From contig FMBT01000319.1 in the NCBI GenBank assembly GCA_900095095.1, positions 248,001-312,000 of the forward strand: a stretch of DNA of 64,000 nucleotides, read 5' to 3'. The notes under the pieces were generated by a model, which worked only from the letters and a program-made list of their open reading frames with translations, had not been told where the DNA came from and did not search any database. The DNA is from Fragilariopsis cylindrus CCMP1102 (Eukaryota > Bacillariophyta > Bacillariophyceae > Bacillariales > Bacillariaceae). The position numbers and the translations under genes were made by a program. Below, piece by piece: positions 1 to 64,000 of this stretch. Every line of letters starts with the position of its first letter. Positions within the stretch are counted from its first letter, which is position 1.

Positions 1-987
1 TTTTGTGCTGGCTAGTAATGTCTTTGCTTGTATTAGTGTTGGTGGCGTGGGCAGCTAGAGATCCAGAATTCTGTCAGTATTTTACTATCTCTTTTAGTGA
101 GAGTAATTGACATAATTGCTAGTCCCAGAGAGGATGGTATAAAGTATAGGCTCCTTGCGATATGTAATATTAAATCATACAGTATAATATAGTACAATCA
201 TTCGCCCTGCAACGTATCATTACAACAGGCCCAACTTGTAGGATACAGCATCACAAATTAATACAATCATTCGCCCTACAAAACGTGTCGTTACGGCTAG
301 CACGACTTATAAGATATTACAAATCAATACAATTATATAACAAAGAAGAATTTTAGAAAAATATATTGTAACTAGCTGTTTGTCTTCAACTGTTTAATTT
401 TGATGGCATTACGATGTTGATGTATAACAAATGAATCTCACTCTACCGATTTAGGGCATTCTCATCCTCCAATATTTCAAATGATGACTAGTTTCAAATG
501 CCCTACTAAACCCTGACAAAAATAATTTTGATTGGTCTAAAAAAAGTATAGAATAATCCCTGTAGTTTATTTGAGTATCTTAGGATTCGAAAGAAACAAG
601 ATAGTATCTTACTCACTGCACACACAAAAGTTTAAGGTACACGTTAGTGTCGCACACATTAGTAATAAGTAACATTATAAAGTAAGCTCGTATCAAATTT
701 AGTAGTATGTATCATCTAATATAGAGTTATATCTACAGTAATCCTTGTTGAGAAATAATCCAATAGTTGTTGATAAGACAACGAAAACCTATAGAATCAC
801 CTAACTCAGTATAATCAACTGCAATAGCAATACTTCCACTCGACGAAATCTTGCTGATCGGATGTACAATATATTCCTGAGTGATTGTTCTACATAAACC
901 TCGACTATTCAGTATGGAAAACATTACACGGACGAAGACATTGAATACGATTCGTCGATTGAGTCGAGCCTCTCGATGACGAGGAGT
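1..987. other. Intergenic, no supported gene
   Basis: AT-rich sequence with many stops in all frames. The only open stretch, on the minus strand at 733-924, is 63 codons with no recognisable feature and is not called. A diverged tandem repeat sits at 183-330. Confidence 0.6.
183..330. repeat. Diverged tandem duplication, about 75 bp unit
   Basis: Two neighbouring blocks both begin with tacaatcattcgccct and both end in cacaaat/tacaaat followed by an AT-rich tail; the middle parts have diverged. It lies in non-coding DNA. A weaker resemblance (the words agcatcacaaa) is seen near 9427, so it may be a fragment of a dispersed repeat. Confidence 0.45.
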
Positions 988-3900
988 TTAATTGATGGAG
1001 GGAGAAAGAAGAGGATCGGTAGATTTTCTCTTTGAAAATGATTTCTTTGTGTTGCGTTTTTTAGTTACAGAGGAAGACACTGAGGGGGGCTTGATGTTGC
1101 TTTTGCTCGATTCGAAGCTGTTCTCTTGATAAGGAGATAATTCCCAATCAGACGTCAAAATGATTTCAGATGGAATTTTTCCTCTCTTGCTACCACTTTT
1201 ACGATCATTTTTACGATCAGCTTGCTCGACCTTCGCTTTACGATCGGTTGTTGTTGCTACTATTGGCACGACTGCTGTTACTTTTGCACTCGATGGTGAA
1301 TCTGTTCGATCCGAAGCTTGTTTCTTTGTTGCTGGTGCAATTGCAACCTTCACTTTTTGATTTCCTCCCTTCTTTTTACGACGAGATCGAAATTTCGATG
1401 CGGGAGGCGTAACCATCGTCTTCTTCTTTTTCTTCTTATTTTGGGTGTGTGAGGGACAATCTTTCTTATCCTTCGTCTCATTCTTGGATACTTTCTTCAC
1501 GCGCTTCGCCTTGGTCACCGGATGGTTATTCTCAACAGCACCGTTGTCGTCCTTTCGCTCACGCTTCGACCTTCGCGATCGAACCGAAGCCTTATCCACT
1601 CCACTTTGGCGAGATCCTTGAGTGAGACTCACTGCGCCTTCGAAAATAGTAGAAGAGGAAGAATTCGCAACCGTATCTTTTTTCTGAGAACGACCTGAGG
1701 ATTCTCTACTCGTAGATGTGTCCTCTAAGCGTCCTCTATCCAGAGATGCGTCCTCGAAGCGCCGCTTCTTTCGACGTTGTTGTTCACCTACGACCGGATC
1801 TATCGCAGCATCTCTCTTTTTTGGAGTTTCTTTTTCAGACGACGACGACGATGAAAAGTGCAACGATGACAACGATGCATTCAGGATGGGCTTGATGCTG
1901 TTGATCAATGTTCCTGTAAAGTTGGAAATCTTGGCACAACCTTCCTCTATAGAGACTTCCAATTTTTCTAAAAGGGTAGAAGCAGTCGCCGTCATTTTCT
2001 TCTCAATATCGTCATGCTTCTGATCGAGTTTCGATGTCGTTACTTCTAGAATTGCTACAGCCTTCTGGTTCAGCTTACCTTCGGCATCACTGGTCGCGGT
2101 TTCCACTTTTGATTGCATTTGTGTAAACAATTCAAGCTTCTTTTCTTCCAATTGCTTCTGGATCTCCATAACGAGACGATTTTCAATCTCTTCCATGTCT
2201 TGTTTCTTCCGTACCTCAAGACATTCGACTTCGCTTAGAAGGCGTTGACGTGTCCGTTCTACCGAAACTAGAGAGTCTGTAGTATTAGCACCTGCAGCAG
2301 TAGTATGCTGATGACTCGAGAAGCGTCCCGAAACGTCTCCGTCATTCGAACCAGTGGTGGTCGTTGGATCTACTTTCGTCTCTCTGGTAGAGTCAAGCAA
2401 AGCCAAATGCTTCTCATTCTCTTTACCTCGGTGTCCATGATGATGCTGGTTGGTATTACCAGTACTTCCTGTATCATGTAGGTTGTTATCGTTATCGACG
2501 TCCTTCTCATCCTTCTCCTCGTTGCGTCGTGATGTGTACGATTCTTGGTCGCGTTCCTCGGCCATGTTGCTTGATGCCATCGTCGCAGTAGTTATACCGA
2601 CACGATGTTCGTGGATCTGCTGCTGCTGCTGCTGCTGTTTTAAGTGTTGTTGTTGCTGTAGTAGCAACTCATGTTGGTGCTTCAGTTCAGACTCGAGAGG
2701 AGGATATGGGACGTTGCATCTTTTCCGAGGAGTTGCAGCCTTCGCGAAGGTAGGGTCCCGTAATAATGGAATGGGCGACGAACGTTGGTTATTGCGACAT
2801 TCTCTTGTCAACAATACGCGCGAATAGTTCGTCCCACTGCGTGTAAGCAGACTCCTCCCTCCAATGCCCCCTCGGTTGTTCAATGTCGCTATGTGCTGCT
2901 GCTGCTGCTGCTGCTGCTGTTTTCGTGCCTGGTGGTGGTCATATGTAGTGTTGGTCGCTACCTGGCGACCATTTCCACTGTGATGCGATCGTTGCGATCC
3001 ATTTGAAGACTTCGAAGTAGAATGAGATGCAGATGCAGAAGAAGCGTAAGAAGGACTATACGAACCTTGACTCGTAGAGTGTGTGCCACTGCCGCCATCA
3101 CTATGATCAACAGCGTTAGAAAAACGCGTTTTCTGTCTTTTCGTTTTCTTCTTCTTTTGCAAGGACGACTTGATTTGATAATCTCCCGACGACAAAGCAT
3201 TATTATTATTATTATTATGGATGCAGTTTGAGCTATTAGTTGTACCCATGTTACCACCATTATGAAAATCAAACGAAGGAACGTGATTTTTGTTTGGTTG
3301 ATATAAGTATCGTTGTTGATGTCCCGATGATGAGGCCGAAGAGTGACTTGTCATAGTCATCGATGCCGATGGTTGTCTCAGGGGGATACCGTCAACGAAG
3401 TTATTACCGTTGGTCACCGTCGACTGTGACTGTGAGTTCCCGAACGAAGAATCCATCGATAGCTGCGATATCTGGGACATTTCGTTGAAATTGTTACTAT
3501 TTTGCATTGGAGCAGGATGATGGTTGGGATTATTTGCGGCGGCAGCAGCAGCAGCAGCAGCAAGACCACCAGTCGATATTCGACATAGTGATGCCTGATT
3601 CGTTCTACTTCGAGTACTTCGAGCTACAGAACGAACTCCTTGATGATGAAATAAACTTTTGCGTTGGTGCTGATTGCTATTCATGGCGGACGACATACTT
3701 GAGTTTGACGCCGATCGCTGTTGTTGTTGTTGTTGTTGTTGTTGTTGTAGCTGTAGTAGCTGCTGTTGTGGCTGCTGCTGGCGGTTTTGCAGCTGCTGCT
3801 GGTGATGGTGATGGTGGTGATTGGAAGACGACGATCGATGGAACAAAGAAGGACTATTGGTCTTGCGATGCATAGATCCACCGGAGAGACTTAAGGACAT
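988..3900 (-). CDS. Large Ser/Gln-rich coiled-coil protein, unknown function
   Basis: No family is recognised. The open frame runs higher, to 4029, but the Met at 3900 (MSLSLSGGSMHRK) is preferred because the residues before it look like translated leader; this gives about 970 residues. In order: His and Gln runs, an Ala run, long Ser/Asn/Gln-rich low-complexity sequence, a charged helical segment in the middle (from ERTRQRLLSEVECLEVRKK, about residues 570-700) that should form a coiled coil, then a strongly basic Lys/Arg/Ser tail with many possible nuclear-localisation clusters. No membrane segment is seen. The composition suggests a nuclear scaffold or chromatin-associated protein, but this is inference from composition only. 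It is a single exon of nearly 3 kb with no frame break, which supports it being a real gene. Confidence 0.7.
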   Translation of the reverse strand: MSLSLSGGSMHRKTNSPSLFHRSSSSNHHHHHHQQQLQNRQQQPQQQLLQLQQQQQQQQQQRSASNSSMSSAMNSNQHQRKSLFHHQGVRSVARSTRSRTNQASLCRISTGGLAAAAAAAAANNPNHHPAPMQNSNNFNEMSQISQLSMDSSFGNSQSQSTVTNGNNFVDGIPLRQPSASMTMTSHSSASSSGHQQRYLYQPNKNHVPSFDFHNGGNMGTTNSSNCIHNNNNNNALSSGDYQIKSSLQKKKKTKRQKTRFSNAVDHSDGGSGTHSTSQGSYSPSYASSASASHSTSKSSNGSQRSHHSGNGRQVATNTTYDHHQARKQQQQQQQQHIATLNNRGGIGGRSLLTRSGTNYSRVLLTRECRNNQRSSPIPLLRDPTFAKAATPRKRCNVPYPPLESELKHQHELLLQQQQHLKQQQQQQQIHEHRVGITTATMASSNMAEERDQESYTSRRNEEKDEKDVDNDNNLHDTGSTGNTNQHHHGHRGKENEKHLALLDSTRETKVDPTTTTGSNDGDVSGRFSSHQHTTAAGANTTDSLVSVERTRQRLLSEVECLEVRKKQDMEEIENRLVMEIQKQLEEKKLELFTQMQSKVETATSDAEGKLNQKAVAILEVTTSKLDQKHDDIEKKMTATASTLLEKLEVSIEEGCAKISNFTGTLINSIKPILNASLSSLHFSSSSSSEKETPKKRDAAIDPVVGEQQRRKKRRFEDASLDRGRLEDTSTSRESSGRSQKKDTVANSSSSTIFEGAVSLTQGSRQSGVDKASVRSRRSKRERKDDNGAVENNHPVTKAKRVKKVSKNETKDKKDCPSHTQNKKKKKKTMVTPPASKFRSRRKKKGGNQKVKVAIAPATKKQASDRTDSPSSAKVTAVVPIVATTTDRKAKVEQADRKNDRKSGSKRGKIPSEIILTSDWELSPYQENSFESSKSNIKPPSVSSSVTKKRNTKKSFSKRKSTDPLLSPSIN

Positions 3901-4287
3901 GACAATATGATAGATAGATATCAAACCTATTTTGTTAAAGATAACAAAGTATAGTAAAAGGGAAACGTGTGAAAGCTTTACTTCAAGTTCCAGTTCAATG
4001 CTAGAAATATTGTGTGCAATCAAACGCAATGGTGGATGGATTTGAATAGTAGCTGTCGTTGCTTCTCAAGGCGAAAGTAGCGTGCTTTTTTTGAAAATAT
4101 TAATGCGATTGTCGATCGAGACGAGCAAACTTTTTTTCTTCCAACATTATTGATGTTCGATTTGAGTGAGTCGCACTTACAGATCAACGACGTGTTTGAA
4201 AAAATTAGGACTAAATCATGCTTCCCTATGTATTGAGTATTGGCGAAAAGAGAAGAGAGAATTATTTATTATATCATAACAAGGTTA
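3901..4287. promoter_or_regulatory. Divergent intergenic region
   Basis: About 390 bases lie between two genes that are read away from each other, so it should hold both promoters and 5' leaders. It contains T-rich and A-rich tracts but no core promoter motif that can be named with confidence. Confidence 0.35.
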
Positions 4288-5850
4288 ATGAAGAATCAAA
4301 ACATTGTATACCTGCCGAAACTCCTCTTCTCTATCTTAATCACATGCATCATCATGCATAGAAATTGGTCCTGCGGATCAATCGATCACTGCGAGAACAC
4401 CATGGTCGACGGTGACTCCTCTGTACCTACTGAGATATTATCGATCTTTATGCCGAGACTAAAGGAAATGCTTTCAAGGGTCAATGAATTGTCCCCTAAA
4501 GTACCCTTTGAAGAGAATGACGGGATTGCTGTTGGGAAACTGATATTAGAATCGATGTATACGAAGGGGAGGGTATATCACTCAATGAATCATGTTTTCA
4601 ACATCATACAGAACTGTACGATACACAATCATCCTCTATTGGTTCTAGCAACACTCTTCCACGATATCATCTACTACTCAGTTGACAAGACTTTCAAAAC
4701 TTCACAGCTCGAATTGTTCGATGGTGTCCTTGTTTTTGAGGATGACAACGACAATGATACCAACACAAATAATTGCAACGGCAACACCGACACCGACAAG
4801 CATGGACGACAACTACATCAACCGCTGATGTTGTCAACCGAGGCTGAGAAAGATCCTCTAATTTATATGGTAATGCGATTATTTGATATGAAGTCTGGTG
4901 TGCCGTTGCCAACATCAGGAACAAACGAATTCTTGTCAGCTGTAATCGGTGTACGTGTCTTATCGACATGGTTGTCTTTACCACAACTGATGCAAATAAC
5001 GGTACAAATCGAGGGGACGATTCCGTTCCGACCCGTCACTCCAGATGGCACGGCCATGGATCGGCTCTACGATCGTTTGATTAAAGTAGCAACCGACCAA
5101 TCCGAAGATTGGTTAACGGAATCGATACACTTAGCAGCTACCATGGCCAATTCTGATTTGTGCTCTTTTGATACGTCCGATCGCGACTTCTTCCTAGATT
5201 CCAATTGGAGTCTCATTCCAGAATTTCGTCCTACGATGTTGGATGAAAATTGTTCCCTCCGAGAATATTACGACGAATTCCTTGCATTGGAGGGGAAAAC
5301 TAAGTTCTTGCACTCAGTCGTACCTAATATCTTTCAAGTCTTTCGGAACGTACCGTCCGACGAAGAACTTGCTGATAAGCAGGCTAAGACCCGCATGAAT
5401 TTGAATTTAGCAAATGACTACGGACAAGTTCGAAGGCTTCAACTTTTCGTTCTAATGGAATTTGTCACGATTGTTGGGGAAGATCCAGACACGATCAGTG
5501 GACGGCCCTTTTTAAGTATGGAAATACCACAATCACAATTTAGCAGAAACGACAAAGACCAAAACCAAGATGAAATTCGCGAATTGTTATTCCTTGGTAG
5601 AAAGACTGGCTTTCCGTGGGATCCAGCAAGGTGCTTACTTGGGGCATATTTATATGATAAGCTTGGGAAAAGGGGTGTTGATAGGGCAGTGGAGGTTGGG
5701 AAAAATGGTACACCTGGAGGAGGCGACCTTCTAATGCACCTCCCTAAGGAGGTCGTTGCCACTGTTGCATCTAGTTTGGGAGGCGTTTTGCCAAACCGGG
5801 CTGAAGCATTTTTGGAAATACCCAACAAGCTGGGTAAAATTTTAAATTAA
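4288..5850 (+). CDS. HD-type hydrolase-like protein with signal peptide or anchor
   Basis: The start is set at the ATG at 4288; the longer open frame begins with TTG and is unlikely in a eukaryote. The first ~30 residues (MKNQNIVYLPKLLFSILITC...) are hydrophobic and fit a signal peptide or anchor. Residues about 92-130 hold RVYHSMNHV followed by LATLFHDIIYY, a His-rich stretch then a His-Asp pair, as in the bacterial predicted metal-dependent HD phosphohydrolases (COG4339 type). A later NSDL (about residue 288) could supply the last metal-binding Asp. An Asn/Asp/Thr-rich insert lies just after the HD pair. The C-terminal ~150 residues are not recognised. HD proteins usually hydrolyse phosphate esters of nucleotides; the substrate here cannot be told. 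About 520 residues, single exon, frame intact. Fold assignment is by motif only. Confidence 0.6.
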   Translation: MKNQNIVYLPKLLFSILITCIIMHRNWSCGSIDHCENTMVDGDSSVPTEILSIFMPRLKEMLSRVNELSPKVPFEENDGIAVGKLILESMYTKGRVYHSMNHVFNIIQNCTIHNHPLLVLATLFHDIIYYSVDKTFKTSQLELFDGVLVFEDDNDNDTNTNNCNGNTDTDKHGRQLHQPLMLSTEAEKDPLIYMVMRLFDMKSGVPLPTSGTNEFLSAVIGVRVLSTWLSLPQLMQITVQIEGTIPFRPVTPDGTAMDRLYDRLIKVATDQSEDWLTESIHLAATMANSDLCSFDTSDRDFFLDSNWSLIPEFRPTMLDENCSLREYYDEFLALEGKTKFLHSVVPNIFQVFRNVPSDEELADKQAKTRMNLNLANDYGQVRRLQLFVLMEFVTIVGEDPDTISGRPFLSMEIPQSQFSRNDKDQNQDEIRELLFLGRKTGFPWDPARCLLGAYLYDKLGKRGVDRAVEVGKNGTPGGGDLLMHLPKEVVATVASSLGGVLPNRAEAFLEIPNKLGKILN

Positions 5851-6192
5851 ATGACATGTTATTTCAATTACAACAATTAATTTTTACACGATACATCCTC
5901 TGTAACTTGAATTTCGCATTTTTAGTATACTATGGTGAAAATTTGCCAAGCGCAATTGCTTTCGTCATACTAGTATCAACTAGTCAGTTCTAATATGAAT
6001 TAATAAATAATTATTAGAATCGATTAAAATACTTTCATTTAAAGAAGTTGTTTTCTATAATTTACATAGCAGGATATATGGTGCTTGGTGCTTGGTAGTC
6101 AGCACCTCTAAAGAGAGACAAAGTGAGTACAGCTACTACCTGTAGTAGGTAGTATCTTATTACGAGGATGTTTCTGTGTGTTTTTATCTTTT
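5851..6192. other. Convergent 3' spacer
   Basis: AT-rich sequence between two genes that converge. It must contain both 3' untranslated regions and polyadenylation sites. No other feature is seen apart from the short direct repeat ggtgcttggtgcttggtag near 6079. Confidence 0.4.
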
Positions 6193-7083
6193 TTAACACA
6201 TTGTAGGAGCGCCACCATGGACAATACTGAAGAATTCGGCCCTAGATTTAGGATCTTTTTGGAAACATCCTCGAACTGAAGATGTTGCTGTTGATGTGCC
6301 AACCTTTTCTACACCCCTCATAACCATGCACATATGTGAACATTCGATAAGAACCGCCACTCCAAGAGGATCAACAGCATCGACTATTGCATCTGCAATT
6401 TGACTTGTGAGACGTTCCTGAACTTGTAACCGCCTTGCAAAGACTTCAGCAATCCGTGCTAACTTGGACAAGCCAATGACCTTGCCATTGGGAATGTATC
6501 CAATATGAACGCGTCCTGTAAAAGGGACCATATGATGTTCACAGAGAGAACTAATACTAATATTCTTAACTACCACCATCTCGTCATGATCTTCACTAAA
6601 GATGGCACCGTTTGTTACCTCCTCCGCAGTTTGACAATAACCTTTGGTCATAAACAGCAACGCCTTGGCCCATCTCGAAGGTGTCTTAACCAGACCTTCT
6701 CTTTCTGGATCTTCTCCAACACATTCTAGAATCGTCTGACATGCGCCTTGCATTTTTGCCATCCGTTCTTCTTCCGTTAGACGGGGTTTCTTATTCTCCT
6801 CTGAGACACTAGAAAGATCCCCGCCGGTTACGATCGAAGAGGCCGTAGATGTTGACGACGAGGGAACGTCACCATCACGAGTACGTTTCTTGCTTGCTAA
6901 TTCTTTGCTACTTCGTCTATGCATCATTCTCGTCCTTGTTGCTTCACAAATCGAACATATGCAAACCTTACCACTTGCCAGGATGCACGCACTACTTGTA
7001 ACATCAATATCCGATGGCACGGTCGGTGCTGCTGCAATCGATTCTTTGTCTGATACAACCGTCATCGAGTTTTCACCTGCCAT
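6193..7083 (-). CDS. GCH1: GTP cyclohydrolase I
   Basis: Converts GTP to 7,8-dihydroneopterin triphosphate and formate, the first step of folate and pterin synthesis. The catalytic domain covers about residues 110-296. Family marks are GEDPEREGL, the zinc site in [10 protein letters not shown] (Cys and His), [27 protein letters not shown], and the third zinc ligand Cys in [11 protein letters not shown], ending with RAEFFSI. All expected metal and GTP-binding stretches are present and the frame is clean. The first ~105 residues are a Ser/Thr-rich extension with a basic patch (KKRTRDG) and no clear targeting peptide; in eukaryotes this part is variable and often regulatory. Single exon, 296 residues. 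Confidence 0.95.
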
Positions 7084-7610
7084 CGTACTAGTAAGAAAAG
7101 TTTATGCTGTTATTGTGCGCAAACAGTCAAATAGTCTTCGTTTGTGAAATAGAATGTCAAAAATTCGATGCTGAAGGAAGAACGTGTTTCCCCTCCTCTT
7201 CACCACTTCACCACGAATGCTTGATATGATGCTGGAAACGCGAATACGATGTGTCAAATCGAAATTCACGTTCTTTAGTAGTTTTATGGAATGGAATTTA
7301 AAAAAAATGATTTGTTGGCACGTTTTTTGTGGTGAATGACGAACAGCGTATCCCCCCTTTGATTTGAGGGAAAATTAGGCCTATCATTTTTGTTGTGGAT
7401 GAAACAGCGCACCCCTTTTGATTTAGAGAAAAGTCGTTCGTTTTGAATCGCTCAATAACGAATTACTGTTGTGTCTCTTCCAATCCATACCTTCATAAAA
7501 CAGTTTCACTCCCATCGTGATTACAAGTAGCAGGGGTGTAACAGACCCCGAGACCCCGTCTCTTATTAATTCACAACAAAGATAACACAAAAATTCAAAT
7601 AGATCTGAAG
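7084..7610. promoter_or_regulatory. Divergent intergenic region with tandem repeat
   Basis: Between GCH1 and a plus-strand gene reading away from it. It holds the promoters of both and a diverged tandem repeat at 7318-7434. No motif is confidently assigned. Confidence 0.35.
7318..7434. repeat. Diverged tandem repeat, about 60 bp unit
   Basis: Two adjacent copies share tttttgtggtgaatga / ttttgttgtggatga, then acagcgtatcccccctttg / acagcgcaccccttttg, then atttgagggaaaa / atttagagaaaa. It lies upstream of the gene at 7611 in non-coding DNA and could be a local duplication in the promoter or 5' leader. Confidence 0.5.
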
Positions 7611-9236
7611 ATGAGGTATATAAAACGAATTCTGGAGGTATTTTTGCCGAGGACTCACATTCCAATCTTATTCATTCTTGTGATATACAGCTTAATAGCA
7701 ATCGTGGTTATGACAGTAGCTCGTTGTTCATTGTCTCAACAACAAGAGAAAGATGAGATCTTGGAACCACTGCTGGTACAAGTAGTCGATAATGAAGCCA
7801 AAGCAATCACCTCTGACAATGTTAGCTCTAGTTCTAGTTCTATCTTTCAGAATCTTGCCCAGCTTGAAAGCAAGTCGGCAGTCATTACGGCAGGTGAAGA
7901 ATCGCACTATCCACAGGTGTTCTATCGTGGCAATACGGCTGACTGTGGAATACGTTTTGACTTCAATCATGACAAAATGATTTCCTCCAACTTTCCACTC
8001 AAAGCAGCGCTGGCAATTACTGAATGGACCAGACTTCCTATGTCCGCCGATGGTGCAGCAGCAGGGCCATTGATTGACTGTACACCATCCATGGTAATGA
8101 GTAATAAATGTGATGTGAATAAAAAATTCCATGAATTAGAGGCTGTGAAAGCATTACGTGAAGGGAAGGCATTTCAATTCTTCCTCCCCATACAACCTCC
8201 TGAGAAATCCAATGCTGTTGTTGCTAGCCGAGCAAGAATGTCCAGTTCCACTGGTGTAGTCTTCCTTGACGAAAATCACCTCGCTGTTGCATCCTATGGG
8301 ATGCAAAAGGTCTACCTTTATGAATACCACCTCCAAACATCGGATTCAGAGATGTCATATGCTCGTCTATTGGATTCTGTTGATGCAACTGGAAATCCAG
8401 ACTTAATGGATGTTGACCTTGAAAGAAAATTATTAGTGGTATCTCAATTGAAGATGGGATCGCAATTTTTGTTCAAATATGATCTAGAAATGGGCACCCT
8501 TTCTCAATATAAGGAAGTAGAAGCATTCGGACCTGCTGTCCTAGATCAGTGGTGTCATGAGGCTGCATTCTACCCTTCCACCACCTCATCAGTTATCGCT
8601 GCTTCATCTAGTAAGAAGTGGGATAGTGATACTCTGATGGTAAGTCTCTTTGACTATGAGAGAGAGGTAGTGATTGCTCAATTCATGATGCAATCACATA
8701 AGATGACTAAGGGGTACAAAGCACAGGGTATTCGTTTCATTGACAAGAGGCATTTCATTGCAGATCTTACCAGACAACATGTGGATGCATATGAGAAGGA
8801 ACTAATGTGCCAGAAGATAAGAAACATCCCTAAGAATGATGATAAACAGAATCGTATGGCGTTATTTCGATTAAATTTTTCTGTTGATGACATCGTGTCA
8901 GGAAAGGTAGACAGACCTGTGTCATCTGGAGACTTCACTGTCATGGGTGTGTATGACATGGGCATTGGAGCGTTTGATGGTATTGCATATAAAGATGGCA
9001 TTGCTATGGTGGCAGATCAGTTGAATGATCGAGTGTTAGTCTTCAAAGTAGATGTCAATGCAGACAAGCCAATAAGCTTTGTGGCAGAACATCATGGGTA
9101 CATCATGCCACATGGCGTGGCTATCTCGGCGATGAGGAATCATTTAGCTGTGACTGCTTATGGAGATAATTCTGTCATTGTGCAGCCCATTCCAGGTATG
9201 ATACAGAATGTTGAGATGACGACTGAAATTCAGTAA
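7611..9236 (+). CDS. Membrane-anchored beta-propeller-like protein, unknown function
   Basis: 541 residues. Residues about 16-40 are strongly hydrophobic (HIPILFILVIYSLIAIVVM), fitting a signal anchor with the rest in the secretory lumen or outside the cell. The body shows repeated beta-strand blocks such as VVFLDENHLAVASYG, GIRFIDKRHFIADL and GVAISAMRNHLAVTAYG, spaced like the blades of an NHL/SMP-30-type propeller, with PHGVA near the end resembling the blade-joining turn of these folds. Several Cys residues in the N-terminal third (DCGIRF, IDCTPS, KCDVN) could form disulfides. No catalytic residues are identified, so a binding role is as likely as an enzymatic one. Single exon, frame intact, start ATG clear. 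Exact family not recognised. Confidence 0.6.
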   Translation: MRYIKRILEVFLPRTHIPILFILVIYSLIAIVVMTVARCSLSQQQEKDEILEPLLVQVVDNEAKAITSDNVSSSSSSIFQNLAQLESKSAVITAGEESHYPQVFYRGNTADCGIRFDFNHDKMISSNFPLKAALAITEWTRLPMSADGAAAGPLIDCTPSMVMSNKCDVNKKFHELEAVKALREGKAFQFFLPIQPPEKSNAVVASRARMSSSTGVVFLDENHLAVASYGMQKVYLYEYHLQTSDSEMSYARLLDSVDATGNPDLMDVDLERKLLVVSQLKMGSQFLFKYDLEMGTLSQYKEVEAFGPAVLDQWCHEAAFYPSTTSSVIAASSSKKWDSDTLMVSLFDYEREVVIAQFMMQSHKMTKGYKAQGIRFIDKRHFIADLTRQHVDAYEKELMCQKIRNIPKNDDKQNRMALFRLNFSVDDIVSGKVDRPVSSGDFTVMGVYDMGIGAFDGIAYKDGIAMVADQLNDRVLVFKVDVNADKPISFVAEHHGYIMPHGVAISAMRNHLAVTAYGDNSVIVQPIPGMIQNVEMTTEIQ

Positions 9237-9765
9237 TACCTAGACGACCTTAGCAAATGGGATGGACTATGGACTTCAGCATTTACGTCATTTTGGTGCG
9301 GTTAATTTTCACTTTCAAAAACACCAAAATAACGACCGCTTTTTGAGACATCGTGACATCAAGCAGCATCAAGCACACACATCGCACACAACAGTATCGA
9401 TTAGGCCTATAACGTACGGAGGACAGAGCATCACAAAAGTATAACAAGTAACAAGGATATAAATTTTATATTAGAATGTTTGAATGAATCAATCTTATCA
9501 CTATAAAATTTCCAACAGATTGCTACTAGAAAAGCTCACTTAGACAGAATGCTTATGACAGCTCCAATCACACAGTAATAATGGACACCGCAGCTTCGAT
9601 GAGCACGGTAAAATCTCTTTCTGGAAAACTGCAAGGTTTGTAAGAAAGTCGTTATACATAATTAAATTAAGAAATATATATACCAGTTTATACATATACT
9701 GAAGTACAAACGAAATAGAGGCTTTCTGAACCAAACTAGCTGATTTCCGTTTTAATTCTAATATT
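9237..9765. other. Convergent spacer, no gene seen
   Basis: AT-rich 3' spacer between converging genes. A short open frame at 9540-9893 on the minus strand overlaps the end of the oxygenase gene in another frame and has no coding character. Confidence 0.4.
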
Positions 9766-11933
9766 TTAGTGATTACTTTCTCTTTCTTCAAATAGACTCC
9801 GTCGAAAGCAATGCGGTGCATCGCGGACAAAATAGCGATGATCGACCCCTTGTGGAATGATGAGATCAGGATCGTTTCCGCTTTCATTTTCATTCTGATT
9901 ATCTCCTTTCTTGGATTGAATACACTCCCATGCCGGGGACACCGACGGAAGGATCGTTGGAATCATGAACTCTTCTGCCACTATCTGTTCAGTCGCATCC
10001 TTGTCAGTACTTGTAGCTCCATGTTTACTATAACCATCCATAGTTTCATGGACCCAAGTGTGTTCCTCTGTGGGTGGAGGAAGAGGTCCACAAGGACCAT
10101 ATATATTACATTGTTTCATAGCAGCAGGAACATTTCGAGACCAGAATCCAACCATAAATGTCAAACGATGTGGTGGATGCCCCGTACAGGAAGATTTCGA
10201 ACCACCGGAATTATTTCTCTTGCCATTCTTCAAATCATGGATCAATGTATCGATTTTTGTCGAGTTCTCCTCAACATTCTCTTGAATTTCCTTATCTCGA
10301 TCGCCTGGGCATGGTAGCACACCATGTAGCCGATTCCCAGGAAAGAGCAGAAGTGTATTGTCTTTGGGGATGCCTTGCCAACACGTCTCTCCAACTGTTT
10401 CCGAATCTGGAGTTTGGTCTAAGATAATGGTAGCACCGGCAGGAGATTCTTTTACTTGGCTGTCTGACAGATTGTTATGTTCCCCTCCGGTCAAGTACAA
10501 CACAGAAGATAACACTGGATGAGTTACTTTGCCCTCTTGATCTAACATCGACTCGTCTGTATCGAAATGTAGATTGTGTCCCAGTTAGCTGGATGGGACG
10601 GGTATGTGTCCACCATTCAAACCCGCAAATTGTTGTGGAATCGGAGGAATCGGATTTTTCATCGCCATTCTTACTATTCGTCTTTGTCATGTTGATCAAG
10701 CATTGTTGGGCACGGGGTAGCAAATGATTTATTATAATTCTTCTAATAGATTACGTGGCTGTTCGGCATTTCCACTATCGTATTTATGAAAAAAAGAATA
10801 GTAACCTCGAGTGGCATAATCACTTTCGATCCAATAGGCAGAATCGGGAGCGAACAACTTGGTAATAGCAGCGTAAAGGTGCGATGGAAGAATACCTCCT
10901 GGTGGCTGAAATGCCAATGGAGGGTTGATATCAGCGACTTGCTTGCTTGTGGTGGTGGTAGCTTACCTATCTTCCATACATTTGGATGGAGCCGGTGCGT
11001 GAATTGAAAGCCTCTTAAATGGTCTAATGATCTATCATGACGACCCTCCATCGACCACAACATAGCACACATAAACCTTGCCGTAGATTCTACGGCTGAG
11101 GAAGAATACCTCCCCAACGAATCATCCTTATCTTCCTCATATATACCGTTCTCATCGTATTTCATCTCTTCTTTATTAATTTCGTTTTCGTCGTTATTGG
11201 TTCCATCCTCATCCTCGTTGTCCTCTTCATCCTCTTCCTCTTCATTATTTTCGTACTGAGTTCCCACAATTTCATTTAGAATCAGTAATTCGATCCATTC
11301 CTTGACATCCTCGGGAACTGAATCATCTTCTAAAGCCTTTAGGGCTTGATGACGAAGCATGGTAGACGCCTCGACTGCCTTTTCATACCATTTGCGAGTG
11401 GACAATAAAGATAATGATTGTGACATCCGACCAAAATTAGCCCCCATCGACCAAGTTGAAGCATTACCTGGATACCATTCTAACGATTCAATAACTAAAT
11501 TTTGAGCATTTTCCATTGCGGTATCAATATCCGACGTAGAAAATTGTTGCTGCTGCTGCTGCTGTTGCTGTTGCATCATAAGATATTGTGCAATTGCACG
11601 ATCGGCCAAGTGATGAAATCCTACACTAAGTAGAATGGAAAGGAAGTCAGTTCTTGACTTCCAAGCCGACGAAGAAGTACAAGTATCATGATCAATCGAC
11701 GGCTTGGAGATATGAGGTCTTGCAATTTCGATTAATTCTTGTATCTCATCAATACCCCCCTCATTATTATCGTCCTGTTCTTCATCTTCATCTTCTTCAC
11801 CACCATCTAATGAATCAAGAAAGTTGCGGTAGTGTTTCCAAATCGTATCAACGATATCTTCCATATCGGTAGTATCATCATCGTTCTCTTCGTCGATTTT
11901 TGGTCTCTTTGGCGGTGGAGGAGGTTCGCCCAT
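9766..11933 (-). CDS. TPR-like / 2-oxoglutarate-Fe(II) oxygenase protein, frame-broken
   Basis: Start is the Met at 11933 (MGEPPPPPKRPKID). The N-terminal ~330 residues are acidic with a Gln run and helical repeats resembling TPR (SLEWYPGNASTWSMGANFG). An intron at 10899-10966 (GTAAGC to CAG, 68 nt) joins ...HPNVWKI to GGILPSHLYAAI. The rest resembles the 2OG-Fe(II) oxygenases that hydroxylate proteins or small molecules: GFEWWTHTRP, then LHFDTDES (His-x-Asp iron ligands), SSVLYLTGG, and FPGNRLHGVLP with the distal His, then RLTFMVGFWSRN. Two one-base frame changes interrupt it: near 10734, where one base is missing after LLEE, and near 10585-10588, where one A too many separates RPIQL from LGHNLHFD. 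Protein on both sides of each break matches the fold, so the broken frame is likely an assembly error or very recent damage. Substrate unknown. Confidence 0.6.
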
Positions 11934-12376
11934 GATTATTGTATTTTCTATTCTAAAACCGATGGCAGATGAAACATGAAACAATTTTCAAATTGTGTTC
12001 AAGAAGTAGTTTTAGATTTTGAGGTAATTTTGCTTTGTCATTTTCATTTTAGACTTGACGACTCGACTCACTCGACTGACTCGAATTCGATCATAACTGA
12101 TTGACTTTTGTTGAATATACTTGTCAACTTTTTTTTGGCGCGCCACATGAATGTTAGAAAAAATTCTCCGGGAGCGTTTGTCGGTTTATCATACTAAAAA
12201 AGCAACAACAATAACACAACGAATAAGACAACAAACAAGTTTACTTATGTACCGTGCCGCAAAGAAGTATGCTCCGATTTCTTGAAGTATAATTTAAGCT
12301 TTCTTTGCGTTAATACGTTTCACATTTGTGGTTATATCTAGCTGTCAGTAGAGTAGCAGAGCAGTAGCGAAGGAGT
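11934..12376. promoter_or_regulatory. Divergent intergenic region
   Basis: About 440 bases between two genes read outwards. It has a T-rich run followed by an AscI-like palindrome ggcgcgcc near 12140, and direct repeats of gactcga near 12058-12084. No transcription factor site is claimed. Confidence 0.35.
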
Positions 12377-12577
12377 ATGAGTTCAACAGGAAATCAATCT
12401 GGTGCTAGTAGTACTGCATATCCTCCTTCTCTCTACGATACGTCAGTCTCGTCCGCTTCAGGACCATCACCTGGTGGCAATAATAAAACTGATTATTCAT
12501 CGTCGATGGCATATACTACGGGGGTACCAGCTCCTCTTCCTAATAGTAATAGGTATCAAAGGCAGCAACAACAAGAG

Positions 12578-12612
<35 letters not shown>

Positions 12613-15600
12613 GCAACAAAATTATCATCAACAACATAATCAACGAGGATTATACCCGTCTTCGAAGATTTCTCGTTCGTCGACGATGGATTGCGCCGAA
12701 TTTGCTCATCATCATCTTGATACATCGGCTATGAGTGATCCAGGTGGTAGCAGTCCTCCTCGTTCGTCCGATTATGATCGGCATCTTTCGAAGATTGAAT
12801 ACACCCGATCAGACATACAAGTAGTATCGCTATCGTCTCAAAAGCTAAAAAAGCGTTATCGCGATCTGCAAAATATTGAAAGGCAGAAATCTCAATCTCA
12901 ATCTCAATCTATACGGAGTAGACACCAATCGTCTCGAAGGACGATACCGACGCAATCCCCACCTCTTCAGCATCGTCCGCAGCAGCAGCAACAACAAAAA
13001 GGAGAAAGACGTTATCATCGTTCGCAGCCATATTATTCCAGGGACGCTGTACCGGAAGTAGATACAAGGCGAGAAGTATTACCATCAACTTTTGTAAGTA
13101 CAAACGAGGAGGACGACTCTCCCAATAATAAGTATAACGATCACCAACATCAGCTCGATGCATCGTCTTCGTCGTCCACCCTCCATATTAAGGATCTCAA
13201 AAAGAAACTTTGGAATGACGATGAAGTGTTACAGGTGAGCATTTCTATCATCATCGTCATCATCGTCACCGTTGACACGACAACCTCAACAGCTTCAAGA
13301 GCCGATTAGGATTTCAACTCCTCCTTCCTACAAAAAAGAATCACGATTTGCTCGGTCTCTTTCTCCACGTCGTCGCCAAGCCCAACTATATCATCAACCA
13401 ACCATAAATACTAATGATGCTAATCATCCACCAATCAGAAAAGCTAATAGCACTATCAGTGAGACTTCATCGTCAGTCTTACGTAACAATCACTATAACA
13501 ACAGTAATAGATTTCATTCCAAGTTTTATGAGGCTGCATTGGTAGCGCGAAAAAAACGAGGTGAAATCAAAGATGATAATTGCTATCCCGCCGAAGGCAA
13601 TGATCTACAAGAACCACCACCACAACGACAGCTACAATCGTCTTCTTCTCGGGATTTTGATGACGAAGACATTTCGAATTACAATAACTACAATAATCGT
13701 CGTCATCCGACGACAATACCATCATCATCATCGACAAATAATAATATGCAGACACAACCGACTGCTTCTGAGAATTACAACAATATCAAAGTCGCAAAGT
13801 ACTTCAGAAACAATAGCGACCACAACAATAAAGCTCGTCGACCTCCGATAATACCGCCATCGCCGCCATCGTCGTCATATTCTCCCGATGTTGATATTGT
13901 ACGGCAAGGGAGACGTCAACAGGAATACGAACAGCCTCATCATCATCATCATCATCATCAACAACGACAACAGCAATCATTGGAACATCGTGGGAGAATT
14001 TCTGAAAAACCGTCTCACATAGGAAGGATGACACGTTCACGTTCACCTCTCATTCAGGAACGTGCTCGATCGTTATCACGCGATCCAGCTTCTGATCCGT
14101 CGAGAGGTCAGGAACGGGACCATCGCGGGGTTGTCGACAATTTTCTTCCTTTAAATGGGACAGGGTAGTTCGTCATGTCCATGGGATAGACAAGCAGGGG
14201 AACATCGATGGTGGTAGGGTTGGGGATGGTGGTGGCAGAACTAGCAGAGATGGTTTAGTGAACAGCGAATCCCCCCAAAATCGTACGACCATAGATGATG
14301 ACAACAACGGCAACAACAGTTCTTGGGGTAGAAGGGCGAGGGTTGTTGATAATGTTACAAGAGAAATGGGCTTTATAGATCAATATAGATCTAGATCGGA
14401 CCACGATATGTTGGATCATCGTCAACGACAGCGGTTGGCGGTTGATAAAGCTATTGACCTCCACAGAGAAGGAAGAGAATCTCGACGAGAACAGCAACAA
14501 CAACAACAACAACAGCAAAAAAAACTACACGAACTCTCTCCCCGTCATAATAATAATGATAACGAAATCGGGAAAGAAAAAATGGCAAATCTCGTAGATA
14601 AATTGAGTGCCATCAATCGAGATAATCCAGAAGCAGCTTTAGCGCAAATCGACTCGATATTGCGACAAGAAAGTCGCGATTCATATCCTGTAGAAAATAA
14701 TGCTGGTCTTTCCGGTAAAGTTAAAATTCAGAAACCTGATTATCCTAATTATCACACAGAATCATCACCTACTACCGGCCGAGAGGACGAAAATGAAGAT
14801 GAAGATGAAGATACAACTTTTAACAACGAGGAGGACGATGACGATGACGATGATGAATCGGATGTTTCTTCTATCACAAACCCTACCTTTCAACAAGGAT
14901 ATTCTAGACGGTACCACGATAATGTACAGGTTGTTTCCAAGAGGAATGACCCACTACTGTACATCGAGGAGAATAATCATTATAATATACACAATATAGC
15001 CAATTCCAAACCTGGTACAAGAGATGCTAGTACCTCGAAATCCCCCTTCAATCCTTCTACTTCGTCTTTCAGGCGTCCACGTCCTTCCAATTTGCTAAAC
15101 TATACAATGCCGACGACCTCACCACCAACAGACACAGGAAAGGATTCCTTTAAAATGAGTCGATCGGAAAGGAAAAGACAGCAATTGCAGAAAGATCCTC
15201 CGCCTTCTACTGTCAACGTGAAGGATGATAATCCGGCAAAGATCGAGGCTCCTGTAGGTCAATCTAGTGATGTTCTTCCTTCAAAGTCAAGGGGGGAAAT
15301 TATCGAAAGTAATCGTTCAACTAAAAATTTATTAAATATTTCCCACGAAATTAGTACATCGATGCTGTTGAAAGGCAGGCCTAAGAAGAAGCTTGATAGA
15401 TTTATTGCCGACAAGCAAGGCCTTGCCGAGAAGATTCGTGGTTGGGACGATTTGAGTAATCAAATATCAAAATCTCGATCAGAACAGGAGGAAAACATCC
15501 AAAATTGCAAAATTATTGAAAGTAGAACGAGAGCCTTACCAGAATCCCGCAAAACAAACCAACGACGGCATCCATGGAATGATACAGCAATGAATCTTGT

Positions 15601-16696
15601 TCAAACGAAGGACACATCTATGGAAGGAGAAATCGGAATAGAGACACACATGGCAGCTAGAGAAGATAACTACAATTCTGTAATACATACATACGAGGTC
15701 GAAGAGGTCGAAGCTCAAAGTTTTACAGGAATCGGCAAAGCCAAATTTGACGAGTCGTCGTCCGGTAATTTGATACCCAGCATTAATCAGTCGTTGAAAG
15801 GGGTCCCTCAATTCAATCCACACAAACAAAAAGAATCAAGATACGAACAGAGACGCATTCGTACAGATAATACCAAGAAAAAGTATAGTACTTGGGAAGC
15901 GATACCGCCGTCGTCTTTTTTTCCTGATATTAACGAGGACTGTGAGCCTGTACGCCACGAAAGATCTCAGACACAAGATGCTACATCTCCCAAGTCATCC
16001 CCTCTTGAACGCGATATAAACTATAATATGCAGTCAACAAATCGATATCAATCCAAGAGTCAAACCTACAGCCGATCTCCCACTGGCAGTCCAAGACGGA
16101 AAAATGCACCAAAGAATTCTCAACCCAACGACCTCGGAGAGTTTTTAGGCGGAAATAAGTATGAGGAAGATATTAACTTATCAATAGCTGATGCCAACAA
16201 ATTCAAAATGGAAAATGAGAACGGAGCTATTGAGTCCCGTTCCATAGCACGATCATTGGCATGTAAAACCGTCGAATGCGCAGACTTGAGGCCCAAGGAG
16301 AAGCGACGCGGTTTTTTGCGGGCTTTTATGGAAAGGAAGAAGAAAAAGTCAGGCGCTTCTGTTGGTTATGCCGCATCAGCGGCAGCTGGAAGCGTTACAG
16401 CTCAAAGTACTTCTGCAGAGAGTCGTGGTGCGAAGAGCATGTCTCAAATAAATTTAGGTAGTATGTCACATTCTTCGCAATCTCCATCGAGGGGAACTAT
16501 TCGACTACTTCCTCCTCCCCATGGGGTTATAGATCAGAGAAAAGGTACCGTTGATGAGAGTAGCAGAGGTCGAATAAATAGTCGGAGCGCATCTGCACCA
16601 AGGCCACGATCAAGTTCATTAGAGAAATTTCGAACTGCAAGCATGGCAAAGAAATTCAGTCGTGTAATGCAGCTTTACGATACTGACGAGGTATAG
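12377..16696 (+). CDS. Large disordered Gln/Asn/Ser-rich protein, unknown function
   Basis: Three exons are inferred: 12377-13234, 13293-14164 and 14239-16696, joined by introns of 58 nt (CAG|GTGAGC to CAACAG) and about 74 nt (GTAGTT to GGCAG; the exact acceptor of the second is uncertain because several AGs fit the frame). The sum, 4,188 bases, is a whole number of codons and gives about 1,395 residues. The product is low-complexity: Gln run near residue 65, His run near 515, Gln run near 640, acidic DDDDDDE stretch near 755. Clusters of RSRS/SRSP (for example TRSRSPLIQERARSLSRD) and a basic C-terminal third with KKRRGFLRAFMERKKKKS could bind RNA or be phosphorylated, but this is composition only. 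No family recognised, no membrane segment. Confidence 0.65.
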
Positions 16697-17182
16697 ATAT
16701 GCTTATTTTGACATATATATATACATATTATATATATAGGCCTATATGTATATATTGTATATGCTCCTTCAAATTGCATGATTGCTATGCTATATCAATA
16801 GTATAAATAACAGTGAAGTCATAGAGTGGATTGATTCATTCGCTTTTTTAGTTAGATTTGCGAAATATTAAAATCATCCAACTTTTATAATGAACACACA
16901 GATCAACAATTCCTGTCTACAGTACAGTAACGAAGATCTATATACAGTACACACTTGAACTTACAATGTGACTTGTTTTGAATATTAATGGGGGTGGCGT
17001 GGTGACCCTCCCCCAAATTGACAAGCATAAACTTGCTGTTAAAATAATTTCTGATGATGGGTCATCCATAAAAGTTATCCATCTCTAATCTGCCGACGAC
17101 AGATTCACAATGTTGAAAAAGGTTAGAAATTGTTGAATTAGAAGCAACAACCCATTAGCAAAGACAAAAAAGTGAAATCATT
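16697..17182. other. Intergenic, 3' and 5' untranslated sequence
   Basis: Contains a TA-rich simple repeat at about 16709-16760 (tatatatacatatta type) that forms an AT palindrome, then AT-rich sequence leading to the next gene on the same strand. No gene seen. Confidence 0.4.
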
Positions 17183-18037
17183 ATGATACTCCCTACTCCT
17201 GAAAACCCTCGAATCATCGCTCTATTTGACGTCGATGGAACATTAACGATTCCCCGTGGGGAAGTGAAGGCAGATATGATGGATTTGTTAAAGAAATTAC
17301 GAACAAAAATCACAGTCGGTATTGTTGGTGGATCAGATTTGCCAAAGCAGGAAGAGCAACTCGGTCAGGGTATCGTGAACGAGGTTGTTTGGAACTTTAG
17401 TCAGAATGGATTGGTTGCATATAACAATGGGGACCTACTAGAATCGAACTCAATTTCGAAGTTCTTAGGAGAAGATAATATCAAACGCATTGTCAATTGG
17501 GTCATGAAGTACCTAGCCGATTTGGATCTTCCTATCAAGAGAGGAACATTCATCGAATTCCGGAGTGGTATGCTCAATATTTCACCAATTGGTCGTAACT
17601 GCTCCCGAGAGGAACGAAATGATTACGAAAAATTTGATCTGAAAAATAATATTCGAAAGAACATGGTCGAGGCCATGAGGAAGGAATTTTCAGACATTGA
17701 TATGACGTACAGGTAAGTACGACAGAAGTTACAAAAGTTGGTCAACATGAACTAGATATAGATAGATAGATCTTACCCAATCATACTCTTCTTTCTTTTT
17801 TTCCGACATCTTAGCATCGGTGGACAAATCAGTTTCGATTGCTTCCCCACAGGCTGGGACAAGACGTATTGCTTGCAGTACTTGAAGGAGAGTGACTTTG
17901 ATGAGATTCATTTCTTTGGAGATAAGACATTCGAGGGTGGAAATGATTATGAAATTTTTACTAGTGAAAGAACTATTGGACATACTGTAACATCACCTGA
18001 AGACACTATTGGAAAACTCGAGAAGCTATTTTTCTAA
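17183..18037 (+). CDS. PMM: Phosphomannomutase
   Basis: Interconverts mannose-6-phosphate and mannose-1-phosphate, the supply step for GDP-mannose used in N-glycosylation and mannan synthesis; cytosolic in other eukaryotes. Two exons, 17183-17712 and 17815-18037, with a 102-nt intron (AG|GTAAGT to TTAG|C) that restores one frame of 250 residues, close to the human PMM2 length of 246. The HAD catalytic motif FDVDGTLT is at residues ~15-22, where the first Asp is the nucleophile. Further family marks are [55 protein letters not shown] and [17 protein letters not shown]. All are intact. No signal or transit peptide is seen. Confidence 0.95.
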
Positions 18038-18353
18038 AGTTAAGGTGGAGAAAAGAAGAAAAGAAAAAGTAATCCAGAGAGACAATATTTGTCGATACAG
18101 TAGTAGTAATGTATTGAGCAACGAAAATTAATAAATCTAATACTTCCGTTTAAATTTTTTTGACATCACATCACATACATCAAAAAGTATACCAGAACAA
18201 ACGTCGTGGAGGCGTTTGTTGTGTCTCGTTTTACAATATTTTGCATTGACTAATCTTGCTTCTTTCTTACGGTTTACGACGAGATCGTGAGCGATGCTCG
18301 AACACATATTTATAGTATATTCTATTGAATACAATGAAGCTAAAAGTTCAAAA
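18038..18353. other. Convergent 3' spacer
   Basis: About 315 bases between PMM and the end of RAD54, which converge. Only A/T-rich 3' flanking sequence is seen. Confidence 0.4.
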
Positions 18354-21300
18354 TCATCCCCTCTTTGAGAGACATGCATTGCATTTTCTTTTTGATTTAG
18401 GATTCTCCATCGTGCACATTGAACAAATCCAGCAGTCGGTTGCCATATTTGGAGACGAATCGACAGGTAAGGCTTCAACAATATCTTCGTCGATGGGAGA
18501 ATCGATAATCATGGCCTCCGGTGTGTCAGCTTCCGAGGATTCCGAGGAGTTGTCGTCTGATGATGACGATGATGGTGTACACACTTCGATTTCGGATTCG
18601 GCGACGGGAGAATTAGAATCATCACCGTCGGGATCATCAGTTTTTGGATCGTTCTGAATATCAACTTTCACTTGGTCTTCTTCTTCCGACTTACCAATAT
18701 CTATATCTTTGACTTCGTCGTCCTTCTCGTTGTCGTCGTCGTCGTCGTCCTCTTCTTCTAGTCCTTCTAGTTCTTTAAGCTCAAGAAGCGCCTTCTTCTC
18801 TTCTTCTTCTTTCTCTCTTTCCTGCAAAAGACCCCATGTTACCTCAAGGGCAAATACAAAACTGACAGAATCGTAACCACGCATTGCAGCTCGAAAGATC
18901 GGATCATCGACTGTATCTGTGTTGTGATGATGGCTCCAGTTGCGCATGTGCTCCTCGTCAGGCATTCCAATCTGCTCTTGGTAGTCATCTCCTCGTTCGT
19001 TATTGAGATGAGAACATGCTTTCATTATATCATCCGAATGCTCTTCGTCTGAATCATCTTCTGATTTTTCAGGATCGGACTTCATTGTCATCAAAATCGG
19101 GACCAGTTCGTGCCATTCTGTTGTCCACCAACTAAGAAGTCGCCCAGCGGCATCCGCAATAGGATCCTCATCTGGAGACCAAATTTTCATGACATTGGAA
19201 AAGATTCGATTGACATCTTTTGATACATTAGAGACACTTTTGTAGGCCTGGGTGAGAACTCCCTTTCCTTCTTGAGAAGGAAGAAGAGATAGACGTTTTT
19301 GGATAGTACCAAGGTCCATAGGCTGCTTGACCTTGTTCTCGTATTGTTGTTTGCTCACGTCGTGGTCCTGAGGATTGAGTGGATTTAAAAAGTATTGCGC
19401 ATCCTCTTGTTTCAACATTTTTTCCACCAATTCAAGGCAAGCAGCAAGTTTTTTAGGTAGAATCTTCGTCTCTTGCATCTCGGCGTCGTCTTTGATGATT
19501 TTACACCGCTCACATTTGAGTTTGTCATGTGTATCACTTGGTGTTCCAGATCTTAATTTAAAAAGATTCTTCAAATCTTTAGTACTCAAGGAATTGACTT
19601 GTTCCTTGTCATCGACGACCGATTGTAAGCCTTCCTTTGAGAGCTGTTTTATCAGTTAATGCAGCAAAGATTTAAAATTGTTTTAAGTGAGTTGAAATTC
19701 TGTGGAAAGTTTTACCAACCAAATTTTTATATAGAATGTGAAATTGTTAGAACTTAATAAAAAAGTATTTACCTGGCGTTGAAAGATTTTTTCTTCCACC
19801 GTACCCGTGGCTAAGAAACGATAAGTAAAGCATCGTTTCTTCTGTCCGTCTCGCCAGCAACGAGCGGCTGCCTGTTTATCTACAGCGGGGTTCCTGATTT
19901 TGTTAATTAATCAAGGCAAAACTTTTGTGAGATGGCGTTCGATGTGTGCAGATCCAAGGCAGTAGAGAGTAGATGATACCATTTTTTTTGAAATAAATGT
20001 CGATAGACAAATCTTACCAGTCGGGATCAAACAAAACTAATCGATTCCCTCCAATTAAATTTATTCCGCAACCACCAGCTTTCGACGACAACAAAAATGC
20101 GACTAAAGAACTAGTCGGATCGTTGAATTCATCGACCATTTTTTGTCGCTTTTTCATCGTCACCGAACCATCGAGTCGACAAAATCCCCATGAATTTTCT
20201 CCACACATACGACCAATCAAATCCAATGTCTGGGTGTAGTTTGAAATGATGACAATTTTATCACCGCCGTTACCAGGTTTTCGCATCTCCTTTATAAGCC
20301 GATACAGAACAAACATTTTCCCACTCCATTCGGGATGAACGGGTCCTCCATTCCGACCACCACCACCACTAGAAAATGGTAAAAACTTACTGACGCCATC
20401 TGCTCCAGGAGCAGCCGCAGAGTTACTCTCGTCTCCGTCGGTATATTTGACTTCTTTCATAGCGGCTCTTCGTTTATTATTACCCGATTGCCGTTTTTGC
20501 CCATGGGTATCGTCGTATTCGGCCACCAGCGACGGATGATTGCATAATTTCATGAGCATCTGAATCGACCCTAATGAGTTTACTTGCTTTCCGTCCATGA
20601 CGTGTTGCATGTCCTTGCTTGTCACCAAATGAGAGTACATGTTCTGTTGAATTTCGGTGAGGTTACAACAGACAACTTGTACCAGCTTAGGTGGTAAGTG
20701 CTCGGCGTTGAGGGTATTGATACGTCGTAATATAAATTCATTCACAGTGGTCGACATGTCGTTTTGGATCTCATTCATACGTTGCTTTTGTCGTGGAGAT
20801 GCGTCTGGTTCGCGACCACGAAGAATGGGGCCGAGTATGTTTCTATTGAATTCCTCTTGTGTTCCTAAAACACCTCTGTTGGTAAAATTTACCATAGCAA
20901 AGAATTCCTTCAAATTGTTCTGCATCGGAGTACCTGTGGGTGGGTGGGGTGGGGGGAGGAGGGAAGGGGAGAGATAGAGTTTCTCTTTGGTGAGATGATC
21001 GATCGAACGAAAGAAAAAGACAAGGAGATGATTTTTAAAAGCAACATCAAACGATACTTACCAGTGAGCAAGACCCTTCGTCGAACTGGTATTGAATCGA
21101 GGGCGCGAGATGTCTGATTATCACTGTTCTTGAGTCTATGAGCTTCGTCACATATAAGCAAATCACAACAATTCTCGTACTTTGTTAAACGTTTCACGTG
21201 CGTTCTTAAACACTCGTAGCTGCAGATTAGTATCTGAAAGATTGACGTCTTAGCGAATGTTTCTAGATCCTTTTCAGTCTTTTTTCGATCCGATTCAGCC

Positions 21301-22459
21301 AGAGCAAGTGTCTTTACACCACCGGGACCTAGCCACTTGACGAACTCGTTATCCCAATTCTTGACGAGCGAACATGGACAAACAACAACAATACGCTTCG
21401 CGGTGGGTCGTTTATCTGCTGTAATTCCTGTCTTGAGGAGAGTATAGATTAAGCAGACGGATTGTAGCGTTTTGCCCAAACCCATATCGTCAGCAAGAAT
21501 GACACCCTGTCCACTGAAATCCTTTAAACCCATAACGCATTGATATATAAAATTCACACCTTCCCGTTGATGTGGTCGTAACCATTTCGCAAGAATAGGA
21601 GGAACGAACACATTGTGTTTACTATATCGTTCTTTTGGGGCAGGTTTTAGGACGGTCACATCTTCTTCCACTCCATATTCATCCGTTTGCAACTCCGTTA
21701 CTCTTTAAAAATTAAAAATAGATTGAAATTGCAGTGTAAGATATAAGATGGTGTAGGATAATGTTCACGCAAAAATATAAATATCATCGGACGAAATAAA
21801 ATCGAATGAATCGTATAAATAATCATATAGTAGATAGATCCTACTTACAGAGTGGGTTGTATTCCCTTAGCTTCTCCACCCTGGAAAGGACTTTCCCACA
21901 CCATCATAGGTTCGAAGGGACGATCATCCTCTTTTTTATTACCATCATCGTCGTCGTCAGATGATTCATCGGTATCGCCCGCCTCTCGATTTCTTCGTTT
22001 GCCGACAAAAGTAAGGCCCTTCCCCGCTCGACTCAACAATCGTTGCATTCCTCCTGAGCTTCTTTTCGCTCCCAACGATGATCGTTTCAATAAATCATCT
22101 TCCTTGCCTTTGTAAGCTCGACGTCCCACCTGCGGTCGTTGGAATTTTCTCAGTAGTCCTGCCGAACCGATTGGGACGTTTAATCCACACATTACAGGTG
22201 CACGCTGAACGGTTCCAACACCACCACCTCCTCTTCGTTTACCTAAGGTTGCAATTGGGCGACGAATGTTATTACTACAATAGTTTTCGTTGTGTTCATT
22301 CGTGATAGTTATAGAAGATCCGACCAATGGTCGACTTACACTTCGTCCAAGTGGACGTTTTTTAGAGAACATAGTGCCAACACCGACGCTGCCCCCAAGT
22401 CGACGCCCGTCCGGACCGAAGGATGATGATATCGTCTTGCGCCTTTTCCCCTTCAACAT
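18354..22459 (-). CDS. RAD54: RAD54 recombination translocase with bromodomain-like region and RanBP2 zinc finger
   Basis: Five exons: 22459-21849, 21702-21062, 20933-20018, 19893-19773 and 19643-18354, all with GT-AG introns; total 1,193 codons in one frame. SNF2 motifs in order: ADDMGLGKT (ATP loop; Asp where Glu is usual), [24 protein letters not shown] (split by an intron), [35 protein letters not shown]. The RAD54-specific [16 protein letters not shown] and [11 protein letters not shown] follow, so it is RAD54 rather than another SNF2 protein; it would remodel DNA with Rad51 in homologous recombination. Unusually, about 300 more residues follow: a bromodomain-like segment ([13 protein letters not shown], then [13 protein letters not shown]), a very acidic linker, and a final C-x2-C-x10-C-x2-C finger ([21 protein letters not shown]) of RanBP2 type. 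The N-terminus is basic. No frame break. Confidence 0.93.
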
Positions 22460-23884
22460 GATACGAGTCAGTCGAGTCTATTAATAGATAAATACGAGGT
22501 TACTTCCGAGTACTATTGATCTTGCGATTAGAAGATATTGTAGAGCCAAACCAATACAGAATTACTGAAGTACAATGCGGCGTTTTTTAGAATAACAAAG
22601 TGATTGAAAAACGCAACAAAAATAATAGTTCAGAGAGTCTGGAAGTCGTGTGCGTACAATTTGTACGAAGTCTTAAATTCACGCGTTGTTCTGTCTCGCA
22701 CATGTATATTCTTGAATTATGGCGCGAAGCGAGGAAAAGCAAAGAATACAAATATTAATATAATGAACAGAGCTTATCATACACTGTAGAGAATTTAAAA
22801 TTGTTTTATGTATTTTTATGTATTTTTATTATGTTTATACTATGGAAGTCTGATCAGCTGTCATGTGATGTCTGTAGTACAATTCAAGAAGCATCACGTC
22901 ATCATGATGATTTTTTACCAACAACTGATAATATTATGCTACAAGCAATACGAATATGAGTGGATGATGATGATGATGATGCAATTCTTCTTCATCAAAT
23001 TCACATAATATGACTTGCATCCTGGGCATACATGGATGGGTCAACAAATACAGTTTCTTGTGCTCTCATAAATAATGGTGACACACACAAAACTACACAA
23101 TATGCAATAATTTGGTTATGTCTGTGTGTTGTGCTGTTACACACTTCATTTCTACTGTACTAGTACAAGTTTGAACTAGTGCAACTTGTGCGTGTGTATG
23201 TGTACATTTGTAAACAAACAATTTTCTTCTGTAGTGGAGATGTTATGACTTTCATATCGATTTCCACACCAAGTATTCATCCATTGTGTTACGAATCATA
23301 AATTATTTTGTATATTATAATATTATTATTCCAGGCAGGCACTTCATAATGGACAAGCCATAAGCTGCATTAGATCTCTATATCATATTGGATAAGAATG
23401 ATAAGGAGTAATATCAAAGTTTCCACTGAAGATTATAATACAACCAGAGGAGGAAATATCTTATAGTTTAAGAAGAAAAGAGAAAGAAAAAGGAGGTTGA
23501 GAACATTCCTGTGCACCTTTTTACCCTTATAAAGAACACAGCAGCAGAGCAGCAGATATGATAACTTTGAAGATTTTTGCCGGTGCACTCACCATGTAAT
23601 TTCTCCTAAACATTACTACTATGACTCCATCAACTTTTTGGTATAGGATAAGGACTGCATTGTTGGAATCAAATGACGTCATAATTACTACTTTTGCAGC
23701 TATTGCTACTGTTGCTACTATTATCGCTGCTACTGCTACTGCTACTGCTACTGCTGCTAATGATTTTACTACTTCTAAAGGAAAGAACTGTCCATACACA
23801 TATATTCCTTTCTATTTTTTGTACTATCTATTTACAGTGTGTTTTTGCTCTGAGAAATTAATTTATTTTCGCTTATTTTATTCA
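22460..23884. other. Long intergenic region, no gene seen
   Basis: About 1.4 kb of AT-rich DNA. It contains gatgatgatgatgatg near 22972 and (actgct)n repeats near 23726-23755, which create short open frames on both strands with no coding character. The first part serves as RAD54 promoter. Confidence 0.45.
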
Positions 23885-24601
23885 TTAGTAACCGCCTCCC
23901 CCTACGCTGTTGGTATCTTGTTCTACTTTATTTTTTAAATCATTTAAAATAGTAGAAAGAGACCCACCAATATTTTCTTTTCTGAAATATAGTGATTCAA
24001 TCCTTACAGTATTTCGCTGTTGACCACGGCCTCTTCCTCCGGAGGTAGTGAAGCGTTCAATGAATTCCGGTATATCCATTCGGCCTCGTTGTCGTAAGGT
24101 TTCATACTCAGTGAGTGTCATCGGACCGAAACTTACGACCATACCATACAGTTGACTGTCGCGTTTAGGACTAATCACATAATTTTCCCATTCAAGTTCA
24201 TCCCTATGTTCAGGTGCGTAGGTCTGAACAGGGTTTTCCATACCAAGTATATCTAAAGTGTCCTTATTAAATCGTTCAACGACGTTTCCGCCCAATCGAA
24301 TCTCTAATCCACCAAAAATTGAGTCTATCGTTAATTCAACATCAGTACTCATGCAATCAATTTCATCATAATGAATTTGTGTACGTATACAGTATTGTCC
24401 GTCATATGCAGGTTCATGATTCTTGAGCGACTCTTCGAAGTACACAGGTTGACCATTCGGTCCGGTTATTTGCACAAGTAATTGTTTGTTTATGTTGTCC
24501 TTTAACTTCGATCGTAGTGCCTCCAATTCTTGTTGCATGTCAACGAGCGCGCGGTCCTTAAGGACGGTAGCTACGAATTGTGCCAAATCAGATCCGGACA
24601 T
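23885..24601 (-). CDS. Conserved-looking hypothetical protein, 238 residues
   Basis: Single intact exon with a clear start (MSGSDLAQFVATVLKDRAL). An N-terminal helix of heptad character (residues ~8-38, MQQELEALRSKL) is followed by an alpha/beta region containing LLVQITGPNGQPVYFE and a stretch of alternating hydrophobics (ELTIDSIFGGLEIRLGG). The last 45 residues include a Gly/Arg patch (GGRGRGQQR) and a helix. No membrane segment or targeting signal. It has the look of a multi-copy diatom family of unknown role, but this resemblance is from memory of the pattern and not checked. No function proposed. Confidence 0.65.
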   Translation of the reverse strand: MSGSDLAQFVATVLKDRALVDMQQELEALRSKLKDNINKQLLVQITGPNGQPVYFEESLKNHEPAYDGQYCIRTQIHYDEIDCMSTDVELTIDSIFGGLEIRLGGNVVERFNKDTLDILGMENPVQTYAPEHRDELEWENYVISPKRDSQLYGMVVSFGPMTLTEYETLRQRGRMDIPEFIERFTTSGGRGRGQQRNTVRIESLYFRKENIGGSLSTILNDLKNKVEQDTNSVGGGGY

Positions 24602-25331
24602 CTTGTGGTAACTTTTGTAGGACTAATAGAATAATTTGTATACAGGAGTATATTCGTGGTGGTTACTGTTGTTATCTTATTGCTATTCTATGATGATTAA
24701 TTTATGAGAAAAGTAGGATGTGTTGCGCAAAAGCATGTTTGATGTATACAATTACCGTAATTCTGCACAAATTGCTTCCACTATTTTTCAGTAAATCCTT
24801 TGTGGCTGGAGATAGGATTGTTGGGAATACTACTATATCTATATTTTTGGGACAAAATTAAATAGATTTATAAACCGAAATATTATTACGTCCATATCGT
24901 GACAAAAGTAACATCCCAAAATCCAATGTCCCTAAAATCTTGCAAAATTTAGCGTTTCATTTTTCATGACACCCGCAAACCTATCTATCCGCGAGCCTCA
25001 AATTTGAGGACACACGATTCAATTATTATATATTATGTTCATGGTTTTATTTAATTTTTTTGACTTTCAAAAAGAAAACGAACAATACACGATGTATGAG
25101 CGATTAGAGATAGAGAGATAGTGAAACGAACAATACACGATGTATGAGAGATTAGAGATAGAGAGATAGAGAGATAGAGGGAGATACTACTATTGATCAT
25201 TCTCTCATTTCTATTCTCTACCTATCATTATTCTTGCTTTTATCTGACATCGTTTCTTTCTCGGTTCTACAAGTATTAACTGTAATATCCATACTGCATA
25301 CATTTATTCAAGGTACCTTACAACAACTGCA
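24602..25331. promoter_or_regulatory. Divergent intergenic region with tandem repeat
   Basis: About 730 bases between outward-reading genes. It holds a perfect-like 48-bp tandem duplication at 25078-25173 followed by gagata microsatellite. Promoters for both neighbours must lie here. Confidence 0.35.
25078..25173. repeat. Tandem duplication, 48-bp unit
   Basis: Two adjacent copies of a unit beginning acgaacaatacacgatgtat and ending in tagagatagagagatag differ at about two positions. The second copy runs into further gagata repeats to about 25186. It lies roughly 160 bases upstream of the gene at 25332. Confidence 0.8.
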
Positions 25332-26080
25332 ATGAATTCAAGTTCAAAGGAGTCGTATGAGTCTTCGTCTGATTCTTCGGTTGCTACCTCCTCAAGACAC
25401 AAGACTATGCATAACAAGTTGTGCGAGAGGGTCCAAGTCCAATACGGAAAGGCTGTCGCAGCAGGGACCACCGATGGCGGTAGGTATTGTTTTGATTTGG
25501 AAATATTGCACATTTGGAATGATATCTGTTAATCGTCGTTACTATCATTGTCGTAAGAATTACATCTTCAGCGTGGATCTAATATATGTATTATTTCTCC
25601 TCTACATTTCGTCGTTCATTTTTGTATTCCGTCGTCAATATTGTTCTTCCTATAGCTGCTCGTCCTTATGTTGATAAGGCTATAGAACTTACTGAAAAAT
25701 TTGATGGAATTGCAGGGCTTTGGTCTCCAGAATGTCCCAACATAAAGTCTGCGATGGATGAAAAGCAGCTACAATTGGCCGAAAGAGCGTATCGATTAGC
25801 CTATCCTGACTTTGTAGACAAGGAAGATGGTTCCTTGATTAAGAATCCGGCTGCCTACCGGAAATTGTGCAAGGAGAGTACCACAACAAATCGTCGTAAA
25901 AGTTACACGTCGATGACGAAGGAGGAACTCCTTGGCAAGCTTGCGACTATGCCGAAGGATGAGCTCGTTAAGGAATTTATCGAAAATATTGGTTATCAAC
26001 GTGCATTGACCTCCAGTAACCAAGTACTTCGTAGCGATAATGATCTTTTACTGCGTCGTATGAAACAAAAGATGAATTAA
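25332..26080 (+). CDS. Small hypothetical protein, two exons
   Basis: Exons 25332-25479 and 25656-26080 joined by a 176-nt intron (G|GTAGGT to TATAG|CT) give exactly 191 codons, 190 residues. The N-terminus is Ser-rich (MNSSSKESYESSSDSS). The middle contains PYVDKAIELTEKFDGIAGLW and ERAYRLAYPDFVDKEDGS; the C-terminus is helical and basic (MTKEELLGKLATMPKDELVKEF...LLLRRMKQKMN). No signal peptide, membrane segment or known motif. Function unknown; a small nuclear or regulatory protein is possible but unsupported. Confidence 0.6.
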
Positions 26081-26487
26081 TTAATGAGGGGTATTTTAGT
26101 CTATTCCAGGGACATCTATAAATTGCAACAGAAAATATCAAATGCGTATTCCTAATAAATATCGCGTATGTCCTAAAAGTACATACAATATGAACACAGG
26201 CCGTGAGGAGCAAAGCGGTAGGCTATTAAGATAGATAATAATACATATATACACATATAGCAAGCAAAATGATATAATTACAAGAAGGTGTATTTTGTCT
26301 TAATCACTTAGCTTGTCGTCCAACCTCACAACTAGAAAGTAGTAAAGTATCTATAAAACCAAAGGGAAAGTACGGATTAGATAACAACAGTAATAGACCA
26401 GTAGTATATGAAAAAGAATGAGGAGGTCGGAACTATCTTAAGAGGTTTGATCGAATGAATCGAGCTAAATTCCCATCTTCCTCAATT
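26081..26487. other. 3' spacer
   Basis: AT-rich sequence between the gene ending at 26080 and the candidate minus-strand frame ending at 26488. Nothing further is seen. Confidence 0.35.
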
Positions 26488-26731
26488 TTAAAACACTTGC
26501 GGTGGATAGTTGTAACAGTTGCAACCTGTCAGCGTATAGTAGTCTAGCGCAGCTTTGGGGGCCATCCCTTCATTTAGCCATACAATCACTCCATCTTCCG
26601 TCTAATTTGAAATCGCAATCGCCAATCTTGTGGTGAGACTCTACGAGTATCGTTAGGTGCTGTAAAGTCCACTCCGACTGATTTATTCATTGGACATCAT
26701 CGTCTGAAGGGCGGTGGTTGTACGAGTCCAT
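26488..26731 (-). CDS. Candidate small protein hidden by frame breaks
   Basis: Minus-strand sequence shows three abutting open segments that read as one protein if one base is restored at two junctions: MDSYNHRPSDDDVQ (start at 26731), then NKSVGVDFTAPNDTRR and SPQDWRLRFQIR, then TEDGVIVWLNEGMAPKAAL, TLTGCNCYNYPPQVF and stop at 26488. Restored length is about 80 residues. The junctions are near 26689 (AA before ATG) and 26600. The amino-acid make-up is much less repetitive than the surrounding AT-rich DNA, and the base composition is higher in GC, which is why it was noticed. No family recognised. It could instead be an exon with unseen introns. Confidence 0.35.
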
Positions 26732-27090
26732 TTACTACCGTGTCTCGAGATAGGTTTTCGTCAGTCCCTCTAATGAAACAGTCGAGCATCTATTATTTCA
26801 TCACATTGAATGAAAATTTCTGGTTTTTGTTTGTAACACTGTTTTCATCGCTGAATAACTGATAGACAAACGAGCGAGCGCAGATAGAACGATAGATACG
26901 GCGTCATGCACATCTTTTATCTTATCAGCGTGGTCGGTAGCTAACAAGACTTCAAGATTGATTGGAGTAATTAATCATCATGATCTGCTTATATTATGTA
27001 CATAGATATAATGAGTGTATTTAAGAAAAAAATATAATATTATAACTGTATTTTATTCGTTTCTGTCCCCTCTCCCCCCCTCTCTTCTCT
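26732..27090. other. Spacer, no gene seen
   Basis: AT-rich with a pyrimidine tract (ccctctcccccc) at about 27068 near the end of the next gene. Confidence 0.35.
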
Positions 27091-28254
27091 TTACTTCCTC
27101 CAGAGTAGCTGTCGTCGTCGCTTTCGTACATGCCCAATTTTTTTAGTCGAAGTAACTTTTGTTGTTGCTCTTCTAGTAGTACTAGTAGTATGACGCGAAC
27201 TCGTACTCGTGTCTGTTCCCTTCTTTTGTTGTTGTTGTTTTAGATTATTCTTTGTTGTTGTTGTTGTTGCTGCTGCTGCTGGTGAGGAGGAAGTGGACAA
27301 CGAGGAACAAGTTGTTATTCCTGAACTATTATTATTATCGGTAGTATTAGTAGTAGTTGTATTGGTTGTTTGAAGTTGGTTTGAAAAAGATTTTAATGCA
27401 TCACCTTCTCCAATCATCCTGGCCATGATCCGTGATGGTCTACTTGATTGTAATGAACGACTCGAAATGAATCGTTGCCTAATTTCTTGATCTTTGATAT
27501 GTTTCTGTACAGCTAATATGTTTTCAATATGTTGTTTCCGACGAGATTTTACACTACTCATTCCACCACCCACCTCCACCCCCACTTTGCCACCGCCTAC
27601 TTTGCTTTTGGGACTACCAGATCCAAATGAGGATGATAATCCCCATTCCAAACCACGAATTGAAAGTGGAATCGATACAGTGACATTTTCCAAAGAGTCT
27701 GATACAATTTGTGATGGTGAGGAATACATTAATATACTTGTTTTATATATCTGATGATAATTTTCAATATCTGGAACATTCTTGACTTTAAATGCTCTGA
27801 GAAGCACTAAACTTTCCTTTGTGGATCGTAATCGATCCTGTTTGGTCCACCACAGTTTTTTCTTGATAGTCGGATTTTTTAATTCGGATTGACTTAATGT
27901 TGCATTAGCGTAGTACTCGATTGTCAGATCAGTAGTCGCAATATTAGTAGTATCAGTATTTCTATTTTTATCAGTTTCTTGAGCAGTTTCTTGAGCAGTA
28001 GCAAATAAGACACGCTTTGTTTGTTTCTTCTTCTTCTTGATCTTGTGGTTCGGCTTCTTCTTGTAGATGCAGCACCGCTGCCGTTGCTGCTGTTTCCCTT
28101 TCAACGGCGAAAGAGCAGCAAGCGATGTTGTTGCTGTTGTCTTCTCATCATAGTCAGAGACAACATTAGTAGCTTGGACATGAACCGACAACTTCTGAGG
28201 ACCATGATGACTATGTGGAACAAATAAACCCATTGTTGCTGTGTTATTACTCAC
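27091..28254 (-). CDS. Diatom-type hypothetical protein with RGLE motif
   Basis: 387 residues, single exon. After a basic Lys-rich segment (NHKIKKKKKQTKRVLFA) comes a core that resembles a large family of diatom proteins of unknown function: a Trp/Tyr segment (KKLWWTKQDRLRSTKESLVLLRAF), then SIRGLEWGLS, then RRKQHIENILAVQKHIKDQEIR, and a short SRSLQSSRPSRIMARMIGEGDA. The C-terminal ~90 residues are Ser/Thr/Gln/Asn low complexity with basic ends. No signal peptide or membrane segment. The family likeness (basic start, W-x-D/T-R helix, RGLE, RR-x-A/I-V-L-x-Q) is from general knowledge of diatom proteomes and was not checked by search. Confidence 0.6.
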   Translation of the reverse strand: MSNNTATMGLFVPHSHHGPQKLSVHVQATNVVSDYDEKTTATTSLAALSPLKGKQQQRQRCCIYKKKPNHKIKKKKKQTKRVLFATAQETAQETDKNRNTDTTNIATTDLTIEYYANATLSQSELKNPTIKKKLWWTKQDRLRSTKESLVLLRAFKVKNVPDIENYHQIYKTSILMYSSPSQIVSDSLENVTVSIPLSIRGLEWGLSSSFGSGSPKSKVGGGKVGVEVGGGMSSVKSRRKQHIENILAVQKHIKDQEIRQRFISSRSLQSSRPSRIMARMIGEGDALKSFSNQLQTTNTTTTNTTDNNNSSGITTCSSLSTSSSPAAAATTTTTKNNLKQQQQKKGTDTSTSSRHTTSTTRRATTKVTSTKKIGHVRKRRRQLLWRK

Positions 28255-29855
28255 TAGTAGTAGACTAGTTTTAGTAGACTAGCAGTAGCGGTTTTTCAAT
28301 AGAGCGAAGTTGTTACTTTGTTTTTAATTTACTTTACTTTAGTACAAGTATTGGAGTTGACTACAGTCGATAATGACAGATATTTTTGTTTTGGTTGTTG
28401 TTGATGATGTAATAATAATAGTCGTACCTTTTTATTTTCGTATTATTCGTAGTATGTATTCATTCTTGTGAAGTAAACGAGTGAGTGGCATTTACGTTGT
28501 TAGTGTAGTATATAGTGCATGCGATGATTATGTCCTGTCGTTATTATTATTTGGTTATTACTCAGTGAGGTCATCATGATTGCGTACTATATCGGTCGTG
28601 TACTAGTATAGTAGTACAAGTACAAGCACTTTAAGTGTACCTAGTATGGTTTTCTGCATGAGTGTGCATGGCTGTGTGTTGTTTGTTAGAGAGAACAATC
28701 TGTTATTTTCGAGTGGGCGAGGGAGTTTTTGAGTCGTTCGCCGTTTGTTGCCGCCGTTCTTGTCTCATTTTGAAACAGATTCTGTTGGAACTTGCGTCAA
28801 CTATTACTCGCTAACGCCGTGTAAAAGCTAAGAATCAATCAAATACTAGATTCACATTCATTCATTTTCTTCTGTTCGCATCATTCCGGTTACTATCAAT
28901 GTCATACGAAACAATGACGAAGCGACGTACGCGCCCGTTTTATTAATGCATTGTGAAGCGTACGCATTAAATCAATCCAAAATACAATGCTTCAACGGCA
29001 GTGTCATGTCAGTCACGTGACGATAGTACGACCTCGTAGAATGAGAACAGAAGAGTTCGATCGAAAAGAGTGTGTTCAAATTTAGACAAACTTGCTCAAT
29101 ATTTTTTGTTTGTTAGGCAGTCTTCATCCTTTTCAAGTCTGATACTGTAAGTACATACATCAATTTACTACAATGTACAAGCAAGTAATATTATACATGC
29201 TGTATATAGGTTGTTCACTTTAGGATTACAACCAGTAGCAGCTACTAGTATTGCAATGTTGTGCTGCGCTGCTGCTGTCCAACTATATTATTATGATGTC
29301 CATCATTCACAATAATTAGTATGTATGTTTATGTTTAGCATGGCAGAGCAGCACATTATTACTACAGTACTATCATTCATTCCTACTGCAACAATGTATT
29401 CTTCTCTCTCTCTCTCTCTAACAACATAATGATGTTGATTGATGGTTCGACTTTTCTTATCAAGCGTCCCTCTCACCTCACCTCAACAAACAAGAATATA
29501 TGTATATGTATATGTATATAATATGTATATATGTATGTATATATGTATGTATACATATATGTGTGTGTGTCTATGTGTGGGGAGTCCTATCCTATAGGTG
29601 GGATCATACTGGTTTCATACTTGCTTCATACCTGCTTTTATTTTCGAATCTAATGCCATTAATTATCCTGTCAATGCACTACTACTAGGCCACACTTGCT
29701 GAGTCATTACTGTAACTTTATAAAAAGAAACTGTACTTTCAAAGCATAATTATTTCTTGTATCTATTTCTTACCAAGTAAGTTAGTTGAATCTATGTTAA
29801 GTTAATATATTACATAATGTAGTATAGTATTTTATTTTATTCTATTAGTTTGTTA
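28255..29855. other. Long intergenic region with simple repeats, no gene seen
   Basis: About 1.6 kb, AT-rich. It holds a (ct)n tract near 29404-29419 and a TATGTA/TATA microsatellite at 29494-29570. It includes the promoter of the RGLE gene. No coding or RNA feature supported. Confidence 0.45.
29494..29570. repeat. TATGTA/TGTG microsatellite
   Basis: Repeated tatatg and tatgta words pass into tgtgtgtg. Simple-sequence DNA within the long spacer. Confidence 0.85.
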
Positions 29856-31517
29856 TCATAAAAGATGATCAAAAATGTCGGCATCCTCATATTTTGATGT
29901 AGCAGCACCTAATATGTCCAGGTAGAGTTCACCATAGGCTGCGTATTCTAGCCCTCCTGTCAAATTTTCTGGTTCTGTAGTAGAAGAAGCTGAGTTTAAG
30001 TTAACAAGAACTGCAGGTTCAATTTGAGTATCTTCGTGCCATTCGTTAAAACTATTAACAAGAATGATATTATCCGCCAAAGGATCTACTAGTGGCAATG
30101 CCTTTTTAAGCTGATACCAGAAAAGACTACCTTCTTCTGAATCTGCAGTTAAACGTCTCGACAAGGGTGGGTGGTCATTTTCGAGTCGAACACTTCTATC
30201 ATTATATCCAGGGGATACAGATGGAATATAGCGACAATTCTCTTTAATTGCTTGCTCTCTCCATTTTTCTTGTTCAGAATAGTAATTGTCTACTGCTTCT
30301 TTTCCAACGTAACCCTCTGGCCGTCCATTGGATCCATAAACGTCGTAATTGGTAACGGCATCAAAGTACCAAAAGGGGACAAAAACTTCATCAGGATCAG
30401 GAGCATTCTGAAATACTTGATCACCAATCAGATATACGTTATGTCCACATTTTGAAGCTTCACTTCTCATCGTTAGTATTGCCTCTTCCAATACACCTTC
30501 ACTATGCAGTTTTCGTGTAATATACATAACCAAAACAGGTCTACCATTGATTTTATAATAATTAGGATGATCGAAGTAATTGCCGCATATGTACTGCATG
30601 TCACTGCGAGCGACAGACATGTCACTACTGTCCTTGATTCGTCCGGTAGTCTCGTAGTGCAAGGCAATTTTAAGATTTCCAATATCCTCGTGTTCCATAA
30701 TAACATTCCTGGTATTCTTATCTTCCAATCGATTTGGTCCCCACCAAGAGGTTACCAATAATCCGATATTGGATTGACGAAACCATGTCATATGTTGTGA
30801 TATGACTTCTCTATTAGAATCGTTGTATTCTCCCAATGCAGGTTGTTGCGGAGGGATTAGATCTTGACGAAGATATCCATCATTGTTGTGAAATGATTCT
30901 CCGTGCCAGGGGTAGTAGTACGCACCAACTAAGTAATTGGTATTGGAAGTGTAATTGTAATTATTGTTACCATCCTCATTTCCTTCGTTTTTATTATCAT
31001 TATCAATGTCAACATTTGTCGCATTATCAATACTACTACCTGTACTTGATTTACTATCAATTCTATTTTGGACTATAAAAGCTGAAGATAGACCAATTAA
31101 AAACAGTGCTAAAAGTGCCATAGCCACATACACATAAATCCAACTAAACCTTTTCCCTTGTCTGTCGTCCCCTTTATTATTATTATCATCACCGTCATCA
31201 CTATCATCTGGTAGTGTATCGGACCCGATCGATCGTTGATCAGATGATTTCTTATTATTGTTATCAGATATCGATACTGAACTCAATCTAGAGCTACATC
31301 TATCGACCATGGATGGGTTCGAACGAAGTTGCCGAAGAGCATCAGCGTTAGCTGCTGCTACTGTGTTGTATTTTTCGTCGTCAGTTAACAATGTATTAGC
31401 ATTGTTTTTATTCTTATTATTCAACAACGATGATACTCCACCGCCACAAAGCTCAGTATTTGTCGGAAGACTACCGCATACTTGTGTAATATCTGACGAT
31501 CTGATAAACCAACTCAT
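29856..31517 (-). CDS. GH99-family glycosidase (endo-alpha-mannosidase-like), type II membrane protein
   Basis: 553 residues, single intact exon. A cytoplasmic, Ser/Asn/Asp-rich tail of ~125 residues precedes one hydrophobic segment (about 127-150, IYVYVAMALLALFLIGL), so the enzyme should face the Golgi or outside as a type II protein. The lumenal domain matches glycoside hydrolase family 99: GAYYYPWHG at its start, LLVTSWWGPN, HYETTGR, GRPVLVMYI, VPFWYFDAVTNYDVYG, PGYNDRSVR and NSFNEWHEDTQIEPA, the last holding the paired Glu residues of the E-W-x-E site. Known members cleave alpha-mannosidic bonds inside N-glycans (ER/Golgi endomannosidase) or fungal and algal mannans; which applies here cannot be told. 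An Asn/Asp-rich linker follows the membrane segment. Confidence 0.88.
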   Translation of the reverse strand: MSWFIRSSDITQVCGSLPTNTELCGGGVSSLLNNKNKNNANTLLTDDEKYNTVAAANADALRQLRSNPSMVDRCSSRLSSVSISDNNNKKSSDQRSIGSDTLPDDSDDGDDNNNKGDDRQGKRFSWIYVYVAMALLALFLIGLSSAFIVQNRIDSKSSTGSSIDNATNVDIDNDNKNEGNEDGNNNYNYTSNTNYLVGAYYYPWHGESFHNNDGYLRQDLIPPQQPALGEYNDSNREVISQHMTWFRQSNIGLLVTSWWGPNRLEDKNTRNVIMEHEDIGNLKIALHYETTGRIKDSSDMSVARSDMQYICGNYFDHPNYYKINGRPVLVMYITRKLHSEGVLEEAILTMRSEASKCGHNVYLIGDQVFQNAPDPDEVFVPFWYFDAVTNYDVYGSNGRPEGYVGKEAVDNYYSEQEKWREQAIKENCRYIPSVSPGYNDRSVRLENDHPPLSRRLTADSEEGSLFWYQLKKALPLVDPLADNIILVNSFNEWHEDTQIEPAVLVNLNSASSTTEPENLTGGLEYAAYGELYLDILGAATSKYEDADIFDHLL

Positions 31518-32190
31518 TTGATGGTTCCTTGTTATTTTGTCGATTAGAGATATCAGTCATATAGTACTCGAAATTATGATAGCTTACGAGTACATACATA
31601 ATCATCCCTACCGGTTCCGAGTGGTATGGCAATGGTTTGATTGAGTAAAAAATGGAAAGCAATGAACGAGATTACGTTTATCGTTTCTTCACCAAATTTT
31701 GATACGTTGGTTAGTTTTTTGTGTTTACATAGTGTATTATTATGAGAAAAAGAAAATATCATTTCCGTTCATTGGCGCCAAAAATAGAATTTTTGTACCT
31801 CTCGATAGTGAAGCAAAGATATTCGAAAAAAGCTGTTCACAAAAATGAGGAAGCAGAATTGGCAATATCGTACAGTCTATTAGACTTCTTATGTTCCTAT
31901 GTAGCTATCATAGTGTACGGAGGTAGGTAGGTAGGTACAAGCGGAACAGTCTATCTCACGAATGCTTTTTAAATTCTATTACCAAAACCAAACCCAATCA
32001 CAACATTCAGATCAAAATAAAAATAAAAATAAAAATGAGAATATGCTGATGATCGTATGATCGTATCTTTTAGGAACAGACTGAGAACGGATAGGTCTCC
32101 ATTAATTACACATTCAATATACTGTAGAACAAATCGGTACCATAAGTAAAATAGAGGCTCTCGACAACTAACGACAGAGGGAGAAGAAAA
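31518..32190. promoter_or_regulatory. Divergent intergenic region
   Basis: About 670 bases between outward-reading genes. Contains (aggt)4 at about 31921-31934 and (aaaat)n at 32009-32035. No gene seen; short open frames are antisense noise. Confidence 0.35.
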
Positions 32191-35100
32191 ATGGCGGAAC
32201 CAACAAGATCCATCAATGACAACGACAACGACAACAAAACTTAAATGCTGATAAGGAAGGTGGACGAGAATTGGAAGATGGAGGAAACGATGCAAGTGCA
32301 AGAGTCGCGGAGAGCTCGCAAGCCGGGGAAGACGAGGATGGATATCTAACGGAGGGTTCCAGGAATGATGAATTTCTGCTGGAGGAACCGGCCGATGACG
32401 CTATTAATAGTCTACCTTTTGCAAATTTTTTTGTCGGAGAATGGAAAAACTATGGAATAATATTCATGATAAAAATCCAAATCGTAATAAATGGACTGGA
32501 AAGCAAAGATTAGAGTATATCCTCCAGAGACAAATGATCGATGACTTAAATGGGCAAACTGTATTTCCTTACGTGCGTCTATTACTGCCCGATCAAGATT
32601 CTCGGCGTCTATTTCGTGTAAAGGAGCCAAAGATCGCAGAGATGTATGTAGACACCTGGGGTTTGGCAAGGAAAGTAAAAATCGTAGAATGCTATATAAT
32701 TATACTGATCCAAGCATTGTTCCTGCGGGAGTGCAAGTTGGTGGATTGCCATGCGTAAGTACTAAAGCTAATCTTACCTTTTGTAACATCATGTTTCCTA
32801 TATATAATACGTTTCCAATTATCGTTACAATGGTACAAACGAATTACTTTTTTTACTTCTATATTTAACAACCGAAGGTCGTTGAATATATTCTCAAACG
32901 ACGGTTACCCGATAAGGTTTCATCCAAACTTACACTGGGACAGATTAACGAATTATTGGACGAATTTTCTAGTCTTAAAGCATATGCCAACAAAAAGAAA
33001 GGTACTCATCACAATCATGATTGGAGGGAAGAATCACAGCATAATAGTACTCAAAAAGGATAGCAATGAGGAAAAGCAAACAGATGTCACCTTGAGAGAA
33101 GGTTGGTTGAAAAAGGTGATGAGTCATAACTTGTCTCCGTTGGAACATAAATGGTTATGTCGAATTCTTCTAAAAACTATGGAAATCAGACTTGGACACA
33201 AAACAATAATGCGACATCACAGTAAATACGCAATGGAACTTTGGTAAGCAGCAGTCGCATACTATATATCCTGAAAATCATTGTGGGGCAATTCTTGTTG
33301 TTGTTGCTGTTATTGTTTCCCTCTTGCAATCTCACCGCCCCCCTTTCTTGTAATGATAATATAAATAATAATCTACCATAGGAATGCCCACAATAACCTT
33401 CAAAAGATCTGTACCATTTTAGCTGACCCTGCCTATATAAAACGACGGATAGAATTGGAGGAATTAAAACAAAGGCAAGCAGATGGAACAGCTACAATCT
33501 GGGAACCTCAAATTCAGCCAGCTGTATTAGGAAACACTCTTTCTCCTATGATATCTATTAGAAGCTCGTTCGAAAAACTCATGACACAAACTCAAGCGCA
33601 CCATCAGCATTACCTCAAGAAATTCCATCCAAAATCATCAAAAGCTTGTCTATCACTTCAATTTCCGGTCCTAACTGCGGAGATTAAGTTGGATGGAGAA
33701 CGCATGATTGTTCACATTAAAAACGGCCGGGTTACCATGAATACAAGAAACAGCAAATGGTACAGTGAATTGTATGCTCCTGTGCTAGGACCCTGCTTGC
33801 GGCGATCCTTAGCCAAATATCCTAATCTCGACGTCATTTTAGATGGAGAAATTGAATCTTGGGATAATACTAAGAAGATCAATGTTCCGTTCGGCGAGAA
33901 TCGTGCCGTTGCGGGATATAGAAGAGCCTTTCTTAAGCAGGAGGAGATGTTCGATCCAATAGATATTGAAAAGATTCATGATAAAGATGACACTACGGTA
34001 ATGAGAACAGCATCAGATTATTATACTGACAAGTCTATCAATCTAGATCAACAGATTGCGAGAGGTAAAGATTTCTGGCTGAAGTTCACGGTATTCGATA
34101 TTCTATACATTGACGGACCTGACAAAAACCGACTATACCAAGATTGTGGATTTGGTTTAGACGAGATTGGTAAGGGAGGCTCGATAATCAATCTTCCTCT
34201 TCTACAAAGGAAGCAACTATTGTATCAAATCCTTACACAGCAAAAAAATGAAGTAGAAATTTGTCCAACAAGGGTCATTCGGTGCAATGGAGATGTCGTT
34301 TTTGGAGAGGATTACTTTTCCACTTCCAATCCGAAAATGGAATTCGGCCATCCTGCTACGCTTTTGGACTCTACGCAGGCAACAATCCAGGATAAAATAC
34401 CCGAAGAAAGTCTAGAGGACCTCAACACCAAACGTCGACGTGGTAGGACTACATTACAAATCAGTAAGTTAAGATCAGAGGCGATTGAAAATTTCTATAC
34501 GGAGGTCGTTGAAGAGTACGGGATGGAAGGGGTAATAGTAAAAGATGTTGCTTCTCCGTATCTATTTGGAATGCGGAAGTTCTGGTGGAAATTCAAACCA
34601 GATTACGAAACAGACGAAGCAGTTGATATCGATGTGAGTATTTTTTCGCAATTCATCCAGATTTATTTCGTTGTCGTACTTTCTGTGATCGTGTTTGATT
34701 TTACTGCCGCTACTAACGTGTATGTTTGTTCCATTTTTTTGCTTCTTTCGTCTTAGGTTGTAATTCTTGGAGCGACATTTGCGACTGGCATGCGCAATGG
34801 TGGTGCACCATCTGGATATCTTGTAGGTGTGGTCGATAAATGTGATGAAAACTGCTACATGACATTGAACAATGTAAATGCTGCTTCAGTAAATAGAGAG
34901 AAAATGGAAGCGATATTGAATCATACTGGTTTTAAAAAAGGTGGAGGTGAAAAACCAATGGAATTGGGCAAATGGTTCCGTGAGGAAAATTATGCCATCC
35001 CATCTTTTATTTCGGAACGATCTTTGCAACGTAATTCTACCGAGGACTTTGAAGGTTGGACATTCAACAAGAGAAATACGTATCCGGATATTTGGCTGGA

Positions 35101-36853
35101 TCCAAAGGACTCAGTTGTGTTGACCATATTGGGAGCAGAGCTGGTAGTAAGCGTAAGTTGTTTCGATGATTTGATATTCAAGTTTTTCGTAGATTATTAC
35201 ACCCTTCTTCTTTAACTCAGTATATATATATGCTCTCTATTTAATAGGACGAACACTCTGTTGGACTCACAATGCGATTTCCGAGGATTAAGAAAGTTCG
35301 CTTGGATTCCGTAGATGGGGACGAGAAGAAGGCATCAGAGACTAGTACGGATGAAGATGTATGGAAAATTTTCGACGAGCATACGTCTAAGCGCTTAGAT
35401 GCAGGTTCTATGGTTGGGAGCCAATCTCACATAGGAACAACATCAACTTCTTCGAGAAGATGCCGCTTTTTGACTCCGAAAGAATTCAGTAGTAAAGATA
35501 AGAAGCGCAAGAAGAAAATTGTTCATTCACCTGCTAGGAAAGTAAGTGCTTTATATTATTTTATACTGATAATTTTTATTAATTAGTCGGTTTCATCTTC
35601 TTCTGCTCGGTTCGGTTTGTTGTCGCGACACAACGATATATCTATACATCGATCCGATCCGTCCTCATCGCTTTTCGTTCTCATTTATTTTTCATTCCTA
35701 TGATCTCGTGTACTAACATCGACCAACAACACACATGTGTAACAATACAATCCAATAGGTACCAAAGGTTGACGTTCTTGAGAGTCAGATTTTAACAGGA
35801 TTGACTTTCAACGTTTTGGAAGGGATATACTCATTAGATACCAGTAGCTTTGAAGCGCAAGAAGCCAATAAAGAAGGATGGGCTCATCATGCGGAAAAAG
35901 TGAAAACGGAAGAGGATGTGATAAGATTTATCAAGAAACACGGCGGAACCTTTTCTTCGGCGCCCAAAGGAACCCCTTACGAATACATCATTGGTGGTAG
36001 CAAAGGTGACGCCCGGGTGAAAACACTGATTAATGGACTTGAGTATGCGAAATCGGTGAAAGCTTCAAAGAAAAAGGCAGACCAAAAGCTTGCGCCTTTG
36101 GCACAACACGATGGAATCATCAAATGGACTTTCGTTTACTCTCTAGTGCATCGTATACAAGGAGAGGGCGGGACTCTACCTGCCAAAGATACCCATGATC
36201 AACTTCTCGTACCAGATCCACATCACTATCTTGCAAAGGTTGCCCGAAAGTCCTTGGCAGAGGAACTTTTTTCTCTAAGCCGCCCATTATCGATTATTGA
36301 AATGGAACTCGCCCTTACGGCCACTAATGAGCAAAATCGTCCATGGCAGTTCTCAGTTGACCTTAAAGAAGAAGAACGTTGGGTTTTATCATCCAGATTT
36401 ACACCTCTTTGGCCATACTACAACGTTGATAATCTCGTTGATAAAAATCTCCGTGAAAGCACTAGTATTATTATTTATCCAGATGTTTTCTCTTCGTTTG
36501 GTTTCAGCTCAGAAAAAGATGTCGTAGATGAAATTTTGGCAGGTGGCAAGTCAGCGCGTTGGAATAATGTTGATGTAAATTCTGAGGCGATAATGTCAGT
36601 TGTGCCATTGGTATCTATTATGGGAGGGTTGATAACACCTCATTTGCATTCTGGTGTGACGCATATCATTTGCCCCTTGAAAGAAGACACCGAGCTTTCG
36701 TATGAAGAAGGTGTGACATCTTTAGATATCTTTGCTTGCCAGGAACGTGGACAATATTTATTGGATTACCTCCATGGGAAGTCATTGTTCCAAAGGAATA
36801 CAATCAAACTAATTTCGGCAGATTGGGTTCGTAACAAGCTCAAGTACGTTTGA
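32191..36853 (+). CDS. LIG4: DNA ligase IV, with four one-base frame breaks in the N-terminal part
   Basis: ATP-dependent ligase of non-homologous end joining, acting with XRCC4 in the nucleus. Six exons: 32191-32754, 32878-33243, 33382-34633, 34757-35152, 35248-35541, 35759-36853, all GT-AG. The adenylation motif is EIKLDGERM (Lys nucleophile), followed by ILDGEIESWD, FTVFDILYIDG, EGVIVKD and FWWKFKPDY; the OB-fold follows, then two BRCT regions (FSSAPKGTPYEYIIGG; SVVPLVSIMGGLITPHLHSG). The N-terminal ligase IV domain (LPFANF, EKLWNNI, RLLLPDQDSRR, KEPKIAEMYVDTWGLARK) and REGWLKKVMSHNLSPLEHKW are present but out of frame with each other: breaks fall in A-run 32236-32239, T-run 32426-32432, A-run 32677-32681 (each repaired by one more base) and A-run 33053-33057 (one base fewer). 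The other two thirds are clean, so sequence error is the likelier cause. Confidence 0.9.
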
Positions 36854-37157
36854 GTGTTACTTTCCTCGGATAATATAGTACAAGTAAAGAAACGTACGTT
36901 AGGTCCTAGTTCATGTGACTAATAGCTTACTACTTTCATACTGCAATAGTAAAGAGATAGAATTAGATCTGATTGGATTTTGTATCACTATATTTATATT
37001 AAAATGTGTACTATTTTTAGTATATAGTACTTAATATGGTGTATATAATAAAGTATAATTTTGGAGTACAAGCTTAAATATCAATCAAGCTTGCGTGATA
37101 TTCCATAGTGTACAGTACTCTTCTTAACTACACGTACTTCTTTTTCTGAAAGTCTTC
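36854..37157. other. Convergent 3' spacer
   Basis: AT-rich 3' flanks of LIG4 and of the PDZ-tailed protein. Nothing else seen. Confidence 0.4.
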
Positions 37158-39548
37158 CTATTTCCTTTGTACTCCACGCACTGTTAGAGTTCGCGGTTGA
37201 CTCGCAGTTTTGATCATGACAGCGGTGATGTGTGACGCAGACATGGTTCTAGTATCAGTATCATTGATAGCAATAATTATATCACCAGGGAATATTGTTC
37301 CAGATAAACGACTATTCTTGTTCACAGAATAAACGACGGGACCGTCCACTGTCGTATCAATCACAATGCCAAGCTTACCGTCGGGTGCCTGTACTTTCCG
37401 TGTTGTCCCTTTTTCGTTGTAGTTATTATCCTCGTCCTCGTCATTACTCCTTAGATTGGATGGCAACATTTCTAGTTCTGATTCTGTCAGTTTCAATTCA
37501 CTTGGAGCTGTTTCAATTTGTGTACTACCGTCACCATTTGAAATGAAATTGCTATCATTTGTGCGCGCACCTCTTACACTTATATTTGGAATCTCTCGAA
37601 TGGGAGGAATATCATACTCCCCATTCATATTATTTTCCGGCATTGTACTTGCATCATTCATTACAGTTACTCCACCTATAACACTTGCTTCTATACCAGG
37701 TTCTAGACTGTACGCGTACGACATATTATCATTATTTGTATAATTTGTCTGAATTTTGAAGTTACTATTATTCCCGGTTGTGAATACAGATCCTGAATCC
37801 CCACGTGATTGATTATACGAGTACATAGCCTGTGACTCAACATCATCATTACTAGCGAAGTCAGTCGATTCGGCGTCATCATGAGTACCCTTGATGGACG
37901 ATGTTTGACTCCTAAGGAGAATTTGGTCCGCCATAGAATCTACTGGACCATCGATGCTGTTGCTGTTCCGTTTACTGCTGCTGCGACGGCTCCAGGACTT
38001 TTTCTTCTTTTTTGAGGACGACGACGAGAGGTTGCGGTTCTGTATTGTTTCTGATGATTCAGTCCAGATATTACCATTGTTGTCATCTTTCCTTTGTCGT
38101 CCTTTAATGGTGAAATAAAAATAACATAGCAAGAAGACTGCCAGAAAAAAGAAAAGACTAGCTCCAACGGCGATTCCGATTATTTGTCCAAGTGATAGAT
38201 CATCATTTTGATTGTAGTCTTGCTGATCTATGGATGTCTCTGTGTCTTGTACGGCATCAAAATCGGGAGGAAAGATTCCTGGGATGATAATAACCGGGTC
38301 TTCCTCCTCTGTGTTGATACTATTGTCGTTATTGATGGTATCATCTTGATTTTTGTTATCCTCCTCCTCATTATCATTCGTTTCAACTATTTGATTGCCG
38401 GTATTCTCATTCTCAACAACGCTATCGCTGTTGTCTGCTAGTATTTCCTCCTGTAGGATAACATTAGCTTCATCTAGCGAAGAAAAGTAGACGTCACCTG
38501 TGATTTGTAATGCTTCCACGTATTCTACTTCCTTTTCAATAAATATTTGTTGTAAAGCATTCTCAAATTCCATATTAACATCATAAGTAAAGTCATCAGT
38601 ATCCTGTTGGGTAGCAGCGGCAGCTATACCTGTGATTTTGAGTGTAACGTAAATAGGAGCCATACTATTACTATTAGTAGCACTAGCACTTGTACCATTC
38701 TGCTGCTGCTGCTGCTGCTGCTGTAGAGTTCTTCTATTGTTAAATAACAAAGCAGAAGAACGAGATTGTCGAATTAATTCAACTGTAATACCCTCAGTAG
38801 TTTCCACCATCATGATAGGAGACATGAATAAACCAAAAAAGAGTTGTACCGAAAGGAATGCCTTGGTAGTATCAAGAAATAGATTATTCCTTTCAAATCC
38901 CAAAAGGCTTGGTGTATTGATAAGTTCTATATTAACCATACCTGTAACGGGAATAATAGCATCGGCATTTTCAACAGTTTGGACAGTTTCGATATTGTTA
39001 TTTTCATTTTCATTTTCAATGATATCGACAACATCGACATCGATTACATTCAAAGTGGTTGTAGGGATTAATGTGGTGGATACAATGGGACGAGTTGTTG
39101 GTGATGAAGTAGGAATAGTAATAGCCACTACTACTACTACCGGTATCGAATCATCTGTTGTTGGAATGAGATCGGTATTAGTAACGTTATTATCTGGGAT
39201 TTCTTCTTCGTCTTCGACGTGGTTATCTTCATCGTCATCATCGTCATCGTCATTGTCATCGTCGGATTGTGGTTATGGATCGTTGGATGTGAATATGAAA
39301 GAGTCGCTAATGTTACTTGTAATACTATTCAGTAATGAATCTAAAACTGGATTGCTGCTATCAACATCGACACTACTTTGAACCTCACTAGCATTATTGA
39401 CAGATACTAGATCGCTAGTAGTGTCAGTGTCAGTGATAGTGATAGTTTGATTGTTCTGCGAAACCGTGAGACTCGGTAATAGACAAAGCCAGAGCAGACC
39501 GCATACAATGATAAACGAATAGTAGGAGGATGTGATAAGCTTCGTCAT
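37158..39548 (-). CDS. Single-pass surface protein with cytoplasmic PDZ domain; in-frame stop near N-terminus
   Basis: The Met at 39548 starts a good signal peptide (MTKLITSSYYSFIIVCGLLW). The frame meets a TAA at 39273-39275 after about 91 residues, then continues in the same frame through an acidic stretch (SDDDNDDDDDDEDN) for a further ~700 residues. The outer part is Thr/Asn/Asp-rich with a Gln run and a block beginning PIYVTLKITGIAA that looks like an alpha/beta module near the membrane. One membrane helix (IIGIAVGASLFFFLAVFLL) lies near 38110-38190. The tail is Ser/Asn-rich and ends in a PDZ domain (GKLGIVIDTT, GPVVYSVNKNSRLSG, FPGDIIIAIND, RTLTVRGVQRK). PDZ domains bind C-terminal peptides, so the tail may recruit signalling or scaffold partners. 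The stop may be a real nonsense change, an error, or removed by an intron (a frame-keeping GTAACA...GAAG is possible). Confidence 0.65.
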
Positions 39549-40632
39549 GCTTTCCGATTTACTTTTTTCCTTCAAATACTTATACAATAATGCATCTAAT
39601 ATTGTGCTAAAATTACGGCTTGGCGTATAACGTTAGTTTCGCTCGTTCACGATTTGATTTTGATTTCTTTGTTGTTCTAATATCGGTAGGAGTTGCAACA
39701 ATCTGTCTGTACAAATAATAGACCCATCATCCTATAATCTTGTAATAATCAATACCAATGCCAGTTAATAAGCGTTAATCCTTTGTTTGTGAAGCAAATA
39801 ATATAATGAAAAGAGAATTTTTTAATGAGGCCCGCGCACGCAGGGGGTCTCTTTTATGTTAATTTCCTTCGTGCAACGGAAATTGGGGTGAAAGCGCGTA
39901 ATATTTAACGCCAAAGCACGAATACCGTGTCATAATCGGCCGATGAAATAATGCTAATGTTGTTACTACTACCTATATATTATTGTTGTTCTTTGTTACT
40001 TTCCACAAACATGGAACAGGATTCTAATAGTCTTACTCTTTGGACTGTAAGATTCCATTATGACTGTGAGGGTAGCTATTCACTTCCCTTGAAAGACTGC
40101 TGCAGTTGTTCTACCAGGCTACCCTTGTTGAGTACGGACCTACCTTACGGATGGGGGTTACTCTTTTGTAGATATCTCTATTAATATTGCTATGCAATAT
40201 AACGGTTGTTCAAACGCAAAAGGTTGTTATAACATACTTGTTTATTTAGTCTGTGGTTATTACAATTCATCAACAATAAAAGATAGAGATAGGTCGTTTC
40301 GTATCGGGTCTTTGGTTGTATTTTGGTATTGCGCTAAGGAAACTGCGTACACAACATTATTCGTAACATCACTTTGCCTAATATATATGTATTAGCGGTT
40401 CCTGCAAACACTTCTTTTATTCGTGCTTTGACTTCAACTGGTCATCGTCAGTAATTCTGATACTGAGTCCAACATCTACTTTTAGTAACATTGAGGGACT
40501 ATGTAATATAGATATCGGTTCATGTATAATTTAACGTTCTTAGAGGGTTAGAATGGATTCCTTTATCAGTGAATATTGTAACAGTATTGTCGTATCCTTC
40601 TCCTCCTATCTTGTATCCTACTGCGGTGTGGG
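39549..40632. other. Intergenic, no gene seen
   Basis: About 1.1 kb. From ~39930 to 40550 two plus-strand frames of 77 and 67 codons are open, and the text includes gacttcaactggtcatcgtc followed by a C/T-rich gtccaacatc block. This could be a remnant of a retroelement end, but no terminal repeats, primer site or target duplication are seen, so nothing is called. Confidence 0.35.
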
Positions 40633-41774
40633 TTAATTTACAGACGATGTCGCATTCCTGACAGCCATCAATTCGACCATCCTTTTGAACTGATTCCATT
40701 CGCCCTCAATTTTATTCTTTTCAGATTCGTCATAGATGTCAAATCCAAGATTCCTGAACTTCAGAGCAAGTCATTACAACCTTGTTGGCCAAGATGATTT
40801 TTTGATACCTCGAATTTGACCTTATGAATCTTGTTTGCAAGTTCCTGCGTCAATCCATCAAGGATATGGCATTCAAACCCCTGAGCATCCAATTTAATTA
40901 GTGGGATATCAGATAAGTGCTAATTATTGACATAGGGGCTCTACTGCATTTCAAATTGATCCACTTCATCAAATTCCTGCCTTCTATTGTCCTTAATCAT
41001 CTTGCCAACTATGCTATTGCCCATATTATGCTTTCTGCATAAATAGTGTCAGTTGTTGACGCCCTCCCAGTGCTACCGGCACCAGCACAAATCTATTCTG
41101 AATGGATTGAGGTAGAGTTGACTTCTGCAAGACTACTGGTTGCGAGGATGAGGCTCAAAGGCAATCACCTTAGCATCGGTGGAAAGAAGCATTTCCATGA
41201 CACATGACCCAATGTTTGCACCAATTTCTAAATAAATCGAGTTCTCTTGTTTTGGTCCGGATTTTTCCCACATGGATGGTAGTACATTACAGTGGTGGAA
41301 GCGCTTGGCTTTTGCAATAGAAGCCGTGACTATTCTCCTTCCACATCGTGTCCACAGAATTTAGCAGTCTTCCCAGTTGTGGATTCAAAGTCGAGCCATT
41401 TGCATCCATAACTGTTTTTAGTGGCTTCGTTTGATTGCTATCCTGGATTAACTTTCCATGAATTCCCATATTCAAGAAGGAGACTCTTAGATAGGACGCT
41501 GTCTTTGAATTGTGGGAGACCTTAGACAGAACTTTGTCTTTGGGTTGGGAGACGATTTTGGGATCGTGTCAGCATCATAGTCCACATAAATTCTTGTGTA
41601 GGGGTATTGGAACAAGCAGCCAGCGGCAAAAACAAATAAGGGTAGTATGAAAAGTTTGGATCTTCTGTTCCCCCTCCTCCCTCCAGCTTCTGATGCTAAA
41701 GGAACTGAATGTGGTCTGATGGATTTCGTTCCTTTGCCATTTTGTCTATTTTTCAACTTCATTTCGGCTTCCAA
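40633..41774 (-). pseudogene. FkbM-type methyltransferase, broken
   Basis: FkbM-type enzymes are SAM-dependent O-methyltransferases that often modify sugars. Pieces in the correct order but different frames: an N-terminal membrane anchor (KLFILPLFVFAAGCLF, after MEAEMKLKNRQNGKG), WLDFESTTGKTAKFCGHDVEGE, IAKAKRFHHCNVL, then the SAM-binding block YLEIGANIGSCVMEML and AKVIAFEPHPRNQ, a middle part with several stops (41133-40930), then IPLIKLDAQGFECHILDG, the family's acidic second motif, KVKFEVSKNHL, and FRNLGFDIYDESEKNKIEGEW to a stop at 40633. There are at least five frame changes and an in-frame TAG after PHPRNQ. This is more damage than in neighbouring genes, so decay is likely, though the same local one-base error pattern may add to it. 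As a type II protein it would have worked in the Golgi. Confidence 0.7.
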
Positions 41775-42189
41775 TAATGTAATAGCTCACTTGTTTGAAG
41801 GCTTCGAAATCTATCGTAAAACACTCTCTCTAGTAGCATAAATGGTATGAATAGAATTCGTTACCGGACAAACTGCCAAACGGGAAGTGCACCAAGAGAC
41901 TAGATTTTCGCCAAAATAGTCAAGCAGGTGGCCATCGGGTGAAAAATTAATACGCGCAATTGTTATTGCAAGTGAACGCAATCCAAGATCCGGCCAACAG
42001 TTTTTCTTTATAAAAGATTCAAGTTTCTGCTGTTCTTGAAAATCTTTGCTAAATACCGTAATTATTTCTTTCTGAACTGAAGCATTAACTGCAGTTGTAT
42101 GCATGATATTATGATGTAAAAACGTCCAAAGTGGAGAAAATCAATTTTGAAGAACACGAGAAGAAGTGCAACCTACAGTCAGAAAAATC

Positions 42190-42774
42190 ATGGCAGGCCT
42201 TGGATCAACAATGGCCGTAGAGATGGATCCCGACGAAAATTGCCCACTCCAATGTTTCAATCAAGGAAAATGTGATTTTCACGATTATACGAATGCATTT
42301 TACTGTGACTGCCCGCTCACACAAGGCGGTGGCTTTCAGGGAATTCATTGCGAAACGCCTTTTCTAGAGTGTACCGATGGTGGGAGGCGGGCCTGGCGAT
42401 GTATGAACGGTGGAATGTGCAAATCCGGAGATACGGCCGAGGTATGTCACTGTCCCGACGAGTTTGTGGGAACAAGGTGTGAGATATTCACCGGCCCGGT
42501 CGATGGTGTGCCAGAAATCTACGATGTAGCGGCGGATAGCCGCCAATTTTCGAGAGAAGCGATCTCTATTGTGACGATGGCCAGTCTAGTACTTGCTTTT
42601 GCTTGTTTTTCTAGTGGCTTCCTTGTTGGGAGGCGCGAGAGATCGTCACCATCTGTTGAATTCGATAGCAACTGCAATTCGCAAAGCCAGATTGAAAATA
42701 CAGAACCTGAGTTTGTGGATTCTCAACAGGACGACGAACCGCCAGAACTTTCAAAAGATTTGCAAATTACATAA
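42190..42774 (+). CDS. EGF-like single-pass membrane protein
   Basis: Start set at the ATG at 42190 (MAGLGSTMAVEMDPDENC); 194 residues. Two EGF-like modules are seen: CPLQCFNQGKCDFHD...FYCDCPL...GIHCE with six Cys, and CTDGGRRAWRCMNGGMCKSG...VCHCPDEFVGTRCE. A hydrophobic segment (VTMASLVLAFACFSSGFLVG) follows, then a short acidic, Ser-rich tail. EGF modules lie outside the cell or in the secretory lumen and mediate adhesion or binding. No signal peptide is visible at this start, so either an upstream exon is missed, or a frame break hides it, or the protein is inserted by the membrane helix alone. The frame itself is clean. Confidence 0.75.
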   Translation: MAGLGSTMAVEMDPDENCPLQCFNQGKCDFHDYTNAFYCDCPLTQGGGFQGIHCETPFLECTDGGRRAWRCMNGGMCKSGDTAEVCHCPDEFVGTRCEIFTGPVDGVPEIYDVAADSRQFSREAISIVTMASLVLAFACFSSGFLVGRRERSSPSVEFDSNCNSQSQIENTEPEFVDSQQDDEPPELSKDLQIT

Positions 42775-42902
42775 ATGATTGTTTATAGATAATTAATTTA
42801 CTTATTACGAATTTCAGCTGTACAAGAGTGTGAAATCTCCAAAGCAAAGCGTACATTTAGTTTTTACATGGAATTTCACTGGAGATCACCAATCTCAATT
42901 TT

Positions 42903-43375
42903 AAATAGCTGCAATAGCAGCAGTCAAAAAGGAAAATGCAATTGCGATCAACTTGGACATTGCTGAGCTTCCACTATCAGCTTCTCCTTCGTCAGGAGAA
43001 TTGGAATCAGGTTTGCGTTCGTCGGCGGAATCAGTTTCATCTCCACCTTCATAATCATCAACTTTTGTACCTCCTTCATTGTCAGCAGCGGCAACAGTGA
43101 CTTGAGGCGGTCCGGTTACGCAAAGATAGGCGATATTTACTTTTGTGCCTGTAATAGCACTTTCCTCGTGGTTGTCAGAGGTCCAGCTGCGTTCAACAAA
43201 AAAATATGGAAGAAAAGAGAATATAAATACTGAGAACGTATTGTGTTGTTACAAGTAACAAAACAGAACTACCGGATGTGCCTCACCATTCAATGAATGG
43301 TGTGGTGAATAGTAATACTGCTGGTACTTACAGTCCACCATCTTCTGTTCCGATTCCCTCGTCAATGCCGGGTCC
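42903..43375 (-). CDS. 3' end of a probable GPI-anchored secreted protein
   Basis: Two exons are seen: a partial one at about 43375-43332 (VYGPGIDEGIGTEDGG) ending in CT|GTAAGT, and 43186-42903 beginning after GCAG; the intron is 43187-43331. The joined frame reads ...EDGGLWTSDNHEESAITGTKVNIAYLCVTG, an acidic Glu/Asp/Ser stretch, then GSSAMSKLIAIAFSFLTAAIAAI and stop. A small-residue site followed by a hydrophobic tail to the very end is the usual GPI-attachment signal. The 5' end and signal peptide were not found; a frame break upstream may hide them. Function unknown. Confidence 0.4.
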
Positions 43376-43537
43376 GTACACAAATAGAATTTATGTTATG
43401 TTAACTTAGATATAATATTTATACCCTGATTGATTGATTCTAAATAAAGAGAATCAACAATAACAATAATAACAATAACAATAATAATAATAATGGTCTC
43501 GGTAAACTCCCAGAGAAATTTCTCTTTTGTTACTTAT

Positions 43538-43919
43538 TTATATGGACTTCCTTGCAGGAGCTTTTTCATCGCTGCCTTGTCGTTGCTGAATCTGTTCTTG
43601 ATTATGTTCCCGCTGCTGATATTGATATGAATATAATCCCGGAACTCTTGCACTTGATAGTCTCCGTGCTATAGGCGAGGAATGAAAAGTCTTCACGGTA
43701 TGATTCGGACTACTAGTATGGCTCTTTTGATCTTTATTGTGTCGTTTTTTGTCGACTCTAGGTGACTTTTGTAATGCTCTATGAGAAGCTGACATTGACA
43801 TAAAAGAATCTCTATCTACCGCACTGATGGAATTCCTAGCCGACATAACATCTAAAACTGGAACAGTGTCGAATGATTCTTTAGTGTATATCCCAGTGTC
43901 CTCGTCTTGTTGCTGTTGC

Positions 43920-43961
<42 letters not shown>

Positions 43962-46388
43962 CGTTGATTGTTGCGCTGCATGTGACTGGCGCTCTTAGAA
44001 CGAGCTTCTTCCATTTGAACCGTCTGGTGAGACTGTTGTTTCTTGTTCTTCTTATGGAAAAAATTCGACAACCTAGACAGAACGGATATTGTCTGAATGA
44101 TATTTCCCGAAGGGGTCTCGTCATTACCAGTAGCTACTTCTACACGAGAGCTCCTTTTGAGGCTATATGCATTTTCTTTAGGACTCTGTATCTTCGTAGC
44201 ATCAGTTTTATCAACCTGATCACCACCGTCTTCGTCGCTATTAAACGACATTGTGGCTATAAGAATAGCTTCCATAGAAGGTCCTTCCTGTGATCCTTGT
44301 TGCTGAATCTCTCGTTCAATCTGACGTTTTCTCATTCGAGCATTGTTACCTATTTGTTGATTTTCTTCTCCTTCAGAGCCTAAAAGCCTCAATCCCGCTG
44401 AAGATTGGTATGTATCTAATGTTGGCACGGTATATCTTGGCGCAGACGTTGAAGAGTGTCCTTCAGAGCCTAAAAGTCTCAATCCCACTAAGGATTCGTC
44501 TTCCAAAGACACAGAATTACTCTTTAATTTGGGTACGTCGAAGTGTCAGAATGGGGATTTATACAAGGAAAATGTTAGCGTAAATATGCCGGCGAGATAA
44601 ATTTCTCATTTCAAAAAAGCTCTTTCTTGTTCTTTCAGTACTTACCATTTGACTATTAGTCGAATAAACTTCATAACTATCATCAAGTTCTGCCATTTCT
44701 GTGTCACTGATTTTCCTTTTATTGTTGTTACTTGTTCCTACTGTTTCTGTACTATGATCACTGAAAGATGGTCCTGCTGTGTACAACGAATGCATATTGG
44801 ACTTCGCCGGTGAAATCTCAAATGCGTTGTCCCTTCCTCAATAGCTAATAAATGCTGAATTCTTCTAGGTTTAGCCTGCTCTTTCGTCATTTTTGTTACT
44901 AGTAGTGTTGTGACAAAGACCGAGAAGACTACCATACCAAGACAAGATATCACCCAAGTATTAAGGAAGCTATTCGTACCAGGCTTAGTCTCGACTTGAT
45001 TCTCCACTTCTCTGAATTTTTCTTGGTCAATGATGCGGCCTTCAATACCTACCGGCAGGAAGTATGCATTTTCGTCTAATTTCGTGAAGAACTCTACTTT
45101 GTCGACCTTAAAAGTTGTTTCTATTAGCCACGACGGATCAACCTCGATGCTATCATCAATGTCTGCAATGGTTGCAAAATATATTCTCATACCATCAATG
45201 GGTTCACGGAACTCGGTTGAGTTACTAGTTTCTGAAGCTTGCCATACGACTTCAACTCCAGTAAAATTACTCCCTCAGTAAAATTAGCAACTCTTTCCCT
45301 TAGGAATTCCAGAACAATGGCTGAAAAATTTATGGTAGCTTCAAATCCATTGGACTATTGATTTGTTCAAGGAATAATGAATTTACAGTCTTCCGCGACG
45401 AGACTACACTTAAGGAAGTAGGAACATCATTTTCTAGCTTCTCTGTATACGAGGGCTTAATCATCGCAGAATCATAGTTCGTTGGTTGAGAGCTTGGCAC
45501 GCTAGATTTAATAAGGCCAATTCGTCCAGAAGAGGTATAAGATTCCGATTGGTTGTGAGGAAAGTGTCGTGGATTCGCTGCTCATTGTTTGTGGGATACT
45601 AGTAGGTGGAGACCGTAGTTCTATATCCATATCTGTTGGTGCTGTTGGTGAAGGTCTGTTTAAAAATATTCCTGGGAATAGATTGGATAAAGTTATGAGG
45701 CTAAACTGGGCAAATCGCTTGGAAGCTCACTGGTGATAGACTGGGAGCGACACTAGGATATATACTTGGTCCATCACTAGGAACAAAACTAGGTCTTCCA
45801 CTAGGGATTTTACTAGGTGATCCGCTTGGTGCTGAGCTAGGTGACGATGAAGGCTTGCTGCTTGGTGATTCACTCGGGAAAACGCTTGGACCATCTGTTG
45901 GAATAAAGCTTGGCGCAACACTAGGCTTCGAACTTGGCGATGCTACAGGAAATGAAGAAGGGTAATCCGATGGAGCAGAAGAAGGTGCCGCGGACGGATG
46001 TAAGCTCGGACCATCGGTTGGTGTTATGCTCGGGTGTTCACTTGGTGATGCACTTGGTGTGATGAAGGAAAATCGTGGGTACAGCGCTCGGACTTGGACT
46101 GGGAGCAGGTGATTCTGTGGGAGAATCTGTTGGTCGATTTGATACTGTCGGCGGTGATGATTCTGTTTTTGTTGGTATGCCTGTCATGGATGGATGAGTT
46201 GACTGAGTAGGAGTTTCTGAAGGTGATGGAGAAGGCGCTGGACTTTCAGTCGGACTATCCGTTGGTTCACCTGATATCAATAATAAGTCTGATGGTTTGG
46301 CTTCAATTGTTTGTCCTGACGCTGCATGATGATGGAATGTAGTCACGTGAACTAGGAAGAAAATCAACGAGATAATTATTTTTTCATT
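43538..46388 (-). CDS. Ser/Pro-rich single-pass surface protein, frame-broken (minus-strand partner)
   Basis: Start Met at 46388 with a signal peptide (MNEKIIISLIFFLVHVTTF). Next is a long Pro/Ser/Thr repeat region built of P-S-x-x-P-S units (PTDSPTESPAPSPSPS, then PSFIPTDGPSVFPSESPS in another frame) to about 45700. An outer domain follows in several frames (FTGVEVVWQASETSNS, RIYFATIADIDDSIEVDPSWL, FFTKLDENAYFLPVG), then one membrane helix (TWVISCLGMVVFSVFVTTLL). The cytoplasmic tail has an intron at 44522-44645, two copies of GLRLLGSEG 90 bases apart, and a run of about 17 Gln. At least five one-base frame changes occur (for example T-run near 46059, and near 44815 where a G-run is one short). 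The tail after the intron is clean. Such Ser/Pro/Thr repeats are typical of diatom cell-surface and wall proteins and would be heavily glycosylated. Confidence 0.6.
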
Positions 46389-46906
46389 CATTCTTTCAAA
46401 TTCATACACTTTCGGAGGATATACTTTTCTTTTAAACGAACCAGTTGTTCATTAGTTTATTCTTTTCCTGATGATGGTAAAATTCTTATGCTTGGATCTT
46501 TTCACGTCCGAGAAAGCTGTTTTTTCAGTCCTTTCAAGTAAACCTACTTCCTCCTGTACTGTACTGTGGTCAGTATTATCATCGACTGTAACGGCGTTAG
46601 TAACTGTGATTGGAAAAAATCAAATGGTATACTGTACGACTGTATGTGATGTTTTTGTCGTTTCTTTCGCGGGAGCGCGGCGAGATGCAAATAAAATAAA
46701 CGGCATTTCTTATCAATAAGCGAGCTCTACGTGAACACTTTCGAACTTCATACTGTAGACGAACAATTTATCACATCAAATAATACTGGAACAAACCATC
46801 ATAAAGACTAGATGTACCAGAGATCAAACTTCTGCATACTGAACCAGTGCCACATATCTAGCACATACTGTAATACACCTATCGATAACAGACAATTGCT
46901 CCTACA
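46389..46906. promoter_or_regulatory. Shared divergent promoter region of the two Ser/Pro-rich genes
   Basis: About 520 bases separate the two outward-reading related genes, so both promoters lie here. Spacing suits shared control, but no specific site is identified. Confidence 0.4.
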
Positions 46907-48621
46907 ATGATCTTACTGTCATTTATTTTTTTGCTTTTAATTCCTCGTCATATCGGCGCTCACTGCATCATTAATGGTGGTCATATTGATCATTCATCAG
47001 TGGGTTGTCGCCTAGTGTTTCACCGGCTCCGACTGAGTCTCCTGCGCCGAGTCCATCCCGAGTGAAACCCCTACAGATACCCAAGCACCGTCACATAGTA
47101 TATTTCCTTCATCGTCTCCAACAAATGCTCCTACTACAAGTAAACCGTCCGCCAACCCAACAGACAGTCCGACCGAAAGTCCCGCTCCCTCACCAAGTCC
47201 TAGTATGACTCCATCCGATGCTCCATCAAAGAGTCTAATTCCCAGCGCTTCTCCGAGTTCTTCGCCAAGTGCCTCCCGAGTACTTCGCCAAGTACTACTC
47301 CAACAGACGGTCCAAGTGTTTTCCCATCAGTCTTTCCGAGTTCAAGCCCGACACCCTCCCCTATATTCTCACTGCAACAGGAGTCGGTGTAACAATTGCG
47401 GATGTTACCGGGGTAAGAAAAATGAATGCATCTAACAAAGAATATTTTGAAGAAGAAACCAAAACCTATCTCCAAAACAATGTCTATAGATCCCCTGAAG
47501 TTCTCAAGATCGATGTGGAGGAAGTCTTAGTAACGCACCAAAGATTGAATATGGAAGGAAGCAATATCACGTTATTAGTTGTGACTATCGAGGTGACTGC
47601 ATCTATTGTTTTGAATTCCCCAGAAATCTTTAGCTTTGAGGTTTTTCTTGAAGACTTCTTCGAAGAACCCATTCATCAAAAAGGGTTACGAGCGGCACTA
47701 GAAAATGATATATCATTTTCTGGAGGAATGCTCATTAAGAAAGTAGAAATTTCCTCCTCAAAAAATGCATCACTACAAAAACCAGCTGGTAATAATATTG
47801 TTACTGGGGCAGTTTGGGTATAGTCGCATTGATCGTTGGATGTGGTTTGATCTGGATGTGGATTCAGAAACGTCATCGTATTCTTAATTTTCGATCAATT
47901 CGGGAAAGAAAATTAAACTATCAATCGACTGATTCGAATGATAGCAGTGATGGATCTGCCGCTATCTCTTACGGTGATGTTTCGGAGAGAATAGTAGTTA
48001 CCGACAGTTCAAGTCGCTCTCATGATATCAATCAAAATAATCAATCATATCCTACCGAATTAAATGATGAGGAAATTTCCATATCGAACTCTCACCCGAT
48101 GTATATACCTACTACTCTAATAGCTACCGAAGTAACATCGAGGTGCCCGATACACCAGTGACTGCATTTGCGACAAGCGGTTTTAGGACACATGATAATG
48201 AGATGTTACTCTCAACAGGAGAAAAAAGTAATCGATATGAATTACCCAAGAAAGAAAAAAGAAAAATCTTCTCCCTCCTAATATTCTAAGGAAGTTACCA
48301 TTCCACCGAGAATCAAAGCCGAGTTATAAGGCAGGCAAGGATGTTGAAAACGAATTTGAGGCATCTTCTTCCATGTTTGGAGCAGGTGTAGTGGCAGGAG
48401 AAAATAATGTTGGTTTCTTTGGAGGCAGAAAAAAGAAGGTAAAGGTAAAAGATAGCAATCATTCTGGTACTATTAAGTCTACACCACCACCTACGGAAAT
48501 CGGAGGGCCCAATCCTCCTCCTTTTGCAAAATCTACCATTACAAACGATTACGGCGTTGTAGATATCGTGGATGAGATAGGTATGCATTCTACCAACAAT
48601 GATCCAGACACATATATGTGA
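46907..48621 (+). CDS. Ser/Pro-rich single-pass surface protein, frame-broken (plus-strand partner)
   Basis: Start Met at 46907 with a signal peptide (MILLSFIFLLLIPRHIGA). Order of parts: P-S-x-x-P-S repeats (SPSVSPAPTESPAPSPS; PTESPAPSPSPSMTPSDAPS; PSTSPSTTPTDGPS), an outer alpha/beta domain of ~140 residues (YILTATGVGVTIADVTGV, FEEETKTYLQNNVY, ITLLVVTIEVTAS), one membrane helix (LGIVALIVGCGLIWMWI) and a Ser/Asn-rich cytoplasmic tail ending ...NDPDTYM at 48621. Seven one-base frame breaks lie at G-run 47002-47004, C-runs 47057-47059, 47275-47277 and 47358-47361, G-run 47806-47809, near 48140, and an A-run near 48262; each is repaired by adding one base. Uniform one-base loss in runs points to sequence error. 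Same architecture as the gene reading away from it, with which it likely arose by inverted duplication. Confidence 0.65.
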
Positions 48622-49434
48622 ATTCCATTTGGATCGCTCTTCTAATGATGGTGTCTGGAATGTCACATCGTCAGTTGCTAGCTGGCTCAGAAGACAGATA
48701 CACTTCTTATGAATCATCTGCAACTGGATCTTTATCTGTCGTCTCAATAATGTTCTAGAAAGAAATGTAATAATAGTAATAATAATAGTATTATAGTATA
48801 AAAGCATAACTTATTAAGAACGCCTACTTTGCAACAACTTCAAGTCAATAACCAATTTAAGTAGCGCACAAGCTAGTACGTTCTGATCGTGAAAGGATAA
48901 TAATTTAAATACCTTTAAAAACCAGTTCCTAGACATACATTGTACCGTTTTCAAAAGACAAACACTAAAAAAACATCGGGACTACAAAGGTGGTTGACAA
49001 TAATTTTGTATACAAGGAAGATGAGATACTTGAAGAAATATATATTCAACTTGGAACCCGACAGAATATATATACTAGTATATATATATTTAGTCCTATA
49101 ATATAATGACATGAGCTATATTAAAGAATTGGGTTTTATTTGTATCGTTGCAGAGATCACTTATCACCAATATCCGTATAGATATCACTAATAGACCAAA
49201 ATCTAACCGATTTGCGGTTCTACAAAGAGGTTCTTCTTTCTCTAACACAGCTTCTTTTTTTATTTTTCATTGTTTAGACGAAGAAAAACGGACCGTTAAT
49301 TCGTAAGTTAGCAATCAGCACCATCCGTACTATCCTCATTAGCTAGAATATTTTACTTGTACTATATTTATACTATCTTCAACCTGCAATCAATTGGAGT
49401 TAAATTTTCTTCTTCTTTTATACTGTTATTAAAT
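48622..49434. other. Convergent spacer, no gene seen
   Basis: About 800 AT-rich bases. It includes an atatatatactagtatatatata palindromic stretch near 49068-49090. A minus-strand open frame at 48313-48807 is only a shadow of the surface-protein tail. Confidence 0.4.
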
Positions 49435-50157
49435 TTATTCCTTAGTATAGTCATCGTCACCCTTCAAAGCTAAAAATCCAGTGAAACCAACAACAATAAC
49501 TCCAAAAATAGCAGCATTAGCGGTAAAAAACCAATCACCCTCATCGAGTCCTTTGAAGACTCCCTTACCAGTAATGAGTTCCTGAAGAAAGATCCAAATA
49601 AAGCCATCTTGAAGATAGAGAGAAAGACAAAAGATTAAAAAAATATAATAAATAGTCAGTACCGGTATTGGAATATTAATGAATTGAATTGAATTGAATT
49701 GATATTCAATAGATAAAGTAAAACAGGTTTGCACACAATTCGAATAGAATCAAGGAACGAGAATTCATATATCCGATTGCTGGCAGTAGTACTACTTTTT
49801 TGTTTTGATTTTTGTGGTGCTATCCTTCATATCAATCTTTTGGAATTGAATTGAAGCAGCGATCAAACCCCCTTCCATTTCACAACAACATACCTGTGCA
49901 ACACGACCATTCCATGTTTCAGCATTTTTTTTCATACCCCAAGGTGATTGTCCTTCGTTAAAATTCCATTTTCGTTCTGACAAACGAGTAGTGCTGCTAG
50001 CAATATCTGTCGTAGTCGTCGTCGAGAACGATGTTGATCGTTGTGATATACGACTACTAGCCGGTGGTGCGAAGGCAGTGGTAGATGTCGAAACTAGAAC
50101 GATAACAGCAATAGCTGCAAGTAGTATGCGTTTAGATAAGTTTTGGATAGTCATCAT
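49435..50157 (-). CDS. Light-harvesting-like (HLIP-type) plastid protein, one-base break at the splice junction
   Basis: Exon 1, 50157-49894, encodes a bipartite plastid address: a signal peptide (LLAAIAVIVLVSTSTTAFAP, cleaved before Phe) and a Ser/Thr/Arg transit part, then WNFNEGQSPWGM and ETWNGRVAQ. The intron is 49608-49893 (GTATGT to TTCAAG). Exon 2, 49607-49435, encodes GFIWIFLQELITGKGV and a second hydrophobic helix (ANAAIFGVIVVGFTGFLAL). E-x-x-N-G-R-x-A followed by G-F and L-x-x-x-x-x-T-G-x-G is the chlorophyll-binding helix of LHC-like stress proteins, which bind pigments and protect photosystems. The donor and acceptor give frames off by one; one extra G in ATGG at the exon 2 start would give A-Q-M-G-F, the family consensus. 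So the gene is probably intact in the organism. The AFAP motif is good evidence for a diatom. Confidence 0.8.
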
Positions 50158-51269
50158 GAATGTATTTTTCTGCAGGATTCTACCGGGTTGTATGGATGAA
50201 AAATTATAAATATATTAGAATGGATTCATGTACGTGTACCGTATGTCTTTAGATTGTTGTTAGTTTGTTTGCTAGCTTGCTTTATTGATAGCAGCAGGAA
50301 TGTGCTGTCAGAGCTTGGTGTTTCTTTTCACAACAACAAAACGTACGCACTGTACCCATTCTTCGGGGGGGGGGAGAAAAAGTGGTAGGGGAACTGATTA
50401 GGGGGCGGGGTAGTGGAGCAGTGCAGTGAAAATAAAAATATATTACTTCCTCAAGTAAAAAAAAGTGCAGACTTTTGGAACCCTATCTAGGATTAAGACG
50501 GTCCCAAAAAAGTATCGAGAGGACCCATCAATTGATGTACAGTAGCTGAATACTACAAAGACATGCCTAAGATTTTGTCTTGCTTTTTGTTTGCAGCATG
50601 GCAATCATATCATAGTACTCTGAAATAATGATCTTTTATCGCATGATGTATTTAGTAATAAAGGAAGAATTCTATAATTTGGTAGAGAACGCATTGTGAA
50701 TTGATCCAATAGTTGATCTTGTACATGTAAAGCGAAACAACAATATAACCTAGTCAGTAGTAATGTTATTATTAGCTTACAGGTAAAAAACTGCTGATGA
50801 GCAGTGATACTAGGTAGGTCCTACTGTACTGTACAGACGTAGTACACAATGTATGTACTAGTACCACTAGGACATACTTAGTTCTTTTCACGTCATTTTA
50901 CGGCTGATTTTAGGCTGTTTTTGTTTTTGTTTTGTTTTCATACTTGTCAATTTATACGAAACAAGACAAAACCAATACCGTATTCGTAGAACACCTATGG
51001 ACACATTCTCATCGCCATTAGCACCCTGTTTCTCGTACTTGTAGCACCTATCTGAACGAAGAGTACTTGTAATCCCTTTCGCAAACAGCACATACAGTAA
51101 TTGAAAAAAATACGGTATTGATTCGATTCATGCTCGAGACTGTTGCGATTGATTTATTCTCGAGACTACATACTTAGTATTTAATTTTCTTTTATTATTT
51201 CGCAAAGCAAAAGTACTTTTTCTTCCCACGGGAATACCGTATACAATATACATTGAATACATACACATT
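50158..51269. promoter_or_regulatory. Divergent intergenic region
   Basis: About 1.1 kb between outward-reading genes, with a run of 10 G near 50366 and a GGGGCGGGG-like stretch at 50402. The words ataccgtat/tacggtat occur near 51112 and 51233 upstream of the conjugase gene. No gene seen. Confidence 0.35.
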
Positions 51270-51773
51270 ATGTCACCCAACCTCGCTGCCGCCAAAAGAT
51301 TGAGGAAAGAACTTCAAAACCTAGAAAGAGCAAAGGAACAAGATCCGGATATTTTTTTAATTCCCGATGGAGATAATATTCTAAGATGGACAGCTTTATT
51401 AAAAGGACCGTGTGATACACCATACGCTGAGGGTGTCTTCCAACTTGCTATCGATTGTGGATCTGATTATCCATTGTCACCACCAAAGATAAAATTCTTA
51501 ACAAAGATATTTCATCCAAATGTACATTTCCGGACTGGTGATGTTTGTTTAGATATATTAAAAAAGGAATGGAGTCCAGCATGGGGTGTACAGGCAGCAT
51601 GTAGAGCAATACTGGCCTTGTTGTCCGATCCAGATGCTGATAGTCCATTAAACTGTGATGCAGGAAATATGATCCGAGGAGGTGATATGCTTGCGTACAA
51701 TACAACCGCTCGTATGTATTCGGTTGAAAATGCCATGTTCCTCGCGTGGCCTACCACCACCGCAACAAAGTAA
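51270..51773 (+). CDS. PEX4: Ubiquitin-conjugating enzyme, PEX4 type
   Basis: An E2 of 167 residues, the usual single-domain size, single clean exon. The UBC fold shows KRLRKELQNL, WTALLKGPCDTPYAEGVF, YPLSPPKIKFLTKIFHPNV, the active-site Cys in TGDVCLDILKKEWSPAWG, and DADSPLNCDAGNMIRGGD. The H-P-N-V-H-F-x-T-G-(E/D)-x-C-L-D-I-L stretch and the S-P-L-N-C-D-x-G-N sequence match the peroxisomal E2 (yeast Pex4, plant UBC21/PEX4) better than general E2s. Pex4 mono-ubiquitinates the import receptor Pex5 at the peroxisomal membrane so that it can be recycled; it needs the anchor Pex22. The assignment to Pex4 is from these motifs. Confidence 0.88.
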   Translation: MSPNLAAAKRLRKELQNLERAKEQDPDIFLIPDGDNILRWTALLKGPCDTPYAEGVFQLAIDCGSDYPLSPPKIKFLTKIFHPNVHFRTGDVCLDILKKEWSPAWGVQAACRAILALLSDPDADSPLNCDAGNMIRGGDMLAYNTTARMYSVENAMFLAWPTTTATK

Positions 51774-52074
51774 ATGATGATGAAAAACTTTAACTGTTCC
51801 ACAAACGAAGACGAAAACAAACGAAACAATTTTTATTGATTCTGGTCTATTGAATACGTATGCCTATTCTGTACATAGATTTTAATCAACTGAACAACTG
51901 ATTGAGATACAGTATTATGATATCCTAGATTGTAAATATTGTTTTTGTAATATAACTATAATTAGTCGTTTCAACTTAAGCAATCCTTCATTAAAAATAA
52001 TGCTATTCTATCAATCTGTATAATTTATATTACTATTACATATAACTACATCATTTGCTAACACTTTAATACTT
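51774..52074. other. Convergent 3' spacer
   Basis: About 300 AT-rich bases forming both 3' flanks. Nothing else seen. Confidence 0.35.
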
Positions 52075-53593
52075 TTAAAAGTAATTAATACTATCTAAGC
52101 TTAGCGAAGATGTGTTTATCGTCTCGATCGTTTCGAAGGACATCCTCCTGGTGAGTTTGGATACTATAAGGGCTGTTGGTGGATAAGTAAGCATACATGA
52201 TGGCATGTTATCAATGTAAAAGCCGCCGCCATTATTTATATTTGTATTTACCGGTTGTTCCAGAGATATTTGCTGTTGTTGCTGTTGATCGAGAAACTGA
52301 CGTTGATGTTGCTGATGTTGCTGTTGATGTTGTTGCTGTTCTTGATAATCGGTTTGACGTTGCTGATGATCGTTCAAGTAGGACACTTGGCTTGACAGAA
52401 GGCATTGGAGTTGAACACCAATTTGAGACATAGATCCCCGATTAGATGGAACAGAACTCCAAGATTGTTCCAATAACACTACCATCTCCGTTGATATGGG
52501 GTGGATGGTATTGGTTGTTTCTGGACGGATGCCTCTATTACAAACTAAGTCTGCATGTAGATCTCTTGTCCAACCGAAGAATGGTTTTACTAGACTCAAA
52601 ATTTCATATGATACAATAGCCCAAGAGTATACATCGAAGAGATATTGTAGGGTTGGTGTGCTGCAACCTCTGGAGCCATATACCGTAATGTACCGACCTT
52701 TCCAGACATAGAAAAAGGAGTCGAGGTGTCCAGCGATGGCAACTCACGGCTAAGACCGAAATCAAAGATCTGAACAGTATTTTTTTCTGCAGAAAATCCT
52801 ATATTTGTTGGTTTCAAATCACGGAATACAACACCTTGTAATGTATGTATTCCAATGCCGATGCAATTTCAGTCATTATACGTATCTTTTCTAGGTACAA
52901 TGTATGGTGGTATGTTGTTAGTGTTGCATTCGTATGTATGGTGGGACTCGTACAAGCAGTACTCATCGATGCTACTGTTGTTGTTGTTATTATGTCTGAT
53001 CCCATGCTTTCTAACTCTTGATTACGCCATCGCTCTATTCGTTGGTCTAATGTCTCTTGTAGTAGATCAAGCATGAGAAAGAAGGAGTCATGTTTGCCAT
53101 TCTCAAACGAGGCGATACCGTTTGCGGCCCAGCCCCGGATCTTAAGTATATTTGGATGATCAAACGAAGAAAGGATATGTGCCTCTAATGCAAGCTCTGC
53201 AGCAGCGAGCTGAAAGTCTTCAGGTTTTTCCATGAGATTTTGTCGTAGATGCTTACATGCGTACCTTCTACCATCATTGGTTGTCACGGCAGAAACTTTG
53301 GAGAAGGCACCGGATCCAAGTACACGATCGACACTGACGATTTCTCCGTGTCTTATTAAGTGAATCTCGTTTGTGCTCTTCCTTGTAAGTCTAGATTCGG
53401 CTAGCATGCATTTTACTTGTCGATGTACCTTATCAGAGATATTTTTAGCAAACTGATCCGGCCATTGATAGTCGTAGTTTGTTGTATCGTTACTCATATC
53501 CATACTACATGTACCGGTGCTAGTACTTGTATTCTTTGTAGAGGTAATGATCTCCACGCAATGTGGTGGTAGCGGTTGTATTGAAATCGTCAT
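52075..53593 (-). CDS. Serine/threonine protein kinase, two one-base frame breaks
   Basis: Start Met at 53593. After a ~85-residue Ser/Thr-rich lead comes the kinase domain: DRVLGSGAFSKVSAV (ATP loop), YACKHLRQNL (Lys), ELALEAHILSSFDHPNILKIRG (helix C Glu), FFLMLDLL (hinge), a Ser/Thr insert, IASALEYIH, then GVVFRDLKPTNIGF (catalytic loop, Phe in place of His of H-R-D), IFDFGLSRE, GTLRYMAPEV, and DVYSWAIVSYEILSLVKPF. The tail is Gln-rich (several QQ and HQQ runs) and ends at 52075. Frames change near 52840 (T-pair after YIH one base short) and near 52636 (one base missing before DVYSW); both sides fit the kinase fold, so the break is probably in the sequence, not the gene. The domain is of the tyrosine-kinase-like/RAF-like or LISK-like sort by its DVYSW stretch; target unknown. 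Confidence 0.8.
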
Positions 53594-54756
53594 GTTGTGA
53601 CTATTCGTTCTACTATGTTAGTGTATTTTCACTTTCGAGTTTGTGAATATGTGATTAAGATTAGTTTGAGCAATTATGATTTGTGATTTGTAAATAGCAT
53701 GCGATATTGACTTGATTAAAGAGAATTCATACAATAAGCACTGACGATAAGAAAGTTTTATAAACTAACTTACATGCTTCTTACTGTACTTGTGATATTG
53801 TGATAGTGTGAAAAGAAGTACTGTATACACTTAGGTTCATCGCTGACGACACGGGAATGGATATTTTATATATGGAGACCTTGTTTGATATTATTATGAG
53901 CAAGTAAGTATTCTCATTAACGACGCTTATTGTGTATTTAAGAAATGCTCGATGATCTTCGTTCAAGTCACATTTATTATTTGACATTTGGACCGCAATT
54001 AACTTCTTTCACGCTTTGTTAAATGAAATATAGTCAACAGCGATTGTTACATTTAAGAAACCGATTCTTAAGAGATTTAGAACACCAATACAAAAATACC
54101 GTATCAAGGCGGTTCGCATTTTCTTGATTTTTTTCCACACCTCAGGAAATCGCGTCAACATGCAATTGCGTTAATTGTTTGCGTTCTCAATCCCTGATAC
54201 GATGATTAAATAATAAATGGGGAGAGTTACGACTGTAGCACAGAGAAGAGAACGAAGCGAATGAATCAATCGATTCAATTGAATCGTACAAAAATCAATG
54301 ATTGTTAATTGATTAAGCGCTAGCTCTCGCCTTTATTAACATACGGTCGCATTTTCAAAATTTACATAATCACATCAAAAAAATAAGAGCAATAATGTTA
54401 AATTTTGACAAATATTTTCATTGTTTAAACATCACTTAACGTCCCACTGACATCGTTTCAATGAAAAAAATGATACACAACACGTTCCCAACTTCTATTT
54501 CTGTTTAGTGTCCTCACAAAATTCTTACAATAGCAATCGAACAATGATTTTTACCTCCAATTATGATTATTGAAAAAGAATAGAAAATTTTACATAACGT
54601 TACTCATACAGTACATTGTACCTTTTCACTGTCTGTACTATTGACACGACTAATGAATCACTATCACTCCCAGTATTGTATTCTTCTCACGACGACACCA
54701 TTTCACTCAGTCGTAAATGTAATTTTACGCGCTACTATAAAAAAATATTGTTAATT

Positions 54757-54800
54757 AATAATTACTGATAGAATGTTTTATCAGTGTATCAGCAATTATT
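54757..54800. repeat. Imperfect inverted repeat
   Basis: aataattactgata at 54757-54770 pairs with tatcagcaattatt at 54787-54800 (13 of 14 positions), with a 16-nt loop. It lies only 60 bases from the perfect hairpin at 54862. Confidence 0.5.
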
Positions 54801-54861
54801 TAAGGGGATCTAAATTTTTAGATAGGGTAATCGAAGAACATTCAAAAGCGAATTAGAAAGA

Positions 54862-54899
54862 ACGATCAACTTCACACTCACTCGTGTGAAGTTGATCGT
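54862..54899. repeat. Perfect 16-bp inverted repeat, 6-nt loop
   Basis: acgatcaacttcacac (54862-54877) and its exact reverse complement (54884-54899) flank the loop tcactc. A perfect 16-bp stem with a short loop is unlikely by chance in this AT-rich stretch. It could be an RNA hairpin, a mobile-element relic, or a protein-binding palindrome; no choice can be made. Confidence 0.75.
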
Positions 54900-55485
54900 C
54901 GCTGAGAAGTTCTAAAATGTAGTGGGCGATTTTCAATTTTCATTGATACTGGAGAGCGGCGCATCATGTTTGGTAAGGTTGATGAAAAGGGGGTGATTTT
55001 TTTTTACTGCCGATAAAGTTCATACGAATACAGCACCATACAAACAGTACATAATATAGTGGTACATAATTCCATAATTATTTACTAGATTAGTAGAAAA
55101 TCCAGATTAACATAGATAATGATAGAAGATTCTTTTACACCTGGTATTGTTTTAATTTCTATCCCATGTAGTATTACAATGTAGAGTTACACATGACATT
55201 ACGTTACATTGATACTCATATCCCCTTTTGATACAACTTCACTTTCATTCCCTCCTCTCCCCCAAATTTCTCATTCCATTTCAACAAATCAGTTGCCAAA
55301 TCGAACGTCAAATTTAATTAATTAAGGTAATGAATTAAATCGTGATTGATGAGTACCACTACTTGGAGTACTAAAGGAGGAGTGGTCGCGGAAAAATAAT
55401 AATTATGAGGTGCTTCTTTTGTACTGTACTGTACTTAAAGTACTTGTGCGAACTTAACAAACTTGACTTTTAATGTAACAACAAC

Positions 55486-55695
55486 ATGATGATCATAATA
55501 ATTGATATTACTAGTATGCGTACTGCACAGAGAGTACTTGCAGTCACAGTTTCCCACGAATCACTTTCCAAATCACCTACTCCCTACCGGTATGAAAGAA
55601 AAATAATATCTGAAAGTGATAGCTATTCGAATCGTGTATTGAGATCTGAGAGTGATATTGATGATGACGATATTGAATATAATTATAGAGTTTAA
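55486..55695 (+). CDS. Doubtful small open frame
   Basis: 69 codons from 55486, or 59 from the second Met (MRTAQRVLAVTV). The C-terminal half is Ser/Asp-rich (SESDSYSNRVLRSESDIDDDD). Its composition is more protein-like than the DNA around it, but there is no family, targeting signal or other support. Confidence 0.2.
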   Translation: MMIIIIDITSMRTAQRVLAVTVSHESLSKSPTPYRYERKIISESDSYSNRVLRSESDIDDDDIEYNYRV

Positions 55696-55932
55696 CAAGG
55701 AAAGTGGACCTAGCATTTTAGATATAAAAAGTTATTCGCTTTCTTTATATTATTCATAAGTTTAAAATGAATATTCCGATTCTTAATTTAGTGATAATAA
55801 AATACAGGTGTCATTATATTATTTTATGAAAATTTAGAATTCCAGTATGGGATATTGATATTTTCAAGAAACATGTATTACATTTCCATGGTTAAAGGTG
55901 GCTGCTTTCAATTTTCTCGTCTCATCTTTGTT

Positions 55933-58539
55933 CTATAATTTAAGATCTCGCTCTTCTTTCACGAGATGATCAATCAAGGTAGGATCATTGTCGAGAAGAT
56001 TGGAATTTGCAATCGTGCTATCGAGAACATTTGAATTTGCGATCGCATTAATTAGACCGTTGTTTCGTTCGTCAGACGGGGCGTCACTAGCATCATCTGG
56101 TGTAGGAACATCTCCGAGCGTCGGATTAGATATTGTTCTTTTATCCCTCATGGGTAGAACAAAAGATCCACCACGTGCTTCTTCCGACGGTACTGCTAAT
56201 TGATTCTTTGTTATCGTATCGTGACATTTCAAATCATTGTCACTTATTCCAGCCGACGAAAAACCCGACATGATGGATGACATGTCACCTTTGTTAGAAT
56301 CATCTTCTTTGTAGGAACTAGCAGTATCATCGTCTGATTCGTGGATATTGTTTTCATTGTCTGAGATATTATTTGATGGTATGACGTCGGGAAGTATTTC
56401 AATTATTTCTGGACTCAGGTTGTTCGAATGATTGGGCATATCCAAGATTTTATGTATGCCTGCGAACAGCGGATTGCGGGGTGACTCTGACGATCGAGAT
56501 GATTCATCAGACATAGAATCATGTAGACTTTCGGTGCCAATATTATTTTCACTGCATTCGTTATTGATATCTTGAAGAGATTCTTTATTCGGATCGTTGA
56601 CGTTGCCCCCTTCGTGACTGGCCAACGAGTAACCCATCATGGAATCGTCGTCATTAGAGGTTACGTCGTATATATGTATCTTGCCTACAACCGAATCTCC
56701 TTCCTCAGGATTATGTTGTGAGGTTGCACTACATGGAGATATATTATCGGTGGACCTTGACGATTTGTGAAGAAAGGAAGTTGGAGAAAACGTGAACGAT
56801 GGTTTTTTCGAACGTCCTGTATCATCCTGTGGAGATGTATTTACTCTCAACTTTTTGGGCATTTCCTTTTCTATTGCTGCATCTTCGAATCCTTTACTAT
56901 TACGGGCTGGAACTGTAAGATCTATCGCCGTACTTTTAGAGGTGAAGAGAGATGGATCAAAGCGATTTTTGTCCGCGAATCTATTGTTGTTGCTATTACT
57001 ACTACCACCAATATTACTTGTAGGATTGGGAATGACATTGGCATTGCTTTCCGTTGTATGGTATTCGTTCTCGTTTTCTATGGCGGGAGATGTTATCGAC
57101 TTGATTCGGTCTTTGAATACCAAGAAGTTTGGCAAGAAGAATAACATTGACCTTTTTTTACTTTCATCACTATCCGAACGTAAGATCGATTTGTCATAAA
57201 TAATGGACTCCGGTTGCTCATCTGGATCAACGTCACTTATAACGTCAACGACGGCATGATGGTCGTCGTCCAGTCCTTCTCCTCTTGATAATTTTCCTTT
57301 ACGGAAATGATCATTATAACGGTGTCTTTTTTCTCGACAGATTAACGATACTCCTATAATACCAGCAAGAATCATCATAACGCATCCAATGCTGACTGTG
57401 ATTTTCCAAATTGATGTTGACGACGAATCATTTTTGTTGTTATTGCTGGAAGTATTAGCATTCGACGAAGTGGTTGGATTTTTCTGGTCGCTGTCGCTGT
57501 CAAGCTCGTCCACTCCTGCTATGTCACCATCACTACTAGCGTAACTATTATCCTGATTCGCATTACTACTACTACTACTACTACTACTACTAGGAGCAGT
57601 ATCAGTATCAGCATCAGCATCAGTACCAGTACCAGTACCAGTACCAGTATCAGCATCAGTATCAGCATCAGTATCGGCGAGAATTGATTCAATAGCCTGT
57701 AACGTTTCTTTTGTATCAATATATATCGTAGGATTGTCATTCACTTGAACTTCTATCACAACGATCGGGTCTTTATCTATTTCACCAGCAACGACAACAT
57801 GTTGTTGCAAAGCAAACCATTCCAAAAAGTATCCTTGTAGGTCTTCAGTATTTTCCAATGCAATAGTTTGGATATTTTGAATATTCCCATTATCAATGTC
57901 ATCATCTTGTTGTTCTTGTTCTTGTTTGGACCGTACTACTACTATGGCCTGGCCTTCATATTCAAAAAAAGTAGTGGCCTGTCCATTAAATTGGAACGTA
58001 TGACTGACCGTTTCCAACCTAATAGAATCGATGGTAGACATAGACACTGTATCTTCTTCTTCCTCCTCCTGTTCCCGGTAATAATCTAAGAGATAATCTT
58101 GAAGTTCTTCCCTAATATCAAATTCATCTTCTACTGATCCATTTATTAAAAGAGAAAAGGGAAGAAGTTCGACCGTTGTTGTTGTTGTTGTTGTTGTAGT
58201 TTCTGCTGAAATTATTTGCGGCGACGACGATGACGGGACCTCTGCTGTGTTCGAAGCAGTAGGATCTCCTACAGCATCTTCTTTGTCTTCCTTTTTACGA
58301 GTCGTACCATCACCTTTCGCTACCGGTAGCTGTTGTTGTTGTTGTTGTTGTTGTTGTGAAGAAACATTACTATTTCTTTTTGTCCCGGTACTACCACTTC
58401 CTCGGAAATTGCCATTCCGATGTTTTGTAGTAGCAACAGCAGCAGCAGCAGCAACATGAAGGTGACTATCACTGCCACTAATACTGCAGAAGAACCAGCA
58501 AACACAATACGAAAGTATTGACAGGTTTCCGTAAACCAT
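55933..58539 (-). CDS. Large single-pass surface protein with Ser/Asp-rich tail
   Basis: 868 residues, single clean exon. A signal peptide (MVYGNLSILSYCVCWFFCSIS) is followed by low-complexity with Ala, Gln and Thr runs, then an outer alpha/beta block (PFSLLINGSVEDEFDIREEL, SIRLETVSHTFQFNG) and a second block (VVIEVQVNDNPTIYID). A D/T/G repeat (TDADTGTGTGT) encoded by a minisatellite at 57597-57680 and a Ser run precede one membrane helix (VSIGCVMMILAGIIGVSLI, about residue 385-405). The ~460-residue tail is Ser/Asp/Asn-rich with many possible phosphorylation sites and no known domain. Its plan (signal peptide, membrane-near alpha/beta block, one helix, long disordered tail) matches the PDZ-tailed and Ser/Pro-rich proteins at 37-48 kb. 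Function unknown; a receptor or wall-associated protein is inferred from topology only. Confidence 0.7.
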   Translation of the reverse strand: MVYGNLSILSYCVCWFFCSISGSDSHLHVAAAAAVATTKHRNGNFRGSGSTGTKRNSNVSSQQQQQQQQQLPVAKGDGTTRKKEDKEDAVGDPTASNTAEVPSSSSPQIISAETTTTTTTTTVELLPFSLLINGSVEDEFDIREELQDYLLDYYREQEEEEEDTVSMSTIDSIRLETVSHTFQFNGQATTFFEYEGQAIVVVRSKQEQEQQDDDIDNGNIQNIQTIALENTEDLQGYFLEWFALQQHVVVAGEIDKDPIVVIEVQVNDNPTIYIDTKETLQAIESILADTDADTDADTGTGTGTGTDADADTDTAPSSSSSSSSSNANQDNSYASSDGDIAGVDELDSDSDQKNPTTSSNANTSSNNNKNDSSSTSIWKITVSIGCVMMILAGIIGVSLICREKRHRYNDHFRKGKLSRGEGLDDDHHAVVDVISDVDPDEQPESIIYDKSILRSDSDESKKRSMLFFLPNFLVFKDRIKSITSPAIENENEYHTTESNANVIPNPTSNIGGSSNSNNNRFADKNRFDPSLFTSKSTAIDLTVPARNSKGFEDAAIEKEMPKKLRVNTSPQDDTGRSKKPSFTFSPTSFLHKSSRSTDNISPCSATSQHNPEEGDSVVGKIHIYDVTSNDDDSMMGYSLASHEGGNVNDPNKESLQDINNECSENNIGTESLHDSMSDESSRSSESPRNPLFAGIHKILDMPNHSNNLSPEIIEILPDVIPSNNISDNENNIHESDDDTASSYKEDDSNKGDMSSIMSGFSSAGISDNDLKCHDTITKNQLAVPSEEARGGSFVLPMRDKRTISNPTLGDVPTPDDASDAPSDERNNGLINAIANSNVLDSTIANSNLLDNDPTLIDHLVKEERDLKL
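57597..57680. repeat. Coding minisatellite, 6-bp units
   Basis: Units of agtatc/agcatc/agtacc repeat about 14 times inside the gene at 55933, giving the alternating Asp/Thr/Ala/Gly stretch. Length is likely to vary between individuals. Confidence 0.85.
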
Positions 58540-59004
58540 TTTGGAGGGGTCTACTTAATAGTTGTACCAGTCAGTTCTGATTCCTCCCTATTCTTTTGCG
58601 TTCATTTTGAAACATAGGATTGGTACTACTGTCAGGACTATTATTATTGAATAACTATTGTAAATTGCACTGGCCTTGATTTGATATTAGTCGTGTAGAG
58701 ATCTGAAAAAATGATTGTTGAAGAAGCTCAACGGTAGCGACGCGCAAATATCGGATTTTCCATCGTACTATAATATATATTAGCTATCCAGTCACACTTT
58801 TTCGGTTCCACAATTAGACGTAATTCTGCGGAGTAACGCGTTAGTAACGGACGCCTCTTTTTATTTAGCTGCATTTAGCATAATAAAGTATATTTATTTA
58901 GATTGCTACATATATATCTCTCACTAATTGAAATTATAAAAGGTATGATATCATCAAACGCAATTCTTAATTGGCCTCGATAATACAGTAGTAATCATAG
59001 TAAC
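58540..59004. promoter_or_regulatory. Divergent intergenic region
   Basis: About 465 bases between outward-reading genes. No specific motif is assigned. Confidence 0.35.
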
Positions 59005-59610
59005 ATGGATAATACTTTCTTATGCGGTGCTGATTCTTATATTAATGATTATGGTCAAGGAGATGATCCTGATGACGAGATCCTTTTGACGAGATGGATT
59101 CAAATCAATCACAATAATAATGCTAACGAGAGAGATAATAAAATAACAACGAAATCATCAAGTAATAATAATAATACAAGGATATCGTCAAGAACGAGTA
59201 GTAGTAGAATGAGTATTACCGGCAGCAGCAACAGCAACAACAACAATAACAGTCAACGATGGCAGAAGCGAGGGAGCACTTTTCAACGGATCGATGGTAA
59301 TAATAGTATTATTACTGCTCAAAGTTGTGCCACCGCATCACCATCGTTGAGTGTTGTAACAGTATCGTCATCGTCGTCCAATAATCAACGAGGGTCACTA
59401 TATGGAAATCGATTAGAGGAAATGGAGCGACAAATGGAATTATTAGAAAGTGATGTAATATTACATAAAAAGATGTGTCGGATGGAGGAATTGATACTTC
59501 AACGTGATGAAGAAATCCAACTTTTACAGAAACAGGTACAAGGTTTATTGTTGAAACAGAATGAACATGAGATGAAAATGAATAGTCAAGAAAACAATCA
59601 TCATTACTAA
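59005..59610 (+). CDS. Asn/Ser-rich protein with C-terminal coiled coil
   Basis: 201 residues. The first 60% is Asn/Ser/Thr-rich low complexity; the C-terminal third is a regular coiled coil (RLEEMERQMELLESDVILHK, then EELILQRDEEIQLLQKQVQGLL). No family recognised. Just downstream a pyrimidine-rich stretch ends in AG (59638-59641) and is followed by an open segment to 59741 (STATSTSSTRSRIQDMIEIT...), so a final intron with donor near 59543 or 59585 and an alternative C-terminus is possible. Confidence 0.5.
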   Translation: MDNTFLCGADSYINDYGQGDDPDDEILLTRWIQINHNNNANERDNKITTKSSSNNNNTRISSRTSSSRMSITGSSNSNNNNNSQRWQKRGSTFQRIDGNNSIITAQSCATASPSLSVVTVSSSSSNNQRGSLYGNRLEEMERQMELLESDVILHKKMCRMEELILQRDEEIQLLQKQVQGLLLKQNEHEMKMNSQENNHHY

Positions 59611-60432
59611 CCTCCTCCTCTTCCTTCTTCAGATCAGCAGCAGCAGCAGCAGTAGTAAATTCGACTGCTACTTCTACTTCTAGTACAAGATCGAGAATTC
59701 AAGATATGATAGAAATTACTAATAGTAGTAGTCAAAAGTAATAGAGTACATGAATGGTGTTTTCGTATATAGTCCTATGTAAGATGTTGTATATGCTGTA
59801 CATCTATATTGTAATGATACTAATAAATATATAATGTAATGTAATGATATTAATAGATGTAGTTATTCAATAATACGATGCACGTTAGATCAATCAAAAC
59901 AAATAAAAGTAGTAGAGCAGCCCCCAAAACGATCATATTACTAATATCATGATACAATAGATAATACGATATACCACATCAATATGATACCGTACTCTAC
60001 ACTGCACTCTTTTTACTACAATTCCTTGTGAAGGCATTATTTTTCATACCATATCGTTCGCGTACATTATTCATTATTCCCAGATTAAAAAGATAAGCAA
60101 AAATCTTAGTAACTAGCTAACTCGATACACATTGATTAGTGTTTGGGGCCTCTGGCGTTACGTGTTACATTCATAAAACAATTAATACTTAACTGTAATC
60201 ATTATTATATACTCCATTAAAACGTTGAGTCACTCTTATTCTGGTAATATATCTTACTATGAAAAGGAAAGGAATTGATATATATATATACATATTCATA
60301 CATATACAGGATGCCACTAAACATAAATATAAACACATAACATAAATACTGGATTCCTTTAATACTTTATTATCATCCTTTCTCTTGTTTTCGTGATACA
60401 ATACGTCCAAGTATCATCTATTTATATGATGC
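59611..60432. other. Convergent spacer, no firm gene
   Basis: The first 130 bases may hold an alternative last exon of the gene at 59005. The rest is AT-rich with taatgtaatg repeats near 59830 and a TATA tract at 60277-60291. Confidence 0.4.
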
Positions 60433-61752
60433 TCAAGATAATTTTTTGCTTCTTCTACTCGTATTTTTGATTCCCGTTGGTCCATCTGGTACCCTTAATG
60501 TTCCCCAAAACCAATCACAAAATTGAAAGATTTGTCCATAATTGTAAATAAAATGTGTATGGTGTACAGTATGGAATTTACTACCCATAATGGGACCAAA
60601 ATTCCAATCCATCGCATCATGGATATATGTTGCCCAAATAGCAGTAAAGAATAACATGGAAAAATGTGTCAAGTAATGACATGGGATGAAGGGTAACAAA
60701 CAAACGTATGGACTTGCTTGTAACATACCATCTAATGGATGGAATGCAATAGATGCCCATGGTGTAAGAGTTTCGGCTTTGTTATATAAATGATGTATCA
60801 AGTGAATATGTTTGTATAGGAATTTGTTTGTATGTAGGGTCCGATGCATCCAATAAATACAAATTTCGACACAACAAAAGTAGAATAACATCGTTGCGAT
60901 ATGATTACGCCATCCACCAATTTCTTGTACGGTGAAATAAACTTTTGTGTAACCGGATTCGATTAAGAATTCATCTAATACGGGTAGCATTGTATAAACA
61001 GTCATAGATGCTTGGGACAATTTGATTTGGCCCTTAATTGTTTCCCAACTGGGTCTTGTTCTTTTTTGTTCTTCAAATGTTTGTCGAGACATAGGATGGA
61101 CGTAACAAAAGTAATGAAAAGTACCAGCAGTTCCGTAATAAACGACCATTGCGCCCACAAAGTTTCGTAAGTAACATAGTACATAATGTGCTAATTCAGC
61201 GTTGTCGCCGAGTAGATGTATAAACCATGTTGCAACACGACTTGAAAAGAAAATTGAATTCACCCAAGCATTGAAATTACGACATGGATTTGCCAAAGGA
61301 TCATTGTCTAAAATGGCTGCATATGCACTCGAAAAAGTTCTACCATCAGCTAGTGTAATTGTATCCTCTGGATGATATTTAGCCATTTGATCGATCCAGT
61401 CAGAGCCAGGGAAGGGGACTGTTTATTTTTGTTTTTGTTTGAGTTGTTATTTTTAGCAGTTTTACGAGAGCAAAGGAGAGATGAGATGAGTCAATAAGTC
61501 ATTCAGAAATGATAAATAAATAAATAAATACAAACGCGATTGTACACTGGTTATATATAGTAATAGGGTCAACACATATAGTAATGCAATACGGAACTTA
61601 CTGGATGCGGTTTGGTACAGGCCGCCATCAGCTTCATCGGTCATACTAGTTTCATTGTTTTGTTCAAAGAATGCTGCAAAAACCAACGAAAGGAAAGCGA
61701 ACGACAACAAAAGTGTCAATTCTATTGTTTGACGAGATATTGAAAATCCCAT
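60433..61752 (-). CDS. ERG3: Sterol C-5 desaturase (lathosterol oxidase type)
   Basis: Introduces the C-5 double bond in delta-7 sterols, a late step of ER sterol synthesis, using O2, cytochrome b5 and a di-iron centre. Two exons, 61752-61602 and 61418-60433, with a 183-nt intron (A|GTAAGT to ACAG|TC) give 379 codons in one frame; the join reads ...QTASIPFPGSDWIDQMAKYHPED. The three His clusters are MHRTLH (HX3H), HLIHH (HX2HH) and HTVHHTH. AFHPLDG, TYIHD and YNYGQIFQFCDWFWGTLRVP match this subfamily rather than general fatty acid hydroxylases. Four or more hydrophobic segments are seen, and exon 1 gives an N-terminal hydrophobic helix (ELTLLLSFAFLSLVFAAFF). Frame intact. Close relative C-4 methyl oxidase is less likely given the AFHPxDG signature. 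Confidence 0.88.
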
Positions 61753-62171
61753 CCTGGGTGTGTGTTTGTGTTTGTTTCTTTTGATTTGATTTGATATGTA
61801 CAACAGTGAGAATGGTAGAGGTGTGATACAGTAAATGATGCGGTAAAAGAGAGAGAAAAGAAATTGAAGAAAAAACCTCCTTGCTTGGTCGTGCCGGTGA
61901 TAAAGACGCACGTGTCGTGCTTTAGACATGCGCAATGGAGGTACGAATGGTATTATGCATGCCATATGAAAGGTATGGGGGAGATGGTATTCTTGATTTT
62001 TTTCGTAAAATTTCCCGCCGCTCTTTTTGTGTACTGTATCTGTAATAATAAATAATAAGTTACCATGGCATACTAGTATTGCACATACAGTAGTAGTGTT
62101 AAACGATGTAGACTGTAGACATCAACAAATAGAACAGCATTATTTAAAGCCGACGGATAGATGAAAAAATT
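61753..62171. promoter_or_regulatory. Divergent intergenic region
   Basis: About 420 bases between the desaturase and the reductase, which read outwards. Promoters for both lie here; no motif is assigned. Confidence 0.35.
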
Positions 62172-63092
62172 ATGACTACTGCAATAACAAAGAAAGTTGC
62201 ATTGATTATGGGTGTTGCTAATCAACGTTCTATTGCCTTGAGTTGTATGGAATCTTTTCTACAAAAAGGCGATTGGGATGTTATTTTAACCGTTCAAAAT
62301 GAAAAGGCCCGAATCAAAGTACAAAAGATAATCGAACAGAAAAAATACAACAAAAATAGTAGCAGTAATCGTAATGGCAAGATATTAGGAGTAGAGATCT
62401 GTGATGTATCCGATCAAATGTCGACCGAAAAGTTTTTTCGTGAGTCCCTACAAGATACTCTACACAACTACAACGACGACGACGACAACAACAACAACAA
62501 CAACAACAGTAGCAACGAGCACCGAAATTTGCAAGCTGTAATTCATTCACTCGCATTTGCTCCTGAGTTGAAAAATCCACTAATAGAAACAACTCGTGAA
62601 GCATATTTGGAGGCTCATGAAATATCTGCATATTCGCTAATTCAAGTTGCGAGAGAATCAATCCCCTATCTACAGCATGGAAACAACGGAATCGAAAACA
62701 GTAGTAGTAGCAGCACCAGTAGCAGTCTCACAACACTATCATACTTGGGTGCTGGTCGAGCCATTCCAGGATATAATGTTATGGGTCCAGCCAAGGCAAG
62801 TCTTGAGAGTATTGTTCGTGGATTGGCACTGGAATTAGGACAGCATAGTGATCATCCCATCCGAGTTAATGCTGTACGAGCAGGACCAATTCCAACAGTA
62901 TCTAGTAAAGGAGGTATTACTGGTTTTGAGCGTATGCGACAAGATGTACAAATTAGAGCTCCACTTGGCAATGTAACATCTTCTCAAGTAGCTGCGACGG
63001 TTTATCATGTCGCAGCCGAAGCTTGTGGTATGACGGGTCAGACAATTGAAGTAGATGGAGGATATTCAATCGTGGCAGGACCTTCCAGCTGA
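62172..63092 (+). CDS. FABI: Enoyl-[acyl carrier protein] reductase, FabI type
   Basis: NADH-dependent last step of each cycle of type II fatty acid synthesis. 306 residues, single clean exon, SDR fold. Seen: the dinucleotide site ALIMGVANQRSIALS, VIHSLAFAP, LSYLGAGRAIPGYNVMGPAKASLES (catalytic Tyr and Lys spaced by six), VRGLALELG, IRVNAVRAGPI and GQTIEVDGGYS. A 15-residue Asp/Asn insert from a repeat (DDDDNNNNNNNSS) interrupts the region before VIHS. The protein begins almost directly at the Rossmann fold (MTTAITKKVALIMG), with no signal or transit peptide, although this pathway is plastidial in diatoms. Either an upstream targeting exon is missed or this is a mitochondrial or other non-plastid copy. 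Confidence 0.85.
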   Translation: MTTAITKKVALIMGVANQRSIALSCMESFLQKGDWDVILTVQNEKARIKVQKIIEQKKYNKNSSSNRNGKILGVEICDVSDQMSTEKFFRESLQDTLHNYNDDDDNNNNNNNSSNEHRNLQAVIHSLAFAPELKNPLIETTREAYLEAHEISAYSLIQVARESIPYLQHGNNGIENSSSSSTSSSLTTLSYLGAGRAIPGYNVMGPAKASLESIVRGLALELGQHSDHPIRVNAVRAGPIPTVSSKGGITGFERMRQDVQIRAPLGNVTSSQVAATVYHVAAEACGMTGQTIEVDGGYSIVAGPSS

Positions 63093-63751
63093 TGCAGATG
63101 TAGATGTAGTCGATGGGAAGTAAGAAAAATGGACTTCTGGGCTGCGTTATAGGTTAATGGGGGAAATAAGAATAGATTCACGAGACATTAATAGATAAGA
63201 AGCAATGACATTACAATCTGTTATAATGCTTTCGTAAAAACGTTCTGATCAATAATTGGTTGAGTGTTGGTCGATCATTTTCCAATGTTTTTGTATTGTC
63301 TAGTAACTAACTATCAAGTAACAAATACTGATGGTTAGTAGTAGAAGCAGGCGGTGGATGTATCCACCTAACTATTACTACTCAGTGGAGCGGAGATCGA
63401 CCGAATCAGTTAGCATTAATTTGCGAACACGCTTAATAAATGTAATCTATTCACAAACAACGCATTAAAAAGTATATTATCCTTAATGAACGAAAAACCC
63501 CGGAATAACTGTTTTTCCATACCCAATCCGAACATAGATAGAAGTAAATTTTTTAATTACTGCTTTATTTTATTATTAATGATTTTAAAAAAACACGTTA
63601 CAATTAATAATTAAAAAAACACGGTTATGAAAACATATAAAAATTATGCAACATATGTATATAATCCGAGACGGATGGGATACGAAAAGAGTTGTAGAAA
63701 TTTTCTATTCATTCGTAAGGATCTTCCTTGTTGACAATGATGTTGTTAATA
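63093..63751. other. Convergent spacer, no gene seen
   Basis: About 660 AT-rich bases of 3' flank. Nothing recognised. Confidence 0.4.
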
Positions 63752-64000
63752 CTAATCATTTACGGGAACTCTCCGACTGGCGCTCCAAGGGCTTAGATTA
63801 TTATTAGTACCACCTCGTCGTACATATTGTTGTCGCCCTATTATATTTCCTGAATTGGTCCTTCGTCGCGAGTACCTTGATTTTTTGGAGAACGTGCTTT
63901 ACCGGGGAAAGATGTAGAAGTTAGTAGAAATTCTGGTGATGCCTCGCCGATCCTAGCCTCATCATGTTCTAGATGCGTCGTTGAAGAAGACACTTGATAT
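63752..64000 (-). CDS. 3' end of a gene cut by the window edge, basic C-terminus
   Basis: From the window edge the frame reads ...HLEHDEARIGEASPEFLLTSTSFPGKARSP and then, after one base change in the A-run near 63882-63887, KKSRYSRRRTNSGNIIG, RQQYVRRGG and a stop at 63752 (...RRVPVND). The Arg/Ser-rich tail would suit a nucleic-acid-binding or nuclear protein, but too little is visible to say more. One more A in the run rejoins the frame, as in other genes here. Confidence 0.4.

Follow-up and report, generated by a model that had tools for sequence, protein, structure and literature searches.

RAD54, a motor protein of recombination, is widely conserved. In the diatom Fragilariopsis cylindrus CCMP1102, the predicted RAD54 protein carries a bromodomain that, as judged from the sequence, sits inside the RAD54 C-terminal domain and is not appended behind RAD54. 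The motor, the split C-terminal domain, the bromodomain, a Trp in place of the Asn that anchors acetyl-lysine, and a C4 zinc finger signature can all be read from the predicted protein. Taken together, they describe a putative translocase to which several candidate docking elements have been added.

Gene model and RAD54 identity

The gene is located on the minus strand of the window, i.e., the whole stretch of 64,000 nucleotides that was analysed (C293:248001-312000). A five-exon model between positions 22459 and 18354 gives a joined frame of 1192 amino acids with a single terminal stop. All four introns have GT/AG ends and are 124-146 bases in size; the one alternative acceptor that was tried for intron 1 broke the frame. 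Exon 1 (21849..22459, minus strand as all exons) encodes a basic N-terminal region (39 K/R versus 19 D/E among residues 1-185) that lacks a Pfam match. Exon 2 (21062..21702) contains the first part of the SNF2 motor, based on Pfam SNF2-rel_dom and the alignment with zebrafish Rad54 (PDB 1z3i), and exon 3 (20018..20933) comprises the remainder of lobe 1 and most of lobe 2, matched by Pfam SNF2-rel_dom and Helicase_C. The end of lobe 2 (... FQRQ) is encoded by the short exon 4 (19773..19893), both joins of which are crossed by the 1z3i alignment. The join of exon 4 to exon 5 (19773/19643) is in phase 0 and is spanned by the alignment with zebrafish Rad54. Exon 5 (18354..19643), with 1290 bases comprising 429 open codons and a stop, accommodates the split RAD54 C-terminal domain, the bromodomain, an acidic tail and a zinc finger.

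When the motor was compared across PDB chains, zebrafish Rad54 scored 508.4 bits versus 258.6 bits for the next match, ERCC6. By this best-match comparison, the gene encodes a RAD54 of the SNF2 family. An earlier note on this DNA had proposed both the RAD54 identity and one clean frame through the last exon, and the two proposals agree with the scores and the exon structure given here.

Searches of the organism's own genome covered 67.9 Mb on 818 contigs. With exon 3 as the query, the gene itself was found at 100% identity; the next-best match, on contig C262, was 30% identical, and a match of similar score was present on C679. In the C262 gene, the exon with lobe 2 best matches ERCC6; a distant second Rad54-like gene might be among the other SNF2 matches of this search. 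Exon 5 gave a single match in the genome, and a second copy of the gene was, thus, rejected. Many genes are doubled at equal score on contig pairs (e.g., C262/C679, C182/C349 and C51/C139), a pattern resembling that of an assembly whose haplotypes were left unmerged; for exon 5 of RAD54, no such doubling was seen. The genome also contains 27 silicon-transporter matches, two of them exceeding 750 bits, which points to a diatom. Some silicifying algae other than diatoms also carry silicon transporters.

In tail-to-tail orientation relative to RAD54, the plus strand of the window bears a phosphomannomutase exon (17159-17716; PF03332, 196 bits) and a second frame (17762-18037) which is probably the last exon of the phosphomannomutase gene and ends approximately 0.3 kb from the RAD54 stop.

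The RAD54 protein was also scanned for PIP and APIM motifs. The scan gave no APIM match; the sole PIP-like match is QNNLKEFF at residues 422-429, encoded in exon 3. Matched by eye, this motif is probably the equivalent of the PIP-like motif III extension that the accessible part of PMC3864901 describes for Rad54 and is, therefore, not peculiar to this protein.

A bromodomain nested in the RAD54 C-terminal domain

The first half of the RAD54 C-terminal domain (residues 764-810; 19503..19643, minus strand) aligns to 1z3i as far as SDTHDRFRCRRC and closes with CERC (807-810), the counterpart of Rad54 CRRC. With the whole protein as the query, the Rad54 alignment stops at residue 810, opposite 1z3i SDTHDRFRCRRC. 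An insert of 187 amino acids follows (residues 811-997; 18942..19502, minus strand), versus 20 in 1z3i. The rest of the domain, NWSHHH...DPIFRAA...SVSFVF (residues 998-1027; 18852..18941, minus strand), was placed by 1z3i alignment and Smith-Waterman comparison and is located C-terminal to the bromodomain. Hence, the features of the Rad54 C-terminal domain (SDTHD, CxxC, W..H, SFVF) are all present, split by the insert.

Several comparisons bear on the second half of the domain. Upon removal of residues 823-980 from a query of residues 700-1045, one alignment ran through both halves (150.7 bits, E 3.6e-43) and reached residue 635 of 644 in 1z3i. Residues 981-1060 scored 47 against the 1z3i tail in the Smith-Waterman comparison, with a mean of 20.2 and a maximum of 45 for the shuffled sequences, so that none of 2000 shuffles attained 47; this score was reached in 8 of 2000 cases when all 382 residues after CERC (811-1192) were shuffled. 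Compared with the same tail, neither the stretch with the bromodomain nor the final 132 residues of the protein scored above their own shuffles. MAFFT applied to the full stretch misplaced part of the second half.

Because RAD54 C-terminal sequence resumes beyond the bromodomain, the arrangement is a nested insertion together with a further C-terminal extension. The earlier note had placed the bromodomain in an extension behind a finished RAD54, a description that has to be given up since the C-terminal domain resumes at residues 998-1027. A plain C-terminal fusion of RAD54 and a bromodomain, without nesting, would fit with the bromodomain coming behind the ATPase and with the second half of the domain, used as the sole query, finding no 1z3i match at E up to 10; given the RAD54-like sequence beyond the bromodomain, seen in the joined query and against the shuffles, we consider such a fusion very improbable. 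Even less credit can be given to an artefact of gene modelling or assembly that merged two genes: the split domain, the bromodomain, the tail and the finger are all contained within one unbroken 1290-base exon, on a contig 424 kb in length, and the bromodomain is flanked by RAD54 sequence on both sides.

The C-terminal domain of Rad54 presumably contains a zinc site. Such a site was not found in the literature searched, and the word "zinc" is absent from the accessible part of PMC3864901.

At the level of sequence comparison, the bromodomain of exon 5 is genuine. It spans residues 832-928 (19149..19439, minus strand) and is matched by Pfam PF00439 with 52.2 bits (E 6e-14) in exon 5 and 51.1 bits in the whole protein, the cut-off being 21.7. 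The core of a bromodomain had already been recognized in the last exon by the earlier note. Among solved structures, the BET bromodomains are closest to the insert in sequence (BRDT 2wp1, E 2.7e-5). Among the bromodomains of the own genome, the match with the best E-value shares 27% identity across 136 positions, followed by one of 28% over 95; with higher identity occurring only over shorter stretches, a recent copy of a resident bromodomain is unsupported. For residues 812-985 of the insert, a single-sequence AlphaFold prediction, made without relatives, gave a mean pLDDT of 41.9 and a pTM of 0.25, values too low for the model to bear on the fold or the pocket.

In four of the five segments of exon 5 (the two C-terminal halves, the bromodomain and the acidic tail), the true frame was preferred by a score of codon usage for which 29 long open frames at loci of the own genome served as the training set. 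The fifth segment, the finger, gave a higher score in another frame (0.21 versus 0.07), which has little weight at a length of 32 residues. The coding signal of the insert (0.32) is similar to that of its flanks (0.31 and 0.23). An intron in place of the insert was rejected because the insert has an open, coding-like frame and attains a bromodomain score, the real introns of this gene being only 124-146 bases in size.

The altered pocket, the acidic tail and the zinc finger

Acetyl-lysine is anchored in bromodomains by an Asn of the final loop (accessible part of PMC5977933). The last loop shows the pattern N-[AC]-x-x-[YF]-N in most bromodomain rows of the own genome; the RAD54 bromodomain has N-V-M-K-I-W at equal spacing, by which Trp918 (codon 19179..19181, minus strand) is aligned with the position of the anchoring Asn. 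The residue ahead of Trp918 is Ile, where an aromatic residue is usual. Likewise, the WPF shelf lacks its Trp-Pro, which few rows of the own genome keep. The PMDLGT motif is preserved, followed by an 11-column insertion after its helix. Also kept is a Tyr which we take to be equivalent to BRD4 Tyr97.

The own-genome comparison is based on 43 bromodomain matches, including that in RAD54. Four of these (L059, L074, L076 and L077) were excluded as cut or garbled, apparently by introns, and the remaining 39 correspond to 30 distinct rows, RAD54 included. At the anchor position, Asn is found in 24 rows, His in two, and Tyr, Thr and Ala in one each; Trp occurs once, exclusively in RAD54. L052 and L068, both of them Asn rows, are apparently copies of one gene. 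Of the 61 human bromodomains covered in the accessible part of PMC5977933, 48 possess the Asn, with Tyr, Thr or Asp in the other 13. A canonical acetyl-lysine reader is, on account of the predicted Trp918, doubtful. The earlier note had spoken of an acetyl-lysine reader; what stands of this is a real bromodomain, and the reader function is weakened by the exchange of the anchoring Asn.

Among the other bromodomain loci of this genome, L079 (G000:C490:31000-40000) displays successive frames with an HMG box, a bromodomain, a PHD finger (23.9 bits versus a cut-off of 24), a chromodomain and an SNF2 start, and, further on, SNF2/helicase lobes and two additional bromodomains; identical bromodomain rows are present on C134. 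Read as separate frames, L079 is apparently a single large remodeller of CHD type whose combination of domains is unusual. A dense cluster at G000:C288:18976-22619 contains six bromodomain matches in approximately 3.7 kb, including the distinct rows L060 (His) and L064 (Tyr), which are devoid of the usual Asn.

Downstream of the resumed C-terminal domain, the protein continues into an acidic tail (residues 1037-1160; 18453..18824, minus strand), in which 50 of the 124 residues are D/E and 10 are K/R. It is followed by a C4 zinc finger of the RanBP2/NZF type (residues 1168-1187; 18372..18431, minus strand). Both the acidic stretch and a four-Cys finger of RanBP2 type had been predicted in the earlier note and are recovered here. 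The finger exactly fits the pattern W-x-C-x2-C-x3-N-x6-C-x2-C, which we take to be the RanBP2/NZF signature and which did not occur in any of 20000 shuffled versions of the exon 5 protein. In the profile search that the earlier note had suggested for both modules, the bromodomain exceeded its cut-off and the finger remained under it (Pfam Zn_ribbon_RanBP, PF00641: 15.5 bits in exon 5 and 10.7 bits in the whole protein versus a cut-off of 27). Against the PDB, the finger gave 38 matches at E up to 10 (best E 0.0018), of which 36 are to Nup153, RanBP2, TRABID/ZRANB1, RNF31, Mdm2/Mdm4, RBM5/RBM10 and RYBP/YAF2, and two to eL40; the best-scoring fingers are those of Nup153.

The NZF of ZRANB3 is described in the accessible part of PMC12841045 as an anchoring point for K63-ubiquitinated PCNA, and the same text reports that the exchanges W625A and N634A abolish, and T631A reduces, the binding of K63-polyUb PCNA. 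Of five ZRANB3 positions at which exchanges diminish or eliminate binding, the finger of the diatom RAD54, counted by offset from the Trp, keeps three (W625, T631 and N634), with Met at the position of Y632 and Ala at that of M643. Ubiquitin binding by this finger is uncertain because of these two exchanges and because Nup153 fingers score best.

Known systems and proposed function

The diatom protein shares with zebrafish Rad54 (1z3i) the motor lobes and the C-terminal domain with SDTHD-CxxC and W..H...SFVF. It differs in the insert, where the 20 residues of the zebrafish protein face 187 with a bromodomain, and in the acidic tail and finger, to which 1z3i has no aligned counterpart. BET bromodomains (BRDT, BRD2, BRD3 and BRD4) are the nearest solved sequence relatives and have the PMDLGT motif in common with the insert; in contrast to them, the insert has Trp for Asn, a changed WPF shelf and a longer loop. 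Replacement of the anchoring Asn links it to atypical bromodomains such as PHIP(2), although the human examples in the accessible part of PMC5977933 have Tyr, Thr or Asp instead of Trp, and the RAD54 host sets the diatom module further apart. The combination of an SNF2 motor and a bromodomain in one polypeptide is also found in an own-genome remodeller of BRM/SNF2 type (L080, the name being inferred from its domains); there, however, the bromodomain comes behind SnAC, close to where the frame ends, and has kept its Asn (row L047). An NZF/RanBP2-type finger is, likewise, carried by ZRANB3, a repair translocase of the SNF2 family. Unlike the diatom protein, ZRANB3 possesses an HNH nuclease and PCNA-binding motifs, and a bromodomain is absent from the six domains listed for it in the accessible part of PMC12841045.

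Beyond this genome, 361 pattern-matching stretches from viral contigs included no relative of the exon 5 protein, nor did 38 stretches when the alignment with 1z3i was used. With the same alignment, 147 stretches from prokaryote genome contigs yielded two loci, both in bacterial MAGs. The search of exon 5 against phages gave nothing at E up to 1. Among the titles and abstract starts listed from the open-licence PMC literature, no report of a RAD54-bromodomain protein was found; rad54 is among the genes named in work on sexual reproduction induced by ammonium in the diatom Thalassiosira pseudonana (accessible part of PMC5501676).

We consider it fairly probable that the gene encodes a RAD54 translocase in which a nested, pocket-altered bromodomain, an acidic tail and an NZF-like finger serve as tethers to proteins or chromatin. 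By orthology, the motor would act as a DNA translocase working with RAD51 in homologous recombination. The bromodomain-type module, inserted in a loop of the CxxC...W..H domain just behind motor lobe 2, might dock onto chromatin or a partner and thereby tether or orient RAD54, presumably by a route other than the classical Asn-anchored binding of acetyl-lysine. The acidic tail could contact histones or mask basic surfaces, and the finger may recruit the motor to a modified partner, e.g., a ubiquitinated protein, by analogy with ZRANB3.

Three other readings of the insert have to be weighed against these proposed tethers. A more far-reaching and rather unlikely one is that diatoms have rebuilt RAD54, with a ligand on the nested non-canonical bromodomain gating the motor allosterically and the NZF-type finger reading ubiquitin. 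Alternatively, the insertion could be decayed or neutral, a spacer without a ligand that is tolerated in a surface loop; this would explain the changed pocket residues and the divergence from all bromodomains compared. Against such a spacer, which we regard as unlikely, stand the open frame and the coding-like codon usage, and the Pfam score is still 52 bits, hence, the signature of the bromodomain fold persists despite divergence. Finally, a canonical reader would bind acetylated histones and steer RAD54 to acetylated chromatin at breaks. It draws on the Pfam score far over the cut-off, on PMDLGT and the kept Tyr, presumed equivalent to BRD4 Tyr97, and on the five other distinct rows of the own genome that also lack the Asn; furthermore, RSC bromodomains bind H3K14-acetylated histones (accessible part of PMC3781322). 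However, 24 of the 29 other distinct rows keep the Asn that is Trp in RAD54, the aromatic residue ahead of it has become Ile, the WPF Trp-Pro, itself kept in few own-genome rows, is missing, and the 11-column insertion follows the PMDLGT helix, so that this function appears quite improbable.

The presence of a chromatin-type module, with clear boundaries, inside the RAD54 C-terminal domain indicates that a loop of this domain accommodates, or makes use of, a docking module. The insert adds a Trp-type member to the atypical bromodomains, a pocket variant beyond the Tyr, Thr or Asp of the human proteins covered in the accessible part of PMC5977933. If the gating reading were true, RAD54 itself would contain a switch responding to chromatin or to a non-acetyl ligand.
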